Assembly (NCBI RefSeq): GCF_013371465.1
Contig: NZ_JABWDU010000006.1
Coordinates: 248,001-312,000 of the forward strand
DNA from: Ensifer oleiphilus
GTDB taxonomy: Bacteria; Pseudomonadota; Alphaproteobacteria; Rhizobiales; Rhizobiaceae
DNA length: 64,000 nucleotides
Direction of reading: 5' to 3'
Part shown: positions 1 through 64,000 of the stretch, piece by piece
Numbering within the stretch: the stretch's first letter is position 1
Layout: each line of letters begins with the position of its first letter
Program-made: the position numbers and the translations under genes
The notes under the pieces: model-generated
Seen by the model: only the letters and a program-made list of their open reading frames with translations
The model's database searches: none
Told to the model about the DNA's origin: nothing

Positions 1-682
1 TGCCCAGGCCCGCCAGCACCACCATGACCGGCCCCTGGAAAATGGCTGCCGCCTGCGACGCCAGTTCCAACGCTTCAGCGCTTGCATCGACCAGCAGAAA
101 GGCGAGAAGCCCAATCGTCAGCGATAACAGAAACGCCATTCCCGATGCACCGACGCCGCGCAGCACCGGATAGAACATCAGGCCGACGGCGACCGGCACG
201 ATGCCGACGAGGATGCCGACCAGCGCCTGCAATCGCAATTGACCCGGCGTCGCCTGCGGCGTCGGCACGGCGACGGCGATGTCGTGCGCGAAGGTCGCGC
301 CGGTATTGCTCACCACTTTCAGCGCATGCGCCTCGCCGAGCATCCAGGGGAACGGCAGGCTCAGCCAGGCCGTTTGGCCACGGGCGATCGGACCCGGCGG
401 ATCCTGGGTGAATTGCCAGTAGGCGTCATCCACCTGGACTTGCGCCACCGTCATCGGTTCCGAGCCACCGGCGCGAACCAGCAGGCGCACACCGCTGTCA
501 TCGAGCACTGTTCGCTCGAAGGTCAGGTTTTCGACCGGCGGCGCCCCGTTGCGAAAGCTCGACAGCGGATCGGTCGACAGGATCCAGGCAACGGCGATGC
601 CAAAGGCGATGAGCGGCAGCGCCAGCCATACGAGATTGGTTTTTGCCGCGCGGATGGCGGCTCTCGGCAAGGTCTCGTTCAT
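1..682 (-). CDS. ZIP-like metal transporter, 3' part cut by window edge
   Basis: The gene starts at an ATG whose last base is 682 and runs off the left edge, leaving 227 codons. It begins MNETLPRAAIRAAKTNLVWL with one membrane helix at about residues 15-35. A ~110-residue extracytoplasmic beta-rich stretch follows, containing VDDAYWQF. From about residue 150 there are hydrophobic helices with the sequence LLAFLLVDASAEALEL, which resembles the ZIP (ZupT-like) metal-permease core. The start overlaps the stop of the upstream multicopper oxidase gene by ATGA, so the two are translationally coupled. The likely role is divalent-metal movement across the inner membrane in partnership with the oxidase. 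The extra N-terminal domain is unusual for ZIP proteins. The family call rests on helix pattern only, because the conserved metal-site helices lie outside the window. Confidence 0.6.
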   Translation of the reverse strand, partial: MNETLPRAAIRAAKTNLVWLALPLIAFGIAVAWILSTDPLSSFRNGAPPVENLTFERTVLDDSGVRLLVRAGGSEPMTVAQVQVDDAYWQFTQDPPGPIARGQTAWLSLPFPWMLGEAHALKVVSNTGATFAHDIAVAVPTPQATPGQLRLQALVGILVGIVPVAVGLMFYPVLRGVGASGMAFLLSLTIGLLAFLLVDASAEALELASQAAAIFQGPVMVVLAGLG

Positions 683-1812
683 ACCAGCGCCTCCACCACG
701 TCGAACATGCCGACCCACCCCAACTCGGTAAACTCGGTCTGGTGCGGATGAAACATGTAGAGGCCGGGTTCGTGCTCGGCGAAGGTGAACTCCAGAATGC
801 CGCGCTGCGCCTGGCACTGGGTGATGAGATCGACGGTTTTCAGCGTCGGTGTCAGCGTCGTTCCCTGATCGTAGTAATCGAAGAAATTGGCGTGCAGGTG
901 GAACGAGTTGATCGGATCGAACTCGATGACATTGACGAGATAGATGCGCACCGGCTTGCCCTTCACGATCCGGATCGGCCGCTTCATGAAGGCGTGGGCG
1001 ACGGTGTTGACCGCATAAAATTCGTTCTCGGCATCGAAATTGGTATCGAAGGCGTTCATCACCATCACCAGTTCCTGCCAGCCGGCATTCTCCGGCGTGC
1101 CGAGGAGCCGCGAACGGGCGACGTCCACGTTTTCAGGGTGACGCTCGGGGTCCGGGTCGATGACGAAGGCGCCGTACATGCCCTTGTGGATATGCCGGCG
1201 CAGCGGCATCGCATGGCAATGGTAGAGATGGCAGCCGAAGGGCTTGGCATCGAATTCGTAGACAAACTCGTCACCGGGATCGACCATGCCCGCGCCCGGC
1301 ACACCGTCCATCCGCGCCGCGTGAATGCCGTGAAAATGGATCGAATGCGGATGCGAAGCGTAGTTGCGAAAAACAATGCGCAGGCGTTCGCCCTCCTTGG
1401 CCCGAAGCGCCGGCCCAGGCACGCGGCCGTTATAGGTCCAGGCCGGAAAAGTGATGCCGGGCGCGATCTCGATGTCACGATCCTGCGCCGTCATCTCGAA
1501 GGTCCGGAGCGTGCGCCCGTCCGGCAACACCGAGACGGTGCCGGTGTCCCAGTCGGTCAGCATGTCTGTCGGATCGAAACCATTGACGCTGCTATCGACG
1601 TCGCCGACCGTCATCATGGCGCCATGCCCCATTGCCGGCATGGGCGCAGCCATATCCCCCGAAGTCTGCGCCGCCATCTGGTGACCGCCGCCATGGGTCG
1701 CCTGTTGCGCCAAGGCAGCCCCGGCGCAGATCGCGGTGCCACCGGCCGCCGCCAGCCCGCCCATCAGAAGACTGCGTCGTTTCAGCAGGTCTGGTTTCAC
1801 CGGATTGTCCAT
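679..1812 (-). CDS. Tat-exported two-domain multicopper oxidase
   Basis: A 377-residue periplasmic copper oxidase. The start at 1812 places the Tat signal KRRSLLMGG at residues 11-19, with a cleavage-like AALAQ near 36; a longer reading frame to 1968 lacks this logic. A Met/His-rich stretch (residues 40-67) follows. Cupredoxin domain 1 has HSIHFHG (156-162) and H198-C199-H200 with H207 and M212. The Cys-His-Met spacing is close to the type-1 copper site of NirK, one residue shorter. Domain 2 has FHLHANF (304-310) and FHPHQTEF (354-361). I infer oxidation of a metal ion or small substrate. The NirK-like arrangement leaves nitrite reductase as an alternative, but no nitrite-reduction genes are nearby. 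It is followed, with a 4-bp overlap, by a ZIP-like transporter gene. Confidence 0.82.
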   Translation of the reverse strand: MDNPVKPDLLKRRSLLMGGLAAAGGTAICAGAALAQQATHGGGHQMAAQTSGDMAAPMPAMGHGAMMTVGDVDSSVNGFDPTDMLTDWDTGTVSVLPDGRTLRTFEMTAQDRDIEIAPGITFPAWTYNGRVPGPALRAKEGERLRIVFRNYASHPHSIHFHGIHAARMDGVPGAGMVDPGDEFVYEFDAKPFGCHLYHCHAMPLRRHIHKGMYGAFVIDPDPERHPENVDVARSRLLGTPENAGWQELVMVMNAFDTNFDAENEFYAVNTVAHAFMKRPIRIVKGKPVRIYLVNVIEFDPINSFHLHANFFDYYDQGTTLTPTLKTVDLITQCQAQRGILEFTFAEHEPGLYMFHPHQTEFTELGWVGMFDVVEALV

Positions 1813-1902
1813 GGATGTCGCCCCTCGCCCGATACGGCGCCACGTGTCCGCTCCGATTTGCAGAGGCGATGCCACAAAGCCCGAATTGACCGGCGCGCCT
1901 AA

Positions 1903-1953
1903 TTGCGAACCGTTCGCAACTACATTGATAATGCAAATGCAACTCATTCGCAA
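1903..1953. promoter_or_regulatory. Palindromic operator and Fur-like box before the oxidase gene
   Basis: Bases 1903-1919 form a perfect 8-1-8 palindrome (TTGCGAAC c GTTCGCAA). Bases 1926-1944 read GATAATGCAAATGCAACTC, which by hand matches the 19-base E. coli Fur consensus at about 12 positions. A further TTCGCAA half-site lies at 1947-1953. The group sits 90-140 bp upstream of the multicopper oxidase start. Metal-responsive control of the oxidase/ZIP unit is inferred; the cognate regulator is not in the window. Confidence 0.45.
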
Positions 1954-2030
1954 TTGATGAAGGCGCAAGCGGAGACGATTAACGGATTGACCCCGGCGGT
2001 ATCGTTGAAGGGTAAGACGGCAGGACCGTT

Positions 2031-2061
2031 ACATCCCCGAAGCGTTTGGCTTCGGGGATGT
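2031..2061. repeat. Perfect 13-bp hairpin in the intergenic region
   Basis: A perfect inverted repeat (ACATCCCCGAAGC, 2031-2043; GCTTCGGGGATGT, 2049-2061) surrounds a 5-base loop. It lies about 70 bp past the stop of the minus-strand gene ending at 2130. Neither side has a T-run, so it is a strong RNA hairpin or palindromic repeat rather than a textbook terminator. Confidence 0.6.
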
Positions 2062-2129
2062 TGGCTGAACAGCAAGTGCCCGGTAGGCGGCAAAGACAAT
2101 GGTCGGGCCGCAACCGCAACAACCGTCGC

Positions 2130-2576
2130 TCACCATTCCAGTTCCAATTGCGGGCGACCGTTCGACGTCTTCTCGACCGTGCGCCCGTTCTCGTCGACCG
2201 TCGCGGTCACCCGCTGGCGGAAGGCAGAGAAGCTCTCGAAAGTGACGACATCGACGGGTTCGTCGAATTTCATCGTCAACCGGTAGCGCCCGGACTGCGA
2301 CGTCAGCGCGTGCACCGCGAGGATCTCACCTTCAAAGGGCTGGCCGAGATAACGGCCCTTCACCCGTGAACCGAGCATCCAGGGATTGAACGGCGGTCGA
2401 TTGCCGACGGCCGCGTGAAGCGTGTTCCAGTCGCGATAGCCGTATTGGGCAGCGATCAGTTCAAGCGAACGGGAGTGGGTGATGGTCTCGCCTTCGCCCG
2501 ATAGCCGCGATCGCAGACGTTTCGCCTGGTCCTTAAGGGCATCGAGCGATGGCAGCGTGTTTGATCCGCGCATCAT
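2130..2576 (-). CDS. Glyoxalase-related small protein
   Basis: A 148-residue soluble protein. The frame is open further upstream, but the ATG at 2576 follows AGGAGA at good spacing, so I take it as the start. The N-terminal 60 residues contain LPSLDALKDQAKRLRSRL and HSRSLELIAAQYGYRDWNTL, the pattern of the glyoxalase-related domain found in many alphaproteobacterial short proteins. The rest is a beta-rich tail with RYLGQPFEGEIL and FDEPVDVVTFESF. No metal-site pattern is obvious and no substrate can be assigned. It stands alone, divergent from the LysE-family gene at 2834. Confidence 0.65.
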   Translation of the reverse strand: MMRGSNTLPSLDALKDQAKRLRSRLSGEGETITHSRSLELIAAQYGYRDWNTLHAAVGNRPPFNPWMLGSRVKGRYLGQPFEGEILAVHALTSQSGRYRLTMKFDEPVDVVTFESFSAFRQRVTATVDENGRTVEKTSNGRPQLELEW

Positions 2577-2833
2577 GACAGGGTCTCCTGCTGCGGCATG
2601 CAATGTTAAGAGATGGGAGCCCGCATTGCCACCGGTTCGCATGCCGTTTCGGCTGACCGTGTATGAAAAGAAGGGCTTCACCAAAGCATGACGCTCGCGG
2701 ACGGCAGGGGCCCTTGCCCTGCCCTCTCCATAGGGTAAGCACCCGAAGCTGTCAAATGCGGCCCGAGCCTCCTGTTGCACAGTCGCTTGAGGTGTGGGAC
2801 GACTTGCCCTGCTGCGCTACGCTGGAGATCATC

Positions 2834-3463
2834 ATGAGTGAAATCACCCTCCTCGCATTCGCCCTTGTCGCTTTCATCGGTATTGCCACGCCCGGCCCGA
2901 CGGTGCTTTTGGCGCTGACCAACGGCTCACGTTACGGCATCAGGCGCGCGTTTGCGGGCATGGTCGGCGCCATACTCTCGGACTTCGTGCTGATCGGCGC
3001 GGTTGCGCTCGGTCTTGGGGCCTTGCTCGCCGCTTCGGAATTCTGGTTCACCGTCGTTAAATGGCTGGGTGCCGGCTATCTCGCTTTTCTCGGCATCATG
3101 CTCTTGCGCTCGAAGGGCACGCTCGACGTCTCCACCGACAAGAACACCGCCGACGCCACGACATCAGCAATTTTTCTGAAGAGCTTTCTGGTCGCCGTCA
3201 CCAACCCGAAGGGCTATCTGTTCTTCTCGGCCTTCCTGCCGCAATTCATCAACCTTGGTTTGCCGCAGGCGCCGCAATATGCAGCACTTGCTGCCGTGTT
3301 CGCCTCAGTCGATCTTGTCGTCATGCTCGGCTATGCCTTGCTCGGATCGCAGGCGGCCCGATTCCTCAAGCATTCCGGCGCCGTCTGGCTCGAACGCATC
3401 TGCGGCGGAGCCCTGCTGGCGCTGGCAGGCTCCCTCGCCTTCTATCGCCGCACCACCAACTGA
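2834..3463 (+). CDS. LysE/RhtB family amino-acid exporter
   Basis: A 209-residue inner-membrane protein with about six hydrophobic helices. The start ATG at 2834 is preceded by GGAGATC. The N-terminus has the family signature GIATPGPTVLLALTNGSRYG (about residues 14-33), and a second conserved stretch NPKGYLFFSAFLPQFI lies near the middle. LysE/RhtB proteins export amino acids or derivatives such as lysine, homoserine or threonine by proton exchange; the substrate cannot be read from sequence. The next gene begins one base after its stop, so the two are probably co-transcribed. Confidence 0.85.
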   Translation: MSEITLLAFALVAFIGIATPGPTVLLALTNGSRYGIRRAFAGMVGAILSDFVLIGAVALGLGALLAASEFWFTVVKWLGAGYLAFLGIMLLRSKGTLDVSTDKNTADATTSAIFLKSFLVAVTNPKGYLFFSAFLPQFINLGLPQAPQYAALAAVFASVDLVVMLGYALLGSQAARFLKHSGAVWLERICGGALLALAGSLAFYRRTTN

Positions 3464-3464
3464 C

Positions 3465-4037
3465 ATGCTGTTTCGCAAGGAGATCCTCGACAACATCGCC
3501 AAGGGAAAGGTGACGCTCGCGTTCCGGCGCTGGACGAAACCGACGGTCAAGGCCGGCGGCAGCCTGCGCACCGCAGCAGGCGTGTTGTCGATCGACACGA
3601 TAGAAGCAATAGAGGCCGGCGATATCAGCATGGCAGATGCGTACTGCGCCGGCTTCCCGACGTGCGATGCGCTCTTTGCCGAGCTCGGCAGCCGCTCCGA
3701 AGGCACGCTATACCGCATCGCCTTCCACCGCTCGGGCGACGATCCGCGCCTCTCGTTGCGCGACGAGGAAACGCTAGGGCAGGCCGATCGTGATGCGATT
3801 GCCGCCCGCCTCACCCGCTTCGACAAGGCGGCCGGACAGATCTGGGCGGAAGCGACGCTCCAGCTGATCGCCTCGCGGGACGGCATCACCGCTGCCGAGA
3901 TTGCGGAAAAGGTCGGCATGGAGAAGCTGAAACTCAAGGCGCGCATCCGCAAGCTGAAGGAACTGGGGCTGACAGAAAGCCTCGCTGTCGGCTACCGGCT
4001 GTCGCCGCGCGGCCGATCGTTTCTCGGCCAGGCTTGA
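3465..4037 (+). CDS. ASCH/PUA-like protein with C-terminal winged helix
   Basis: A 190-residue cytoplasmic protein whose ATG lies one base past the LysE-family stop. Residues 1-95 look like an ASCH (PUA-like, RNA-binding) fold: it opens LFRKEILDNIAKGKVTLAFR, followed by RWTKPTVKAGGSLRTAAGVL. Residues ~100-190 resemble a winged-helix domain (ITAAEIAEKVGMEKLKLKAR, then YRLSPRGRSFL). ASCH domains are thought to bind RNA or modified nucleotides, so a regulatory or RNA-linked role is possible but unproved. No catalytic motif is visible. Confidence 0.6.
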   Translation: MLFRKEILDNIAKGKVTLAFRRWTKPTVKAGGSLRTAAGVLSIDTIEAIEAGDISMADAYCAGFPTCDALFAELGSRSEGTLYRIAFHRSGDDPRLSLRDEETLGQADRDAIAARLTRFDKAAGQIWAEATLQLIASRDGITAAEIAEKVGMEKLKLKARIRKLKELGLTESLAVGYRLSPRGRSFLGQA

Positions 4038-4062
4038 ACGACACCACAACAAGGGAGATGAC

Positions 4063-4470
4063 ATGATCGGGTACACGATGGTCGGAACAACCGATCTCAA
4101 GCGGGCCGAACACTTTTACGATCCGCTGATGGCGCTGATCGGCCAGGAGCGCTGCTATTGTGACGAGCAGGTCTCCTCCTGGGGGCGCAAGGACGACGGC
4201 AAGGCACCGCGTTTCTTTGCGTGCCACCCGTTCGACGGCGGAACCGCCTCCGTCGGCAATGGCGCCATGACCGCCTTCCTGGCGGAAAGCGCCGGGCTGA
4301 TCGACCGATTGTTCGAGGTCGCCATGGAGCGTGGAGGCAGAGAGGAAGGAAAGCCCGGCTTTCGTCCGCACTATGGCGAGGGCTTCTACGCGGCCTATGT
4401 GCGCGACCCCGACGGCAACAAGCTTGCCTTCGTCTGTTATGATGCGCGGCCGTCGAAACCCGAGGCGTGA
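4063..4470 (+). CDS. VOC-family (glyoxalase/bleomycin-resistance fold) protein
   Basis: A 135-residue protein with a good ribosome site (AAGGGAGATGAC before ATG). It has the paired beta-alpha-beta-beta-beta modules of the vicinal-oxygen-chelate family: MIGYTMVGTTDLKRAEHFYD at the N-terminus and FYAAYVRDPDGNKLAFVCYD near the C-terminus. That C-terminal stretch is the usual VOC end motif. Substrate unknown; it may be a lyase, dioxygenase or binding protein. It lies 25 bp after the ASCH-type gene in the same direction and may be the last gene of that unit. Confidence 0.8.
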   Translation: MIGYTMVGTTDLKRAEHFYDPLMALIGQERCYCDEQVSSWGRKDDGKAPRFFACHPFDGGTASVGNGAMTAFLAESAGLIDRLFEVAMERGGREEGKPGFRPHYGEGFYAAYVRDPDGNKLAFVCYDARPSKPEA

Positions 4471-4489
4471 CTTGCTATTGATATGACGT

Positions 4490-4525
4490 GCTCCCCCATC
4501 CCTCGCACGTGACAGATGGGGGAGC
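4490..4525 (+). terminator. Strong hairpin after the VOC gene
   Basis: A perfect 11-bp stem (GCTCCCCCATC, 4490-4500; GATGGGGGAGC, 4515-4525) with a 14-base loop, 19 bp past the plus-strand VOC stop. There is no T-run on the plus strand, so termination is probable but not certain. Confidence 0.45.
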
Positions 4526-4529
4526 AGCG

Positions 4530-4560
4530 AAAAATCCGCCTCCGCAGGGTTGGAGGCGGA
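4530..4560 (-). terminator. Rho-independent terminator of the GNAT gene
   Basis: On the minus strand a perfect 9-bp stem (TCCGCCTCC / GGAGGCGGA, 4535-4560) is followed directly by TTTTT, just past the stop of the acetyltransferase gene. Confidence 0.8.
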
Positions 4561-4566
4561 AAGACG

Positions 4567-5157
4567 TCAGGCGGCGCGCTGGACCCGCGCCAGCGCCAGC
4601 TTGCGGCCGCTGGCGACGATCAGGCCGGCAGCGCCTTCGAGCCAACCATCGCGAAGCTCGAGCGCCAGGAAACGGCTGCGCTCGAACGGGCCGGGCATGA
4701 CCAGATGCTGCGCACCCGCGGCAAAGAAGCCGAAGCGCTCGTAGTAGGCGGCATCGCCAACCAGCAGGATCGCGCCGTGGCCGCGGCTCTTGGCCTCTTC
4801 GATCGCCGCCCGCATCAGCATGCCGCCGATGCCCTTGCCCTCATGGGCCGGATCGACCGCCAGCGGGCCGAGCAAAAGCGCTGGAATGCTGTGGCCTTCG
4901 CGGTTGACGCCTGCCTCGACATTCCACAGGCGAACGGTCGCGATGACATGGCCATCGAGATCGCGGGCGACGAAGGCGAGGCCTTCGGCCGGCACACGGC
5001 CGCTGCGCAGCTTTTCCGACGACTTGCGACGCCGCTCCGGCCCCATGGCACGGTCGAGCAGGTTTTCGCGGGCGACGACGTCACCCGGGTTTTCGCTATC
5101 GATAACAAATGTGGACGGCGCGAAAAACGCGCGCAGGGCATCAACAACAGCGGCCAT
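4567..5157 (-). CDS. GNAT-family N-acetyltransferase
   Basis: A 196-residue soluble enzyme. The start ATG at 5157 follows GGGAGG six bases upstream. The acetyl-CoA binding motif A is clear: LGPLAVDPAHEGKGIGGMLM (about residues 96-115, with the G-K-G-I-G loop), followed by AYYERFGFF, the usual GNAT C-terminal element. It resembles the YhbS-type predicted acetyltransferases. The acceptor substrate is unknown. It is a single-gene unit with its own terminator, convergent with the VOC gene. Confidence 0.85.
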   Translation of the reverse strand: MAAVVDALRAFFAPSTFVIDSENPGDVVARENLLDRAMGPERRRKSSEKLRSGRVPAEGLAFVARDLDGHVIATVRLWNVEAGVNREGHSIPALLLGPLAVDPAHEGKGIGGMLMRAAIEEAKSRGHGAILLVGDAAYYERFGFFAAGAQHLVMPGPFERSRFLALELRDGWLEGAAGLIVASGRKLALARVQRAA

Positions 5158-5216
5158 CCGGGCCTCCCGTCATCAAAACCGCTTCAGGCGGCATCTGGAG
5201 AACATTGTGAAGTGGC

Positions 5217-5238
5217 GCTCCCGCCCGAAGACGGGAGC
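5217..5238 (-). terminator. Possible terminator of the decarboxylase gene
   Basis: A 7-bp stem (GCTCCCG / CGGGAGC) with an 8-base loop, 9 bp past the decarboxylase stop. No T-run follows on the minus strand. Confidence 0.4.
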
Positions 5239-5246
5239 AGGCCGGA

Positions 5247-6380
5247 TCAGATCACGTAGGACTTCAAGGGCTCGAAGCCGTTGAAGGCGACGGCCGAGTA
5301 GGTCGTCGTATAGGCGCCGGTGCCTTCGATCAGAACCTCGTCGCCGATCGAGAGCGTGATCGGCAGCGGATACATCTTCTTCTCATAGAGCACGTCGGCC
5401 GAATCGCAGGTCGGGCCGGCCAGCACGCAAGGCTCCATCTCGTCGCCGTCGCGCGCTGTGCGGATCGGGTAGCGGATCGCCTCGTCCATGGTTTCGGCGA
5501 GACCGCCGAACTTGCCGATGTCGAGGAACACCCAACGGTGCGCGTCGTTGTCCGACTTCTTCGAGACGAGAACGACTTCCGCCTTGATCACGCCGGCATT
5601 GCCGACCATGCCGCGGCCCGGCTCGATGATCGTTTCCGGGATGTGGTTGCCGAAGTGCTTCTTCAGCGCGCCGAAGATCGCCTGACCATAGGCTTCAGCA
5701 GTCGGCACGTCCTTCAGGTACTTCGTCGGGAAGCCACCGCCCATGTTGACCATCTTGAGCTCGATGCCCTGCTTGGCCAACTGCACGAACACGCGCTTGG
5801 CATCAGAGAGAGCTGCATCCCAGGCGTCGAGCTTCGTCATCTGCGAACCGACATGGAACGAGACGCCGTAGGAGACCAGGCCATGCTGATGGGCGTAGAC
5901 GAGCACGTCGACGGCCATCTGCGGGACGCAACCGAACTTGCGCGACAGCGGCCATTCCGCACCTTCGCCATCGGTGAGCACGCGGCAGAACACGCGGGCG
6001 CCGGGGGCTGCACGGGCAACCTTCTCGACTTCCTCATGGCTGTCGACGGCAAAGAGCGACACACCGAGAGCGTGAGCGCGGGCAATGTCGCGCTCCTTCT
6101 TGATGGTGTTGCCGTAGGAGATGCGGCTGGCGGTCGCACCGGCGTCGAGCGCCATTTCGATTTCAGCGACGGACGCGCAATCGAAGGAGGAGCCCATGCC
6201 GGCGAGCAGGCGCAGGATTTCCGGCGCCGGGTTTGCCTTGACCGCATAGTAGATCGAGCTGTCCGGCATCGCGTGGCGGAAAGCCTTGAAATTGTCGCGC
6301 ACGACGTCGAGGTCGACGACGAGGCACGGGCCATCGGGTCGTCGGGTGTTGATGAAGTCGATGATGCGAGCCGTGGTCAT
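5247..6380 (-). CDS. odc2: Lysine/ornithine decarboxylase (fold type III, PLP)
   Basis: A 377-residue cytoplasmic enzyme that converts ornithine and/or lysine to putrescine/cadaverine. The start at 6380 (MTTARIIDFINTRRPDGPCL) follows AGGGGAATAAGG and gives the normal length for the alphaproteobacterial family; the longer open frame runs into the leader. Seen: the PLP lysine in YYAVKANPAPEILRLL (about residue 50), VGSQMTKLDAWD, the glycine loop NMGGGFPTKYL, EPGRGMVGNAGV, and the active-site Cys segment AGPTCDSADVL near residue 320. It is eukaryote-like (alanine-racemase fold), not the inducible bacterial type. Expression is probably controlled by the leader RNA immediately upstream. Whether lysine, ornithine or both are used cannot be settled here. 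Confidence 0.88.
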   Translation of the reverse strand: MTTARIIDFINTRRPDGPCLVVDLDVVRDNFKAFRHAMPDSSIYYAVKANPAPEILRLLAGMGSSFDCASVAEIEMALDAGATASRISYGNTIKKERDIARAHALGVSLFAVDSHEEVEKVARAAPGARVFCRVLTDGEGAEWPLSRKFGCVPQMAVDVLVYAHQHGLVSYGVSFHVGSQMTKLDAWDAALSDAKRVFVQLAKQGIELKMVNMGGGFPTKYLKDVPTAEAYGQAIFGALKKHFGNHIPETIIEPGRGMVGNAGVIKAEVVLVSKKSDNDAHRWVFLDIGKFGGLAETMDEAIRYPIRTARDGDEMEPCVLAGPTCDSADVLYEKKMYPLPITLSIGDEVLIEGTGAYTTTYSAVAFNGFEPLKSYVI

Positions 6381-6782
6381 GGCCTTATTCCCCTGATCCA
6401 AAATGCTCCGCCTGCGCGGAGGACAAAGGGCATACGCGCGAATGCTCTGGAACCAGCCGGTGGAGACCCCGGAACCAAGCATGCGCTCGATGCGCGAACG
6501 GTGAACCGAAGCCCGCCTAGGCTTCAATTCGGCTTTGTCTGCCATGGATTGGAGGGGATAACCCAACCGCACTTCCGGCAATGAAGGTGTGCCTCTTCAG
6601 TAACCCCGGCTGTTGGAGAGCCGGCAGACACCAGAAAGGCCCGCACCGTCGTTGCTTCAAGATGTCCTCGCATTTCCCGGTTGGCCGGAATAGCGACTGG
6701 AGGGGTTAGTTCCAGGTACCTTACCGATACCCTCACCTAATCGAGGGTCGGCGGACACCCACAGGCACGTGCGACTTTGGGC
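6381..6782 (-). ncRNA. Long 5' leader of the decarboxylase gene, speF-motif candidate
   Basis: About 400 bases separate the inferred promoter from the start codon. Reading frames here look accidental. The position (upstream of an alphaproteobacterial ornithine decarboxylase gene) and my recollection of the family match the speF RNA motif, a structured cis-element described by comparative genomics. Visible hairpins include CCGGCT/AGCCGG (6606-6624), GAAGCC/GGCTTC (6508-6525) and CTCCGC/GCGGAG (6406-6421), the last followed by CATTTTGG. The 6508-6525 stem competes with a CCGAA/TTCGG pairing using the same TTC, as expected of a switch. The exact ends are estimates. Confidence 0.68.
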
Positions 6783-6788
6783 AAGGCG

Positions 6789-6817
6789 TAGGTAAGAAAA
6801 AACCTTGTCGTAATCAA
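6789..6817 (-). promoter_or_regulatory. Candidate promoter of the decarboxylase leader
   Basis: On the minus strand, CTCTTGATT (the -35 hexamer TTGAT-T at 6812-6817) lies 17 bases from TACCTA (6789-6794). The -35 fits the rhizobial CTTGAC type; the -10 is weak. Transcription would start near 6782. Confidence 0.35.
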
Positions 6818-7084
6818 GAGTTTTTTCATCGCTGCTGTTGAATTTTTTTCGAGACCGGCAACACTCGCAATGTTCACGTTTACTGAACAATCGAAGCTGA
6901 CGTCATGACCGCCGCAAGCGATTGAAAGAACTGGATTTATTTCGACGTCTCGCCTATCCGATCATTGAACTCCGGATAGCGGACGAAATCGGCTGCAAAG
7001 ACAGCCGCAGAACAAAGAAACCTGAAAGAAGCACTCGCGGCGAATCAAAGCCCCGCGGCGAGGCAAGACGAGGAAAGACCGGCC

Positions 7085-7978
7085 ATGGACACGCTCACCC
7101 GCATCCGCGCCTTTATCGATGTGGTGGACGCCGAAGGGTTTTCGGCCGCGGCCCGCCGTGTCGGCCGGTCGAAGGCGCTGCTTTCAAAATATGTGCGTGA
7201 ACTCGAGGACGAACTGGGTGCGCTACTGCTCAATCGCACCACACGGCAATTCTCGCTGACGGAAGCCGGCCATACCTATTATCGCACGGCGTCGGAGATC
7301 CTGAAGGAGATCGACAATCTCGCCGACCTCGTGCGCGCCAACAATTCCGACCTCAAGGGCAGGCTGCGGATCACCGCGCCGCGCACCTTCGTCGATGCCG
7401 AGATCGGCCAGTCGCTGATCGATTTCGGCCAGCAGCATCCGGAGCTGTCGCTTGAAATCGTTTCCGACGATCGTTTCGTCGACCTCGTCGAAGAAGGTTT
7501 CGATGTCGCCATCCGCATCACACGGCTCGAAGATTCAACGCTGATCGCTCGCAAGCTCGACGATTTCCAGGTGTTGATCTGTGCGTCCCCGGATTTCCTG
7601 GAGAAGGTCGGGCCCATCGAACATCCGAGCGACCTGTCCAAGATCCCATGCATTCTCGACACCAACGGCCGGTCCTATTCCAACTGGCGCTTCATCGAGC
7701 CCGACGGATCCTCCTTCACCGTACCCGTCAGCGGCCCGATCGAGGTCAACAGCCCGCTTGCCTCCGTGCGCGCCGCCGTATCGGGCATCGGCGTGGCACT
7801 GGTGCCCGACTTCATCGCCCGCCCCAAGGTCGCCACCGGCGAACTCGTCACGCTCTTCGACGACTTCCTGCCGCGCGACCGCGGCATCTACGCGATCTAT
7901 CCGCATCGCCGCTACCTGCCGGCCAAGGTGCGCACGCTGGTCGACTACCTCCACACCTGGTTCCGCAAGCCGCGTTGA
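7085..7978 (+). CDS. LysR-family transcriptional regulator
   Basis: A 297-residue DNA-binding regulator. An N-terminal winged helix (residues 1-60: MDTLTRIRAFIDVVDAEGFS, AAARRVGRSKALLSKYVREL, LLLNRTTRQFSLTEAG) is followed by a periplasmic-binding-fold effector domain (about 90-295, RGRLRITAPRTF-like start, GIGVALVPDF). GAGGAAAG precedes the start. The closest style is the short CrgA/AaeR-like LysR group. LysR proteins often control the neighbouring gene. Here the divergent side holds the decarboxylase leader ~300 bp away, and downstream in the same direction lies the DUF1007-nicO pair after 106 bp. Either could be the target. Confidence 0.9.
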   Translation: MDTLTRIRAFIDVVDAEGFSAAARRVGRSKALLSKYVRELEDELGALLLNRTTRQFSLTEAGHTYYRTASEILKEIDNLADLVRANNSDLKGRLRITAPRTFVDAEIGQSLIDFGQQHPELSLEIVSDDRFVDLVEEGFDVAIRITRLEDSTLIARKLDDFQVLICASPDFLEKVGPIEHPSDLSKIPCILDTNGRSYSNWRFIEPDGSSFTVPVSGPIEVNSPLASVRAAVSGIGVALVPDFIARPKVATGELVTLFDDFLPRDRGIYAIYPHRRYLPAKVRTLVDYLHTWFRKPR

Positions 7979-8028
7979 GGCGGCAAGGTCCCAAATCCGT
8001 CCCATTTCCAGTACATTGCGGGACCGAA

Positions 8029-8052
8029 TCGGAGGCGCCAACACGCCTCCGA
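8029..8052 (+). repeat. Hairpin between the LysR gene and DUF1007
   Basis: A perfect 9-bp stem (TCGGAGGCG, 8029-8037; CGCCTCCGA, 8044-8052) with loop CCAACA. Just after it, GACCAGAAGG occurs twice (8051-8060 and 8064-8073). It may be a terminator without a T-run or part of the leader of the following gene. Confidence 0.45.
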
Positions 8053-8084
8053 CCAGAAGGCCCGACCAGAAGGATTGCCGTTTC

Positions 8085-8729
8085 ATGAGAATTAAGCGCC
8101 TCGTCATGGCCGGCCTTGCCACACTGCTTGCGCCGACCCTGGCCTTCTCCCACCCGCACATCTTCGCCGAGGCGCGGCTCGAAGTGGCCTCCGACGACAA
8201 GGGTGAAGTGAGCGAGCTCAGGAACGTCTGGCGTTTCGACGAGCTGTTTTCCGCCAGTGTCGTGCTGGATTTCGACAAGAACTCGAACGCGACGCTCGAC
8301 CCGGACGAGCTGGCGGAAGTCGGCCAGACAGTGCTGGAATCGCTGGCAGAGTACAACTATTACACGACAGCGCTCGAAAACGGCAAATCCATCAAGGTCA
8401 GCAAGCCCGAGCATATCACCGTCGACTACAAGGACGGCCAGTTGCTGATGATCTTCGCGGTCAAGCCGGCCGAGCCGATGCCGCTCAAGGGCAAGCTCTC
8501 CTTCGGCGTCTACGACCCGACCATGTATACGGCCATGGACTTCCCGACCGACGACGACCTGACCGTGGTCGGCCACAAGATCTCAGCCTGCGAGCACAAG
8601 GTCGTGCGCCCTGATCCTGACGAAGTCCTTGCCGAAAACAAGGACACGCTGACCGACGCCTTCTGGAGCGACCCGACCGGCACCGACATGTCGAAGCTCT
8701 TTGCAACCAGGATAGAGATCACATGCTGA
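8085..8729 (+). CDS. DUF1007 family exported protein
   Basis: A 214-residue protein. The start ATG at 8085 gives a clean signal peptide, MRIKRLVMAGLATLLAPTLA, with cleavage around AFS-HPH. The mature protein starts with HPHIFAEARLE, the hallmark DUF1007 N-terminus, and has FDELFSASVVLDFD near residue 55. DUF1007 genes are widely found next to NicO/RcnA-type transporters, and here the stop overlaps the transporter start by 7 bp. A periplasmic metal-binding or accessory role for Ni/Co transport is the usual inference; the exposed HPH after cleavage is compatible with it. Confidence 0.85.
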   Translation: MRIKRLVMAGLATLLAPTLAFSHPHIFAEARLEVASDDKGEVSELRNVWRFDELFSASVVLDFDKNSNATLDPDELAEVGQTVLESLAEYNYYTTALENGKSIKVSKPEHITVDYKDGQLLMIFAVKPAEPMPLKGKLSFGVYDPTMYTAMDFPTDDDLTVVGHKISACEHKVVRPDPDEVLAENKDTLTDAFWSDPTGTDMSKLFATRIEITC

Positions 8730-9784
8730 ACACCCGGCTGAACACCCGCAAGGTCGGCGGCCTGATTGCCGCAACGCTTGTGTTGACCGCGCTTAGCGCC
8801 GGCCTTGCCTCGGCACAATCGCCGCTTGGCATCGGCACGGCAGAACCATCCTTTCAGACCACCGGCTTCCTCGGCGGCTTCTTTGCCTGGGTGAACGCCG
8901 AGCAGCAGGGCTTCTATCGCACACTGACCGGCGCGCTGAAGGGCATGCGCGAAAACCCCTGGCAGCTCTGGTCGCTGATCGGCCTCTCCTTCGCCTATGG
9001 GGTCTTCCACGCCGCCGGTCCCGGCCACGGCAAGGCGGTCATCTCGTCCTACATGATCGCCAACGAAACCGAGCTGAAGCGCGGCGTGCTGCTCTCCTTC
9101 ATGTCGTCGATCCTGCAGGGCGTCGTCGCCATCCTGCTCGTCGGCGCCGTCTATCTGGTTCTGCGCGGATCCTCGATCAGCATGACCGACGCGACGCGCT
9201 CCCTGGAGATTGCGAGCTACGCACTGATCGCCACCTTCGGTGGCTGGCTCCTGTTTCGCAAGCTGCGCTCGATGATGCGCCCGTCGGCCCTGATGGCAAC
9301 GGCCGGCGGCGGACATGTCCAAATCGAGCATGACCATGATCTTCACGATCATACCCATCATCGCCACGGCCATCATCATCACGACCACAGCCATGGCGCC
9401 GGCGAGGTCTGCTCGACCTGTGGCCATGCGCATGCGCCGGATCCCTCGATGCTGAAGGGCGATCGCTTCGCCGTCAGCGAGGCCTGGTCGGCGATCGTCG
9501 CCGTTGGCCTGCGGCCATGCTCGGGCGCACTGATCGTCCTGTCCTTCGCCCTGCTCAACGGCCTTTATCTCGGCGGCATCCTCTCGGTCTTTGCCATGTC
9601 GATCGGCACGGCCATCACGGTTTCGATCCTGGCGACGCTCGCCGTCACGGCAAAGGGTTTTGCGGTGCGCTATGCGTCAAGCGCCCAATCGGCCGCCCGC
9701 ATCTCGAACGGCATCGAGATATCAGGCGCCCTGCTCGTGATTATCTTGGGATTGGTCCTGCTCGGCGCCGCGCTGCAGAGCTGA
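8723..9784 (+). CDS. NicO/RcnA-family nickel/cobalt transporter
   Basis: A 353-residue inner-membrane transporter. It begins with a signal-like helix (about 10-32), then helices carrying GVFHAAGPGHGKAVISSYMI (about residues 93-112), the diagnostic H-A-x-G-P-G-H-G-K-A motif. A cytoplasmic or periplasmic loop at about residues 193-238 is packed with histidines (DHTHHRHGHHHHDHSHG) and ends with a CSTCGHAH metal-binding motif. The C-terminal half has VAVGLRPCSGALIVLSFAL. RcnA relatives export Ni/Co, while other NicO members import, so direction is open. Co-expressed with DUF1007. Cobalt supply to the cobalamin pathway is an attractive but unproved link. Confidence 0.88.
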   Translation: MLNTRLNTRKVGGLIAATLVLTALSAGLASAQSPLGIGTAEPSFQTTGFLGGFFAWVNAEQQGFYRTLTGALKGMRENPWQLWSLIGLSFAYGVFHAAGPGHGKAVISSYMIANETELKRGVLLSFMSSILQGVVAILLVGAVYLVLRGSSISMTDATRSLEIASYALIATFGGWLLFRKLRSMMRPSALMATAGGGHVQIEHDHDLHDHTHHRHGHHHHDHSHGAGEVCSTCGHAHAPDPSMLKGDRFAVSEAWSAIVAVGLRPCSGALIVLSFALLNGLYLGGILSVFAMSIGTAITVSILATLAVTAKGFAVRYASSAQSAARISNGIEISGALLVIILGLVLLGAALQS

Positions 9785-9808
9785 CGCTCTTACGGCATCC
9801 TCAGCGGA

Positions 9809-10045
9809 TCAAAGGCCGCGCTTGCGCTGATGGCGCGCGCGCAGCCAGAAGATCAGGAAGAATCCGAGAACGAAGACGACGCCGAAGGCACCCGCGAGCC
9901 AGACCGATATATCGCCGAGCCGCAGCATGATCGATGGCAGCACGAAGAAGCCGACGCCGACGACGGCCAGAATGACGGCCGCGGCAATCGCCGGCGACTT
10001 TTCCTTGGGGGCCTGGTTTTCTCTGGTCTTCTCGGGCGCGTTCAC
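9809..10045 (-). CDS. Small two-helix membrane protein
   Basis: About 78 residues. I take a GTG at 10045 as the start because AAAGGAG sits 5 bases upstream; an alternative GTG at 10051 overlaps the stop of the preceding GNAT gene. A charged N-terminus (about 20 residues, rich in K, E, P) is followed by helices IAAAVILAVVGVGFFVLPSI and VWLAGAFGVVFVLGFFLIFW and a basic C-terminus. Function unknown; translational coupling with the GNAT gene is likely. Confidence 0.65.
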   Translation of the reverse strand: MNAPEKTRENQAPKEKSPAIAAAVILAVVGVGFFVLPSIMLRLGDISVWLAGAFGVVFVLGFFLIFWLRARHQRKRGL

Positions 10046-10047
10046 GC

Positions 10048-10737
10048 TCACTCCTTTGGCGCGAGGTCCGCGCGAATATCTTCCAGCCGCCGCTTCTGGC
10101 GACCATCGGCATCGAAATTATCAGGCGACAGCCAGTTTTCGAATGCGGCATTGAGCAGCGGCCATTCGCTGTCGATCATCGAGAACCAGGCCGTGTCGCG
10201 GTTGCCGCCCTTGGATATCATATGCTGGCGGAAAATGCCCTCGAAACTGAAGCCGAGGCGCAGTGCCGTCGTCCGGCTCGGCTCATTCTCGCTGTTGCAT
10301 TTCCACTCGTAGCGGCGATAACCGAGATCCTCGAAGACGTGCTTGGCCATGAGGTAATGCACCTCGGTCGACAGCGGCGAACGGGCCATCGCCGCGCCAT
10401 GCGCAACGGACCCGACTTCGACAACGCCGTTGGCAGGATCGGCGCGCATATAGTTCGCCATGCCGACGACCTTGCCGCTCGCCTTGTCGCGAAACACTTC
10501 CGTGACCCAGCCGCCCTTTTCCTGGGCTGTGGTCAGCCAGGCGTCGAAATCGTCGATGCCGCCGAAATCGGCCTGCGCGAAATATTTGAGCAGCGGATTG
10601 ATGCCCATACCGCCGAGCCCATCCCACAGGTCCTGCCTGTGCGTCGCACGGTCATAGGGCTCAAGCCTGACGTATCGACCTTCGATCGCCACCGGCTTTG
10701 GCGCCGGACATCCCTTCCAGTTGCTCAGATCACGCAT
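10048..10737 (-). CDS. RimJ/RimL-type GNAT acetyltransferase
   Basis: A 229-residue enzyme starting at an ATG after GAGGTGGCCG. It contains GRYVRLEPYDRATHRQDLWD at the N-terminus, GMANYMRADPANGVVEVGSV in the middle and the RimL-like stretch YRRYEWKCNSENEPSRTTAL, LGFSFEGIFRQHM towards the C-terminus. That combination is typical of the RimJ/RimL class, which acetylates protein N-termini or small amines. No specific acceptor can be named. Its stop overlaps the region of the small membrane-protein gene downstream. Confidence 0.85.
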   Translation of the reverse strand: MRDLSNWKGCPAPKPVAIEGRYVRLEPYDRATHRQDLWDGLGGMGINPLLKYFAQADFGGIDDFDAWLTTAQEKGGWVTEVFRDKASGKVVGMANYMRADPANGVVEVGSVAHGAAMARSPLSTEVHYLMAKHVFEDLGYRRYEWKCNSENEPSRTTALRLGFSFEGIFRQHMISKGGNRDTAWFSMIDSEWPLLNAAFENWLSPDNFDADGRQKRRLEDIRADLAPKE

Positions 10738-10829
10738 CGGCCACCTCTTCCGCTACTCCTGTGCCCGGCATAGGACAGAGAAGCGGCCGACACAAATTCA
10801 AACTCGTGATCAATCCATGAGCGATTTGA

Positions 10830-11537
10830 TCAGGCCGGAACCTTGGCCGACGACACGGTTGCCTCGATATGATCGACGAGCGCATCGGGAAGGCCGAGGC
10901 GACCGGCGAGAAGATCGAGATAGCCCCGCTCGGCGCGGCTTTCAGGTTCGATCGTCAGGCGCGACGCGGTATAGACCTCGACGCGCTCTTCCTCGGTCTT
11001 CGCGGCGTTGACGATGGCGTCGATATCGACCGGATTGGCCAGCTCGACCTCGAGGAACGCCGACGCATCAGCCGACAGGCCGGACACCGAAAGCTTGTCG
11101 ATGATGTGCCGACGCTCGGCCTCGTCGATATGGCCGTCGGCGCGCGAGGCGGCGATCATGGCGCGCACGAGAACGAGCGCGAAATCGTGGCTGATCTTCT
11201 CCGGCTCGGCGGCAAATCCGGAATCGGTCGGCGGCGGCAAGAGTTCAGGCTGCCTCTGGGCGGCAGGATCGGTAACCGGGGCATTGCCGGACTGGTAGTT
11301 CTTGTAGGCCTGGTAGCCGAGGCCGGCGATGGCGGCGAGCCCACCGAGCACGGCCGCATTGCCGGTCAGCTGCCGGCCCGACTTGGTTCCGAGCAGGACC
11401 GCGGCGATGGCGCCGGTTGCCAGCGGATTGTCCTTGGCGAGCTGCGTCACCTGGCCGGCGCGGTCACGCACCGATCCACCGGCTCCCGGCACCTGCGATC
11501 CCAGAAACTGGTCCAGCAATTTCTTCGCGTCGAACAT
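10830..11537 (-). CDS. TerB-like / DUF533 family protein
   Basis: 235 residues. The ATG at 11537 is preceded by AGGAGCGAG; the upstream ATG at 11579 lacks such a site. The N-terminus (FDAKKLLDQFLGSQVPGAGG) leads into a Gly/Ala-rich hydrophobic segment (NAAVLGGLAAIAGLGYQAYK, about residues 60-80), a Pro-rich linker, then from about 110 a helical TerB-like domain (LVRAMIAASRADGHIDEAER). In TerB proteins the acidic D-G-x-I-D-E segment binds metal ions. Members are associated with tellurite resistance or membrane stress, but for this family the function is not established. Confidence 0.75.
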   Translation of the reverse strand: MFDAKKLLDQFLGSQVPGAGGSVRDRAGQVTQLAKDNPLATGAIAAVLLGTKSGRQLTGNAAVLGGLAAIAGLGYQAYKNYQSGNAPVTDPAAQRQPELLPPPTDSGFAAEPEKISHDFALVLVRAMIAASRADGHIDEAERRHIIDKLSVSGLSADASAFLEVELANPVDIDAIVNAAKTEEERVEVYTASRLTIEPESRAERGYLDLLAGRLGLPDALVDHIEATVSSAKVPA

Positions 11538-11668
11538 GGGGTCTCGCTCCTTGTCGGTTCCAGGCGGTTGAAACAACATACGGAACAGGGCGCCGCCTGC
11601 ACCCGTTCCATCAAACGGATTGAGACATAGGAACGTTGCAGTGAAAATACAAATTCGCGTTGCACACG

Positions 11669-11690
11669 AAAAGGGCCGAGCACTTGGCCC
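11669..11690 (-). terminator. Terminator after eda
   Basis: On the minus strand GGGCC-(8 bases)-GGCCC is followed by TTTT, about 35 bp past the eda stop. Confidence 0.5.
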
Positions 11691-11723
11691 GGCCTTAAAA
11701 TTCTTCAGGCGATAGAACGGGTC

Positions 11724-12362
11724 TCAGCCCTTGAGCGCAAAGGCTTCCGCCGCAAGCTTGGTGATGCCGGCCCAGTCGCCCTTGGCCACCAGATCCTTCG
11801 GCGCCACCCACGAACCGCCGACGCAGATGACATTCGGCAGCGACAGGTAGTCGCGCGCGTTTGCAAGCGAAATGCCGCCGGTCGGGCAGAAGAAGGTGCC
11901 GGCAAGCGGCGACGACAGCGACTTGAGATAGGCGGCACCGCCGGCCTGTTCGGCCGGGAAGAACTTCATGACCTCGTAGCCCTCTTCGCGCAGGCCCATG
12001 ACTTCGCTCGCGGTCGCAGCGCCGGGCAGAAGCGGGGCGTCGTGGTCCTTGGCAACGTCGATCAGCTCCTGTGTCGTGCCGGGGCTGACGATGAACTGCG
12101 AACCCGCTTCGATCGCTGCCTCGAATTGGGCAGCATTGAGGATGGTGCCGGCGCCGGCCACCGCACCCTCGACCTCGTTGGCAACGGCGCTGATCGCTTC
12201 AAGGGCTGCTGGTGTGCGCAAGGTAATCTCGATCGCTCTCAGCCCACCTGCGACAAGTGCGCGCGCCAGCGGCACGGCGGTCGCCACGTCGTCGATCACC
12301 AGCACCGGAACGACCGGCTGAAGTTTGAGGATGGAAAGAAGCTTGTCGGTTTTCACGCTCAT
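11724..12362 (-). CDS. eda: KDPG/KHG aldolase
   Basis: 212 residues, the standard length. It cleaves 2-keto-3-deoxy-6-phosphogluconate to pyruvate and glyceraldehyde-3-phosphate in the Entner-Doudoroff pathway, the main sugar route of rhizobia. The start at 12362 ([20 protein letters not shown]) follows AAGGACGATCTGC. Seen: [18 protein letters not shown] with the catalytic Glu (about residue 45), the Schiff-base lysine in [12 protein letters not shown] (about 133), and the phosphate-binding [14 protein letters not shown] and VICVGGSWV. It stands alone here, without edd or zwf. Confidence 0.93.
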
Positions 12363-12563
12363 GCAGATCGTCCTTTTAAAACGATTGAATATGCGTCCCC
12401 GCATACTCCGCCCGCCGCCGCTTGTCGAGGCCGAAGGAAGATCAAGGTCATCGATCGTATATGAGAAAATAAGAAAATAATTTCGACAACAAAGAGATAC
12501 TTGAGCCCTTCCCGTAAAACGATAGTTTGATGACAATCAACCCTCTCGAAATGCGGGATACCC

Positions 12564-13037
12564 ATGGCGAAGGAGATAGAGCGCAAGTTCCTGGTGGCCT
12601 CCGACGGATGGCGGGAGCATGCCGACAAGGGCACTGAGCTCCGGCAAGCCTATGTCGTCACCATGGACAACCGTTCCGTGCGCATTCGAATCCACGGCAA
12701 CAAATGGGCGCGGCTGACGATCAAGATCGGCAAGTCGGCGCTGGTGCGCAACGAGTACGAGTATGACGTGTCGATGGACGACGCGAAGGAGATGCTGACA
12801 CAGGCGGTCGGCGTCGTCATCGAGAAGCGGCGCTTCCGCGTGCCGCACAAAGGCTTCACCTGGGAGGTCGACGTCTACGAGGGCGCGCTCAAAGGGCTCG
12901 TTGTCGCCGAGGTCGAGATGAAGCGGGAAACGGATCTGCCGGCACTTCCCGAATGGCTCGGCCGTGAGATCACCGGTGACCGCCGCTACTCCAACCAGTC
13001 GCTTGCCATCAACGGACGTGTGGAAGAACAGGAATGA
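12564..13037 (+). CDS. CYTH-domain protein (triphosphate tunnel fold)
   Basis: 157 residues comprising a single CYTH domain. The signature E-x-E-x-K is at the extreme N-terminus (MAKEIERKFLVASDGW), followed by charged beta-strands lining the tunnel (RSVRIRIHGNKWARLTIKIG, EKRRFRVPHKGFTWEVDVYE, LVVAEVEMKRE). CYTH proteins hydrolyse or bind inorganic triphosphate or related polyphosphates in a divalent-metal-dependent way. The stop overlaps the start of the CHAD gene (ATGA), so the pair corresponds to the fused CYTH-CHAD proteins of other bacteria. Confidence 0.87.
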   Translation: MAKEIERKFLVASDGWREHADKGTELRQAYVVTMDNRSVRIRIHGNKWARLTIKIGKSALVRNEYEYDVSMDDAKEMLTQAVGVVIEKRRFRVPHKGFTWEVDVYEGALKGLVVAEVEMKRETDLPALPEWLGREITGDRRYSNQSLAINGRVEEQE

Positions 13038-13942
13038 GTTACGCCTTCCGACCGAGCCGCAGCTTCACCGACGACTTCAGCAGAGTGGGCGCGGAACAAT
13101 TCGAGCAGGCGATCGAGCTTCTTCGGCTTTGCCCCGATGGGGTGCACGAGGCGATCCACGGCGCCCGCAAGTGCTTCAAGCGCGTACGCGCGCTCTACCG
13201 GCTCGTTGCCGCCGACGCGCCGCTGTTTCAAAGACAGGAGAATGCCCGCATCCGCGACATGGCGCGCAATCTCTCCACCGTCCGGGACGCGGCCGCGCTC
13301 GTCGAGAATGCCCGCTATCTGCATGAAGGCGCCCGCAGCGACGACGAGGAGAAGGCTCTCGACCACGTCTGTTCGCGATTGCTGGAGCGGCGCGACCGGA
13401 TTGCGGCCAGCGAAACCGATCTCGACGACAGGATCGCGGCTACCATCGTCAATTGCGAGCAGGCGATGGCAGCACTCGCCCATGTCTCCTTCGACGACCG
13501 TCGCCGCAGGACGGCGGACCGGCTGGCGAAAGGCTGGCGCCGCACGCTGAAGCGCGCAGCCCGCGCCCGCGACGCGTGCGAGGCCAGCACCGAGGCGGCC
13601 GCTTTCCACGAGTTGCGCAAGCGGGCGCAGGATTATCGCATGCACCTGGCCCTGATGCATGAGGCATGGCCCTCGGCGATGGAAGCAAAACGCCTGGATG
13701 CAAAGGCGCTGGTCGATGTCCTTGGCCACCTCAACGACCTCGACGTCATGACCTCGGTCGTCAACGAGAATCCGGGTCTCGCCGGTAACAGCCAGGATCA
13801 GGCCTATCTGATCTCCGCCGTCATCGCGCGACAGGAGACCCTGCGCTTGGCTGCGCGGGACCGTGCGAGGAACGTCTTCCTCGACGCGCCGGATGACGAG
13901 AGCCGGACCGTCCGGCTGCTCTGGCTTGAGGCCAGCCGCTAG
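13034..13942 (+). CDS. CHAD-domain protein (polyphosphate-binding)
   Basis: 302 residues, mostly helical. It has the conserved His/basic helices of [24 protein letters not shown] (about residues 33-52) and [20 protein letters not shown] (about 190-210), which form a positively charged surface known to bind polyphosphate granules. GGAAGAACAGG lies before the ATG. Co-translation with the CYTH protein is indicated by a 4-bp overlap. A role in polyphosphate metabolism or targeting is likely; no ppk or ppx gene is in the window. Confidence 0.85.
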
Positions 13943-14019
13943 CTCCGAACCGCGACAGATGGCCCTGCGCGGGAGGTCCGGATTGCACTTATCGCACGAA
14001 AGCTGTATTTGCACGGCCC

Positions 14020-14964
14020 ATGACCGACATTTCCACGACCCCGCGCCCGGAGACGCATGGCCAGTTCATGGTCGCAGCGCTCTATCATTTCGTCGCCTTC
14101 CCGCAGTTCGCCGAATTCCGTGAGCCGCTGCAAGCCGTCTGCGACGAGAACGGCGTGAAGGGAACCCTGCTTCTCGCCCATGAAGGCATCAACGGCACGA
14201 TCGCCGGCACCGACGCCGGCATCACGACAGTCCTTGCCTATCTGCGTTCTCAGCCGGAATTCGCCGGCCTGGAGCACAAGGAAAGCCGTGCCTCCTCGAT
14301 GCCGTTCCTGCGCATGAAGGTGCGGCTGAAGAAGGAAATCGTCACCATGGGCGTCGACAACATCGACCCCAACAAGATCGTCGGCACCTATGTCGACGCC
14401 AAGGACTGGAACGCCCTGATCTCCGATCCCGAGACGATCGTGATCGACACGCGCAACGACTACGAGACGGCAATCGGCATCTTCAAGGGTGCGGTCGATC
14501 CGCAAACCAAGACCTTCCGCGAGTTTCCCGACTGGGTGCGCAACAATACCGGCCTGCACAACAAGCCGAAGATCGCAATGTACTGCACCGGCGGCATCCG
14601 CTGCGAGAAGGCTACCGCCTTCATGAAGGAACAGGGCTTCGACGAGGTCTTCCATCTCAAGGGTGGCATCCTGAAATATCTCGAAGAAGTGCCGCAGGAA
14701 GAAAGCCTCTGGGAAGGCGCCTGCTTCGTCTTCGACGATCGCGTGTCGGTCACGCACGGACTTGAAGAGGGCGAGCACACGCTCTGCCACGCCTGCCGCC
14801 AGCCCTTGACCGTGGCCGACCTTGCCTCTCCGCATCACGAGGACGGCGTGTCCTGCATCCATTGCCATGAAGTGCGCACCGACGAGGACCGCGAGCGCTA
14901 TCGCCAGCGCCAGCGCCAGATCACGCTGGCCAAGAAGCGCGGCGAAAAACACCTCGGAAGCTGA
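14020..14964 (+). CDS. trhO: tRNA uridine-34 hydroxylase (rhodanese-like)
   Basis: 314 residues, family length. It makes 5-hydroxyuridine at wobble position 34 of tRNAs, the precursor of (m)cmo5U. Order: an N-terminal acylphosphatase-like domain ([28 protein letters not shown]), a rhodanese domain with catalytic Cys189 in [16 protein letters not shown], then a Cys-rich C-terminus ([31 protein letters not shown]). The same family was formerly called YceA or rhodanese-related sulfurtransferase. It is a single gene, followed by a RIME element. Confidence 0.92.
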
Positions 14965-14982
14965 AGCGAGAAGGCGAGTTGG

Positions 14983-15144
14983 CCCCTCATCCGCCTGCCG
15001 GCACCTTCTCCCCCGCAAGCGGGCCGAAGGCAGTTGCCGCACCGCCCGAACGCCGAAGAGCCACCCGTCCACATCCAACTTGCCACATCCGGTAAGTCCG
15101 CGTCCCCTCGCCCCGCCTGCGGGGAGAGGGTGAGGGTGAGGGGC
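14983..15144. repeat. RIME-type intergenic mosaic element, copy 1
   Basis: Starts CCCCTCATCCGCCTGCCGGC and ends with the complementary GGGGAGAGGGTGAGGGTGAG-GGGC. Internal stems include CCCCGCCTGCGGGG. The same outer arms occur at 22780-22933. The pattern matches the Rhizobium-specific intergenic mosaic element (RIME) and lies between convergent trhO and metQ. Confidence 0.8.
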
Positions 15145-15203
15145 AAACCTCGATGCCCGCCTGACGTGATGTCCGAGCAGAATACGACGCGATTGCAGAA
15201 CAG

Positions 15204-15226
15204 AAAAACCGCACGCCGGAGTGCGG
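15204..15226 (-). terminator. Rho-independent terminator of metNIQ
   Basis: Minus strand: CCGCAC-TCCGGC-GTGCGG followed by TTTTT, about 34 bp after the metQ stop. Confidence 0.85.
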
Positions 15227-15259
15227 CGCGCGGTCCAGATTTCCGGTCGAACAGAGAGC

Positions 15260-16036
15260 TTACCAGCTCGGGATCAGCGCACCCTTGAAGGTCTCGTTGA
15301 TGAAGGTACGGACCTTCTCATCGTGGTAGGCCTCGACCAGCGTCTTCACCCAGGGAGCATCCTTGTCGGCGGTGCGCACGGCAATGACGTTGGCGTAGGG
15401 CGACTTTTCGCCTTCGATGGCGATCGCGTCTTCCTTCGGGTGAAGGTCGGCCTCGAGCGCGTAGTTGGTGTTGATCACGGCCGCATCGACGTCAGCCAGC
15501 GAACGCGGCAGCTGGGCTGCGTCCAGTTCGGCAAATGTGATGTTCTTCGGGTTTTCGGTGATGTCGGACGGAGTGACCTTCAGGCCGACTTCCGGCTTGA
15601 CCTTGATCAGGCCCTTGGAAGCGAGCACGAGCAGCGCGCGGCCGCCGTTGGTCGGGTCGTTCGGGATGCCGATCGTCGCGCCGTCCTTCAGCTCGTCAAG
15701 GCTCTTCACCTTGCTCGAATAGACGCCCATCGGCGTTGTGATAGTGGTGCCGACGCTGACGATATCGAAACCGCGATCGGCGATCTGGTTGTCGAGGTAG
15801 GGCTGGTGCTGGAACGAGTTGGCATTGAGGTCGCCGTCGGCAAGCGCCTGGTTCGGAACGACGTAGTCGGAGAATTCGAGGATCTCGATGTCGAGGCCCT
15901 TGGGTGCTGCGACTTCCTTCACCTTCTCCATGATCTGGGCATGTTCGCCCGGCGTGACGCCGACCTTGATGGTTTCGGCGAACGCCGCACCGGCGGAAAG
16001 TGCTGCGATTGCCGCAGCAATGATGAGCTTCTTCAT
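15260..16036 (-). CDS. metQ: Methionine ABC transporter substrate-binding protein
   Basis: 258 residues; a signal peptide (MKKLIIAAAIAALSAGAAFA) is cleaved before ETIKVGVTPGEHAQIM. The family signature GDLNANSFQHQPYLD and the NlpA/MetQ core (NDPTNGGRALLVLASKGLIK, INTNYALEADLHP) are present. There is no lipobox Cys, so unlike E. coli MetQ it is predicted to be soluble in the periplasm. It delivers D/L-methionine to MetNI. AAGGAGATACCC precedes the start. It is the last gene of metN-metI-metQ and is followed by a strong terminator. Confidence 0.92.
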   Translation of the reverse strand: MKKLIIAAAIAALSAGAAFAETIKVGVTPGEHAQIMEKVKEVAAPKGLDIEILEFSDYVVPNQALADGDLNANSFQHQPYLDNQIADRGFDIVSVGTTITTPMGVYSSKVKSLDELKDGATIGIPNDPTNGGRALLVLASKGLIKVKPEVGLKVTPSDITENPKNITFAELDAAQLPRSLADVDAAVINTNYALEADLHPKEDAIAIEGEKSPYANVIAVRTADKDAPWVKTLVEAYHDEKVRTFINETFKGALIPSW

Positions 16037-16074
16037 GGGTATCTCCTTGTTGGTGACATAGGTGTCTTGGGAAA

Positions 16075-16740
16075 TCAGTTCTTGCGGCTGCGCCTGTCGA
16101 AGCGACGCGCCAGCCCGTCGCCGGCGCTCTGCACCAGTTGCACGAGCACGATCAGCACGATGACGACGACCAGCATCACGTCGGGCATGAAGCGCTGGTA
16201 ACCGTAGCGGATGCCGAGATCGCCGAGCCCGCCGCCACCGACGGCACCGACCATGGCGGAGTAACCGATGAGACTGACCGCGGTCATGGTCAGCGCCATA
16301 GTCAGCGCAGGGCGTGCCTCCGCCAACAGCACCTTGAAGACGATCTGCATCGGCGTCGCGCCCATGGCGCGGGCCGCCTCGATCAACCCCTTGTCGATCT
16401 CGCGGATCGCCGCCTCGACGAGGCGCGCGACGAAGGGAATGGTGGCGATCGTCAGCGGCACGATCGCCGCCTTGGTGCCGATCGACGTCCCGGTGAGAAG
16501 CCGGGTAAAGGGAATAATGGCAACGACGAGAATGATGAACGGCGTCGAGCGCGCCGCATTGACGATCAGCCCGACGATGCGGTTGGTCATCGGCGCCGGG
16601 AAGAGTTCGCCCTTGCCACTGGTGGCCAGGAATACGCCGATCGGCAGGCCGATCAGCGAGCCGATCAGGCCGGCGGCGGCCACCATGTAGAGCGTGTCGA
16701 GCGTGGCGCCCCAGATCTTCAGCAGGATATCAGGCGACAT
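16075..16740 (-). CDS. metI: Methionine ABC transporter permease
   Basis: 221 residues with about five to six helices. The start at 16740 ([20 protein letters not shown]) gives the usual length; the longer frame runs antisense-like through metN. The ABC-permease EAA loop is seen in [20 protein letters not shown], and the MetI-typical [20 protein letters not shown] near the C-terminus. It pairs as a homodimer with MetN. The start lies 11 bp inside the end of metN, which implies translational coupling. Confidence 0.92.
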
Positions 16741-17812
16741 AACCGAGCACCTCCGTGACCAGACCGTTTTCGGTGAAGAAGCGTTCGGCGCGGCCTGCGG
16801 TTTCCGCGTCTGCGCCATAGGCGACGACCAGCGAACCGTAGGGCCGGCCACCGATCTCGTCGATCGTACCGGCAATGATGTTGACCTCGGCACCGACAGA
16901 CTTGATCAGCTGCGAAATCAGCGGTCGTTCCGCCGCCGCACCGAAGAAGGTCAGACGCACGACGGCGCGGTCACCTGTAGTCGCCTGCGGCTTCAGCGCC
17001 CGCGATACGGCATCAGGCAGTTTCGAGCCCGGCAACCCGGAAAGCATCGCCCGCGTCGTCTCGTGTTTCGGATGCGTGAAGACGTCGAAGGTGTGGCCGC
17101 GTTCGACGATGCGGCCGTGATCGATGACGGCAACGTCCGAGGTGACCGCCTTCACCACTTCCATCTCGTGGGTGATGAGCAGCACCGTCAGGCCGAGGTC
17201 GGCATTGATGCGCTTCAGGAGTTCGAGAATCGACTGCGTCGTCTCGGGATCGAGCGCCGACGTCGCTTCGTCCGAAAGCAGCAGCTTCGGCTCGGTCGCC
17301 AGCGCCCGGGCGATGCCGATTCGCTGCTTCTGGCCGCCGGAAAGCTCCGAAGGATAACGGCCATGCTTGTCGGCAAGCCCGACGAGATCGAGCAGCGGGC
17401 GGACGCGCTTTTCGATCGCATGTTTGTCCATGCCGGCGATTTCGAGCGGCAGTGCCACATTGCCGAACACGGTGCGCGACGAGAGCAGATTGAAATGCTG
17501 GAAGATCATGCCGACCGAGCGCCGGAGATCGCGAAGGCCTGCCGCGTCGAGCGCGCCGACATCGACGCCATCGACGAGAACCTTGCCGCCGGTCGGCTTT
17601 TCCAAGCCGTTGACGAGGCGGATCAGCGTCGACTTGCCGGCGCCGGAACGGCCGATGATGCCGGTGATCGAGCCGCGGCCGACCGAAAGCGAGACGTTGT
17701 CAAGCGCGGTAAAACCGCCACTCTTGCCGGACGCAGCGAAGTGCTTCGAGACGCCGTCGAAGATGACGGCGGCATCGCCAGGCGCCGGGGCTTTGTAGGC
17801 GGAAACGCTCAT
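16730..17812 (-). CDS. metN: Methionine ABC transporter ATPase
   Basis: 360 residues. The ABC domain shows Walker [10 protein letters not shown] (about 53-61), Q-loop FQHFNLL, signature LSGGQKQR, Walker [14 protein letters not shown] and H-loop ITHEME. A C-terminal NIL domain (about 275-360, [32 protein letters not shown]) is the regulatory methionine-sensing domain that inhibits transport when methionine is plentiful. It is the first gene of metNIQ. I saw no SAM-riboswitch-like structure in the upstream region. Confidence 0.94.
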
Positions 17813-18190
17813 CGCTCGGATACCCCCGAAAGAGGCGTTATCGTTATGGACGGGTACATAGGTGCTCTCGGATGCTCGAAACTCGAAATCCCGGGCTCAG
17901 TGCGCGGGATGGAAGGCGCGTCTTGTCAGGCCGACATTCGACAACGCATTCGGAACAGGGAGCACTTCTCTAGCATTAGCCAACCGGTGAGTTCAACGCC
18001 GTTGCCGCAGGAAGAACATGCGACATAATCCACGGTGCTTATGGACAATGGAGCCCCGCGTTTACAGGTATGTTTTTTCGGCTTGCGAGGCGTTTGCGGA
18101 AAAAACCGCTCTTTCCCAGATAGCTCTCGCAGTGGAGAGCCGTGCACCGGCCCGGCAAGGGGGCCGATGCAAAGGGCCTGTCCGTGACGG
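17813..18190. other. Intergenic region upstream of metN and downstream of the TerC gene
   Basis: 378 bp without a convincing gene. It should hold the metN promoter. On the minus strand a hairpin GCTCTC-CACTG-CGAGAGC lies about 50 bp after the TerC stop, and GCGG-AAAAAA-CCGC follows; these could end TerC transcription weakly. I see no conserved riboswitch core. Confidence 0.5.
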
Positions 18191-18823
18191 TCAGACCCCG
18201 ATGGCGTGAGCCACCGGCGCCAGATGCGGCCAGACTTCGAGCGAGCCGCGATAGATCATGTTGAGCGCCACATAAAGGATGATGGCGAGACCGACATAGG
18301 CGATCCAGTGATAGCGGTTGAGCAGCCGAGCGATGAAGCTGGCCGCGATGCCCATCAGCGCGATCGAAAGGATGAGACCGAAGACGAGGATCGTCGGATG
18401 CTCGCGCGCAGCACCGGCAACGGCCAGCACGTTGTCGAGCGACATCGACACGTCGGCAATGACGATCTGGATAGCGGCCTGCAGAAAGGTCTTGCGCGGC
18501 GCCGAATTGACGCCCTCGCCTTCAAAATCCTCCGCTCCGCCGGCGCGGATCTCACGCCACATCTTCCAGCAAACCCAGAGCAGCAGGAGCCCGCCGGCCA
18601 AGAGCAGTCCGATGATGTCGAGAAGCTGCACGGTAACGCTGGCAAGCGCGATGCGAAGCACCGTGGCGGCGAGAATGCCGACCAGGATCGCCTTGCGGCG
18701 CTGCTCGCTCGGCAGGCCGGCGGCGGCAAGGCCGATGACGACGGCGTTGTCGCCGGCCAGAACCAGGTCGATAACGATGACCTGCAGAAGTGCCAGCAGC
18801 CCGGCGGAGGTGAAGATTTCCAT
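18191..18823 (-). CDS. TerC-family membrane protein, YjbE type
   Basis: 210 residues with about seven helices. The ATG at 18823 follows GGGGGACC. Two acidic membrane motifs typical of TerC are visible: VIVIDLVLAGDNAVVIGLAA (about residues 15-34) and IVIADVSMSLDNVLAVAGAA (about 128-147), each with the conserved Asp pair thought to bind metal ions. YjbE-type TerC proteins are implicated in manganese export or metallation of secreted proteins. A GC-rich hairpin (GGCGTGC/GCACGCC) lies just before the ribosome site. Unlike the paralogue at 35135, it lacks the longer C-terminus. Confidence 0.83.
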   Translation of the reverse strand: MEIFTSAGLLALLQVIVIDLVLAGDNAVVIGLAAAGLPSEQRRKAILVGILAATVLRIALASVTVQLLDIIGLLLAGGLLLLWVCWKMWREIRAGGAEDFEGEGVNSAPRKTFLQAAIQIVIADVSMSLDNVLAVAGAAREHPTILVFGLILSIALMGIAASFIARLLNRYHWIAYVGLAIILYVALNMIYRGSLEVWPHLAPVAHAIGV

Positions 18824-19065
18824 GAACGATGGTCCCCCAGGCGTGCCCCGCACGCCTATTCGCTATCGCTAACGCTTAGAACAACGGCAGTTGGCGGATC
18901 AAGGGGCTGAGGTGGATAGCTTCGGACTACGCACCGGAATGATGTCCGCCGCCGGTCGATTGGCCCTCTGCTCGCGGAGGCGGGACTGTGGCAGGGTTCA
19001 CGGTTTACTGACCACAGTTCTCTGATAGGAAACAAGCAAAGCTGAGTCGAAGGACAGGAAATCTG

Positions 19066-19956
19066 ATGCGCATCGTATTGACCGGAAGTTCGGGACGCGT
19101 CGGCAGGGCGATCTACAATGCGCTGGCGCCTCGCCATGACGTGGTCGGCATCGATCGTGCGGCCTTCGCTACGACTGAGATCACCGGCGATTTTGTCGAT
19201 GGTATCCTGCTCGAGCGCGCCATGCAGGGGGCTGATGCCGTCATCCATACTGCAGCGCTGCATGCGCCGCATGTCGATGCGGTCGCCGATGTGGAGTTCG
19301 AGCGCGTCAATGTGATGGGCACCCACCTGATCATAGCCGCCGCTCAGGCCGCAGGCGTCAGCCGGATCGTCTTCACCAGCACGACGGCGCTCTACGGCCA
19401 TGCGGTAAAAGCGGGTGCCTGCGCCTGGATCACCGAGGAGACGGCGCCGCAACCTCATACGATCTACCACCACACCAAGCTTGCCGCCGAGGCGCTTCTG
19501 GAAAACGTCGCCGACCGGTCGCTGCACGTACGCGTCCTGCGCATGTCCAGGTGTTTCCCCGAGCAGGCCGATCGCATGGCCGCCTATCGGCTGCACCGCG
19601 GCATCGATGTGCGCGATGTTGCCGACGCGCATGTCGCCGCACTCGACAATGACGGACCCGCCTTCCAGCGCTTCATCGTTTCGGGCGAACCGGCCTTCCT
19701 GCCGACGGATTGCCGGCACCTGGCAAGTGACGCCGCCGCGGTCCTGCGCGAGCGGGCAAGCAAATTTTCCCAGGCCTTCGCCGAACGCGGCTGGTCGCTG
19801 CCCACCGCGATCGATCGCATCTACGACCCCAGCGCCGCCATCGGCGCGCTCGAATGGAAGCCGCGTTTCGGCTTCAAGGAAGTGCTCGCCCAGCTCGATC
19901 GCGGTAGCCTCGAAGTGCTGCCGGTGCGCAAGGTTGCCGCGGGACGCTTCGACTGA
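19066..19956 (+). CDS. NAD-dependent epimerase/dehydratase (extended SDR)
   Basis: 296 residues, a cytoplasmic Rossmann enzyme. It has the cofactor motif TGSSGRVGRAIYNAL (residues 5-19), D-binding HDVVGIDR, and the catalytic FTSTTALYG followed by Y-H-H-T-K (YxxxK, about residue 140). AGGACAGGAAATCTG precedes the ATG. Extended SDRs of this group act on nucleotide-sugars, uronates or similar polyols; the exact substrate is unknown. It is convergent with the GH1 gene and shares a bidirectional hairpin with it. Confidence 0.85.
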   Translation: MRIVLTGSSGRVGRAIYNALAPRHDVVGIDRAAFATTEITGDFVDGILLERAMQGADAVIHTAALHAPHVDAVADVEFERVNVMGTHLIIAAAQAAGVSRIVFTSTTALYGHAVKAGACAWITEETAPQPHTIYHHTKLAAEALLENVADRSLHVRVLRMSRCFPEQADRMAAYRLHRGIDVRDVADAHVAALDNDGPAFQRFIVSGEPAFLPTDCRHLASDAAAVLRERASKFSQAFAERGWSLPTAIDRIYDPSAAIGALEWKPRFGFKEVLAQLDRGSLEVLPVRKVAAGRFD

Positions 19957-19965
19957 AGGCAAGCA

Positions 19966-19994
19966 GCCTTGCGCGCCTGAGTGACGCGCAAGGC
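19966..19994. terminator. Bidirectional hairpin between convergent genes
   Basis: Perfect 10-bp stem GCCTTGCGCG / CGCGCAAGGC with a 9-base loop, between the SDR stop and the GH1 stop. No long T-run. Confidence 0.5.
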
Positions 19995-20002
19995 GTTAGC
20001 CG

Positions 20003-21370
20003 TCAGATGTGGTTGCCGCCAGGAAATTCCTCTGCCAGCGCCTTGTACCAGTGGCCGCTCTTCTTGATCGTGCGCACTTGCGTTTCGTAATCCACATGCA
20101 CGATGCCGAACCGCATCCTGTAGCCTTCGGCCCACTCGAAATTGTCCATCAGGCTCCAGGCGAAATAGCCACGCATAGGGTAACCCTTGGCAATCAGGTC
20201 CGCCGTCACCGACAGGTGTTCGGCGATGTAGTCAAGCCGCGGCTGGTCGTCGACCGCACCGTTCTCGACGCCCATGTTGTAGCAGGCACCGTTCTCGGTG
20301 ATGTAGCAATCGGGCAGCTCGTAGCGGGCATTGAGCGTCTCGACGAGCTGGCCGAGCGCCGGTGCATAGACCTCCCAGCCGATATCGGTCTTCACGTCGC
20401 TGACCGGCTTGGCATTGACCGTCGCCGGGTATTCGGTGCCCGGTGTTGCGTCGTCGCTGACCCGCATCGGCGTGTAATAGTTGAGGCCCCACCAGTCGAG
20501 CGGGCGCGAGATCGTGGCCATGTCGCCGTCTTCGATCTCGGGCATACGATGGCCGAGCGCGCTCATGAAGCTTTCGGGATACGCGCCCTTGAAGATCGGC
20601 CCGAAGAACACGCCGTTGTGGAAATCGAAGGCGCGCTCGGCGGCCGCCTTGTCGGCATCGCTGTCGCTGCCGGGATAGACCGAATGGGCATTGATGACGA
20701 TGCCGGCGGGCAGGTTCGGCCGCTCCGAGCGGATAGCGTCTACACCCAGGCCATGGGCGAGGTTGGTGAAATGCAGCGCGTGCAGGGCGGCATCCATGTT
20801 GCGCTCGCCCGGCGCGTGAATGCCGTAGAGGTGGCTGAGCCAGACCGAGCACCAGGGTTCGTTGAAGGTCGCAACTGCGTCGAGCCGGTCGCCGAGGCGG
20901 GCGATGACGGTCTTGGCATAACGCTGGAAAGCGTAGGCCGTGGTGCGGGACGTCCAGCCACCGTCGCCCATCAGCGCCAGCGGCAGGTCCCAGTGATAGA
21001 GCGTAGCGAAGGCCTTGATATCGCGCGCCTTCAGGCCATCGACGAGCCGGTCGTAGAAATCGAGGCCCTTCTCGTTGATCGGACCGACGCCCTCGGGAAT
21101 GATGCGCGGCCAGGCGATCGAAAACCGATAGGCCTCGACCCCGAGGCTCTTGATCAGATCGAGATCCTCATCGAGCCTGTTGTAGTGGTCGCAGGCGATG
21201 TCGCCATTGTGCCGGCCGAAGACCCGGCCCGGCATGTTGGAGAAGGCGTCCCAGATCGATGGCTTGCGCCCGTCCATCTTGGTGGCGCCTTCGATCTGGA
21301 AGGAGGCCGTCGCCACCCCGAACACGAAATCGCCCGGGAAACGCCGGGCAAGGGTTTTTGCTTCGATCAT
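20003..21370 (-). CDS. Family GH1 beta-glucosidase
   Basis: 455 residues, normal for GH1. The start at 21370 (MIEAKTLARRFPGDFVFGVA) follows AAGGACGAG. Retaining-glycosidase residues are present: acid/base in ATFNEPWCSVWL (about 163-168) and nucleophile in CYITENGACYN (about 355), with the N-terminal FVFGVATASFQIEG and C-terminal YFAWSLMDNFEWAEGY aglycone loop. There is no signal peptide, so it hydrolyses imported beta-glucosides or phospho-free disaccharides in the cytoplasm. Likely names are bglA/bglB; I leave the symbol open. It sits next to sugar oxidoreductase and isomerase genes. Confidence 0.92.
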   Translation of the reverse strand: MIEAKTLARRFPGDFVFGVATASFQIEGATKMDGRKPSIWDAFSNMPGRVFGRHNGDIACDHYNRLDEDLDLIKSLGVEAYRFSIAWPRIIPEGVGPINEKGLDFYDRLVDGLKARDIKAFATLYHWDLPLALMGDGGWTSRTTAYAFQRYAKTVIARLGDRLDAVATFNEPWCSVWLSHLYGIHAPGERNMDAALHALHFTNLAHGLGVDAIRSERPNLPAGIVINAHSVYPGSDSDADKAAAERAFDFHNGVFFGPIFKGAYPESFMSALGHRMPEIEDGDMATISRPLDWWGLNYYTPMRVSDDATPGTEYPATVNAKPVSDVKTDIGWEVYAPALGQLVETLNARYELPDCYITENGACYNMGVENGAVDDQPRLDYIAEHLSVTADLIAKGYPMRGYFAWSLMDNFEWAEGYRMRFGIVHVDYETQVRTIKKSGHWYKALAEEFPGGNHI

Positions 21371-21533
21371 CAGCCTGTCTCGTCCTTCGCAGCGGCCCGC
21401 ATCCGGCGGGCGGCCGCTCTCTTGGTGTATTTTCGTTTTTCTTGCGGGCCGGCCTAAAGCGACGCCTGCAAAAGTCAACTCGCGAAAAAGGGCGGGGTCC
21501 ACCTCGCCCTTGCCCTGTCGGCAACCTTTCCCG

Positions 21534-22715
21534 CTACAGCTTTACCCATGCCCCATTTCGTTTTGACGACTGGACGCAGGCGTCGACGAAGGCCATGCCC
21601 TTCATGCCGTCGTCGATGGTCGGATAGGTGACGGCGGGGTCGATGGCCTCGCCTTTTCGTTTGGCAAAGATCGCCCGCGCCGCTTCGGTGTAGATGTTGG
21701 CAAAACCTTCGAGATAGCCCTCGGGATGACCGGAGGGCACGCGGCTGATGCGGGCGGCGGCCGAACCGGAGCCGGCGCCGGCCCTTGTGATCTGCCGCTT
21801 CGGCTCGCCGAACGGCGTGTACCAGAGATAGTTCGGATCCTTCTGCGTCCATTCGAGCCCGCCCTTGGTGCCGTAGACCCTAACCATCAGCCCGTTCTCA
21901 TGGCCGGGCGCCACCTGACTGCACCACAAGAGCCCCTTGGCACGCTGACCGTCCTTGGCCTTGAAGCGCATCATCACATGGGCATTGTCGTCGAGCTGTC
22001 GGCCCGGCACGAAGCTGTCGAGATCGGCTGCCAGTTCTTCGAGCTCCAGCCCGGAGACGAAGGCGCCGAGATTATAGGCATGCGTGCCGATGTCGCCGGT
22101 GGAGCCGCCGGCGCCCGAGCGGGCCGGATCGGTGCGCCAGGCCGCCTGCTTCTGGCCCGACTGCTCGATATTCTCCGTCAGCCAGTCCTGCGGATATTCC
22201 ATCTGCACCAGCCTGACGGCACCGATGTCGCCGTTTTGAACCATTTCGCGCGCCTGGCGCACCATCGGATAACCGGTGTAATTGTGGGTCAGCACAAACA
22301 GCGCATCGCTGTCGTCGGCCGCCTTCTTCAACTTCTTCGCATCCGACAGCGTCGAGGTCAGCGGCTTGTCGCAGATCACATGGATGCCGCGCTTCAAAAA
22401 CTCTTTTGCCGCTTCATAGTGCACGTGGTTGGGGGTGACGATCGCCACCGCCTCGATGCCGTCCTTCAGCTTGGCCTCGCGGATCGCCATCTGCTTGAAG
22501 TCGGAATAGACGCGCGACGGATCGAGCCCGAGTTCGCGGCCGGAGCTTTCGGCCTTGCCCGGTGTCGACGACAAGGCGCCGGCCACCAGCTCGTAGTGAT
22601 CGTCGAGCCGGGCGGCGATACGGTGCACCGCGCCGATGAAGGCCCCCGAGCCGCCGCCGACCATGCCGAGCCGGATCCGCCGCTCGCGCCTTTCGCTCGT
22701 TCCCTCGATTGCCAT
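21534..22715 (-). CDS. Gfo/Idh/MocA-family oxidoreductase
   Basis: 393 residues. The ATG at 22715 (MAIEGTSERRERRIRLGMVG) follows GGAGACAGGACG; the open frame upstream is contributed by a RIME element. Seen: dinucleotide fold IRLGMVGGGSGAFIGAVHRI, then VAIVTPNHVHYEAA and HVICDKPLTSTLSDAKKL with the conserved E/D-K-P lysine, and GGSTGDIGTHAYNL in the C-terminal domain with the catalytic D-x-x-x-H. It probably oxidises a sugar, inositol or glycoside at a secondary alcohol. The isomerase gene upstream in the same direction suggests a joint pathway for carbohydrate breakdown. Confidence 0.88.
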   Translation of the reverse strand: MAIEGTSERRERRIRLGMVGGGSGAFIGAVHRIAARLDDHYELVAGALSSTPGKAESSGRELGLDPSRVYSDFKQMAIREAKLKDGIEAVAIVTPNHVHYEAAKEFLKRGIHVICDKPLTSTLSDAKKLKKAADDSDALFVLTHNYTGYPMVRQAREMVQNGDIGAVRLVQMEYPQDWLTENIEQSGQKQAAWRTDPARSGAGGSTGDIGTHAYNLGAFVSGLELEELAADLDSFVPGRQLDDNAHVMMRFKAKDGQRAKGLLWCSQVAPGHENGLMVRVYGTKGGLEWTQKDPNYLWYTPFGEPKRQITRAGAGSGSAAARISRVPSGHPEGYLEGFANIYTEAARAIFAKRKGEAIDPAVTYPTIDDGMKGMAFVDACVQSSKRNGAWVKL

Positions 22716-22779
22716 CGTCCTGTCTCCTCGTGTCGGTTTGTCGTGTTCTCTCGTGAAGCTGCCCGCATTGTCGAGGCTG

Positions 22780-22933
22780 CCCCTCATCCGCCTGCCGGCA
22801 CCTTCTCCCCGCCAGCGGGGAGAAGGGATATGCCGCACCCTCTTCGCTTCCGCCCTGGTTCTTCTCATCCTCGCCCGCACCCTGTGGCACGTCCCCTCTC
22901 CCCGCCCGCGGGGAGAGGGTTAGGGTGAGGGGC
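22780..22933. repeat. RIME-type intergenic mosaic element, copy 2
   Basis: Same outer arms as copy 1: CCCCTCATCCGCCTGCCGGC at the left and GGGAGAGGGTTAGGGTGAGG-GGC at the right, with internal stems CCTTCTCCCCGC/GCGGGGAGAAGG and CCCCGCCCGCGGGG. It lies between the isomerase stop and the Gfo/Idh start, inside a likely operon. Confidence 0.83.
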
Positions 22934-22975
22934 TGCGGCTGGCGCTGCGGTTAAGTCCGGACCTGCCGCCCCGCC

Positions 22976-24028
22976 TCAAATCCCCAACAGCCGCCGGTTG
23001 GCCGCCTCGTCGGTGCCGCTATCGGCAAAGTCGTCGAACGCCTTCTCGGTGACGCGGATGATGTGGTGCTTGACGAAGTCGGCACCCTCGCGCGCCCCGT
23101 CTTCGGGATGTTTCAGGCAGCACTCCCATTCCACCACCGCCCAGCCGGCAAAATCATTGGCTGCCATCTTGGAAAACACCGCGCCGAAATCGACCTGGCC
23201 GTCGCCGAGCGAGCGGAAGCGGCCGGCCCGGTTGACCCAGCCCTGGTAGCCGCCATAGACGCCCTGCCGACCGGTCGGGTTGAACTCCGCATCCTTGACG
23301 TGGAACATCCGGATGCGATCCTTGTAGATGTCGATGTTGTCGAGATAGTCGAGGCACTGCAGCACATAGTGCGAGGGATCGTAGAGCATGTTGGCGCGGG
23401 CATGGTTGCCGGTGCGCTCCAGGAACATCTCGAAAGTGATGCCGTCGTGCAGGTCCTCGCCCGGATGGATCTCGTAGCAGATGTCGACGCCGCAATCCTC
23501 GGCGTGGTCGAGGATCGGTTTCCAGCGCTTCGCCAGTTCGTCGAAGGCGGTCTCCACCAGACCGGCCGGGCGCTGCGGCCAGGGATAGACGAACGGCCAG
23601 GCAAGCGCGCCGGAAAAGCTCGCCATCGCATCAAGCCCCAAATTCTTCGAGGCCGTCAGCGCCAGCTTCACCTGCTCGACCGCCCATTGCTGCCGTGCTT
23701 TCGGATTGCCGCGCACTTCCGGCACCGCAAAGCCGTCGAACACCTCGTCATAGGCCGGATGGGTGGCGACCAGCTGGCCCTGCAGATGGGTCGAAAGCTC
23801 GGTGATCACAACGCCGTTGTCGCTGGCAATGCCCAAAAGCTCGTCGCAATAGGTTTTTGACGTCGCCGCCTTGTTCAAATCGATCAGCCGCGAATCCCAC
23901 GTCGGCACCTGCACGCCCTTGTAGCCGCAGTCGGCAGCCCACTTCGTAATCGACGCAAACGAGTTGAACGGTGCGACATCCCCCGCAAACTGCGCCAGAA
24001 ACAGGCCGGGGCCCTTGATCGTTTTCAT
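22976..24028 (-). CDS. Sugar phosphate isomerase/epimerase (AP-endonuclease-2 TIM barrel)
   Basis: 350 residues, start preceded by GGAGG at nine bases. TIM-barrel signatures include ITKWAADCGYKGVQVPTWDS, CYEIHPGEDLHDGITFEMFL with metal-binding Glu/His, MLYDPSHYVLQCLDY and FHVKDAEFNPTGRQGVYGGY. These are typical of the xylose-isomerase-like / IolE-IolI-type barrel that binds a divalent metal and shifts a carbonyl on a sugar or inositol derivative. It is co-directional with the Gfo/Idh gene, 260 bp away with a RIME element between them. Confidence 0.87.
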   Translation of the reverse strand: MKTIKGPGLFLAQFAGDVAPFNSFASITKWAADCGYKGVQVPTWDSRLIDLNKAATSKTYCDELLGIASDNGVVITELSTHLQGQLVATHPAYDEVFDGFAVPEVRGNPKARQQWAVEQVKLALTASKNLGLDAMASFSGALAWPFVYPWPQRPAGLVETAFDELAKRWKPILDHAEDCGVDICYEIHPGEDLHDGITFEMFLERTGNHARANMLYDPSHYVLQCLDYLDNIDIYKDRIRMFHVKDAEFNPTGRQGVYGGYQGWVNRAGRFRSLGDGQVDFGAVFSKMAANDFAGWAVVEWECCLKHPEDGAREGADFVKHHIIRVTEKAFDDFADSGTDEAANRRLLGI

Positions 24029-24521
24029 CCCGAATATCCTCCTGATGCTATGGCTGTCGGCAAGCCGGCCTGTTAGGCCAACGACAGGAAGAAGCAGAGT
24101 TTGGCTTCATTTTCGCCTCAACCGAAGAACCTGAAACGTTGCAGGCGCAGAAACTAGCAGATTTTTTGCAAGGGGCAACCGGCCGAGGGGCAGTTTTTGA
24201 AGATGGACTCGATGCCCCTTCCGGACAGGCAGACGAGGTCGACATCGAGCCATAGCCGCCTGCGCGACCGCCGTTGCCGCAACGAAAAAGGGAAGCCGTC
24301 ATCGCGCCCCTTCTCCTCGTCCGCGGCGGATTGTGATAATCCCCATCGCGCTGGTTGCCGACCGCAAAGCCGAACCTTGCCTGGCGCGCCGGTGATACGG
24401 TGAATTGATCGACCGGCGCCTTCAGCGTGGCACCCATCTGCATGAGCATGGCGGCCTTGACCACGGCGGCGACGTCCGTGCCGATCTCCTTTGACGTTGG
24501 AGCAGGCGCGTATTGAGAATG
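24029..24521. other. Non-coding or degenerate stretch upstream of the isomerase gene
   Basis: About 490 bp without a gene I can support. A minus-strand frame of up to 138 codons is open, including VKAAMLMQMGATLKAPVDQF, but codon quality is poor and I recognise no family. It could be a decayed gene. The isomerase promoter should lie near 24040-24120, where AT-rich bases cluster. Confidence 0.4.
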
Positions 24522-24550
24522 AAAAAGGGGCGAAGGTTTCCCTCCGCCCC
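24522..24550 (-). terminator. Rho-independent terminator of xylA
   Basis: Minus strand: GGGGCGGAGG-GAAA-CCTTCGCCCC (one G-T pair) followed by TTTTT, about 30 bp after the xylA stop. Confidence 0.9.
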
Positions 24551-24579
24551 GTGTTCACGAAACGTCTGCGAGTGCCGCA

Positions 24580-25890
24580 TCAGACGTAACGGTTGACGAC
24601 GTTCTCCAGCAGTTCCTGCTTGCCGGACTTCGGCTGCGGGTTGAGATCGGACTTCAACACCCAGGCCTCGATCTCTTCGAGCGAGAAACCGCCTTCGAGC
24701 ATCTTCTTGGCTTCGGGGACCTGCCAGCCGGCATAGCGCTGATCGAGCGGCGCGGACAGGGCCTTGTCTTCGATCATCTGGGCTGCCGCCTTGAGGCCGC
24801 GGGCGCAGCAGTCCATGCCGCCGATATGGCCGATCAACAGGTCTTCCGGGTCGAGCGACTGACGGCGCAGCTTCGCGTCGAAGTTGGTGCCGCCGCTCTT
24901 GAAGCCGCCACCGGCCAGGACCTGGTAATAGGCGAGCGCCATTTCCGGCACGTTGTTGGGGAACTGGTCGGTATCCCAACCCGACTGGTAGTCGTTGCGG
25001 TTCATGTCGATCGAACCGAAGATCCCGAGCGCATTGGCAAGCGCCAGCTCGTGCTCGAAGGAATGGCCGGCGAGGATCGCATGGCCCTGCTCGATATTGA
25101 CCTGCACTTCCTTTTCCAGGCCGTATTTCTTCAGGAAGCCGTAGACGGTGGCGACGTCGTAGTCGTACTGGTGCTTGGTCGGCTCTTGCGGCTTCGGCTC
25201 GATCAGGATCGCGCCCTTGAAGCCGATCTTGTGCTTGTATTCGACAACGAGGTTGACGAAGCGGCCGAGTTGGTCGAGCTCGCGAGACAGGTCGGTGTTA
25301 AGCAGCGTTTCATAGCCCTCGCGCCCGCCCCACAGCACGTAGTTCTCGCCGCCGAGACGATGGGTGGCGTCAAGGCAGGTCTTGACCGTCGCTGCCCCGA
25401 AGGCAAAGACATCCGGATCGGGATTGGTGGCGGCACCCGACATGTAGCGCCGGTTGGAGAACAGATTGGCCGTGCCCCAGAGCAGCTTGACGCCTGTGTC
25501 GGCTTGCTTCTTTTCAAAGTAGTCGACGATCTCGTTGAGGTTCCTGGTGTTCTCGACGAAGTTGCGGCCTTCCGGGCGCACGTCGGCGTCATGGAAGCAG
25601 TAATAGGGAACGCCGAGCAGCTGGAAGAATTCGAAGGCGACGTCTGCCTTCAGCTTAGCCGCGTCCATCGTGTCCTTGAACCAGGGGCGCTCGAAAGTCT
25701 GTCCGCCGAAGGGATCTCCACCCGGCCAGACGAAGGTGTGCCAGTAGGCGACCGCAAAGCGCAGATGGTCTTCCATGCGCTTGCCGAAGACGACCTCGTC
25801 CTTGTTGTAGTGGCGGAAGGCGAGCGGATTGCTGCTCTCCGGTCCTTCATACTTGATCTTGGCGATATCGCCGAAAAATCCCGTGCTCAC
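24580..25890 (-). CDS. xylA: Xylose isomerase
   Basis: 436 residues; GTG start at 25890 with AGAGGAGC upstream. It converts D-xylose to D-xylulose (and glucose to fructose) with two divalent metals. Catalytic and metal residues are in [13 protein letters not shown] (His about 100), [40 protein letters not shown] and [20 protein letters not shown]; the N-terminal [18 protein letters not shown] is the conserved active-site Trp/His region. Class II length. Its partner xylB lies 0.5 kb upstream in the same direction, with a small opposite-strand gene between them. Confidence 0.96.
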
Positions 25891-26027
25891 GGTGTAGCTC
25901 CTCTTGAAAGTTGGTGTGCCGTCGTCGCCGAGGCAAAACGTCCGGCCATTACGTGGAAGGTAATTGGTTTCATTCCCTCGGCGGGCGATAGCTGGGGCAT
26001 CGAAACGCCAACCATGGGAACACTCAG

Positions 26028-26387
26028 ATGAACGACTTCAACGAAATCGCCGAAGCCTATATCGCCGCCTGGAACGCGGAGGCCGGCAGCCGCAACGAGC
26101 TGATCGAAAAGGCCTTTACTGCCGATGTCGCCTATCGCGACCCGATCATGCAGGGTGACGGGCACGAGGGCATCGGCGGCCTGATCGCCGGCGTGAAGGG
26201 CCAGTTCCCCGGCTTCGTCTTCACGCTCAAGGGCACGCCCGACGGGTTTGCCGACACGATCCGCTTTTCCTGGGCGCTCGGCCCCGAAGGCGTCGATTCC
26301 GTCATCGAAGGCACCGACATCGGCCTGATCGAAAACGGCCGGCTGAAGCAGGTGACCGGCTTCATCGACAAGGTACCGGCGCAGTAA
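26028..26387 (+). CDS. NTF2-like / SnoaL-like small protein
   Basis: 119 residues, cone-shaped NTF2-like fold: [73 protein letters not shown]. Such proteins bind small hydrophobic ligands or act as isomerases or hydrolases. The gene is on the opposite strand, inserted between xylA and xylB, with a start divergent from xylA (137 bp). The function is unknown; a link to xylose use is only positional. Confidence 0.8.
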
Positions 26388-26410
26388 AGCCGGTTGATCG
26401 ACAGGCGTGG

Positions 26411-26443
26411 AAGGGCGCGAGGCGGTCACGTCGTCGCGCCCTT
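26411..26443 (+). terminator. Hairpin between convergent NTF2-like gene and xylB
   Basis: Perfect 10-bp stem AAGGGCGCGA / TCGCGCCCTT with a 13-base loop, reaching 18 bp into the xylB 3' end. No T-run beyond TT. Confidence 0.4.
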
Positions 26444-27880
26444 GATGGCAGGATAAAGGCGCCGATAGCGCTGGTAGGCTTCCTCGTAGGCGGGCACCAG
26501 GCCGGCCTCGGGCGCGATTGTTTCCGCAGTTTTCGGCGCGTAGCAAGTCGCAACAGGGTCGGCACCGGTCGCTGCGATCAGACCGAGGCGCGCGGCACCG
26601 AAGGCGGCACCGAAATCGCCGTCAGCGGGCAGGTCGACCGGCAGATCGAGTGCCGTGGCGATCGACTTCAGCCAGTAGCGTGAGCGCGAGCCGCCGCCGA
26701 TTGCGGTCACCCGCGACAGCGTCGTACCCGCCGCGCGCAAGGCCTCGAGGCTGTCGCGGATGGCAAAGGAAACGCCTTCCATCACCGCCTGCGTCAGCAC
26801 CACGCGGCTGCTTTCATGGCCGAGCCCGGCAAAGGCGCCGCGGATGGCCGCATCGTTGTGCGGCGTGCGCTCGCCGGAAAGATAGGGAAGGAAGGTCACG
26901 CCGCCGGGCGCCTTCAGCGTCTCGCCAAGCTCGGTGCTGAGATCGGCGGCGCTGCGGCCAGCGATCCCCGAATACCAGTTGAGCGCATCGGTCGCCGACA
27001 GGATGACACCCATCTGATGCCAGGTGTTCGGCAGCGCGTGGCAGAAGGCATGAACGGCGCTTGCGGGATTGGGCAGGTAGCTGGCATTGGCGGCAAACAG
27101 CACGCCCGACGTGCCGAGCGAAACGAAGGCGTGGCCCTCACCCACAGTCCCCATGCCGCAGGCGGAAGCGGCATTATCACCGGCACCGCCGGCGACCACG
27201 ACATCGCCCGAAATTCCCCAGCCTGCGGCGAGTTCGGACCGCAAAGTTCCGGCCGCATCCGTACCTTCGACGAGGGCCGGCATCTGCCGTTCCTCCATGC
27301 CCGTGGCGGAAAGCAGGCTTTCCGACCAGCGGCGGTTGGCCGTATCGAGCCAGGCGGTGCCGGCCGAATCCGACATTTCCGAGATATGCTCGCCGGTCAG
27401 CCACAGGCGCAGATAGTCCTTCGGCAACAGCACCCGGCGCACCCTGGCGAAAATCTCGGGCTCGTTGTCACGCACCCAGACGAGTTTCGGCGCAGTGAAC
27501 CCGGGAAAGACGATGTTGCCGGTGACGGCGCGGAATTGCGGATCGGCGTCGAGTGCGGCCGCCTCGCGAAAACTGCGAGTGTCGTTCCAGAGGATGCAGG
27601 GGCGCAACACCTTGTCGTCGGCATCCAGCAGCGTTGCGCCGTGCATCTGCCCGGACAGGCCGATGCCACGCACCGCCGCAAGGGCTGCCGGATGCGCCGC
27701 CTTCAGGCCGGCAATTGCCTGCTCGGTGGCGCGCACCCACTCGGCCGGATCCTGCTCCGACCAGCCCGGATGCGGTCGGGAGACGTCGAGCGCGCCGGAA
27801 GCCGAGCCGATAATGCGCTGACTGTCGTCGATCAGCATCGCCTTGACGCCCGACGTGCCGAGATCCAGTCCGAGATACAT
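26426..27880 (-). CDS. xylB: Xylulokinase
   Basis: 484 residues. The ATG at 27880 (MYLGLDLGTSGVKAMLIDDS) has GGAGG five bases upstream, better than the further ATG at 27901. FGGY-kinase signatures: the phosphate-1 loop LDLGTSGVK, GIGLSGQMHGATLLDADDKV, ILWNDTRSFREA, AGGAGDNAASACGMG and YLSGERTPHND in the C-terminal domain. It phosphorylates D-xylulose to xylulose-5-phosphate, following xylA. It is co-directional with the LacI-type regulator 75 bp upstream. Confidence 0.94.
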   Translation of the reverse strand: MYLGLDLGTSGVKAMLIDDSQRIIGSASGALDVSRPHPGWSEQDPAEWVRATEQAIAGLKAAHPAALAAVRGIGLSGQMHGATLLDADDKVLRPCILWNDTRSFREAAALDADPQFRAVTGNIVFPGFTAPKLVWVRDNEPEIFARVRRVLLPKDYLRLWLTGEHISEMSDSAGTAWLDTANRRWSESLLSATGMEERQMPALVEGTDAAGTLRSELAAGWGISGDVVVAGGAGDNAASACGMGTVGEGHAFVSLGTSGVLFAANASYLPNPASAVHAFCHALPNTWHQMGVILSATDALNWYSGIAGRSAADLSTELGETLKAPGGVTFLPYLSGERTPHNDAAIRGAFAGLGHESSRVVLTQAVMEGVSFAIRDSLEALRAAGTTLSRVTAIGGGSRSRYWLKSIATALDLPVDLPADGDFGAAFGAARLGLIAATGADPVATCYAPKTAETIAPEAGLVPAYEEAYQRYRRLYPAIKGATT

Positions 27881-27934
27881 GTAGGCCTCCATTGAGAACA
27901 ACCTCAGGAAAAGCGCACAGCGATTTTCCGTCGG

Positions 27935-27949
27935 GAATTGTGTAAATTC
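27935..27949. promoter_or_regulatory. Possible xylB operator
   Basis: GAATT-gtgta-AATTC is a perfect 5-5-5 inverted repeat 55 bp upstream of xylB. The shared TTTAC-like core with the stronger repeat at 29024-29047 suggests recognition by the neighbouring LacI-type protein; unproved. Confidence 0.35.
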
Positions 27950-27955
27950 AAAGCA

Positions 27956-28993
27956 TTACGCCGGTTCGACCGGCAGGTTGTCTTTCAGGAAGATGTCGAT
28001 GCGGATGCGCTCCTGCGCCTCGATCATCGACAGCCCGTCGGCGCGCGCCTTCAGCACGCGAATGGCGCTCCTCACCTCATGACCCGCATCCTGGTTGAGC
28101 AGCGCATCGATGGTGCCCGAGACCAGTGCGGCACGGCTGTAGGGCGTCAGTTCGTGCGCAATCGCGCAGATCTCGGACTGCCGCCCGGCCTTTTCGAGCG
28201 CCGCGATCAGGCCGCGGTTGCCAGCGCCGAGGCTGTAGATGCCGGCGAGATCCGCGTGCGCAGCCAGCAGATCCCGTACCAGTGTCTCGACCTCGGTCGG
28301 ATCGTCGTGCCCCTCGACCACGGGCAGCAGATGGCGTCTGGCGACCCCTTCGCCAACAGCGGCGCTGAAGCCTTCGAGACGATCGCGATGGTCTCTGACC
28401 AGCATCGAGCCGGCAACGATGGCGACCGGACCTTCACGACTGCCGAGAAAGCGGCGCATCAGGCTGCCTGCCGTGCGCCCGGCTGCAATGTTGTCGACAC
28501 CGGCAAAATGGTCGCGCTCCGACCCGGTCAGATCGGAGACGAGCGTAACGACGGCAATGCCGTCTTCGCGAAGCCGCCCGACGGCTGCCACCACTTCCGG
28601 CGCTTCAACAGCAACGACGGCAACGCCGGCCGGCCCGCGGCGGCGCGCTTCGTCGAGAGCATCGGCCAGTGCCGCCGCATCGAAGGCTGGAACGGAGAGG
28701 ATGGTAATCTCGGTGCGCTCGACGGCGGAACGGGCTCTTGCGAATTCAATCTCTGCCTCAAGACCGCGCATGAAGGCGTTCTCGCCTTCAGGCAGGATGA
28801 AGATCAGCGGATAGCTGCGGCTCTTGGCAAGGTTGGCCGCCGCCACGTCCCTGACATAACCGAGCGTCGCGATGGCGCGCTCGACCTTGTCGCGCGTGAT
28901 CGACCTGACCCCCGGGCGATTGTTCAAAACCCGGTCGACGGTCGCAAGGCTGACGCCTGCTTCTGCAGCAATATCGTGAACTGTAGGGCGCAT
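27956..28993 (-). CDS. LacI-family transcriptional regulator, probable xylose regulator
   Basis: 345 residues. Two adjacent ATGs occur; the second (28993) sits five bases after GGAGG. The N-terminal LacI helix-turn-helix is clear: MRPTVHDIAAEAGVSLATVD, RVLNNRPGVRSITRDKVERA with the hinge helix (residues ~1-60). The C-terminal periplasmic-binding domain has GPVAIVAGSMLVRDHRDRLE and SLGAGNRGLIAALEKAG and a ligand pocket for a sugar or polyol. As it is followed by xylB it probably represses xylB/xylA and itself; the sugar ligand is not proven. Confidence 0.88.
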   Translation of the reverse strand: MRPTVHDIAAEAGVSLATVDRVLNNRPGVRSITRDKVERAIATLGYVRDVAAANLAKSRSYPLIFILPEGENAFMRGLEAEIEFARARSAVERTEITILSVPAFDAAALADALDEARRRGPAGVAVVAVEAPEVVAAVGRLREDGIAVVTLVSDLTGSERDHFAGVDNIAAGRTAGSLMRRFLGSREGPVAIVAGSMLVRDHRDRLEGFSAAVGEGVARRHLLPVVEGHDDPTEVETLVRDLLAAHADLAGIYSLGAGNRGLIAALEKAGRQSEICAIAHELTPYSRAALVSGTIDALLNQDAGHEVRSAIRVLKARADGLSMIEAQERIRIDIFLKDNLPVEPA

Positions 28994-29023
28994 CATTTCC
29001 TCCCGCAAACTGCCTTAGAGGAA

Positions 29024-29047
29024 TTTTTGATGTACGTAAATCAAAAA
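29024..29047. promoter_or_regulatory. Operator-like inverted repeat upstream of the LacI-type gene
   Basis: TTTTTGAT-GTACGTAA-ATCAAAAA is a perfect 8-8-8 inverted repeat 31-54 bp upstream of the regulator start. This is the size and place of a LacI-family autoregulatory operator. Confidence 0.55.
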
Positions 29048-29081
29048 TGCGAGCGAGACCGCCGAACGCTGTTTTCGCTGG

Positions 29082-30197
29082 CTAAAACCGCTTGCTGAAC
29101 GCCTGGGTGAAAGCAACCTCGCCGTGACCTTTTCCGGCTTCGCCAAGCGCCACGTCCATGAAACCGTCGGTCACGCGCACAAGCGCGAAACCACCCATAT
29201 AGGCCGCCTTCGGCTTGAACAGGTCCAGGCCCCCGCGGCGATAGATCATCGCGGTTTCGTGCTGATGGCCGTGAAAGAGACCGATGACGTTGTAGTTCTT
29301 CATCGCGTCGGCGAGCGCCTGCCGCTCGGCAGGACTCCACCAATGCGGCGGACCATCCCCCTGATCGTCGAAGGTTCTGGCGGAGGCATCCCAGACTTCG
29401 GTCGAAAAAGCGTCCCAGCCGTAATGCTGGAACAGGATCACTGGCCGGCCGTCGGCCGCATAGGTCGTCAGATCCTGCTTCAGCCACGGCAGCGCGTCGA
29501 CCGCGCCCTTGCTGACATCGCCGCCGAAGCGCTGGAGCTGGACGAGATGCAGCCCGCCCCAGTCCCAGGAGTAGCAGTCCGACAGTGGATCGTAATTGGT
29601 CACCGGCACCGGCGGCCTGTAGAACACCGTCTGGCGATGGTTGAGTTCGACATAGTCCCGCAGTTCGCGGCGATACCAGTCCACATGCGGAGGCGGCCCG
29701 TCCTGGTCGAGGTCATGATTGCCGAGACCCACATAGACGGGGAAGTGGACCCGGTCGGCACCCGGCCCTTCCTGATAGCGACTGGAAAACTGCTGCAACT
29801 GCCGCCCCTCGCGCGGCTGGCGCACCTGCCCGCCGCCGTCATCGGTCAGGTCGCCGCCCAGCACCAGGCCAAGCGGATGGCCGATCCGACGGCCGGCGCT
29901 GCCGAGCCCGCTCGCCTCACCGGCAACGCTTTCGGGCCACCGCATCGCCGGCAGGCCATTGAGCGCCGCCAAGTGACGTAAAAGGTTCTCGTCGGTCTTG
30001 CCCTCCGCCGCACAGTTCGGCGCAAGGCCTTCGGTCGAGACGAGGCACGCATGGATGTCATTGGAAAACAGGAAGGTGGCATCGATGGGCGGGCGCCCGG
30101 CTGCCCGTGTCGGGCTTGCCAGCAATGCCGCACCCATGCCGGCCGCACCGGCAAGGAAGGAACGCCGGGAGATGGCGAAGCGCCTGGATGGCTGCAT
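29082..30197 (-). CDS. Tat-exported calcineurin-like metallophosphoesterase
   Basis: 371 residues. Tat signal SRRSFLAGAAGMG at residues 10-22, cleaved after about SPTRAAG. The metal site is complete: FSNDIHAC (D-x-H), LVLGGDLTDDGGG (G-D-x-x-D), VGLGNHDLDQDG (G-N-H-D), LFQHYGWD and IGLFHGHQHETAM (G-H-x-H). It is a periplasmic phosphomonoesterase or phosphodiesterase, perhaps for phosphate or phospholipid scavenging. No Pho-box was confirmed. It stands alone between the LacI-type gene and the efflux operon. Confidence 0.88.
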   Translation of the reverse strand: MQPSRRFAISRRSFLAGAAGMGAALLASPTRAAGRPPIDATFLFSNDIHACLVSTEGLAPNCAAEGKTDENLLRHLAALNGLPAMRWPESVAGEASGLGSAGRRIGHPLGLVLGGDLTDDGGGQVRQPREGRQLQQFSSRYQEGPGADRVHFPVYVGLGNHDLDQDGPPPHVDWYRRELRDYVELNHRQTVFYRPPVPVTNYDPLSDCYSWDWGGLHLVQLQRFGGDVSKGAVDALPWLKQDLTTYAADGRPVILFQHYGWDAFSTEVWDASARTFDDQGDGPPHWWSPAERQALADAMKNYNVIGLFHGHQHETAMIYRRGGLDLFKPKAAYMGGFALVRVTDGFMDVALGEAGKGHGEVAFTQAFSKRF

Positions 30198-30329
30198 GAA
30201 TGACCCCGTTTCCGCCCGACCGACGGCATCGGATCGACGATCACGGGCCGGCCGGAGATTGTTTTCCGGCCGGATTGTGCAGCAACGCGACGATCGCGTA
30301 AACCGTGCGGATGGGCTTGGTTGCCGGGC

Positions 30330-31919
30330 CTAGTGACCGCCGCCGCTTGGGCCAACGCCTTCCGGTTTCTTGATCATCATCACACCCAGGATCAGCGACA
30401 GGAAGAGCACCGTCAGGATGACGAAGACGTCGCTGAACGACAGGATCATCGCCTGCTTCTGTGCCATCGCTGCCAACTGCTTGATGGCGATCGTCGCACC
30501 GTCGAGGCCATGGGCGTCGAACTTGGCCGTCATGTTGTTGAACTGCTCCATCGCTTCCGGGTTGCCCCACTGGATATGCTCGGAGAGCCGGGCATAGTGC
30601 AGGTCCTGGCGCTGGGTCAGGATGGTGTTGATCACCGCAAGGCCGACCGCGCCGCCGAGGTTGCGCGTCAGGTTGAAGAGGCCGGATGCGCCGCGCATGC
30701 GCGCCGGCGGCATGGTGCCGAGCGCGATGTTGTTGATCGGCACCATGCACAGCATCAGCCCGACGCCACGCAGGATCTGCGGGATGAACAGCTCGTAGAA
30801 GTCCCAATCGGCCGTCAGGTGCGCCATGATCCAGGTGCCGCTGGCAAAGCTGGCAAAGCCGATGGTCATCAGCACGCGCGGATCGAGCTTGCCCGACAGG
30901 ATGCCCGCAACCGGCGCGGTCAGGAACATGGCCAGGCCCGAGACGAACATCGTCTCGCCGATCATCAAGGAATCGTAGCCGCGGATGCGCCCGAGATAGA
31001 GTGGGTAGAGATAGGTGAGGCCATAGAGCCCGATGCCCATGACGAAGGAGAACATCGAACCGAAGGCAAAGTTGCGGTTGGAGAATGCCCGGAGGTCGAC
31101 CACCGGGAATTCCACCTTGAACGCCCTGTAGAAGAAGATCACCGCGGCGATGACGGTGGCAACGGCGCCCATGACGATGTGATCGTCATTGAACCAGTCG
31201 TTGGCGTTGCCCTCTTCCAGAACATATTCGAGCGACCCGAGGAAGACCGCCATCGAGGCGAGCCCCCACCAGTCGAACTTCTTGAAGAGGCTGAGCTCCG
31301 GCTTGTCGAAATCGATGAAGGTCCAGGTCAGCGTTGCGACGATGATGCCGGGTATGACATTGACGAGGAACAGCCAGTGCCAGGAAAAGGCGTGGCTGAG
31401 GTAGCCGCCGACGGTCGGGCCGATGGTCGGCGCGAGCGTGGCGATCAGGCCGATGATCGGCGAAACGATGTTGCGCTTCGACGGCGGGAAGATGGTGAAG
31501 GCGGCCGCAAAGACCGACGGGATCATGCCGCCGCCGATAAAGCCCTGGATCGCCCGGTAGACGATCATCTGGTCGATGTTGGTGGCGGTCGCGGCGAGCG
31601 CGCTTGCCGCGGTGAAGCCCGCAGCCGACACGGAAAACAGGACGCGGGTCGACACGATCCGCGCGAGCGTGCCCGACAGCGGGATCATGATGACTTCGGC
31701 GATGAGATAGGATGTCTGCACCCAGCCGATTTCGTCCGAGCCGGCCGAGAGGCCCGCCTGGATCTCTGCAAGCGAGGCCGAAACGATCTGGATGTCCAGG
31801 ATCGCCATGAACATGCCGACGACCATGGCGAAGAAGGCGATCAGCCTTCTCGGATCCATATGTTCCTCGACCTTCGGTGCGGCTACCGCCACCGAGCCTG
31901 CTGTTGCCGTTGCGGCCAT
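30330..31919 (-). CDS. emrB: EmrB-type drug efflux transporter (MFS DHA2, 14 helices)
   Basis: About 529 residues; I take the ATG at 31919, eight bases after GGAG, over the GTG at 31928. DHA2 signatures: FFAMVVGMFMAILDIQIVSA with the conserved D-I-Q in helix 1, VQTSYLIAEVIMIPLSGTLA, and RAIQGFIGGGMIPSVFAAAF (motif C-like). Fourteen hydrophobic helices are visible. It acts as the inner-membrane proton-driven pump of a tripartite efflux system with the membrane-fusion protein encoded 70 bp upstream, and an outer-membrane TolC from elsewhere. Confidence 0.9.
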   Translation of the reverse strand: MAATATAGSVAVAAPKVEEHMDPRRLIAFFAMVVGMFMAILDIQIVSASLAEIQAGLSAGSDEIGWVQTSYLIAEVIMIPLSGTLARIVSTRVLFSVSAAGFTAASALAATATNIDQMIVYRAIQGFIGGGMIPSVFAAAFTIFPPSKRNIVSPIIGLIATLAPTIGPTVGGYLSHAFSWHWLFLVNVIPGIIVATLTWTFIDFDKPELSLFKKFDWWGLASMAVFLGSLEYVLEEGNANDWFNDDHIVMGAVATVIAAVIFFYRAFKVEFPVVDLRAFSNRNFAFGSMFSFVMGIGLYGLTYLYPLYLGRIRGYDSLMIGETMFVSGLAMFLTAPVAGILSGKLDPRVLMTIGFASFASGTWIMAHLTADWDFYELFIPQILRGVGLMLCMVPINNIALGTMPPARMRGASGLFNLTRNLGGAVGLAVINTILTQRQDLHYARLSEHIQWGNPEAMEQFNNMTAKFDAHGLDGATIAIKQLAAMAQKQAMILSFSDVFVILTVLFLSLILGVMMIKKPEGVGPSGGGH

Positions 31920-31988
31920 CTGAGCCACTCCCTGCGTGTAAAGGCGCGGCGGCGCGTTCCATCGAACACGCCGGCGCGTCAGGCCCGA

Positions 31989-33206
31989 TTACTTCGTGGC
32001 GGCGACGTTGGTCTCAGCGGGCGCTGTGCGCGTGTCGACATCGACGACGACGCTCAAGCCCGCCCGCAGATGGCGCTGCGCCAGCACATCGGCCGGCAGC
32101 GTGATGCGCACCGGCACGCGCTGGATTACCTTGGTGAAGTTGCCAGTGGCGTTTTCGGCCGGCAGCAGCGAGAACACAGAGCCGGACGCCGGCGAGATCG
32201 AGGCAACCGTGCCTTCGATCGCGTGCTCGTCATAGGCGTCGATATGGACCTTGACCTTCGAGCCGGGGACCAGATGCGCGATCTGCGTCTCCTTGAAGTT
32301 GGCGTCGATATAGAGCTGGTCGACGGGCACGAGAGCGGCCAGACGCTGACCGGCCGAGACGAGATCGCCGACCTGGACGGCGACGTTGCCGATGACGCCG
32401 TCATATGGCGCCTTCAAGACGGTAAAACCGAGGTCGCGATTGGCCTTGTCGCGGGCAAGCTCCAGCGAGCGGATCTGGCTTTCCGCTTCGGCGCGCTGCG
32501 CCTGCAGCACGGTGATGTTGGCGTTTGCGGTCGCGATGTTGGCATCGGCGCCGGCAAGGTTGGCCCGGGCCTGGTCCAGCGCAACGTCGGCATTGTCGCG
32601 GGAAGCAACGGTGCCGACGTCCTTGGACTGGAGGTCGCTTGCGCGCTTTTGCGCAAGTTCGGCGCCGCGCACCGTTGCTTCGAGAGCGTTTTTCTGGGCT
32701 TGCGCCTGGGCAAGGCTCGCCTTTGCCCCGGCGATCTGCGCGTCGAAGCGGCTGAGCGCCAGCTTCTGCGTCGCGATCTGGGCCTCGGTCTGCTCGGCGG
32801 CGATGCGGTAGTCGCCGTCATCGAGCGTGACCAGTGGGTCTCCGGCCTTCACCTGCTGGTTGGCGACGACGTCGACCTTGGCGACATAGCCCGAAACCTT
32901 CGGGGAGATCGTGGCGATGTCGCCCTCGATATAGGCGTCGTCGGTCGAAACCATGAAGCGGCCATTGGTCCACCAGTCATAGCCATACCAGCCGCCTGCG
33001 GCCAAAGCGGCGAGGCCGAGAACGGGCAAGATCGGGCTGCGCTTCTTCTTTTTCGAAGCAGCTTCGACAGCGGGCTCCTGCGTGACCGCAGGCGCCTCGG
33101 CAGTCGCCCCCTTGGCTTCGGGCACGGCCTCATGGGTCTGCGGAACTTCAAAATCCTCGCCAACAGGGCGAACGCGAGCGGCGCTGGACGTTTTGGATGC
33201 GGACAT
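31989..33206 (-). CDS. emrA: EmrA-type membrane-fusion protein (HlyD family)
   Basis: 405 residues. A cytoplasmic ~50-residue charged N-terminus ends with KKKKRSPI, then one helix (LPVLGLAALAAGGWYGYDWW, about 58-77). The biotinyl-lipoyl region begins MVSTDDAYIEGDIATISPKV, followed by a coiled coil of about 110 residues (IATQKLALSRFDAQI, LQAQRAEAESQIRSLELARD), the second lipoyl half (LGFTVLKAPYDGVIGNVAVQ) and the beta-barrel (YIDANFKETQIAHLVPGSKV). It links EmrB to an outer-membrane channel. First gene of the operon, divergent from the TetR gene. Confidence 0.92.
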   Translation of the reverse strand: MSASKTSSAARVRPVGEDFEVPQTHEAVPEAKGATAEAPAVTQEPAVEAASKKKKRSPILPVLGLAALAAGGWYGYDWWTNGRFMVSTDDAYIEGDIATISPKVSGYVAKVDVVANQQVKAGDPLVTLDDGDYRIAAEQTEAQIATQKLALSRFDAQIAGAKASLAQAQAQKNALEATVRGAELAQKRASDLQSKDVGTVASRDNADVALDQARANLAGADANIATANANITVLQAQRAEAESQIRSLELARDKANRDLGFTVLKAPYDGVIGNVAVQVGDLVSAGQRLAALVPVDQLYIDANFKETQIAHLVPGSKVKVHIDAYDEHAIEGTVASISPASGSVFSLLPAENATGNFTKVIQRVPVRITLPADVLAQRHLRAGLSVVVDVDTRTAPAETNVAATK

Positions 33207-33241
33207 GGGTACCGGCCTGGTTAATGAGAGGTAACTGAACT

Positions 33242-33320
33242 GAACCGTTCGGTTCGATCGAAACTTGACTTAATCGCTTTGACGTCGCATATCAAGAGGG
33301 AATCGAACCACGCGGTTCGA
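33242..33320. promoter_or_regulatory. Two TetR-operator candidates between emrA and the regulator gene
   Basis: Site 1: GAACCG-TT-CGGTTC at 33242-33255, 36 bp before the emrA start. Site 2: TCGAACC-ACGC-GGTTCGA at 33303-33320, touching the first ATG of the regulator frame. Both share the half-site GAACC/GGTTC and are about 61 bp apart, so one repressor could silence both divergent promoters. CTTGACTTAATCG at 33266-33278 is a plausible -35 region. Confidence 0.6.
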
Positions 33321-34072
33321 TGGACGAAATTTTAATGCGAACAGGACGGGCACAGACGGCGATCATGGAACCAGCAAAGACCGGACAGAACGAGACCATC
33401 CAGGCTGCCAACGGCATGGACGAGCAGCTTTGTCCCGGCGGCGGGCGCCATGCGGCGGGCGAAGACCCTGCCAAGCGCCAGCAGATACTCGAGGGCGCGC
33501 GGCGGGTCTTCATGAGCCAGGGCTTCGATGCCGCCAGCATGAACGACATCACCCGCGAGGCCGGCGTCTCGAAGGGGACGCTCTACGTCTATTTCGAGAA
33601 CAAGGAAGATCTGTTCAAGGCGCTGATCATCCAGGGCAAGACCCGGGTGGTGCAGACTGCCAAGCATGCGCTCAACGATCATGACGATGTCGAGGAATCG
33701 CTTTTTGATTTCGGCGTGACGCTGACGACCAGCATGACGGCGGAAGAGACGATAAGGTCCATGCGCATGGTGATCGGCGTCATCGACCGCATGCCGCATC
33801 TGGCCGAACGCTTCTTCAGCGAGGCGCCGGAAAACGGCTACACGGTGCTGAAGGCCTATCTCGATCGCCAGGTTCCGGCCGGCACGCTGGACATCGAGAA
33901 TACTGAGATGGCCGCCAGGCAGTTCATCGAAATGGCGCAGGCAGGGCTGTTCAAGCATCGGCTGTTCGGCGGCATGTGTTCGGCACCGCCCCGCGAGCAG
34001 ATCGAGGGCACGGTTACCGCCGCCGTCAGGGTCTTCATGGCCGCATACGGACCGAAGACGAACGCGGGCTGA
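33320..34072 (+). CDS. TetR-family repressor of the efflux operon
   Basis: Up to 250 residues. The HTH starts about residue 49: DPAKRQQILEGARRVFMSQG, FDAASMNDITREAGVSKGTL, YVYFENKEDLFKALI, which is the classical TetR pattern. The C-terminal ligand domain (about 105-250) is helical and unspecific. Start uncertain: ATGs exist at 33320, 33335, 33365 and 33416, and none has a strong ribosome site; the conserved region begins ~45 residues in, so a start near 33365-33416 is possible. It is divergent from emrAB and very likely its repressor, relieved by a drug or plant compound. Confidence 0.85.
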   Translation: MDEILMRTGRAQTAIMEPAKTGQNETIQAANGMDEQLCPGGGRHAAGEDPAKRQQILEGARRVFMSQGFDAASMNDITREAGVSKGTLYVYFENKEDLFKALIIQGKTRVVQTAKHALNDHDDVEESLFDFGVTLTTSMTAEETIRSMRMVIGVIDRMPHLAERFFSEAPENGYTVLKAYLDRQVPAGTLDIENTEMAARQFIEMAQAGLFKHRLFGGMCSAPPREQIEGTVTAAVRVFMAAYGPKTNAG

Positions 34073-34180
34073 GCAAGCCCGACGGCGCACCCCATTCTCG
34101 CGCCCTCAATCCAGCAATTGCGATCAAGCGCGCCTTGCGGCAAGACCCTATGAGCATGGGTGTCTGCCACGGGAGTGAAC

Positions 34181-35020
34181 ATGAGTGCCATTGGAAGGGC
34201 GATCTGGTTCATCGAGAGCCATTTTGCAAGGGACATATCGCTGGAGGAGATCGCAGAGGCCGCCGGCCTTTCGCGCTTTCACCTGTCGCGCGTCTTCGGA
34301 CTGGCGACGGGTTACTCCATCAGCGCCTATATCCGCGCACGCCGCCTGAGCGGTGCTGCGCAAACCCTTGCCGACGGCGCCTCCAGCATTCTCGCGGTGG
34401 CCCTCGAAGCGGGCTACGGTTCGCACGAGGCCTTCACCCGTGCCTTTCGCGAGCAGTTCGGCTTGACGCCGGAGACCGTGCGCAAGCAAGGGCACCTCAG
34501 CAACATCGCACTGACGGAGCCGATCAGAATGGACGACACCCGCCTCCTCAAACTGGACCCGCCCCGCTTCGAAGACAGCCCGGCCTTGCTTTTGGCCGGC
34601 CTTGGCGAAACCTATGCCTATGGCCGCGCAGAAGGCATCCCCTCGCTGTGGCAGCGCTTCAACGCCCATTTCGGCAACATCCCCGCACAGAAGGGCAATG
34701 TCGCCTATGGCGTCTGCAGCCAGAGCAACAGTGAAGCAGGTACATTTCACTATATGGCCGCAGCGGAGATCGAAGACGCCGGCACCCTGCCCGCAGGCTT
34801 TTCGACGATCAGGCTGCCTAAGCAGCGTTACGCCGTGTTCCTGCACCGCGGCCATATCTCGTCGATCGCGACGACCGCGCAGCATATCTTCGGCACCTTT
34901 CTGCCGGAGGCCGGTCTTCAGCATGGCGAAACACCCGACCTGATCGAGCGTTACGACGAGCGCTTCGACCCGCATTCGGGCATGGGCGTGGTGGAAATGT
35001 GGATTCCGCTGAAACCGTAA
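34181..35020 (+). CDS. AraC-family regulator with GyrI-like C-terminal domain
   Basis: 279 residues; ATG at 34181 five bases after GGGAG. The N-terminal two-helix-turn-helix AraC domain is at residues 8-105 (FARDISLEEIAEAAGLSRFH, LSRVFGLATGYSISAYIRAR, AGYGSHEAFTRAFREQFGLT, with PETVRKQ at its end). A GyrI-like small-molecule-binding domain follows at about 125-279 (YGVCSQSNSEAGTFHYMAAA, GFSTIRLPKQRYAVFLHRGH). It belongs to the MarA/Rob-like group, so drug or stress response is plausible. Domain order (HTH first) is the same as Rob. It may work with the neighbouring efflux operon; unproved. Confidence 0.87.
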   Translation: MSAIGRAIWFIESHFARDISLEEIAEAAGLSRFHLSRVFGLATGYSISAYIRARRLSGAAQTLADGASSILAVALEAGYGSHEAFTRAFREQFGLTPETVRKQGHLSNIALTEPIRMDDTRLLKLDPPRFEDSPALLLAGLGETYAYGRAEGIPSLWQRFNAHFGNIPAQKGNVAYGVCSQSNSEAGTFHYMAAAEIEDAGTLPAGFSTIRLPKQRYAVFLHRGHISSIATTAQHIFGTFLPEAGLQHGETPDLIERYDERFDPHSGMGVVEMWIPLKP

Positions 35021-35027
35021 ACGGTAA

Positions 35028-35055
35028 AGCGCCGCCGCAAATGGCCGGCGGCGCT
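35028..35055. terminator. GC-rich hairpin after the AraC-type gene
   Basis: Perfect 10-bp stem AGCGCCGCCG / CGGCGGCGCT with an 8-base loop, 8 bp past the stop; no T-run on the plus strand. Confidence 0.5.
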
Positions 35056-35134
35056 TGTCACTTTCGCAATGTTGCTTAAATACTGCCGCGATTCTTGCGC
35101 GACGACGCGCCACCGAGACAAGGAAAGATCGCTG

Positions 35135-35890
35135 ATGCAGGATTTAATGCTGCTAGCCCAGGACCCGGCCGCCTGGGTTGCCCTCATAACACTGGTTGTC
35201 ATGGAGGTGGTTCTCGGCATCGACAATCTGATCTTCATCTCGATCCTCACCAACAAACTGCCGCCCGAACACCGCGAAAAGGCCCGCCGCATCGGCATTG
35301 GCCTGGCACTCGTCATGCGCCTCGCTCTTCTCGGCACCGTCGCCTGGATCGTCAAGCTGACGACACCGGTCTTCGAGGTCTTCGGACATGGCTTCTCCTG
35401 GAAGGACCTGATCCTGATTGCCGGTGGCCTGTTTCTCGTCTGGAAGGCAACCAAGGAAATCCACCACAGCGTCGATCCGAGCGACCACGGCGAAGATTTC
35501 ATCGCGTCGTCTGCGATTAACAGCTTTAGCGCCGCAATCGGCCAGATTCTGTTGCTCGATCTCGTCTTCTCCGTCGACAGCATCATCACCGCCGTCGGCA
35601 TGACACCGCACCTGCCGATCATGGTCATCGCCGTGCTCGCCGCCGTCACCGTGATGCTGGTTGCCGCAAACCCGCTTGCCAACTTCATCGAGAGGAACCC
35701 GACGATCGTCATGCTGGCGCTCGCCTTCCTCCTGATGATCGGCACGACGCTGATCGCCGAAGGCATGGGCCTGCACGTGCCGAAGGGCTACATTTACGCC
35801 GCCATGGCGTTTTCGGCTCTGGTCGAGGTTCTCAACATGGTGGCGCGCAACGCGCGGCTGCGAAAGAAGGCCGCCGGCAAGCCGCACTGA
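35135..35890 (+). CDS. TerC-family integral membrane protein
   Basis: 251 residues with about seven helices; ATG at 35135 after AAGGAAAGATCGCTG. The two acidic motifs are [20 protein letters not shown] (about residues 23-42) and [20 protein letters not shown] (about 143-162), plus [15 protein letters not shown] near residue 217. It represents the classical TerC/YgdQ subgroup implicated in tellurite resistance or metal-ion export, distinct from the YjbE-type paralogue at 18191. It is monocistronic with a strong terminator. Confidence 0.88.
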
Positions 35891-35914
35891 CGTACTGCGA
35901 CTGGCAAGATCAGG

Positions 35915-35944
35915 AGGGCGGAGCTTCATGGCTCCGCCCTTTTT
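35915..35944 (+). terminator. Rho-independent terminator of the TerC gene
   Basis: AGGGCGGAGC-TTCATG-GCTCCGCCCT followed by TTTT. Confidence 0.92.
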
Positions 35945-36171
35945 CGTGAATAGCACAAAAAAAGCCTGCATCACGGAGGATGCAGGCCATCTTGCTGTGG
36001 GCGTTCGTGAGAGCGCAAGCCGGACGGGTCAGGGAGCTCGACTGCCGTTTCGTTGGCCACGGGAAGAAATCGGAAAAATTCCCGTGTTCACTACCTCCGT
36101 CTTGTCCGATTGGCACAGCCAGCGCCTCTCGCACGGATAACGTCCCATCCGGTCAATCGTTCCTGGAAACC

Positions 36172-36552
36172 TCAGGTGTCAGGACGATGGCCGATCTCCA
36201 CCAGGATGTTGCCGGGGACGACCATATAGAAGACATAGGCACCATGCCGCTCTTCCGGATCGGTCATGCGGATGCCCGTCGGCAGGATGCGTCTGTAGGC
36301 ATCCTCGACCTGTACCCTCTCGGGCAGCAGGAAGCCGACATGGTAGGTCTGTAGGCCGAGGCTGACCTGGTCGCCACCGCCGAGCCTGGCGATCGGCGGG
36401 CTGATCACCAGCACCATGCCGGCTTCGTCCGTCAGGCGATAAAAGGCATCCTTGCCGCGCGTTTCGACAGCCATGAAGCCAAGGTGGTCGATGAAGAATG
36501 CCGCCGTTTCGGCAACGACGGGGCTGTGAAGATCGAGATGGTTCAGTCGCAT
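36172..36552 (-). CDS. VOC-family small protein
   Basis: 126 residues; ATG after GGAGACTGCAC. One vicinal-oxygen-chelate module pair: MRLNHLDLHSPVVAETAAFF, FIDHLGFMAVETRGKDAFYR, QTYHVGFLLPERVQVEDAYR, GNILVEIGHRPDT, with His and Glu in the usual metal positions (His5, His71 region, Glu near the C-terminus). It is therefore likely to be a metal-dependent lyase, dioxygenase or resistance protein. It lies 230 bp downstream of the ArsR-type gene on the same strand, which could control it. Confidence 0.85.
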   Translation of the reverse strand: MRLNHLDLHSPVVAETAAFFIDHLGFMAVETRGKDAFYRLTDEAGMVLVISPPIARLGGGDQVSLGLQTYHVGFLLPERVQVEDAYRRILPTGIRMTDPEERHGAYVFYMVVPGNILVEIGHRPDT

Positions 36553-36785
36553 GTGCAGTCTCCGTGTTTGAGAAACGCGGCGGACTGCGTCTGGTCCGGA
36601 TACACCCCGCCGCGGACCGATGCGGATGCATCGGAACCACGCCGCGGGTTCGAACGATCAGGTTCGAGCAGAGCTTCGCAACCGCCTGGACGGCGACGAA
36701 GGGACCGGGCTTACCATATCCGGTCCTGCCTTTTTCGACACAGGATGTGTAGCGCAGGCACAGCGCGCCAGCAAGATCGCCGCGA

Positions 36786-37133
36786 TCAGTTCTTCTCTGC
36801 GTCCGGGTTCCCCTTCTGCAACTCCTGCAGATAGAGGTCGAGGCGATCGAACTTCTCTTCCCAGAAGCGGCGGTAGCTGTCGAGCCAGCTGTTGATGTCG
36901 CGCAAGGGCGCGGCCTCGAGCCGGCAGGGGCGCCATTGCGCCTCGCGGCCTCGGCTGATCAGGCCGGCGCGCTCAAGGACTTTCAGGTGCTTGGAAACAG
37001 CCGGCAGGCTCATATCGAATGGCTCCGCCAGTTCGCCGACCGAGGCCTCGCCGAGCGAGAGCCGGGCGAGGATGGCCCTGCGCGTGGGGTCGGCAAGGGC
37101 TGAGAGCGTGGTCGACAGGCGATCTTCCGGCAT
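36786..37133 (-). CDS. ArsR/SmtB-family transcriptional regulator
   Basis: 115 residues, a winged-helix dimeric repressor: TTLSALADPTRRAILARLSL, ASVGELAEPFDMSLPAVSKH, LKVLERAGLISRGREAQWRP, then a helix with SWLDSYRRFWEEKFDRLDLY. The metal-binding Cys motif (CxC/CVC) of ArsR is absent from the recognition helix; there is only one Cys, in RPCRLEA. It thus belongs to the non-metal subgroup, often paired with SRPBCC/AHSA1 genes. No such partner is adjacent here. Two tandem operator repeats lie right before its start. Confidence 0.87.
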   Translation of the reverse strand: MPEDRLSTTLSALADPTRRAILARLSLGEASVGELAEPFDMSLPAVSKHLKVLERAGLISRGREAQWRPCRLEAAPLRDINSWLDSYRRFWEEKFDRLDLYLQELQKGNPDAEKN

Positions 37134-37141
37134 TTTCTAAA

Positions 37142-37173
37142 AAACCTTTCAGTTAAATAACCTTACGGTTCAA
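37142..37173. promoter_or_regulatory. Tandem ArsR-type operators
   Basis: Two abutting 16-bp direct repeats directly upstream of the ArsR start: AAACCTTTCAGTTAAA (37142-37157) and TAACCTTACGGTTCAA (37158-37173). The second contains the palindrome AACC-TTAC-GGTT. Autoregulation is likely. Confidence 0.6.
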
Positions 37174-37389
37174 TATAGCTAGCCATCGGCAGTGTCAACA
37201 AAAACCGGAGTGATCCACTTTCCGTTGACATGCTCCATGTTCTATGGTCTCACGCGAGCCGACTGGAATTGCCCGCCGATACCGCTGGTGCGGCACCCCT
37301 ACGGGCCTTTCCTTCCCATAAAATGCGCGCCCGGCGGCCGGACTTGTCTTCCGGCAAGGGGCGAAAAGCACGTCAAACGGGCAAAGACC

Positions 37390-38847
37390 ATGACCGATTC
37401 AGCAGTACGGGTACGCATCGCACCCTCCCCCACCGGCGAGCCGCATGTCGGCACAGCCTATATCGCACTGTTCAACTACCTCTTCGCAAAGAAGCACGGC
37501 GGTACCTTCATCCTGCGGATCGAGGATACCGACGCCACCCGCTCGACGCCGGAGTTCGAGCAGAAGGTGCTGGATGCGCTGAAATGGTGCGGGCTGGAAT
37601 GGTCGGAAGGCCCTGACGTCGGCGGCCCCTATGGCCCCTACCGCCAGAGCGATCGCAAGGACATCTATCTCGACTACGTTCGCCAGATCGAGAAGAACGG
37701 CCACGGCTTCCGCTGTTTCTGCACGCCCGAGCGGCTGGAGAAGATGCGCGAGGCACAGCGCGCCGCCGGCAAGCAGCCGAAATATGACGGCCACTGCCTG
37801 ACGCTCTCAGCCGAAGAAGTGACCCGCCGCGTCGATGCCGGCGAGCCGCACGTCGTGCGCATGAAGATCCCGACCGAGGGTTCCTGCAAGTTCACGGACG
37901 GCGTCTACGGCGACGTCGAGATCCCGTGGGATTCGGTCGATATGCAGGTTCTGCTCAAGGCCGACGGCATGCCGACCTATCACATGGCGAACGTCGTCGA
38001 CGACTATCTGATGAAGATCACCCACGTCGCGCGCGGCGAGGAGTGGCTGGCGTCGGTACCGAAGCACATCCTGATCTATCAGTATCTCGGCCTGACGCCG
38101 CCGGTGTTCATGCACCTGTCGCTGATGCGCAATGCCGACAAGTCGAAGCTGTCGAAGCGCAAGAACCCGACGTCGATCTCCTATTATTCGGCGCTCGGCT
38201 ATCTGCCGGAAGCGTTGATGAACTTCCTCGGCCTGTTCTTCATCCAGATCGCCGAAGGCGAGGAACTGATGACGATGGCCGAGCTGGCCGAAAAGTTCGA
38301 CCCGGACAACCTGTCGAAGTCGGGCGCGATCTTTGACATCCAGAAGCTCGACTGGCTGAACGGCCGCTGGATCCGCGAGAAGCTGAGCGACGACGAATTC
38401 CTCGGCCGGGTGCTGGCCTGGGCGTCGGAGAACGATCGCCTGAAGCAGGGCCTGAAGCTGTCGCAGTCGCGCATCTCCAAGCTCGGCGAACTGCCGGCTC
38501 TTGCCGACTTCCTGTTGAAGTCCGACCTCGGTCTCGAGCCCGCGGCCTTCGCCAAGATCAAGTCGAGCCCGGAAGAACTGGTCGAGATCTTCAACACGGT
38601 TCAGCCGGACCTGGAAAAGATCCTCGAATGGAACAAGGAAACGATCGAGGCGGAACTGCGCGCGATCGCCGACCGCATGGGCAAGAAGCTCAAGGTCGTG
38701 CTGGCACCGCTGTTTGTCGCGGTCTCCGGCTCGTCGCGGTCCCTACCGCTCTTCGACAGCATGGAACTGCTCGGCCGTTCGGTCGTGCGCCAGCGGCTGA
38801 AGGTTGCAGGCCAGGTCGCCGCCTCGATGGCCGGCAGCGGAAAGTAA
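37390..38847 (+). CDS. gltX: Glutamyl-tRNA synthetase
   Basis: 485 residues, a class I synthetase. The ATG at 37390 (MTDSAVRVRIAPSPTGEPHV) gives the normal length; the frame is open upstream to 37192 without an alternative. Motifs: HIGH equivalent PSPTGEPHVGTA (residues 12-23), then the KMSKS equivalent SKLSKRKNPT (about 253-262). Anticodon-binding helices fill the C-terminal 170 residues (LGELPALADFLLKSDLGLEP). It charges tRNA-Glu and possibly tRNA-Gln, as in rhizobia lacking glnS. It is followed 10 bp later by lysS. Confidence 0.95.
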   Translation: MTDSAVRVRIAPSPTGEPHVGTAYIALFNYLFAKKHGGTFILRIEDTDATRSTPEFEQKVLDALKWCGLEWSEGPDVGGPYGPYRQSDRKDIYLDYVRQIEKNGHGFRCFCTPERLEKMREAQRAAGKQPKYDGHCLTLSAEEVTRRVDAGEPHVVRMKIPTEGSCKFTDGVYGDVEIPWDSVDMQVLLKADGMPTYHMANVVDDYLMKITHVARGEEWLASVPKHILIYQYLGLTPPVFMHLSLMRNADKSKLSKRKNPTSISYYSALGYLPEALMNFLGLFFIQIAEGEELMTMAELAEKFDPDNLSKSGAIFDIQKLDWLNGRWIREKLSDDEFLGRVLAWASENDRLKQGLKLSQSRISKLGELPALADFLLKSDLGLEPAAFAKIKSSPEELVEIFNTVQPDLEKILEWNKETIEAELRAIADRMGKKLKVVLAPLFVAVSGSSRSLPLFDSMELLGRSVVRQRLKVAGQVAASMAGSGK

Positions 38848-38857
38848 GGACAGGACG

Positions 38858-40354
38858 ATGAACGACAAGACCGAGACAACAGCCCTCTCCTCCGACGTGA
38901 CGGAAGTGCGCGCGCAGAAGCTGAAGCTGCTGCGCGAACAGATCGGCGACGTCTATCCGGCGCATTTCCACCGCACGATGACCAATGCCGAACTGGCAGC
39001 GAAGTACGAGAACCTGGAGCTGGACACCGAGACGCAGGACGTGGTCACGGTCGCCGGCCGCGTCTACTCGTCGCGCAACTCCGGCATGTTCATGGACATC
39101 CATGACGCCTCCGGCAAGATCCAGATCTTCAGCCATAAGGACACCACGCCGGAAGACGCACGCGCATTGCTGCCGATGATCGACATCGGCGACATCATCG
39201 GCGTGACCGGCGTCGTGCGCCGCACCAAGCGCGGCGAGCTGACGATCAACGCGCAGGCGATCACCATGCTGACGAAGTCGCTGCTGCCGATGCCTGAGAA
39301 GTGGCATGGCCTCTCCGACATCGAGCTGCGCTACCGCAAGCGCCACCTCGACATCATGACCAATGAGGAATCCAAGCTCCGCTTCCAGCAGCGCAGCAAG
39401 ATCGTCTCCGGTATCCGCCGCTTCATGGAAGACGACGGCTTCATGGAAGTCGAAACGCCGATGCTGCATTCGGTCTATGGCGGCGCCACGGCCGAGCCGT
39501 TCAAGACCCATCACAACACGCTGAAGCTCGACATGTACCTGCGCATCGCGCCGGAACTGTACCTGAAGCGCACGCTGGTATCGGGCCTGACCGACAAGGT
39601 ATTCGAGATCAACCGCAACTTCCGCAATGAAGGCGTGTCGACGCGGCACAATCCCGAATTCACCATGATGGAGTGCTACTGGGCCTATGCCGACTACGAG
39701 GACATCATGGACCTTGTCGAGCGGCTGTTTACCAAGCTCGCTCTGTCGATCCACGGCTCGACCGAATTCATGTTCGGCGACAAGGAAATCTCCTTTAAGG
39801 GTCCGTTCCGTCGCGTGCCGATGCCGGATGCCGTCAAGGAAGCGACCGGCATCGATTTCCTGGCGATGAAGACCGACGAGGAAGCCCGCGCTGCCGCCAA
39901 GGCTGCCGGCTTCGAAGTCGAGAAGGACTGGACCTGGGGCGAGTGCCTCGCCTTCGTCTTCGAAGAGAAGGTCGAGCCGACGCTGATCCAGCCGTCGCAC
40001 GTCACGCACTTCCCGAAGGACATCTCGCCCTTCGCCAAGGAAGTGCCGGGTGAGCCGCGCCTTGTCGAGCGCTTCGAGACCTATTGCAACACCTGGGAAC
40101 TCGGCAACGCCTTCTCCGAACTCAACGATCCGGAAGAGCAGCGCGCCCGCATGGTCGAGCAGCTCGAGCAGGCGCATGCGCGCGGCGAAAAGTCCAAGCA
40201 GCTCGACGACGAGTTTCTTGACGCCATCGACCAGGGCATGCCGCCGGCCGGCGGCCTCGGCATCGGCGTCGACCGCCTGATCATGCTGCTCACCAACGCG
40301 CCGTCGATCCGCGACATCATCCTGTTTCCGGCGCGCCGCAACAAAGCCGACTGA
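38858..40354 (+). CDS. lysS: Lysyl-tRNA synthetase, class II
   Basis: 498 residues; ATG at 38858 after AGGACAGGACG. Order: N-terminal OB-fold (VTVAGRVYSSRNSGMFMDIH), motif 1 region (RRFMEDDGFMEVETPMLHSV), motif 2 (EINRNFRNEGVSTRHNPEFT), motif 3 (GGLGIGVDRLIMLLTNAPSI). It charges tRNA-Lys. Class II LysRS is found in some rhizobia, whereas many alphaproteobacteria use the class I enzyme. Likely operonic with gltX. Confidence 0.93.
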   Translation: MNDKTETTALSSDVTEVRAQKLKLLREQIGDVYPAHFHRTMTNAELAAKYENLELDTETQDVVTVAGRVYSSRNSGMFMDIHDASGKIQIFSHKDTTPEDARALLPMIDIGDIIGVTGVVRRTKRGELTINAQAITMLTKSLLPMPEKWHGLSDIELRYRKRHLDIMTNEESKLRFQQRSKIVSGIRRFMEDDGFMEVETPMLHSVYGGATAEPFKTHHNTLKLDMYLRIAPELYLKRTLVSGLTDKVFEINRNFRNEGVSTRHNPEFTMMECYWAYADYEDIMDLVERLFTKLALSIHGSTEFMFGDKEISFKGPFRRVPMPDAVKEATGIDFLAMKTDEEARAAAKAAGFEVEKDWTWGECLAFVFEEKVEPTLIQPSHVTHFPKDISPFAKEVPGEPRLVERFETYCNTWELGNAFSELNDPEEQRARMVEQLEQAHARGEKSKQLDDEFLDAIDQGMPPAGGLGIGVDRLIMLLTNAPSIRDIILFPARRNKAD

Positions 40355-40377
40355 TCAGGCCCACAACGGCACAAAGC

Positions 40378-40409
40378 AAAAAGCCCGGCGCGATAGCGGC
40401 GGGCTTTTT
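40378..40409. terminator. Bidirectional terminator after lysS
   Basis: AAAAAGCCCG / CGGGCTTTTT, a perfect 10-bp stem with A- and T-runs built in, which can end transcription on both strands between lysS and the convergent gene. Confidence 0.92.
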
Positions 40410-40460
40410 CGTTGACGATGGTGAATGTCCGGCGACGCGTGCGATCGTCTCGACGGCCTC

Positions 40461-41114
40461 TCAGTGGCCGGCCGGCGCCTCGGCGCTGTCGACCTTGTGC
40501 TCTGCCGCTGCGGCCTCGGGCGCTGCCTCGCCCTCGACAGCAATTGCGTTCGGATCGATGCAGGGCGAACGATCCTCCATGCCGGCCATCATGTCACGGA
40601 TATCGCCAACAGAGAGATCAACGGTGCTGCCGTGGAAGAAACCGGCCGAGTTGGCCTTGCCGTCATTGTAGGACGCGCGGAAAGGCTCGTCCATGCCCGG
40701 CACGCTTTGCGGACCCGGTGCGAAAAGAACTTGCGCCCCGATCGCGGCGCCACGCACCGCAGCCCGCTCTTCCGGCCCGGCGGCATCGAGAACGACCACC
40801 TGATAAAGATCGGCCTTCTCCGACTTGGACAGCGCACCGACCACGCGCAGCGCCGTGCGCATACGCGCCTCGCCATCGGCCCGGTCCGTCTTGATGTGCA
40901 TGCGAACCCAGCGCTGGCCGTGATGGCCGAGCTTGACAGTTCTGACCAGCGTGCATTCGAGACCGGAGGTGGCAGGCTTCGACATCCGCTCCATCAACGC
41001 GTCGCGGCCGACATAGACGGCGGCAGCACCCGAGGCGGCCGACACGCCGAATGCAGCGGCAAGGATGACGACCAGCCTCTTCGATGGGCGCAACTTGCCG
41101 AGAATAGCCTTCAC
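40461..41114 (-). CDS. Membrane-anchored protein of unknown function
   Basis: About 217 residues if translation begins at the GTG at 41114, which follows GGAG by eight bases; an upstream in-frame ATG at 41237 lacks a ribosome site. Single N-terminal helix (RLVVILAAAFGVSAASGAAA) after a basic tail, then a periplasmic domain (ECTLVRTVKLGHHGQRWVRM, ALSKSEKADLYQVVVLDAAG) and an Ala/Glu-rich disordered C-terminus. No family recognised. Confidence 0.7.
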   Translation of the reverse strand: MKAILGKLRPSKRLVVILAAAFGVSAASGAAAVYVGRDALMERMSKPATSGLECTLVRTVKLGHHGQRWVRMHIKTDRADGEARMRTALRVVGALSKSEKADLYQVVVLDAAGPEERAAVRGAAIGAQVLFAPGPQSVPGMDEPFRASYNDGKANSAGFFHGSTVDLSVGDIRDMMAGMEDRSPCIDPNAIAVEGEAAPEAAAAEHKVDSAEAPAGH

Positions 41115-41367
41115 GAGAATGGCTCCGCTGTCATGACAGGAACTGAAACAATAGCCCGAAGGCGCCTGGCAAGGATAAGCGCTCGACCTTTCGGAAAGTT
41201 TAAGCGGGTTCGGCGGCTGGGTGATCGAAAAGAACACAGTTCATGTCGGAGGCTTCACCAGCTTTGCCGTCAGGCATGTCCGGCTGGGATCGATCACCGA
41301 TTGACTTTCGCGGGCATCTTGCCTCCATTGCGACCCGTCAAACGCAAGAAAAAGAAAAGAAGAACAC

Positions 41368-42321
41368 ATGCACAAAGTTATCTTTGATACGGATCCGGGC
41401 ATCGACGATGCGATGGCCCTGCTCTTCCTTCACCGCCACCCGGATATCGATCTCATCGGCATTACCACGGTCTTCGGCAACGCCTCCGTCGAGACGACGA
41501 CGCGCAACGCGCTGTTTCTGAAGCGTGAGTGGGGCATAAAGGCGCCGGTGGCAAAAGGTCTCGACAAGACCTTCAATCCGGATCGGCCGCATGTCGGCTG
41601 GCCGACCTTCATCCACGGCGATGACGGCCTCGGCAATATCGACGTGCCCGAGACGATCGACCTCCCGGTCGATCCGCGTTCCGCGCACCGCTTCATCATC
41701 GACACAGTGCGCGCCAATCCCGGCGAAGTGACGCTGATTGCCGTCGGCCGCATGACCAACCTGGCGCTGGCGCTGCGCGAAGATCCGGACTTTGCGCCGT
41801 TGGTGCGCGAAGTGGTGATCATGGGCGGCGCCTTCGACGTCAACGGCAACATCACGCCGGCTGCCGAAGCCAATATCCATGGCGACCCCGAGGCGGCCGA
41901 CGTCGTCATGACCGCGCCCTGGCCGGTCACGGTCGTCGGCCTCGACGTCACCACCAAGACGGTGATGACCAAGGCGATGCTCGCCGACATCGCCGAGCGC
42001 GGCGGAGCGCCGGCGAAGCTTCTCTCCGACATCTCGCAGTTCTATATCACCTTCTATGAGCAGCATGTGCCCGATGGCATGGTGGTGCATGACAGTTGCG
42101 CCTGCGCCTATGTCGTGGCGCCTGATCTGTTCAAGGTGCGTAGCGGCGTCATCCGTGTCGTCTGCGGCGGCATTGCCGATGGCCAGACGATCCAGAAGCC
42201 CGACAGCCGGCTGTTCCCGCCGAGCCCATGGGACAACCTGCCGAGCCAGAAGGCCTGCATCGACATCGATGCGGCAAAGGCCCTGAAGCTGATCGGCGAC
42301 ACGCTGGCACTGCACGACTGA
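41368..42321 (+). CDS. Inosine/uridine-preferring nucleoside hydrolase
   Basis: 317 residues. The Ca2+-binding cluster DTDPGIDDAMALLFL (residues 7-21) marks the family, with VTLIAVGRMTNLALALRED, REVVIMGGAFDVNGNITPAA (metal ligands and Asn) and VHDSCACAYVV (His-Asp near residue 240). It hydrolyses the N-glycosidic bond of ribonucleosides in the purine/pyrimidine salvage pathway. There is no signal peptide, so it is cytoplasmic. It is preceded by a purine-rich ribosome region GAAAAAGAAAAGAAGAAC. Confidence 0.92.
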   Translation: MHKVIFDTDPGIDDAMALLFLHRHPDIDLIGITTVFGNASVETTTRNALFLKREWGIKAPVAKGLDKTFNPDRPHVGWPTFIHGDDGLGNIDVPETIDLPVDPRSAHRFIIDTVRANPGEVTLIAVGRMTNLALALREDPDFAPLVREVVIMGGAFDVNGNITPAAEANIHGDPEAADVVMTAPWPVTVVGLDVTTKTVMTKAMLADIAERGGAPAKLLSDISQFYITFYEQHVPDGMVVHDSCACAYVVAPDLFKVRSGVIRVVCGGIADGQTIQKPDSRLFPPSPWDNLPSQKACIDIDAAKALKLIGDTLALHD

Positions 42322-42411
42322 TGCCAGCCCGGACGGATCGGCATTGCCGACCGCTCGAAAACTTTGCACCCATGGCTGGCGGATCTGTTTTCGCCAGCTA
42401 TCTCTAAGGGC

Positions 42412-43422
42412 ATGAAACCAGACGCCCTGCTCTATCCCGCCCCGAAAGGTCTCTATTGCGAGATCGGGGATTTCTACATCGATCCGGTCCAGCCGGTCGA
42501 TCGCGCCCTGATCACCCACGGTCATTCCGACCACGCCCGTGCCGGCCACGGCCAGGTGCTCGCCACCCGCGAAACCCTCGACATCATGCGTATCCGTTAT
42601 GGCGAAGGCTTTTGCGGTACGAGCCAGGCCGTAGCGCTGGGCGAGACGATAATTGTCAATGGCGTCGAGGTGCGCTTTCACCCGGCGGGCCATGTGCTCG
42701 GCTCGGCGCAGATTTCGGTCATGGCCAAGGGCACGCGCATCGTCGTCTCGGGCGATTACAAACGCCGGCGCGACCCGACCTGCCTGGCCTTCGAACCGGT
42801 CCCCTGCGACGTCTTCATCACCGAGGCGACCTTCGGCCTGCCGGTCTTCCACCACCCTGACGACCGCGCCGAAATGCAGAAACTGCTGACGTCGCTGAAG
42901 CAATTCCCCGAGCGCACCCATGTGGTCGGCGCCTATGCGCTCGGCAAGGCGCAGCGGGTGATCGCGCTTCTGCGCGAGCAGGGTTACGACGAGCCAATCT
43001 ACATCCATGGCGCCTTGCAGAAACTCTGCGACTACTATCGCAGCGAAGGCATCGACCTCGGCGAAATCCGCCCGGCAACGCTTGCCGCCGACGACAAGCA
43101 GGATTTTGCCGGCACCGTCGTCATCGGCCCGCCAGCGGCTTTCGCCGACCGCTGGGCGCGGCGCTTCGTCGATCCCCTTGCGATCTTCGCCTCAGGCTGG
43201 ATGATGATCCGGCAGCGCGCAAAGCAGCGAGGGGTCGAATTGCCGCTGGTCATCTCCGATCATTGCGACTGGCCTGAACTGACGCAAACGATCCGCGAGA
43301 TCGGCCCGGCGCAGGTCTGGGTCACCCATGGGCGCGAAGAGGCGCTGGTGCGCTGGTGCGAGCTTGAGGGCATCGCCGCGCGGCCCCTGCATCTCGTCGG
43401 CTACGATGACGAGGGGGAATGA
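42412..43422 (+). CDS. Ligase-associated DNA exonuclease (metallo-beta-lactamase fold)
   Basis: 336 residues from ATG 42412 (MKPDALLYPAPKGLYCEIGD); an upstream TTG at 42364 is also in frame. Metal site LITHGHSDHARAGHG (H-x-H-x-D-H), then AGHVLGSAQISVMAKGTRIV and SGDYKRRRDPTCLAFEPV, and WVTHGREEAL near the C-terminus, matching the beta-CASP/SNM1-like group found beside ATP-dependent DNA ligases. Only 3 bp separate it from the ligase gene, so the products probably act together in DNA end processing and sealing. Confidence 0.88.
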   Translation: MKPDALLYPAPKGLYCEIGDFYIDPVQPVDRALITHGHSDHARAGHGQVLATRETLDIMRIRYGEGFCGTSQAVALGETIIVNGVEVRFHPAGHVLGSAQISVMAKGTRIVVSGDYKRRRDPTCLAFEPVPCDVFITEATFGLPVFHHPDDRAEMQKLLTSLKQFPERTHVVGAYALGKAQRVIALLREQGYDEPIYIHGALQKLCDYYRSEGIDLGEIRPATLAADDKQDFAGTVVIGPPAAFADRWARRFVDPLAIFASGWMMIRQRAKQRGVELPLVISDHCDWPELTQTIREIGPAQVWVTHGREEALVRWCELEGIAARPLHLVGYDDEGE

Positions 43423-43425
43423 GCG

Positions 43426-45039
43426 ATGAAGGCCTTCGCCGAACTGCTGGATCGCCTCGTTCTGACGCCACAACGCAACGCCAAGATCCGGCTGCTTGCG
43501 GACTACTTCGTAACTGCGTCCGATCCGGACCGCGGCTACGCGCTCGCGGCCATCGCCGGCACGCTGTCGCTTGCCACCGTCAAGCCGGCGATGATCCGCG
43601 ACCTCCTGCTCGAGCGCATGGACGAAGTGCTGTTTCGTTATTCCTACGATTATGTCGGCGACCTCGCCGAGACGGTATCGCTGGTCTGGGAACCGCCCTC
43701 AGGCGTCGTGCCGGACGACATTCCGCTCGGCGACGCCATCGAGAAGCTGCAGACGACCGGCCGCGCCGATGTGCGCAGCGTCGTCCGCGACATGCTCGAC
43801 CGGCTCGACACTTCGGCGCGTTTCGCTTTCCTGAAGCTCGTGACCGGCGGCCTGCGCATCGGCGTCTCCGCCAAGCTTGCCAAGCAGGCGCTGGCCGAAA
43901 TGGGCGGCAAGGACGTCACCGAGATCGAGACCCTCTGGCATGGGCTCGCGCCACCCTACCTGCCGCTGTTCCAATGGCTCACGGGTCAGGCGGAAAGGCC
44001 GGTGCTGTCGACGCCCGCCGTCTTCCACTCGGTGATGCTTGCCACGCCCATCGGCGAAGGCGACCTCGACGGGCTGGATCCCAAGGATTTTGCCGCCGAA
44101 TGGAAATGGGACGGCATCCGTGTGCAACTCGCCAATATCGGCGGGACCAGGCGGCTCTATTCGCGTAGCGGCGACGAAATCTCGGGGGCTTTCCCCGACG
44201 TGCTTGAGGCCGCCGACTTTTCCGGCATCATCGACGGCGAACTTTTGGTCGGCGGAACCTCCCGCACCAACCGCGCAACCCGGACGTTTTCGGACCTGCA
44301 GCAGCGGCTCAACCGCAAGACCGTCAGCCGCAAGATGCTCGACGAATACCCCGCCTTCATCCGCGCCTATGACGTGCTCTTTTCGGGAGAAACCGACGTG
44401 CGGCCTGAAGGCTTCCTGGCGCGGCGGGCAATGCTCGGTGATCTCATGGAACGCGCCTCGCCGCAGCATTTCGACCTCTCGCCGCTCGTACCGTTTTCCT
44501 CCTGGGAGGAGCTCGACCAGTTGCGGTCCGATCCGCCCGATCCCGTCATCGAAGGCGTCATGCTGAAGCGGCTGGATTCGCCCTACACCGCCGGCCGGGC
44601 CAAGGGCCCCTGGTTCAAATGGAAGCGCGCACCCTACAATGTCGACGCCGTGCTGATGTATGCCCAGCGCGGCCACGGCAAGCGCTCCAGCTATTATTCG
44701 GACTTCACCTTCGGCGTCTGGACCGAGATCGATGGCAAGGAGACACTGGTGCCGGTGGGCAAGGCCTATTTCGGCTTCACCGATGCCGAGCTCGAAATCC
44801 TCGATCGCTTCGTCAGGGACAATACCACCGAGCGCTTCGGCCCGGTCAGGGCGGTGCGAGCGGAACCGGATTTTGGCTTCGTCGTCGAGGTCGCCTTCGA
44901 GGGCCTCAACCGCTCGACGCGGCACAAGTCCGGCGTTGCCATGCGCTTTCCTCGCATCGCGCGGCTAAGGCAGGACAAGCTCCCCCATGAGGCCGACCGA
45001 CTGGAGACCTTGCAGGCGATGATCGAGAGTAAATCGTGA
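43426..45039 (+). CDS. ATP-dependent DNA ligase (cisplatin-damage-response type)
   Basis: 537 residues. The N-terminal DNA-binding domain (about 1-190, LLADYFVTASDPDRGYALAA, RFAFLKLVTGGLRIGVSAKL) is followed by the adenylation domain: motif I EWKWDGIRVQL with the catalytic Lys (about residue 227), motif III IIDGELLVG, motif IV EGVMLKRLDSPYTAGRAKGP and motif V WFKWKRAP. An OB-fold ends the protein. This is the bacterial LigC2-like form usually co-encoded with the exonuclease. In many bacteria the set also includes an Lhr helicase and a phosphoesterase; neither is here. Confidence 0.9.
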   Translation: MKAFAELLDRLVLTPQRNAKIRLLADYFVTASDPDRGYALAAIAGTLSLATVKPAMIRDLLLERMDEVLFRYSYDYVGDLAETVSLVWEPPSGVVPDDIPLGDAIEKLQTTGRADVRSVVRDMLDRLDTSARFAFLKLVTGGLRIGVSAKLAKQALAEMGGKDVTEIETLWHGLAPPYLPLFQWLTGQAERPVLSTPAVFHSVMLATPIGEGDLDGLDPKDFAAEWKWDGIRVQLANIGGTRRLYSRSGDEISGAFPDVLEAADFSGIIDGELLVGGTSRTNRATRTFSDLQQRLNRKTVSRKMLDEYPAFIRAYDVLFSGETDVRPEGFLARRAMLGDLMERASPQHFDLSPLVPFSSWEELDQLRSDPPDPVIEGVMLKRLDSPYTAGRAKGPWFKWKRAPYNVDAVLMYAQRGHGKRSSYYSDFTFGVWTEIDGKETLVPVGKAYFGFTDAELEILDRFVRDNTTERFGPVRAVRAEPDFGFVVEVAFEGLNRSTRHKSGVAMRFPRIARLRQDKLPHEADRLETLQAMIESKS

Positions 45040-45107
45040 TCGAAAACGGGGAACCCGCTGGCCTGGCCAACGTTTGACCTGTTCAAAAGCGCACGAGGAG
45101 ATGCGAC

Positions 45108-45296
45108 ATGCCTGCAAAATCCAAGGCACAGCAGAAGGCGGCCGGTGCAGCCCTTGCCGCCAAACGTGGAGACATGAAGAAATCCGAACTCAAGGGTGCA
45201 TCGCGCGAAATGGAGAAATCCATGACCGAACGCGAACTCGAAGACCTTGCCGAAACCAGACGCAAGAACCTGCCCGAGCGCAAGACGGAAAAATGA
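45108..45296 (+). CDS. DUF3008 family small basic protein
   Basis: 62 residues, start MPAKSKAQQKAAGAALAAKR after AGGAG. It is strongly charged (Lys/Arg/Glu), ends TRRKNLPERKTEK, and matches the DUF3008 family of small rhizobial proteins by its characteristic opening. No function is known. It lies 68 bp after the DNA ligase gene and may be co-transcribed with it or be separate. Confidence 0.82.
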   Translation: MPAKSKAQQKAAGAALAAKRGDMKKSELKGASREMEKSMTERELEDLAETRRKNLPERKTEK

Positions 45297-45399
45297 GCCT
45301 CGGCAGGCATAAAAGCCGGAACTAAAACAATAATTGTTAATACCAATTTGGGATCATCCCGGTCGTTTCTTATCCTTCTGATGCCGCCGGGGTGATCTT

Positions 45400-48069
45400 G
45401 TGCCTGCCAGACATGCCTTCGATCTCGGGAAAAAGAAACTCTCCGGGTTTCTGACGCCGAACTACCTTCCCGCGGTCATCGCCTCTCTCGTCGTTCTGGT
45501 GGCCGGCATCCTCGCAGACAACCAGAACCAGGTGGTCTCCGAAGCGCGTGTGCGCTCACAAGTCGCCGGCGAACTCAACCCGATCCGCTCCAAGCTCGAA
45601 GCCAGCATCAACGGCAATATCCAGCTCGTGCGCGGCCTGATCGGCACCATCGTCACCGAGCCGGGCATGGGTCAGCAGCGCTTCGCCGCGCTCTCCCGCA
45701 GCATTTTCACCGAACGCTCCCAGCTGCGCAGCATCGCCGCCGCACCCGACCTCATCGTGCGCATGGCCTTCCCCATGCAAGGCAACGAAAAGGCGATCGG
45801 GCTCGACTACCGCAAGAACGAGGCGCAGCGCGCCGCCGTCATGAAGGTCAGGGACACCGGCAAGATGGTTCTGGCGGGTCCCGTGGACCTGGTGCAGGGC
45901 GGGCGCGGGCTGATCGGTCGTTTTCCGGTCTCGATCGAAGCCGGCGGCGGCAGCAATCGCTTCTGGGGCATAGTGTCCGCCGTTATCGACGTCGATCGTC
46001 TCTATCATGACAGCGGCCTCTCCTCCCCTTCGCTCGGCATCGATATCGCCATCACCGGCCGCGACGGGACAGGCAGTGACGGCACGGCCTTCTACGGAAA
46101 TGCCAGGATATTCGATCAGGCGCCGGTGGAGATGACGGTTTTGCTTCCTGGCGGTTCCTGGCACATCGCCGCGGTTCCCAAGGGCGGTTGGCCGCAAACG
46201 GCGCGCAATGCCTGGTTCATCCGCGCGCTGATTTTCGCCGGCGGCCTGATGATCGTCCTGCCGATGCTCTTGACCGGACGGTTGATGAGCGAGCGCCAGA
46301 ACAACATCCGCGCCCTCAGACAGAGCAAGGCACAACTGCAGGAACTGTCGCATCGCCTGAAGATTGCCCTCGACACCTCGGAGATCGGCATCTGGGAACT
46401 CGACGTCGCCAGCGGCAAGCTGCTCTGGGACGAGCGCATGAAGGAACTCTACGGCAAGACGGGATCGATCCGCCAGGCCTATGACGACTGGAAGTCCAGC
46501 CTGCATCCCGACGATGTCGCTCATGCCGAGCAGGAGTTTGCCGAAGCACTTCGCTCGGGCGCCCCTTACAACTCCGAGTTTCGGGTGCGACTGCCGGATG
46601 ACACCATCCGCCACATCCGTGCCATCGGCTCGACCTATGACGGCGCCGATGGGCGCAAGAAGATCGTCGGCGTCAACTGGGACGTCACGGCCGACATCCA
46701 GACCCGCGCCACGCTGTCGGAAGCCAAGCGGCAAGCCGAAGCGCATAGCGCCGAACTGGAAGCAGCTCGCCACCGCATGGAGTTCAATGCCCTGCACGAT
46801 CCGCTGACCGGTTTGCCCAACCGCCGGTTCCTCGACCAGGTACTCGCCGACAGAAGCCATCACTTCGATGCCGAGGCGAGACTCAGCATTTTCCACATGG
46901 ATCTCGATCGGTTCAAACAGATCAACGATACGCTCGGTCACGCCGCAGGCGACGAAATCCTGCGCCACGCCGCGGAGCTGCTGCGCACCAACGCGAACGA
47001 GAAGGACTTCGTCGCCCGCATCGGCGGTGACGAGTTCGTCATCGTCCGCCCGGAAGACAGCGCCGAGCCCGACGCGCGGCTCGCGTCCTGCATCATCGAG
47101 GCGATGAGCATTCCCGTTCGCTACAAGGACCAGGAATGCCGCATCGGCGTCAGTATCGGCATAGCCGCCCAGGCCAGGCCGACCGACGATCTATCCCAGA
47201 TCCTCGTCAATGCCGATATTGCCCTCTACGAGGCCAAGCGCCGCGGTCGCAACCGGCACGAAACCTTCACCGGCGATCTGAAGACCGCCGTGTTCAAAAC
47301 CAAGCAGACTGCCGACGAGATCCTTCGCGGCTTGGAACACAAGGAATTCATCGCGCATTTCCAGCCGCAGTTCTGTCCGAGCACCCTTGAGGTCATCGGC
47401 GTCGAAGCGCTCGCGCGCTGGGACCATCCGACCAAGGGGCTGCTGGGTCCGCACACCTTTCTCAAGACCGCCGAAGACATCAATGTCGTCGCCTCCATCG
47501 ACCAGGCGATCCTGGAGCAGGCGCTGTTCCAGATTTACCGCTGGGAGGCCAACGGCATCCATATCCCGAAGGTTTCGGTCAACCTCTCCTATGCGCGTCT
47601 GCACGATGAGGGGCTGATCGACCGTCTCGAAAAATTGCAGATCCCACGCGGCCGCGTGTCCTTCGAGCTCCTGGAATCGATCTCCTTCGACGAGAGCGAC
47701 ATCACCGTGTTGTCGAACATTCGCCGGATCAAGGAACTCGGCATTGATATCGAGATCGACGATTTCGGCACCGGCTATGCCTCGATCCTCAGCCTCTTGA
47801 AGCTGACCCCAAGGCGCCTGAAGATCGATCGCCAGTTGATTCTGCCGATCCTGAATTCGCCGACCGAAAAGCGCCTTGTCGAATCGATCATCGATATCGG
47901 CACCTCGCTCGGCATCGAAGTGATCGCAGAGGGTGTCGAAACGCTCGAGCATGCCCGGATTCTGCAGGAGCTCGGCTGTCACGGCCTGCAGGGCTATGCC
48001 TTTGCCCGGCCGATGAGCGCCAACGATCTCGCCACCTTCATTTTCGAGCGCAGGTGGCAGGCGGCCTGA
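45400..48069 (+). CDS. CHASE-like/PAS/GGDEF/EAL cyclic-di-GMP enzyme
   Basis: 889 residues; GTG start at 45400. Membrane helix 1 at about 22-41, a periplasmic CHASE-like sensor (about 45-270), helix 2 (about 273-293), coiled coil, PAS (about 320-440, IGIWELDVASGKLLWDERMK), GGDEF and EAL. The motif GGDEF is intact at residues 542-546 in VARIGGDEFVIV. The usual inhibitory I-site R-x-x-D just before it reads N-E-K-D. EAL (669-671, VEALARW) and downstream metal/catalytic residues are present: SVNLSYARL, FELLESISF, IDDFGTGYAS, LKIDRQL, IAEGVET. Both synthesis and breakdown of cyclic-di-GMP are possible; likely it tunes motility or exopolysaccharide in response to an external signal. Confidence 0.92.
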   Translation: MPARHAFDLGKKKLSGFLTPNYLPAVIASLVVLVAGILADNQNQVVSEARVRSQVAGELNPIRSKLEASINGNIQLVRGLIGTIVTEPGMGQQRFAALSRSIFTERSQLRSIAAAPDLIVRMAFPMQGNEKAIGLDYRKNEAQRAAVMKVRDTGKMVLAGPVDLVQGGRGLIGRFPVSIEAGGGSNRFWGIVSAVIDVDRLYHDSGLSSPSLGIDIAITGRDGTGSDGTAFYGNARIFDQAPVEMTVLLPGGSWHIAAVPKGGWPQTARNAWFIRALIFAGGLMIVLPMLLTGRLMSERQNNIRALRQSKAQLQELSHRLKIALDTSEIGIWELDVASGKLLWDERMKELYGKTGSIRQAYDDWKSSLHPDDVAHAEQEFAEALRSGAPYNSEFRVRLPDDTIRHIRAIGSTYDGADGRKKIVGVNWDVTADIQTRATLSEAKRQAEAHSAELEAARHRMEFNALHDPLTGLPNRRFLDQVLADRSHHFDAEARLSIFHMDLDRFKQINDTLGHAAGDEILRHAAELLRTNANEKDFVARIGGDEFVIVRPEDSAEPDARLASCIIEAMSIPVRYKDQECRIGVSIGIAAQARPTDDLSQILVNADIALYEAKRRGRNRHETFTGDLKTAVFKTKQTADEILRGLEHKEFIAHFQPQFCPSTLEVIGVEALARWDHPTKGLLGPHTFLKTAEDINVVASIDQAILEQALFQIYRWEANGIHIPKVSVNLSYARLHDEGLIDRLEKLQIPRGRVSFELLESISFDESDITVLSNIRRIKELGIDIEIDDFGTGYASILSLLKLTPRRLKIDRQLILPILNSPTEKRLVESIIDIGTSLGIEVIAEGVETLEHARILQELGCHGLQGYAFARPMSANDLATFIFERRWQAA

Positions 48070-48307
48070 CATCGCCTCTATCACCGCCGAGCTGGTCAAA
48101 AATGACGCAATCTCACATTTTTCCCACCATCGAGGCTTGGCAGCCCTCGGGAAAATCGTCATAAAAACATATGCCTGTTACCCCTATGCGGGACTATGAC
48201 GGCATCGTCTGCGACCGTTGCGTCAGCGATGGTCCTTGAGGGGCTTCGGCACCCAATCTCCATTATGCCCAAGAGAAGGGAACGGTACGATCGAATACGC
48301 GGGGAAA

Positions 48308-51214
48308 TTGCTTTCTGTCTTCATCCTAGCCCCGTTCGCGGGAAGCCTCATTGCAATCTTCTTTCCATCCGATCAACGCGGCGCAACGGCCTGGTTCGCA
48401 GGCGCGATCGCGCTTCTCTGCTTCCTGATTGCGGCCGGCCTCTACCCGTTCGTCACCTCCGGCGGCGTTCTTCGCTATGAACTGGCCTGGATGCCGGAAC
48501 TCGGTCTCAACTTCACCTTGAGGATGGATGGTTTCGCCTGGCTGTTCACGGTGCTGGTGACCGCGATCGGCGTGCTCGTCGTGCTCTACGCCCGCTATTA
48601 CATGGCGGCTGAAGATCCCGTCCCGCGCTTCTTTGCGCTGTTCCTCGCCTTCATGGGGTCGATGCTCGGCGTCGTCCTTTCCGGCAACCTGATCCTGCTT
48701 GCGGTTTTCTGGGAACTGACGAGCATCGTCTCGTTCCTGCTCATCGGCTATTGGCATCACAATGCCCACGCCCGCGACGGCGCGCGCATGGCGCTGACGA
48801 TGACGGGCATGGGCGGGCTCTGCATGCTGGTCGGCCTGCTGATCATGGGCCGCATTGTCGGCAGCTACGATCTCGACGTCGTGCTCGCCTCCGGCGACAC
48901 GATCCGCGAACACCCGCTCTATCTGGCGACATTGGTGCTGATCCTGCTCGGCGCCCTGACCAAGAGCGCGCAGTTCCCGTTCCATTTCTGGCTGCCGCAC
49001 GCCATGGCGGCACCAACCCCGGTCTCGGCATACTTGCATTCGGCGACCATGGTGAAGGCAGGCGTGTTCCTGCTCGTGCGGTTCTGGCCGGTTATGGCCG
49101 GCACCGAGGCCTGGTTCTGGATCGTCGGGCTTGCCGGCCTGACGACGCTGCTACTCGGCGCCTATTTCGCGATCTTCCAACAGGACCTGAAAGGGCTTCT
49201 CGCCTATTCGACCATCAGTCATCTCGGGCTGATCACGGTGCTGCTCAGCCTCGGCAGCCCGCTGGCTGCCGTCGCCGCCGTCTTCCACATCGTCAATCAC
49301 GCGACGTTCAAGGCATCGCTGTTCATGGCCGCCGGCATCATCGACCATGAGACCGGGACGCGCGACATGCGCAAACTCGGCGGGTTGATACGCTACATGC
49401 CGGGAACCGCCATGCTCGCCATGGTCGCGAGCGCCGCAATGGCCGGGGTACCGTTGCTGAACGGCTTCATCTCCAAGGAGATGTTCTTCGCCGAGGCGAT
49501 CGAGACGCATCAGGCCAACCTGCTCGATACGATCACGCCCTACGTCGCCACCCTGGCCGGCATGTTCGCGGTGACCTACTCGCTGCGCTTCATCCACAGC
49601 GTCTTCTTCGGCAAGACCCCGGACGATCTGCCAAAAATCCCGCATGAACCGCCGCGCTGGATGCGTGCGCCGATCGAGTTCCTGGTTCTTGCCTGTCTCG
49701 TCGTCGGCATCATCCCGGCAATCACCATCGGCCCGTTCCTGCACACCGCCGTCGTGTCGATCCTCGGGACCAGCACCCCGCAATACAGCCTGTCGGTCTG
49801 GCACGGCTGGAACCTGCCGCTGATCATGAGCTTCGTGGCGCTTCTCGGCGGCATCGGCCTTTATTTCCTGATGAAGAACTATCTGGCGACCAGCACCGAG
49901 GGACCGCCGGTCTTCCGCCTGCTCCACGGCCAGCGCATCTTCGAGCGCGTGCTGGTGACACTCTCATGGAAATGGGCGCGCTGGCTCGAACAGCGGCTCG
50001 GCACGCGCCGGCTGCAGCCCCAGATGCGCTTCCTCGTCTTCGTCGCGATCATGGCCGGCGCCCTGCCGTTGCTGCTCAACCAGTTCGAACTGCCGTCGCT
50101 TCTCGTGCGCGGCATCGATCCGGCCTTCGCGCTGCTCTGGGCGATCGGCATCGCCTGCGCCGTGGGCGCCGCCTACCAGGCGAAGTTCCACCGGTTGGCG
50201 GCTCTCGTGCTTCTCGGCGGCGCCGGTCTCGTCACCTGCATCACCTTCGTCTGGCTGTCGGCGCCCGACCTCGCCGTCACCCAGCTGCTCGTGGAGATCG
50301 TTACGACAGTGCTGATCCTGCTCGGCCTGCGCTGGCTGCCAAAGCGCATCGAGGACACCCAGGAATCCGAACTTCTGTCGCTGCGGGTTCGCCTGCGGCG
50401 CCTGCGCGACTTTGTGCTTGCCCTTGTGGCAGGCGGCGGCGTGGCGCTGATCGCCTATACGGTGATGACCCGACCGATGCCGGAAACCATCGCCAGCTAC
50501 TTCCTCGAGCGGGCCTACACGGAAGGCGGCGGCACCAATGTCGTCAACGTAATCCTCGTCGACTTCCGCGGCTTCGACACACTCGGCGAGATCGCGGTGC
50601 TGGCCATCGTCGCACTCACCGTCTTTGCCCTTCTGCTCCGCTTCCGTCCGCAGGCCGACAGCCTGGAGGCGCCGGAACAGCAGCAGGTGCAGAACGCCTT
50701 TGACGACGATCATCCCGATCGCGCCAAGGGCGACAGCGTCGCCGAGTATCTGTTCGTTCCCTCGGTGATCATGCGCTGGATGTTCCCGGTCAGCGGCATG
50801 TTGGCGGCCTATTTCTTCCTGCGCGGCCATGACCTGCCAGGCGGCGGCTTTGCCGCCGGCATCGCCATGTCGATTGGCTTCATCCTGCAGTATATGTCGG
50901 GCGGCACCCGCTGGGTCGAGGAGCGGCTGCGCATTCATCCACTGCGCTGGATGAGCATCGGCATTCTCGTCGCGGCGGCAACCGGCATCGGCTCGTGGTT
51001 GTTCGGCTACCCGTTCCTGACCTCGCATGCGCAGTACGTTACCCTGCCGATCGTCGGAAAAATCCCGCTGGCAAGCGCGATCTTCTTCGACCTCGGCGTC
51101 TTCTCGCTGGTGGTCGGAGCAACGGTCCTCATCCTGATCGCGCTCGCGCACCAGTCGATCCGCGCGCCGCGTGCCCATGCCCGCGCCCTTCGCGCCGCAA
51201 AGGAGGCGAAGTAA
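48308..51214 (+). CDS. phaAB: K+(Na+)/H+ antiporter subunit A/B fusion (pha/Mnh type)
   Basis: About 968 residues if the TTG at 48308 (after GCGGGGAA) starts it; the frame is open to 48218. The first ~770 residues are the NuoL/Mrp-A-like antiporter core with about 20 helices: SGNLILLAVFWELTSIVSFL, PFHFWLPHAMAAPTPVSAYL, HSATMVKAGVFLLVRFWPVM (conserved Lys in the half-channel). The C-terminal ~200 residues are MrpB-like (VVNVILVDFRGFDTLGEIAV, LPGGGFAAGIAMSIGFILQY). A and B are fused, as in the rhizobial Pha system. It is the first gene of a seven-subunit membrane complex for pH/K+ homeostasis and salt tolerance. Confidence 0.9.
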   Translation: MLSVFILAPFAGSLIAIFFPSDQRGATAWFAGAIALLCFLIAAGLYPFVTSGGVLRYELAWMPELGLNFTLRMDGFAWLFTVLVTAIGVLVVLYARYYMAAEDPVPRFFALFLAFMGSMLGVVLSGNLILLAVFWELTSIVSFLLIGYWHHNAHARDGARMALTMTGMGGLCMLVGLLIMGRIVGSYDLDVVLASGDTIREHPLYLATLVLILLGALTKSAQFPFHFWLPHAMAAPTPVSAYLHSATMVKAGVFLLVRFWPVMAGTEAWFWIVGLAGLTTLLLGAYFAIFQQDLKGLLAYSTISHLGLITVLLSLGSPLAAVAAVFHIVNHATFKASLFMAAGIIDHETGTRDMRKLGGLIRYMPGTAMLAMVASAAMAGVPLLNGFISKEMFFAEAIETHQANLLDTITPYVATLAGMFAVTYSLRFIHSVFFGKTPDDLPKIPHEPPRWMRAPIEFLVLACLVVGIIPAITIGPFLHTAVVSILGTSTPQYSLSVWHGWNLPLIMSFVALLGGIGLYFLMKNYLATSTEGPPVFRLLHGQRIFERVLVTLSWKWARWLEQRLGTRRLQPQMRFLVFVAIMAGALPLLLNQFELPSLLVRGIDPAFALLWAIGIACAVGAAYQAKFHRLAALVLLGGAGLVTCITFVWLSAPDLAVTQLLVEIVTTVLILLGLRWLPKRIEDTQESELLSLRVRLRRLRDFVLALVAGGGVALIAYTVMTRPMPETIASYFLERAYTEGGGTNVVNVILVDFRGFDTLGEIAVLAIVALTVFALLLRFRPQADSLEAPEQQQVQNAFDDDHPDRAKGDSVAEYLFVPSVIMRWMFPVSGMLAAYFFLRGHDLPGGGFAAGIAMSIGFILQYMSGGTRWVEERLRIHPLRWMSIGILVAAATGIGSWLFGYPFLTSHAQYVTLPIVGKIPLASAIFFDLGVFSLVVGATVLILIALAHQSIRAPRAHARALRAAKEAK

Positions 51215-51561
51215 TGGAGATCATCCTGTCCGCCGCCATCGGCGTGCTCACCGCTTCGGGCGTCTACCTCCTGCTTCGGCCGCGCACCTACCAGGTGATC
51301 ATCGGCCTGTCGCTGCTCTCCTATGCCGTCAATCTCTTCATCTTCAGCATGGGGCGGCTGCGTGTGAACGCGCCCCCCATTCTGGAACCCGGCGGGGTCG
51401 GCGATCTCTCGCGCTACACAGACCCGGTGCCACAGGCTCTGGTGCTGACTGCCATCGTCATCGGCTTTGCCATGACGGCACTCTTCCTCGTCGTGCTGCT
51501 CGCCTCGCGCGGCTTCACAGGCACCGACCATGTCGATGGAAGGGAGCAGCGCAGTGAGTGA
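51214..51561 (+). CDS. phaC: Antiporter subunit C
   Basis: 115 residues with three helices: MEIILSAAIGVLTASGVYLL, YQVIIGLSLLSYAVNLFIFS, PQALVLTAIVIGFAMTALFL. This is the NuoK-like subunit. Its start shares one base with the phaAB stop (TAATG) after AAAGGAGGCGAAG. Neighbours and order fit the Mrp/Pha operon. Confidence 0.94.
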   Translation: MEIILSAAIGVLTASGVYLLLRPRTYQVIIGLSLLSYAVNLFIFSMGRLRVNAPPILEPGGVGDLSRYTDPVPQALVLTAIVIGFAMTALFLVVLLASRGFTGTDHVDGREQRSE

Positions 51562-53173
51562 TTGGCTGCACCACCTGATCATCCTGCCCATCCTCATACC
51601 GCTCATGGTCGGCGCAGCGATGATCCCGATCGACGAGCGCAACCGCATGATCAAGGGCGTCATGGGCTTCGTCTCGACGCTTGTCCTCTTCGTGCTCTCG
51701 ATGGTGCTCATGCGCGCGAGCGCCTCGACGGAAGGTTTCCTTGCCGGCACGAGTGTCTACCAACTCGGCAATTGGCCGGCACCGTTCGGCATCGTGCTGG
51801 TGCTCGATCGGCTGTCGGCGCTGATGCTGTGCCTGACGAGCGGCCTGGCGCTCGCAGCCCAGGTCTATTCGATTGCCCGCTGGCACACCGCCGGCCATCA
51901 CTTCCATTCGCTGTTCCAGCTGCTGATCGCCGGCCTTAATGGCGCGTTCCTGACGGGAGACCTGTTCAATCTCTTCGTCTTCTTCGAGATCATGCTGGCG
52001 GCATCCTATGGTCTGTTGCTGCACGGCTCCGGCCCTCTGCGCGTCAAGGCCGGCCTACACTATGTCGCGATCAACCTTGCCGCCTCGTCGCTTTTCCTGA
52101 TCGGCGTCAGCTTGATCTATGGCGCGACCGGCACGCTGAACATGGCGGACCTTGCCATCAAGCTCGCGACCATCTCGCCGGAAAACCGGCAGATGGTCGA
52201 AGTCGGCGCCGGCATCCTTGGCGTCGCCTTCCTGGTCAAGGCCGGCATGTGGCCCCTGAGCTTCTGGCTGCCGACTGCCTATTCCGCGGCGACACCGCCC
52301 GTTGCGGCCGTCTTTGCCGTGCTGACGAAGGTCGGCATCTACGTCATCCTGCGTCTGTCTCTGCTCGTCTTCGGCGCCAATGCCGGCGTCTCCGCCGGCT
52401 TCGGCCAGACGCTGCTGGTGGTGGGCGGCATGCTGACGATCGCCTTTGGCGCAATCGGCGTGCTCGCCTCGCAGGCGATGGCGAGGCTTGCCGCCTATTC
52501 GGTGCTCGTCTCCTCGGGCACCTTGATGGCGGCGATCGGCCTCGGGCATTCGAGCATGATTGCCGGCGCGCTCTTCTATCTCGTCAGCTCGACCCTGACG
52601 ATCTCGGCGTTCTTCCTGCTGATCGAACTGGTGGAGCGCGGCCGCGACGCCGGCGCCGACGTTCTGGCGGTGACGATGGAAGCCTATGGTGACGCCGACG
52701 AGGACGAGGAAGTCGATGAAGCGGGTGCAGCCATTCCGGGCACCATGGCGGTGCTCGGCCTCTGCTTCTGCCTCTGCGCGCTGCTGCTTGCCGGCCTACC
52801 GCCGCTCTCGGGGTTCGTTGCCAAGTTCGCGATCCTGAGCGGTCTCTTCGGCCTCTCCGGCGCTGAGCCCGCGCCGGCACTCTCGGCCGCCGACTGGACC
52901 TATGTCACCTTGCTGATCCTGTCGGGCCTTTCCGCCATGATCGCGATGAACCGCGTCGGCATCCGCACCTTCTGGGCGTCGATCGAAAACACCGTTCCGC
53001 GGGTCTTCGTCATCGAGATCGCGCCGGTGGTGGTGCTGCTCGGCGCCTGCATCTTCCTGAGCCTGCAGGCAGGCCCGACAATGCGCTACATGCAGGCGAC
53101 GGCGGATTCCCTGCTCGATCCCTCAGGCTATACACAGCGCGTCCTGACGGCGCCCCGCGTGGGAGGGCAGTAG
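51554..53173 (+). CDS. phaD: Antiporter subunit D
   Basis: 539 residues from the GTG at 51554 (VSDWLHHLIILPILIPLMVG), eight bases after GGGAG; it overlaps phaC by 8 bp. NuoM/N-like with about 14 helices; FNLFVFFEIMLAASYGLLLH and MWPLSFWLPTAYSAATPPVA with the conserved Glu and Lys of proton channels. It carries an acidic insert (DADEDEEVDEAG, near residue 385) between helices, which is a loop extension I do not recall from standard subunits. Confidence 0.93.
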   Translation: MSDWLHHLIILPILIPLMVGAAMIPIDERNRMIKGVMGFVSTLVLFVLSMVLMRASASTEGFLAGTSVYQLGNWPAPFGIVLVLDRLSALMLCLTSGLALAAQVYSIARWHTAGHHFHSLFQLLIAGLNGAFLTGDLFNLFVFFEIMLAASYGLLLHGSGPLRVKAGLHYVAINLAASSLFLIGVSLIYGATGTLNMADLAIKLATISPENRQMVEVGAGILGVAFLVKAGMWPLSFWLPTAYSAATPPVAAVFAVLTKVGIYVILRLSLLVFGANAGVSAGFGQTLLVVGGMLTIAFGAIGVLASQAMARLAAYSVLVSSGTLMAAIGLGHSSMIAGALFYLVSSTLTISAFFLLIELVERGRDAGADVLAVTMEAYGDADEDEEVDEAGAAIPGTMAVLGLCFCLCALLLAGLPPLSGFVAKFAILSGLFGLSGAEPAPALSAADWTYVTLLILSGLSAMIAMNRVGIRTFWASIENTVPRVFVIEIAPVVVLLGACIFLSLQAGPTMRYMQATADSLLDPSGYTQRVLTAPRVGGQ

Positions 53174-53176
53174 CCG

Positions 53177-53662
53177 ATGCGCACCTGGTTCCCCTACCCA
53201 CTCCTGTCTCTCGGCCTCCTCATCATCTGGATGCTGCTGAACCAGTCGGTCGCCCCCGGCACCATCGTCATGGGCACGATCCTCGGCGTGGCACTCGCCT
53301 GGGTGACGCTGAAGCTCACGCCCGCCCGCTCGCATCCCCGCCGGATCCTGCGCACGCTCGCCTTCGGCGCCAGCGTGTTCCTCGACGTCATCCGCTCCAA
53401 CATCGCCGTCGCGCGCGTCATCCTGCGCGTCGGTCGCCGGGCGCCGAACTCGGGCTTTCTGACGGTCGATATCGATATCGAGGATGAAAACGCGCTCGCG
53501 CTGCTCGCCTGCATCATGACCGCGACGCCAGGTACCGCCTGGCTTGAATATGATCGCGGCCGCAAATCGCTGCTTTTCCACGTGCTCGACATGGAGAACG
53601 AGGAGGTCTGGATAAGGACCGTGAAGCGCTACGAAGCCGGTTTGAAGGAGATGTTCGGATGA
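53177..53662 (+). CDS. phaE: Antiporter subunit E
   Basis: 161 residues; two N-terminal helices (LLSLGLLIIWMLLNQSVAPG, TIVMGTILGVALAWVTLKLT) and a soluble C-terminal domain with LACIMTATPGTAWLEYDRGR and LLFHVLDMENEEVWIR. It is the MrpE/PhaE subunit. It begins 3 bp after phaD and its stop overlaps phaF by ATGA. Confidence 0.93.
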   Translation: MRTWFPYPLLSLGLLIIWMLLNQSVAPGTIVMGTILGVALAWVTLKLTPARSHPRRILRTLAFGASVFLDVIRSNIAVARVILRVGRRAPNSGFLTVDIDIEDENALALLACIMTATPGTAWLEYDRGRKSLLFHVLDMENEEVWIRTVKRYEAGLKEMFG

Positions 53663-53940
53663 CGGAGCTTGCAATCATCTGGTCGATCCTCGCAGCCCAG
53701 ATCATGATCGGGCTTGCCATGGCCTTCGCGGCCTACCGAATGGTCAAGGGACCGCGGGCACAGGACCGCATCCTCGGCCTCGATACGCTGTACATCAACG
53801 CCATGCTGATGCTGCTGACCTTCGGCATCCGCACCGCCAACAGCATCTACTTCGAGTCCGCTTTAATCGTTGCGCTGATCGGCTTCGTTTCGTCGATCGC
53901 CTTCGGCAAGTTCCTGATGCGCGGGGAGGTGATCGAATGA
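53659..53940 (+). CDS. phaF: Antiporter subunit F
   Basis: 93 residues with three helices: LAIIWSILAAQIMIGLAMAF, GLDTLYINAMLMLLTFGIRT, ALIVALIGFVSSIAFGKFLM; conserved KGPRAQDRILGLD between helices 1 and 2. MrpF/PhaF subunit, overlapping both neighbours by 4 bp. Confidence 0.93.
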   Translation: MTELAIIWSILAAQIMIGLAMAFAAYRMVKGPRAQDRILGLDTLYINAMLMLLTFGIRTANSIYFESALIVALIGFVSSIAFGKFLMRGEVIE

Positions 53941-54320
53941 GCCATCTGACCGACCTTCCGACCTGGGCCGCCGTTATCGTCTGCGGGTTCGTTCTCCTCG
54001 GCGCAGCAATTGCGCTGATCGGTTCGATCGGCCTGCTCAGACTGCCGGATTTCTATACCCGCTTGCATGCGCCCACACTTGCCACCAGCGGCGGCGTCAT
54101 CCTCATCTGCACCGCCTCGATGGTGTGCTTTGCCGTGCTGCAGAACCGCTGGGTATTCCACGAAGTCTTGATCATCGTCTTCGTGATCATGACCACGCCG
54201 GTCACGCTGATGCTGCTCGGCCAGGCTGCACTTTACCGCGACCGCGTCGAGGAACGCCGCGGCGTGCCGCTGAAGCAGAAGCCGCTTCGCGAAGAGACCC
54301 CGGACGAAACCAAAGAGTAG
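53937..54320 (+). CDS. phaG: Antiporter subunit G
   Basis: 127 residues with three helices (WAAVIVCGFVLLGAAIALIG, GGVILICTASMVCFAVLQNR, VLIIVFVIMTTPVTLMLLGQ) and the family motif LRLPDFYTRLHAPTLATSGG. The charged C-terminus (QKPLREETPDETKE) is cytoplasmic. It ends the operon 2 bp from the convergent cobM stop. Confidence 0.94.
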   Translation: MSHLTDLPTWAAVIVCGFVLLGAAIALIGSIGLLRLPDFYTRLHAPTLATSGGVILICTASMVCFAVLQNRWVFHEVLIIVFVIMTTPVTLMLLGQAALYRDRVEERRGVPLKQKPLREETPDETKE

Positions 54321-54322
54321 AT

Positions 54323-55087
54323 TTAGAGCGCGTCGCGCCCGCGAAAACGGCGCTGGTAGGCCGGATCGTAAAGCGAGCTTTCACGGAAATCCGACGCTTC
54401 GAGCCCCGGGCCGACAAAAATCAGCGCCGTGCGCTCGATCGGCTCTTCGGCCACCTTGGCCGCGATCGTGCCGAGCGTGCCGCGCACCACCCGCTCATCC
54501 GGCCATGACGCCTTGACGATGATCGCGACAGGGCAATCGGCACCGTAGAGCGGCGTCAGTTCCTCCACCACCTGATCGAGCGCATGGATGGCGAGATGAA
54601 TGGCAAGCGTCGCTCCGGTGGCGCCGAAGCCGCTAAGCGTCTCGGTGTTGGGCATCGGCGAGGCGCGGCCGGAGACCCGCGTCAGCACCAGGCTCTGGGC
54701 GACGGCCGGAATGGTCAGCTCGCGACCGAGCGCTGCAGCGGCCGCCGCGAAGGATGGGACGCCCGGCGTCATCGTATAGCCGATGCCATGTTTCTCCAGC
54801 CGGCGGATCTGTTCGGCAACCGCGCTCCAGACCGAAAGGTCGCCCGAATGCAGTCGGGCGACATCCTCGCCGGCTTCTTGAGCGCGCACATATTCCGCTT
54901 CGATCTCATCCAGCGACATAGGTGCGGTATCAACGATACGGGCGCCGGGGGGGCAATATTGCAGCAGTTCGGGCGAAACGATGGAGCCGGCATAAAGGCA
55001 GACCGGGCAGCGTCCGATGAGGTCGCGACCGCGAACCGTAATCAGATCCGCAGCTCCGGGGCCAGCGCCGATGAAATGTACCGTCAT
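54323..55087 (-). CDS. cobM: Precorrin-4 C11-methyltransferase
   Basis: 254 residues; ATG at 55087 after GGAGAGACAC. It uses SAM to methylate C-11 of precorrin-4, giving precorrin-5. Seen: the SAM-binding [18 protein letters not shown] (residues 7-24), [40 protein letters not shown] and [10 protein letters not shown]. The longer open frame (start 55603) overlaps cobL in another frame and is not real. Follows cobL after 107 bp. Confidence 0.95.
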
Positions 55088-55194
55088 GTGTCTCTCCGAA
55101 CGTTCCAGGCCTGTTCGCCGCGTAGCTGAACCGCGCCAATCTCTTGTCTCATGCAAATCCCGCCGGAGAACGACTCCCCCACTGCGGAGTTGCT

Positions 55195-56436
55195 CTAGCT
55201 CTTCGTCCAGGACCATTGCGTCACCGGCATTGCCGGCCGCCAGCCGGTCATGCCGCCGATCGGCAGCGCCCGGGCGATATCGATGCGGATCAGCGAGCCT
55301 CCGAGTTGCGCGTGGCGTTGCAGCAGCACCGCTTCCATCTCCGTGGTCACGGCATTGGCGACCAGCCGGCCACCCTCGCCGAGTGCGGCAACCGCCGCAT
55401 CCATGACGCCCGGCTCGCTGCCGCCACCACCGATGAAGATCGCATCGGGACGCGAAAGGCCCGAAAGCGCGGCCGGGGCCTTGCCCTGAACGACCATCAG
55501 GCCGGGCACGCCGAAAGCCTCGGCATTGCGGCCGACACGCACCGCGCGCTCGGGCGAAGCTTCGATGGCGATCGCCCGCATGGCCGGATCGGCCAGCATC
55601 CATTCGATGCCGATCGAGCCGGAGCCCGCACCGATATCCCAGAGCAGCTCACCCTTGCGCGGCGACAGCGCCGAGAGCGTCAGCGCCCGCACCTCCCGCT
55701 TGGTGATCTGGCCGTCGTGTTCGAACAACAGGTCGTCGCGCCCGGCCGAAAGCGGCAGCACCCGGCCCCCCTGGTCGGCTGCCACTTCGATGGCGCAGAC
55801 GTTGAGCGGGTGGACGACACCGAGCATGAAGAGCGAGGCAATCTGCGTGGTCACGCGTTCGCCCGCGCCGCCGAGCGCCTCCAGAACCGTCAGCCGCGAC
55901 TGACCGAACCCGTTTTCCGTCAGGAGTTCGGCGAGCGCCTTCGGTCCGGTTCCATCAGACGTCAGCGCCAGCACCCGGTTGCCCGGCTGCAGATGCGGCC
56001 GAACCAGATCGATTGGTCGGCCGTGCAGCGACACGAGCGTCGCCTCCTGCAGCGCCCAGCCGAGGCGCGATGCGGCAAGGCTGAAGGAGGAAGGCGCCGG
56101 AAGCGTACGGATCTCAGATGCGGCGACGCGGCGCGCAAGCGTGGCGCCGACACCGAAGAAGAACGGGTCGCCGGAGGCGAGCACGACCACCGGGCTGCCG
56201 CGTCGCGCGACGATCTCCTCGACCGAGCGGCCGAACGGGCTTTGCCAGACGCGGCCTTCGCCCTTGATCAACGCATGCGTGAGTTCCATGTGGCGAGCGC
56301 CGCCATAGACGACCGGAGCGGCCGCAATCAGCCGCTTGGCCTCGTCGCCGAGACCAGCTACACCATCCTCGCCTATGCCGATGATGGTCAACCAGGGGGA
56401 GACGATGGCCGGATCGCTGTTCGACACCTCAGCCAT
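55195..56436 (-). CDS. cobL: Precorrin-6Y C5,15-methyltransferase (decarboxylating)
   Basis: 413 residues, as in the P. denitrificans enzyme. The N-terminal half is CbiE-like ([40 protein letters not shown]); the C-terminal half is a CbiT-like Rossmann methyltransferase ([60 protein letters not shown]). It methylates C-5 and C-15 and decarboxylates the acetate side chain of dihydro-precorrin-6, giving precorrin-8. Its 5' end overlaps that of divergent cobK by about 32 bp. Confidence 0.95.
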
Positions 56437-57190
56437 GGAAAAACCTCGCATTCTCATTCTTGGCGGGACGACCGAAGCCCGCGAACTGGCATCTCGCCTC
56501 GCCGACGACACGCGTTACGACACCGTGATCTCGCTTGCCGGCCGCACGGCCGATCCGCGCCCGCAACCGGTCGCGACCCGGATCGGCGGTTTTGGCGGCG
56601 CCGAGGGGCTCGCCGCTTTCCTCATTGCCGAAAAGGTTGCGCTGGTCGTCGACGCGACGCATCCCTTCGCCGCCCGCATTTCTCACAACGCCGCCGCAGC
56701 AGCAAACACCGCGCAGGTGCGCCTCTTGGCCCTGCGTCGCCCGGAGTGGCAGGCGCAAGCCGGCGACCAATGGACCGGTGTCAGTAGCGTTGCCGAAGCG
56801 GTGACCGCGCTGGGCGATCTTCCGCGCCGCGTCTTTCTTGCCATCGGTCGGCAGGAGGCCTTTCATTTCGAGGCAGCACCGCAGCACAGCTACGTCATTC
56901 GCAGCGTCGACCCGGTGACCCCGCCCTTGAAACTGCCCGACGCGACGGCAATCCTTGCCACCGGCCCGTTCGCCGAAGCGGACGAGATCGAGCTGCTGAA
57001 GGCCCAGCGTGTCGACGTGATCGTCGCCAAGAACAGCGGTGGAGCAGCGACTTACGGAAAGATCGCTGCTGCACGCCAGTTGGGGATCGCGGTGATCATG
57101 GTCGAGCGCCGCAAGCCCGCCGACGTCCTGTCGGTCGGCGACTGCAATGCGGCGCTCGAACGCATCGATCACTGGTTGTCTCCGGTGTAA
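56405..57190 (+). CDS. cobK: Precorrin-6A reductase
   Basis: 261 residues from the ATG at 56405, which has AGGGGGAGACG directly before it; the ATG at 56435 is also in frame. NADPH-dependent reduction of precorrin-6A. The Rossmann-like N-terminus reads [20 protein letters not shown], with DATHPFAARISHNAAAAANT, FLAIGRQEAFHFEAAPQHSY and AKNSGGAATYGKIAAARQLG in the C-terminal half. It is the only cob gene on the plus strand: its start overlaps cobL and its 3' end overlaps cobJ. Confidence 0.94.
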   Translation: MAGSLFDTSAMEKPRILILGGTTEARELASRLADDTRYDTVISLAGRTADPRPQPVATRIGGFGGAEGLAAFLIAEKVALVVDATHPFAARISHNAAAAANTAQVRLLALRRPEWQAQAGDQWTGVSSVAEAVTALGDLPRRVFLAIGRQEAFHFEAAPQHSYVIRSVDPVTPPLKLPDATAILATGPFAEADEIELLKAQRVDVIVAKNSGGAATYGKIAAARQLGIAVIMVERRKPADVLSVGDCNAALERIDHWLSPV

Positions 57191-57933
57191 AAGCGCGGCG
57201 TGTAGACCAGATCCGGCTTGCCTTCGCGCGTAACGATGCGCGTTTCCGGCGAACCGATGATGACGCAGGTCGCCATGTCGGCGCGGCTGGCATCGGCTTC
57301 ACCGAGCGGCATCACCGCAATGCGCTCGTCCGGCCGGCCGGCGGCACGGCCGAAGATCACCGGCACCGACGCCGGCAGCACGCCGCGCAGGATCTCGAAG
57401 GCTTCACCGAGCTGCCAGGGCCTCGCCTTGCTGATCGGATTGTAGAGCGCGATCACCAGACCCGCTTCCGCCACAAGCCTCAGCCGTTTGGTGATGACCT
57501 CCCAGGGCTTCAGGTTGTCGGAAAGCGAAATGGCGCAGAAGTCGTGGCCGAGCGGCGCGCCGATGCGCGCGGCAACGGCGAGCATCGCAGTCACGCCAGG
57601 CGTCACCACCAGATCGACGGACTTCCATTCCGCAGGTCCCTTGTCGATCGCCTCGCAGACGGCAGCCGCCATGGCAAAGACACCTGGGTCGCCGCCCGAG
57701 ACCATGCAGACCTTGGCGCCGGCAGCAGCCCGCGTCAGTGCCGCCTGCGCACGGTCGAGCTCCTCGCGATTGTCCGACGCGATGCGGACCTGGTCGGGCC
57801 TGAGGTTCAGGCGGTCGAGATAGGGAAAATAGCCGAAGAACTCCTGCGCCTGCGCGACCGCCTCGGCCGTCTCCGGCGTCATCTGCGCGGCACTGCCGGG
57901 ACCGGTGCCGACGACGTAGAGCGTACCGGTCAT
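57169..57933 (-). CDS. cobJ: Precorrin-3B C17-methyltransferase
   Basis: 254 residues, matching the reference length; ATG at 57933 (MTGTLYVVGTGPGSAAQMTP) overlaps the cobI stop by ATGA. It methylates C-17 and contracts the ring to precorrin-4. Seen: SAM-binding GTGPGSAAQMTPETAEAVAQ, VCMVSGGDPGVFAMAAAVCE, VVTPGVTAMLAVAARIGAPL and HDFCAISLSDNLKPWEVI. Its 3' end overlaps cobK by 22 bp. Confidence 0.95.
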   Translation of the reverse strand: MTGTLYVVGTGPGSAAQMTPETAEAVAQAQEFFGYFPYLDRLNLRPDQVRIASDNREELDRAQAALTRAAAGAKVCMVSGGDPGVFAMAAAVCEAIDKGPAEWKSVDLVVTPGVTAMLAVAARIGAPLGHDFCAISLSDNLKPWEVITKRLRLVAEAGLVIALYNPISKARPWQLGEAFEILRGVLPASVPVIFGRAAGRPDERIAVMPLGEADASRADMATCVIIGSPETRIVTREGKPDLVYTPRFYTGDNQ

Positions 57934-58667
57934 GGCCTGTCCTTCCAACCGGGGACGAGCACCAGCGAGAAATACGGTGCCTCGTCATCGGGCTTTTCCG
58001 CAAGCGCCGTCATCGCCGCATTCTTCATCGTGCCACGCTCGACATAGACGGCCTGGTCGAGCCGGCCGGAAGCGGCAAGCGCCCGGCGGATCTTCGGCAG
58101 GTTGCGCCCGACCTTCATGATCACGGCCGCCTCGGTATCGGCGAGGCGTCGACCAAGCTCACCTTCAGCCATGGTGCCTGGCAGCACCGACAGCACGTCG
58201 TCGCCCTGAACCAGCGGTAGGCCGGCGAGCGACCAGCAGCCGGACATGGCAGTGATCCCCGGGATGACCTCGACCGGGAAGCGCCCGGCAAGCCGCACAT
58301 GCAGGTGCATGTAGGAGCCGTAGAACAGCGGATCGCCTTCACTCAAAACGGCGACGGTGCGACCGGCGTCGAGATGGCCGGCAACCGCTTCAGCGGAAGC
58401 GTTGTAGAAATCGGTGATCTGGCTCTTGTAGGCGCCGTCGTCCTTGTCGATCTCGGTGGTGACGGGATAGTAGAGCGGCAGCTCGAGAAGACCCGGCTTC
58501 AATAACCCCTCGACTACAGCGCGCCCGTTGCCGCTGCGCCCGGCCTTGGCGAAATAGGCAAGCACGTCCGCCTCGCCCAACGCCTTGACGGCCTTGACCG
58601 TCAAAAGCTCCGGATCGCCGGGACCGGTTCCGACGCCGATCAACCGGCCCACACCCGCGCCGCTCAC
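57930..58667 (-). CDS. cobI: Precorrin-2 C20-methyltransferase
   Basis: 245 residues from the GTG at 58667, which overlaps the cobH stop (GTGA). It makes precorrin-3A. Motifs: RLIGVGTGPGDPELLTVKAV, VAVLSEGDPLFYGSYMHLHV, EVIPGITAMSGCWSLAGLPL, KVGRNLPKIRRALAASGRLD. Reference enzymes are of the same length. Central gene of cobG-H-I-J. Confidence 0.95.
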   Translation of the reverse strand: MSGAGVGRLIGVGTGPGDPELLTVKAVKALGEADVLAYFAKAGRSGNGRAVVEGLLKPGLLELPLYYPVTTEIDKDDGAYKSQITDFYNASAEAVAGHLDAGRTVAVLSEGDPLFYGSYMHLHVRLAGRFPVEVIPGITAMSGCWSLAGLPLVQGDDVLSVLPGTMAEGELGRRLADTEAAVIMKVGRNLPKIRRALAASGRLDQAVYVERGTMKNAAMTALAEKPDDEAPYFSLVLVPGWKDRP

Positions 58668-59296
58668 AGGCCCGGCCTCGCGAGCGAATTGAGCGCGGCG
58701 GCCGTCATGGCGCTGCCGCCGAGGCGCCCGCGTACGATGGCAAACGGCACGCCATAGGAATTTTCCGCCAGCGCATCCTTCGATTCCGCCGCACCGACGA
58801 AGCCGACCGGCATGCCGATGATCGCGGCCGGCTTCGGTGCTCCATCGCGCAGCATTTCCAGCAGGTAGAACAGCGCCGTCGGCGCATTGCCGATGGCGAC
58901 GACGGAGCCGGCCATATGCTCGCTCCACAACTTCAGCGCTGCAGCCGAGCGCGTATTGCCGATCTCGGCGGCGATGTCCGGTGTGCGTGGATCGCGAAGC
59001 GTGCAGATGACCTCGTTGCCGGCAGGGAGGCGCGCCCGCGTCACGCCGCGCGCCACCATCTCGGCGTCACAGAGGATCGGCGCGCCGTTCTGAAGCGCGC
59101 TGCGGGCAGCGCTGACGAAGTCGGGAGAGAACACGAACTGCTTCGACGCCTCGACGAGGCCGCAGGCATGTACCATGCGCACCGCGAGGTCGGCTTCCTC
59201 GTCGGAAAAGGCGGAAAGGTCGGCTTCTGCCCTGATGATGGCGAAGGAACGCTCATAGATGGCGTTGCCATCCCGGATGTAATCATACTCAGGCAT
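58664..59296 (-). CDS. cobH: Precorrin-8X methylmutase
   Basis: 210 residues. It moves the methyl group from C-11 to C-12, giving hydrogenobyrinic acid. Seen: EYDYIRDGNAIYERSFAIIR (with catalytic-region Arg/Tyr), VRMVHACGLVEASKQFVFSP with the active-site His, CDAEMVARGVTRARLPAGNE and IIGMPVGFVGAAESKDALAE. It is 2 bp from cobG and overlaps cobI. Confidence 0.96.
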   Translation of the reverse strand: MPEYDYIRDGNAIYERSFAIIRAEADLSAFSDEEADLAVRMVHACGLVEASKQFVFSPDFVSAARSALQNGAPILCDAEMVARGVTRARLPAGNEVICTLRDPRTPDIAAEIGNTRSAAALKLWSEHMAGSVVAIGNAPTALFYLLEMLRDGAPKPAAIIGMPVGFVGAAESKDALAENSYGVPFAIVRGRLGGSAMTAAALNSLARPGL

Positions 59297-59298
59297 TT

Positions 59299-60669
59299 CT
59301 ATCCCTGTTCGAACGCAGCCGAGACGCGCGCGGCACCCAGCCGTGTAAGACAGGAGCGCGCCGATTCGCCAGCGTCTTTGTTTTTTCGCACCAGTTCGGC
59401 CAGCCGTTCCAGCGCGGATTTCATTACATTTTCATCGGTGTAGGCATTCGCGCCGTCCTTCGCCGCCCCATTTACGACAAGCGCGTATCCTGATGACGCA
59501 CCCACCAGCGTCAATGCCGACGCCCTCGGCCGGGCACAGCCCTTGAGGCAACCGGAGAGATGCACGGTCAATGAGCCGTCGAAGAGATCCGGCACCATTT
59601 CCACCCATAGCCGCGCCATTGCCTTGGTGTCCATCCATGCGGATGCGCAGCCGGTGCTGCCGGCGCAGGTGGCAATGTGGTTTCGCGGGTCATCCGCTGC
59701 GATCCGCAAGCCCTGTGCCAGGGCCAGACGCCGGACGATTGCGGCCGCCTCGCGCTCAAGGCCGAGCAAGAAGAAGCCATGCTCGGGCGCCAGTCGGATT
59801 TCGCGGGCGCCGAGCTCGCTTGCTTGCTGCAGAAAGGCGATGAGGTTGGAGGCGTCGATCTGGGCGAAGGCGAGCCCGAGGCCAAGGGCGGTGCCGGCCG
59901 AGCCGAGATCGTGCAGGCCGGCAACCGGAGATGCCGACGTCAAAGCCGGAACGGACGGCACAGGGCAGGCGTCCAGCGGACAGAGCGCCCGCACCGCATC
60001 GATGTCGAGATCCCGACCACGCGCCGCCGGGCCGATGGCCGTCAAGGCCTCCAGAATCCGGATAAAGACCGGCACGACAGCCTCGGTTCGAAGCGCGCAA
60101 ACGGATTGAGCCGTTGCCTCTGTCCCGGCAACCGACAGTCCCCACCAGGCATCGTCGCTGCGTCCAAAAGCCTGCAGGCGCAGATCGGCAACCGTATCGC
60201 CAAGATGGAACCGGCCGCCGCCATCGATGATAATGGCGAGCTTCGGCGCCAGCTTCAATGCGGCTCCTCGCGCGGCGATCGCTTCCCGCAGCATCGCCGC
60301 GATCACGCGTGGGTCGATGATTTCTTCCGGATCGATGCCGGCAAGCGGCGGCGTCTCGATCGCCACGTCGGGAACCACGATTGCGGCTTCACCGATCGCT
60401 TCGGCAAGCCCCGGAACGCTCGACGCCTTCAGCCCGCGGACCTGCAGGTTGCCGCGCGCGGTAATTTCCAAAATACCGTTGCCGAACTGGCGCGCGGCTT
60501 TAGCGACATCAGAGAACTGCGAAAGCGTAAGACTGCCGTCGAGTGGTCGCAACCGCACCAACAGGCCGTCGCCGGTCTGCATCGGGGCTGCCAGCGACGG
60601 ACAGGCACCGCGCCGCATGGAGGCGGCAGCATCCGTCGTTTGCGATGTCGGCACGGCACAACTGGTCAT
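59299..60669 (-). CDS. cobG: Precorrin-3B synthase
   Basis: 456 residues; ATG at 60669 (MTSCAVPTSQTTDAAASMRR). An aerobic, O2-dependent monooxygenase carrying a 4Fe-4S centre; ferredoxin/sulfite-reductase-like repeats (GDGLLVRLRPLDGSLTLSQF, EITARGNLQVRGLKASSV). Cluster ligands: TCAGSTGCASA (C-x5-C) and SGCLKGCARP (C-x3-C), at about residues 335-400. It produces precorrin-3B and thereby marks the oxygen-dependent pathway. Confidence 0.94.
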   Translation of the reverse strand: MTSCAVPTSQTTDAAASMRRGACPSLAAPMQTGDGLLVRLRPLDGSLTLSQFSDVAKAARQFGNGILEITARGNLQVRGLKASSVPGLAEAIGEAAIVVPDVAIETPPLAGIDPEEIIDPRVIAAMLREAIAARGAALKLAPKLAIIIDGGGRFHLGDTVADLRLQAFGRSDDAWWGLSVAGTEATAQSVCALRTEAVVPVFIRILEALTAIGPAARGRDLDIDAVRALCPLDACPVPSVPALTSASPVAGLHDLGSAGTALGLGLAFAQIDASNLIAFLQQASELGAREIRLAPEHGFFLLGLEREAAAIVRRLALAQGLRIAADDPRNHIATCAGSTGCASAWMDTKAMARLWVEMVPDLFDGSLTVHLSGCLKGCARPRASALTLVGASSGYALVVNGAAKDGANAYTDENVMKSALERLAELVRKNKDAGESARSCLTRLGAARVSAAFEQG

Positions 60670-60803
60670 CGGCAGGTCTTGGTCGCTCCCGGCGTTCGCT
60701 CTCTCGGTGGGACTCTTTTCCACAGACGCTATAGCACAGGGACAGACGTTGAGAGAGATCAAAGACGACGGGAAAAGCTTTGAGAAAGCAAACGCAAGGT
60801 CGC

Positions 60804-61574
60804 CTACTCCTCGAAATCGGCACCCTTGCGCAGGAGATAGATATCCATGATCCACCCCATGCGCGCGCGCGCCTGCGCACGTGTCGCCAGGATCTTATCC
60901 TTGACGTCGGCAAGACGACCCGAAATGACGATTTCGTCCGGCGTTCCGAGATAGGCGCCCCAATAGATTTCGGCATCGGGATCCTCGATCCGGCGAAACG
61001 CCTGCTCGCCGTCGAGCATGACGACAGAGGTCTGGCTGCGCGCGGGAAAGCTTTCCGCAAGCCGGCGCCCGGTGGTGATCTCGACCGGCTTGCCGACGAG
61101 GTTCAGCGGAATGCGGTGGCTGGCGCAGAGCGCCTGCAGGCTGGTGATCCCTGGAAGAACGTCGTAGTCGAAGACGATCTTGCCGCGCGCCTTCACCCGC
61201 TCGACGATGCGAATGGTGCTGTCGTAGAGCATCGGGTCGCCCCAGACGAGAAAGGCGCCGGTGCCGTCTTCCCCGAGTTCGCTGCCGATCAGCCGCTCAT
61301 AGATTTCGGCGATGCGGGCGTGCCAGTCGTCAACGCTGCCGTCATAGCTGACGCCCTCTGTGCGGCGGACCGGCACGGCGAATTCGACCGTGCGGCTGTC
61401 GGCGCGTGTCACGTAGCGCGCGCAGATCTCGCGGCGCACTTCGGCAAGCTCGGTCTTCTTCTCGCCCTTGGTCGGGATGAACAGCGCGTCGGCACGGTTG
61501 AGCGCGTTGATCGCCTGGATGGTCATATGCTCGGGATTGCCCGAACCGATGCCGATGATCAGAAGTTTTCGCAC
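60804..61574 (-). CDS. cobF: Precorrin-6A synthase (deacetylating)
   Basis: 256 residues. It methylates C-1 of precorrin-5 with loss of acetate. SAM-binding N-terminus LLIIGIGSGNPEHMTIQAIN, GTGAFLVWGDPMLYDSTIRI, DYDVLPGITSLQALCASHRI and GYWGAYLGTPDEIVIS-type end (AEIYWGAYLGTPDEIV). Exclusive to the aerobic route. The first gene of the cluster, 134 bp before cobG. Confidence 0.95.
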   Translation of the reverse strand: MRKLLIIGIGSGNPEHMTIQAINALNRADALFIPTKGEKKTELAEVRREICARYVTRADSRTVEFAVPVRRTEGVSYDGSVDDWHARIAEIYERLIGSELGEDGTGAFLVWGDPMLYDSTIRIVERVKARGKIVFDYDVLPGITSLQALCASHRIPLNLVGKPVEITTGRRLAESFPARSQTSVVMLDGEQAFRRIEDPDAEIYWGAYLGTPDEIVISGRLADVKDKILATRAQARARMGWIMDIYLLRKGADFEE

Positions 61575-61718
61575 GCGCGCCCCTGCCGTTCGTCAAAATG
61601 TTGCAGCAACCGTTGCGCGTCTGAGCCGGCGCGTGGGCCTAGCCTGTGTCTTTGGCGGATCGGCGGTTGAGACGCAAGCTCCACACGCGACAGCGTTTCG
61701 GCCGCCAGCGCCATGGCA

Positions 61719-62426
61719 TCAAGGCGACGAAGGCGCTTCGGGATTTTCGGGCAGCGTCCAGTCGATCGGCTCGAAGCCCTTGGAGACGAGGAATTCATTG
61801 GCCTGAGAGAAATGCCGGCAGCCGAGAAAACCGGAATGCGCAGACAGCGGCGATGGATGCGGCGCCCGCAGCACCAGGTGGCGCGAGCGGTCGACGAAGG
61901 CAGCCTTTTTCTGCGCGTAGGAGCCCCAGAGCAGAAACACCACAGGGTGATCGGCCTCGTTGACGGCGCGGATGATCGCGTCGGTGAAGCGCTCCCAGCC
62001 GCGTCCCTGATGCGAGGCAGCCTGCCCGCGCTCGACGGTCAGCACGCTGTTGAGAAGCAGCACGCCTTGCTTTGCCCAGCTTTCGAGAAAGCCGTGACGG
62101 GCCGGCGCAATGCCGAGATCGGTCTTCAGTTCCTTGTAGATATTGACCAGCGACGGCGGCGTGCGCACACCCGGGAGCACGCTGAAGCAGAGCCCGTGCG
62201 CCTGGCCGTCGCCGTGGTAGGGATCCTGTCCGAGGATGACGACACGCACCTTGTCGAGCGGCGTCAGGTCGAGGGCGCGAAAATACTCGGATCCTCGCGG
62301 AAAGATCTGCCGTCCCTCGTTGCGCGCGGTGAGAAGGAACTGCTTGAGATCGCCCATGTAGGGGCTGGAAAATTCCGGCTCCAGTGCCGCTTTCCAGCTC
62401 TCTTCGAGCTTCATTGCCGTTTCCAT
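61719..62426 (-). CDS. ung: Uracil-DNA glycosylase
   Basis: 235 residues from 62426; adjacent ATGs at 62429, 62426 and 62414 are in frame, and the second is best placed after GGAGG. Family 1 enzyme: water-activating motif [20 protein letters not shown] (about residues 60-79), [20 protein letters not shown], and DNA-intercalating [18 protein letters not shown] with the catalytic His. It removes uracil from DNA. A single gene. Confidence 0.96.
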
Positions 62427-62587
62427 CATGCCTCCGGTCCGGTTCGTTCGCGTACCGCCCGGAATTTAAGCCGATCGGACGCCACCGCAAGCATCAATCC
62501 CGCGCCGAGCCGCTGGGTTCACGGCTTTTACTAGCGCGTTCCAACAGCATTGTATTTCAATGGATAAAACGCTAATCAGAAGGCGAT

Positions 62588-62615
62588 ATCGTTATATCCT
62601 GAAAAATATCACGAA
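62588..62615. promoter_or_regulatory. ModE-like operator upstream of modA
   Basis: ATCGTTATATC-CTGAAA-AATATCACGAA fits the ModE box (ATCGNTATATA-N6-TATATAACGAT) with 8 of 11 bases in the right arm. It ends 16 bp before the modA ATG, so molybdate-bound ModE would block transcription or initiation. Confidence 0.75.
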
Positions 62616-62631
62616 CTTGATGGAGGCAAGA

Positions 62632-63441
62632 ATGATGAAACAACGCAGACAATGGTTGAAGGGTCTGGGGCTGAAGGCTCTGGCTCTCGCCCTCGGCGTC
62701 GCCTGGGCCGGCGTGACCTACGCGCCGAGCGCTGCCATGGCCGAAGACAAAGTGACCGTCTTTGCCGCCGCAAGCCTGAAGAACGCGCTCGATGCGATCA
62801 ACGCCGAATGGCAGAAGGAAAGCGGCAAGGAAACGACCGTTTCCTACGCGGCAAGCTCAGCCCTTGCCAAGCAGGTGGAACAGGGCGCGCCCGCTGACGT
62901 GTTCATCTCCGCCGATCTCGCCTGGATGGACTATCTGGCAGAGAAGAAGCTGATCAAGGACAACACGCGCGCCAATCTGCTCGGCAACCGCATCGTGCTC
63001 GTCTCCGGCAAGGCGGACGCGCAACCGGTCGACATCAAGCAGGGCTTCGACCTGGCAGCGCTGATCGGCGACGACCGCCTGGCGATGGGCGCGGTCGATT
63101 CCGTGCCGGCCGGCAAGTATGGCAAGGCAGCGCTTGAAAAGCTCGGCGTCTGGTCGAGCGTTGAACAGAAGGTTGCCGGCGCCGAAAGCGTGCGCGCAGC
63201 CCTGCTGCTCGTTTCGCGTGGCGAAGCGCCCTATGGCATCGTCTACCAGACCGACGCCGCTGCCGATCCGGGCGTCAAGGTCGTCGGAACTTTCCCCGAA
63301 GACAGCCACCCGCCGATCATCTATCCGATCGCGATCACCACGGACAGCAAGAGCGCCGATGCAGCCGCCTATGTCGACTTCATCAAGTCCGATAAGGCAG
63401 CACCGCTCTTTGAGAAGCAGGGCTTCACCATCCTCAAATAA
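62632..63441 (+). CDS. modA: Molybdate ABC transporter substrate-binding protein
   Basis: 269 residues; ATG at 62632 five bases after GGAGG. Signal peptide about 1-37 (LGLKALALALGVAWAGVTYA then SAAMA). Mature: DKVTVFAAASLKNALDAINA (conserved A-A-A-S-L molybdate site), VSYAASSALAKQVEQGAPAD, FISADLAWMDYLAEKKLI, LLVSRGEAPYGIVYQTDAAA. Binds molybdate/tungstate for ModBC. Regulated by the ModE-like site. Followed by a 100-bp gap with a hairpin before modB. Confidence 0.95.
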   Translation: MMKQRRQWLKGLGLKALALALGVAWAGVTYAPSAAMAEDKVTVFAAASLKNALDAINAEWQKESGKETTVSYAASSALAKQVEQGAPADVFISADLAWMDYLAEKKLIKDNTRANLLGNRIVLVSGKADAQPVDIKQGFDLAALIGDDRLAMGAVDSVPAGKYGKAALEKLGVWSSVEQKVAGAESVRAALLLVSRGEAPYGIVYQTDAAADPGVKVVGTFPEDSHPPIIYPIAITTDSKSADAAAYVDFIKSDKAAPLFEKQGFTILK

Positions 63442-63486
63442 CGTTCGCCTTGCCTGTGCAGAAATAGGCGAAGCATCTATCCTTCT

Positions 63487-63515
63487 CCAACGCCGCGCGC
63501 AGGCTGCGGCGTTGG
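63487..63515 (+). repeat. Hairpin between modA and modB
   Basis: Perfect 10-bp stem CCAACGCCGC / GCGGCGTTGG with a 9-base loop, 45 bp after the modA stop. It could stabilise the modA message or partly stop transcription. Confidence 0.65.
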
Positions 63516-63541
63516 GCATTTCGACCGGAGGCGGCAAGACT

Positions 63542-64000
63542 TTGGATTGGTTGGAATTGAGCGACGCGGAATGGGCGGCGATCCTTTTGAGCCTGCGCGT
63601 GGCAACGGTTGCGATGGTCGGCAGCCTGCCCTTTGCGCTTGGGGTCGCCATGCTGCTCGCGCGCGGCCGCTTTTGGGGCAAGACGGTGCTGAACGGCCTC
63701 GTGCACATGCCGCTGATCCTGCCACCCGTCGTCACCGGCTTTCTGCTGCTGCTGCTGTTCGGCCGTCGCGGACCGATCGGCGCGTTTCTGGCCGAGAATT
63801 TCGGCCTCGTCTTTTCCTTCCGCTGGACCGGCGCTGCCCTAGCCTGCGCCGTCATGGCCTTTCCCCTGATGGTGCGCAGCATCCGACTGTCGATCGAGGC
63901 GGTCGACCGCAAGCTCGAGGATGCAGCAACCACGCTCGGTGCCGGACCTGTCTCGGTGTTCTTCACCGTCACCCTGCCGCTGATCCTGCCGGGCATCATC
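63542..64000 (+). CDS. modB: Molybdate ABC transporter permease, 3' end cut by window edge
   Basis: 153 codons seen from the TTG at 63542, ten bases after GGAGG; no ATG is better placed. Translation begins LDWLELSDAEWAAILLSLRV and continues with VATVAMVGSLPFALGVAMLL, MPLILPPVVTGFLLLLLFGR (ModB-typical L-P-P-V-V-x-G) and the EAA loop start EDAATTLGAGPVSVFFTVTL. Inner-membrane channel of ModABC. modC is expected beyond the window. Confidence 0.93.
   Translation, partial: MDWLELSDAEWAAILLSLRVATVAMVGSLPFALGVAMLLARGRFWGKTVLNGLVHMPLILPPVVTGFLLLLLFGRRGPIGAFLAENFGLVFSFRWTGAALACAVMAFPLMVRSIRLSIEAVDRKLEDAATTLGAGPVSVFFTVTLPLILPGII

Follow-up and report, generated by a model that had tools for sequence, protein, structure and literature searches.

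A 402-nt leader before a rhizobial lysine/ornithine decarboxylase gene in which ar45 and speF may form one refolding RNA

The odc locus of Ensifer oleiphilus raises the question of why a decarboxylase gene is preceded by about 400 nt of structured RNA, and of how this RNA might control the gene. In the window, i.e., the whole stretch of 64,000 nucleotides analyzed here, odc occupies 5247..6380 of the minus strand, with its ATG at 6380-6378 and its end at 5247 (377 aa). Its product carries the Pfam domains PF02784 (Orn_Arg_deC_N) and PF00278 (Orn_DAP_Arg_deC), and its closest solved relatives bear the name lysine/ornithine decarboxylase. An earlier note on this DNA had placed a promoter-like pair ~400 bases from the start codon, which was confirmed: TTGATT (6817-6812), a 17-nt spacer, and TACCTA (6794-6789) stop 6 nt short of the first leader nucleotide (nt 1, 6782), itself 402 nt before the ATG. 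Judging from the promoter spacing and the ATG, the odc leader RNA thus comprises 402 nt (6381..6782), numbered here so that nt n is window position 6783-n, and the whole arrangement of promoter-like pair, ar45, speF, and odc is on the minus strand. The arrangement is kept among relatives, since TTG-N16..18-TA was present in 146/160 leaders when searched 4-10 nt before the same GCCC; the spacer was 17 in 136 of these 146, and the distance to GCCC was 6-7 nt in 145 of them, so that GCCC is probably at, or a few bases from, the 5' end of the transcript. This cross-species pattern search covered only the region before ar45. A stricter sigma-70 scan of 6300-6900 returned no promoter, and hence none near 6380 either. 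SmelC706, the Sinorhizobium meliloti counterpart, is tabulated with RpoH1/2 in the available text of PMC7143759, a listing that would imply control of the odc leader by heat-shock sigma factors.

The same note had seen no plausible gene between promoter and odc, and no conserved one was found. The odc reading frame is open upstream as far as a UUG at 6581 (444 codons overall); the corresponding upstream open frame varied from 6 to 162 codons in 30 of 59 loci, the 29 reverse-lying loci having been left out, which ruled out an N-terminal extension of odc. The relatives have the same odc start as 6380, and an automated annotation could set the start too far upstream, at the UUG. In comparisons with shuffled sequences, 1/100 shuffles was equally stable for the whole leader (z -2.43), and 13/200 for ar45 alone (z -1.57). 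A LysR-type regulator is encoded divergently from odc at 7085-7978 on the plus strand, and it may act on the odc promoter; in S. meliloti, SMc02984 is likewise reported to be divergent from SMc02983. Elsewhere in the window, Atu_At1 (RF02496), a further Rhizobiales sRNA family, gave an Rfam match at 36017-36125 on the minus strand with 93.5 bits.

Two Rfam families share this leader. The ar45 module (RF02347) covers nt 1-148 (6635..6782) with 171.7 bits against a gathering score of 40, and the speF module (RF00518) follows after 8 nt, at nt 157-311 (6472..6626), with 125 bits against 37, so the speF motif suspected in the earlier note is indeed there. Together with the COG0019-type ornithine/lysine decarboxylase downstream, the conserved start near the promoter, and the 5' stem (the ar45 part), this makes it about certain that the leader is a speF element. 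In a sample of 150 genomes of the order (E 0.001), speF was called in 70 and ar45 in 61. In 60 of the 61 ar45 genomes, ar45 was followed by speF on one strand with a gap of 6-12 nt, which was 8 nt in 44; in the remaining genome ar45 is likewise succeeded by a speF-like core and then odc, and the speF search had called another, odc-less place instead. A downstream odc was present in all 61. Nine speF calls came without an ar45 call, and seven of these loci pass both anchor motifs (L095 fails them, and L097 is without odc); in the seven, we take the top of ar45 to be altered or enlarged.

In further samples speF was found in 103/121 genomes of the family and in 13/289 of the class, and an ODC-like gene was present at 167/171 speF loci. 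These 171 loci yielded 160 leaders (159 distinct) after four without odc (L097 among them; 25.1-27.6 bits) and seven lacking an anchor motif were dropped; of the latter seven, six carry a core GAGGC as well as GGGC at nt 141-144, and L095 has neither. Additional leaders were five from 11 stretches (four were not leaders and two were duplicate genomes) and two from three stretches (one was not a leader). Leaders of speF together with odc also occur outside the order, with an odc match at 9/9 such loci, and in three of them (L179, L180, L184) GUGAGG replaces the nearly invariant GUGCGG. One genome gave two equal-score speF matches (L037 and L173) near opposite ends of a single 4.53-Mb contig; these may be one copy repeated through redundant contig overlap.

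Are ar45 and speF two elements or one? The alignment of the 159 distinct leaders (377 columns), in which all column pairs were ranked, contained a helix that joins them. P3 pairs GGUG within ar45 (nt 136-139; 6644..6647) with CACC within speF (nt 194-197; 6586..6589); its column pairs 137-196 (paired 0.97) and 138-195 (paired 0.94) were the third and the seventh of all pairs. The in-register states were GU/AC in 113 leaders, UA/UA in 24, AU/GU in four, and AA/UU in three, the remainder needing a shift, and with a shift allowed at least 3 bp were possible in 158/160. The paired fraction of P3 cells was 0.941 in the alignment and never above 0.818 in shuffles; its two-sided pair types (three) were not above those of the shuffles (maximum three). 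On the ODC tree the fewest changes were eight for one strand, nine for the other, and 12 jointly. A strand-swap control discriminated poorly, with at least three pairs surviving in 67% of swaps, and the aligned-column test was used instead. Since ar45 and speF lie at near-fixed spacing and this covarying helix connects the internal loop of the one to the core of the other, we take the two as one structure, and judging from the comparison of leaders they very probably form one fold. The unity of the halves is partly known already: an extended element appears in what is available of Corbino et al. (2005), while Rfam and the sRNA surveys separate the halves. An alignment for covarying stems, as the earlier note had advised, gave a positive answer, in P3 and also in P8.

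The 3' strand of the ar45 closing stem has two possible partners. P1 pairs GCCC at the putative transcript 5' end (nt 1-4; 6779..6782) with GGGC at nt 141-144 (6639..6642), and such a 4-mer was available in 176/176 leaders, nt 1 being assigned from the best-pairing 4-mer within a 14-nt stretch. P4 reuses nt 143-144 with speF nt 191-192; its 5' strand is GCCUUUCUGGU (nt 143-153; 6630..6640) and its 3' strand ACUGAAGAGGC (nt 182-192; 6591..6601). In the P4 core (nt 143-148 with 187-192) each of the six positions was paired in 167-176 of 176 leaders, compared with 84/176 for 149-186. The pair 144-191 was C-G in 166 leaders, U-A in nine, and U-G in one, where pairing in 176/176 means only that no C faced an A, because the patterns used to locate the strands admitted just C or U at position 144 and G[G/A]C at positions 190-192. 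The hairpin capping P4 (nt 159-164 with 172-177; 6606..6624) had 0.941 of its cells paired (at most 0.878 in shuffles) and nine two-sided pair types (at most five in shuffles).

The three nucleotides that would make the competing pairs take coordinated states. The states at nt 1/144/191 were G/C/G in 166, A/U/A in seven, G/U/A in two, and A/U/G in one of the 176 leaders, six of the 10 variants coming from searches that required U at nt 144 (nt 1 and nt 191 free) and one further leader having been fetched as an odd case. All 10 still permit both pairs, and each of the three positions changed at least four times on the ODC tree. In the set chosen regardless of nt 144, three leaders have U144 (L099, L166, L168); all have A191 and two have A1. 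Named carriers among the leaders from the U144-requiring search are Ahrensia and Oricola. In shuffles of the main set, P1 and P4 were indistinguishable from plain invariance (P1 0.976 against a mean of 0.973). U147 opposite G188 is a wobble pair in 164/176 leaders, more than pairing alone would require. The extreme conservation and the coordinated states of nt 1, 144, and 191 suggest that both folds matter, and we consider it fairly probable from these comparisons that P1 and P4 are alternatives of which each has a role.

Folding of the growing transcript (40 of 125 leaders) and of the whole leader (125 of 160 leaders) suggests an order in which the two could form. The mean probability of P1 was 0.95-0.96 during synthesis of the U-rich stretch, with 0-4 nt transcribed beyond GGGC; it dropped to 0.33-0.53 at +12 to +40 (0.08 at +16 in the window), and was 0.78 at +44 (window, 0.96). 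P4 rose after +44, to a mean of 0.60 at +48 (window, 0.97) and 0.83 at +52. In the whole leader P4 exceeded 0.5 in 110/125 and P1 in 3/125 (mean P1, 0.025); after extension by 27 nt of odc, the numbers were 101/125 and 0/125 (mean P1, 0.002), and P4 fell below 0.5 in 13/125. The ar45 segment alone folds with P1. In the window, the P4 prediction depends on flanking sequence: adding 27 nt of odc cuts it from 0.999 to 0.015.

The U-rich stretch following P1 reads CUUUCU in the window (6633..6638) and UUUUUU in many relatives; at least five T were counted in nt 145-152 in 69/176 leaders, and the window has four. No terminator was found at this place by a scan of 6300-6900, and RNase processing would serve equally. 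The sole terminator-like match in 6300-6900 lay at 6406-6421 on the minus strand, just before the odc Shine-Dalgarno sequence, and consists of the 6-bp hairpin CUCCGCGCAGGCGGAG and a trailing CAUUUUGGAU; shuffles gave 0.8 such matches on average, and by eye a CUCC..GGAG hairpin with other inner pairs is kept in some close relatives. Published RNA sizes agree with ar45 being a shortened odc transcript, as far as the sources are available: in S. meliloti a 148-nt RNA (SmelC706, equal to the ar45 length) was reported at the same place (PMC2873474; PMC7143759), and in Bartonella ar45 was detected apart, with a speF probe showing a transcript of >700 nt (PMC7717549). We regard it as quite probable that ar45 is such a product.

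Closer to the gene, the leader offers a second possible level of control. The P6 hairpin (GGG/CCC, nt 219-221 with 226-228; 6555..6564) sits directly 3' of GUGCGG, with 0.845 of cells paired and no shuffle above 0.715. It overlaps a candidate anti-Shine-Dalgarno segment, UCCCCU (nt 225-230; 6553..6558), which in the window fold pairs with the odc Shine-Dalgarno AGGGGA (nt 389-394; 6389..6394). This pairing, P9, had a probability of 0.99 in the window and >0.5 in 66/127 leaders (127 of 160 folded). When 56 segments along the 159 leaders were each paired with their own Shine-Dalgarno sequences, mean pairing was most stable at +2 and +6 (-9.9 and -10.1 kcal/mol), where the advantage over swapped sequences was also greatest (-0.98 and -0.80), followed by -0.58 at the adjacent +10 and -0.50 elsewhere. 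The permutation z for own-Shine-Dalgarno pairing was -6.8 with kinship ignored, a mean of 38% of foreign sequences pairing better than the own. On branch-disjoint pairs the effect was not significant (34 better, 26 worse, six ties; Wilcoxon p 0.077, and 0.17, 0.035, and 0.17 when the distance limit was varied). A control segment at +95 equaled the P6 segment in this test (34 against 26). The P8 loop UCUCCA was rejected as an anti-Shine-Dalgarno; it was weaker than P6 (own minus swapped, -0.50 at +94), yet equal in the pair test at +95. Forcing P1 left Shine-Dalgarno pairing unchanged (P9 mean 0.501 against 0.512), so no link was seen between the P1/P4 exchange and this layer. Whether P6 masks the odc Shine-Dalgarno sequence is, in our judgment, evenly balanced.

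Several other stems accompany this framework. P0 would pair UCGCAC (nt 9-14; 6769..6774) with GUGCGG (nt 211-216; 6567..6572), six pairs being possible in 155/157 (157 of the 160 leaders fit the motif patterns), and the GUGAGG of the three leaders mentioned above is a mismatch in this strand. P0 is nearly invariant, and its predicted probability exceeded 0.5 in 90/125 leaders taken alone (window, 0.999) and in 26/125 once 27 nt of odc were appended (window, 0.004). P5 (UUGCC, nt 202-206, with GGCAG, nt 240-244; 6539..6581) has 5/5 pairs in 131/147 leaders and is also nearly invariant; both are too conserved to beat shuffles in the main set. The P8 hairpin (nt 311-314 with 327-330; 6453..6472) covaries in 103 Rhizobiaceae leaders; in the aligned-column test it was paired in 0.767, and shuffles reached at most 0.706. 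P7 (GACAAAG with CUUUGUC) is in the window fold and was recognized by eye in some Rhizobiaceae, and was not among the 45 stems listed in the covariation search of those 103 leaders. CGCAC (nt 10-14) could also face GUGCG (nt 137-141), a pairing that was dropped because many relatives read GUAG at nt 136-139. The two competing stems of the earlier note, GAAGCC/GGCTTC (6525-6508) and CCGAA/TTCGG, are both present and do share bases, but they are not conserved (4/160 and 8/160 downstream of the speF core). The six pairs of GAAGCC/GGCTTC formed in 49% of cells among 159 leaders (shuffle mean 43%, maximum 48%), and a one-column slide gave 66%; in the window fold they are part of a longer hairpin starting at nt 253-280.

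On these grounds we hold, with somewhat more confidence than doubt, that the ~400-nt odc leader is one refolding RNA with an exchange of P1 for P4, in which ar45 is the shortened product, the speF fold marks read-through, and a second layer acts at the Shine-Dalgarno sequence; our confidence is held down because the P4 prediction for the window fails once 27 nt of odc are added. The leader would be a single extended speF element whose first 148 nt are ar45 and most of whose rest is speF. P1 is predicted to form as the U-rich stretch is transcribed. RNA polymerase would then stop, or the RNA would be cut, near that stretch, giving the ar45 RNA; alternatively transcription would continue, P4 would replace P1 once ~48 more nt have emerged, P3 and P4 would rebuild the 3' strand of ar45, and the odc mRNA would be committed. 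Because the competing strand of P4 follows the U-rich stretch, P4 could only lock in read-through and not cause it. In the second layer, of which we are less sure, the P6 segment of speF would pair with the odc Shine-Dalgarno sequence, and the P6 hairpin would have to re-form for translation. The signal biasing the first choice may be, as a guess, one from the polyamine pathway acting on the nascent ar45 fold. A polyamine- or ribosome-responsive switch had been proposed in the earlier note; the comparison supports a switch controlling odc, made of other stems than those named there (P1 against P4, and the P6 region against the Shine-Dalgarno sequence), and its ribosome-responsive variant is unsupported, as no conserved leader peptide was found among the 154 of 160 leaders examined.

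Such a peptide, sensed by the ribosome as in the enterobacterial speF leader, is very improbable here, even though GAGG followed by an invariant UUG (nt 202-204; 159/159) opens a frame in the window and LPxVR recurs among the 40 shortest frames listed. In the 154 of 160 leaders examined, all spacer lengths between 18 and 28 occur from GUGCGG to GGCAG, without steps of three, the three frames relative to odc are taken by 56, 53, and 45 leaders, and the open length runs from two codons upward; AUG at nt 238-240 exists in just 46/159 leaders. A peptide starting at UUG nt 202 or AUG nt 238 was therefore rejected. That ar45 is instead an independent trans-acting, Hfq-binding sRNA gene standing beside a speF leader with its own promoter seems improbable to us. 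The surveys of S. meliloti do class it as an sRNA, it runs separately from speF on Bartonella Northern blots, and it co-precipitates with Hfq in S. meliloti as cited in the available part of PMC7717549; against this, ar45 never occurred without odc downstream in the 61 genomes bearing it (of 150 in the order), and the covarying P3 connects it to speF. A released ar45 RNA may have a second, regulatory role.

Two further readings lie closer to ours. Gene context, the near-invariant core, and the segment pairing with the Shine-Dalgarno sequence would all suit a classical metabolite riboswitch at equilibrium, the ar45/speF core serving as the aptamer for a polyamine or a polyamine precursor, and this reading is compatible with the refolding leader; we think it unlikely, as in-line probing of the A. 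tumefaciens leader (nt -400 to +3) was negative for ornithine, lysine, meso-diaminopimelate, putrescine, cadaverine, and spermidine (PMC1273637). Only these six compounds are named in the available text of that paper, and homospermidine is absent from it. A static structured leader, with ar45 as a stable product of RNase processing and with P1 and P4 as successive folds that regulate nothing, also strikes us as rather unlikely: it accords with the scan that found no terminator at the U-rich stretch and with the indifference of Shine-Dalgarno pairing to forced P1, and it is opposed by the extreme conservation and the coordinated states of nt 1, 144, and 191, which suggest that both folds matter. 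Parts of the refolding model and of its rivals are not mutually exclusive.

As a bolder and more tentative form of the refolding model, to which we give somewhat less than even chances, the speF/ar45 leader would be a co-transcriptional strand-exchange switch whose P1 fold exists only in nascent or truncated RNA, and hence beyond the full-leader probing of 2005. In this form ar45 would be the OFF by-product, and speF a read-through lock carrying the mask of the odc ribosome-binding site. Homospermidine is a main rhizobial polyamine. It would be one candidate for the signal, and since nt -400 to +3 are predicted to be mostly in the P4 fold, the 2005 probing may have missed a signal acting on the earlier fold. 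The element family was already known; what is new here, as read from sequence comparison and folding models, is the refolding proposal (P1/P4), P3 linking the halves, the P6/Shine-Dalgarno pairing, and P8. No proposal of a P1/P4 exchange or of such Shine-Dalgarno pairing was found in the portions of the open-access literature available. If the leader is one refolding RNA, two orphans, speF (described since 2005 with no known ligand) and the ar45 sRNA, become one question. The earlier negative ligand tests would then gain a possible reason, and a few pair mutants at nt 1, 144, and 191 would test the mechanism.

The enterobacterial speF leader has a leader peptide, and its decarboxylase belongs to a different enzyme family. 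It resembles the rhizobial one in being an ornithine decarboxylase leader with alternative folds, as described for Salmonella in the available part of PMC6386406, and differs in its peptide, a conserved counterpart of which was not found in the 154 of 160 leaders examined here. The attenuators and Shine-Dalgarno-masking riboswitches share an early closing stem by a U-rich stretch, a later competing stem, and a possible Shine-Dalgarno mask; here there is no strong terminator and no known ligand, and the competing strand lies 3' of the U-rich stretch. The nearest relative is speF itself (RF00518; Corbino et al., 2005; PMC1273637), which as presented in the accessible text also precedes a decarboxylase gene, is conserved from near the putative transcription start, and has at its 5' end a stem whose large top varies, and then a long bulged stem-loop holding ~80 conserved nt. 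In that text the last >150 nt are left unassigned, no mutually exclusive pairing is described, and the term Shine-Dalgarno is absent, whereas the P6/Shine-Dalgarno pairing is proposed here; the ligand of speF is given as "?" in the part of PMC3766115 available. With ar45 (RF02347; smrC45, SmelC706) the leader shares the covariance-model family and, according to the accessible S. meliloti reports, the length of 148 nt; ar45 is catalogued as an sRNA, while it appears here as the first part of the odc leader.
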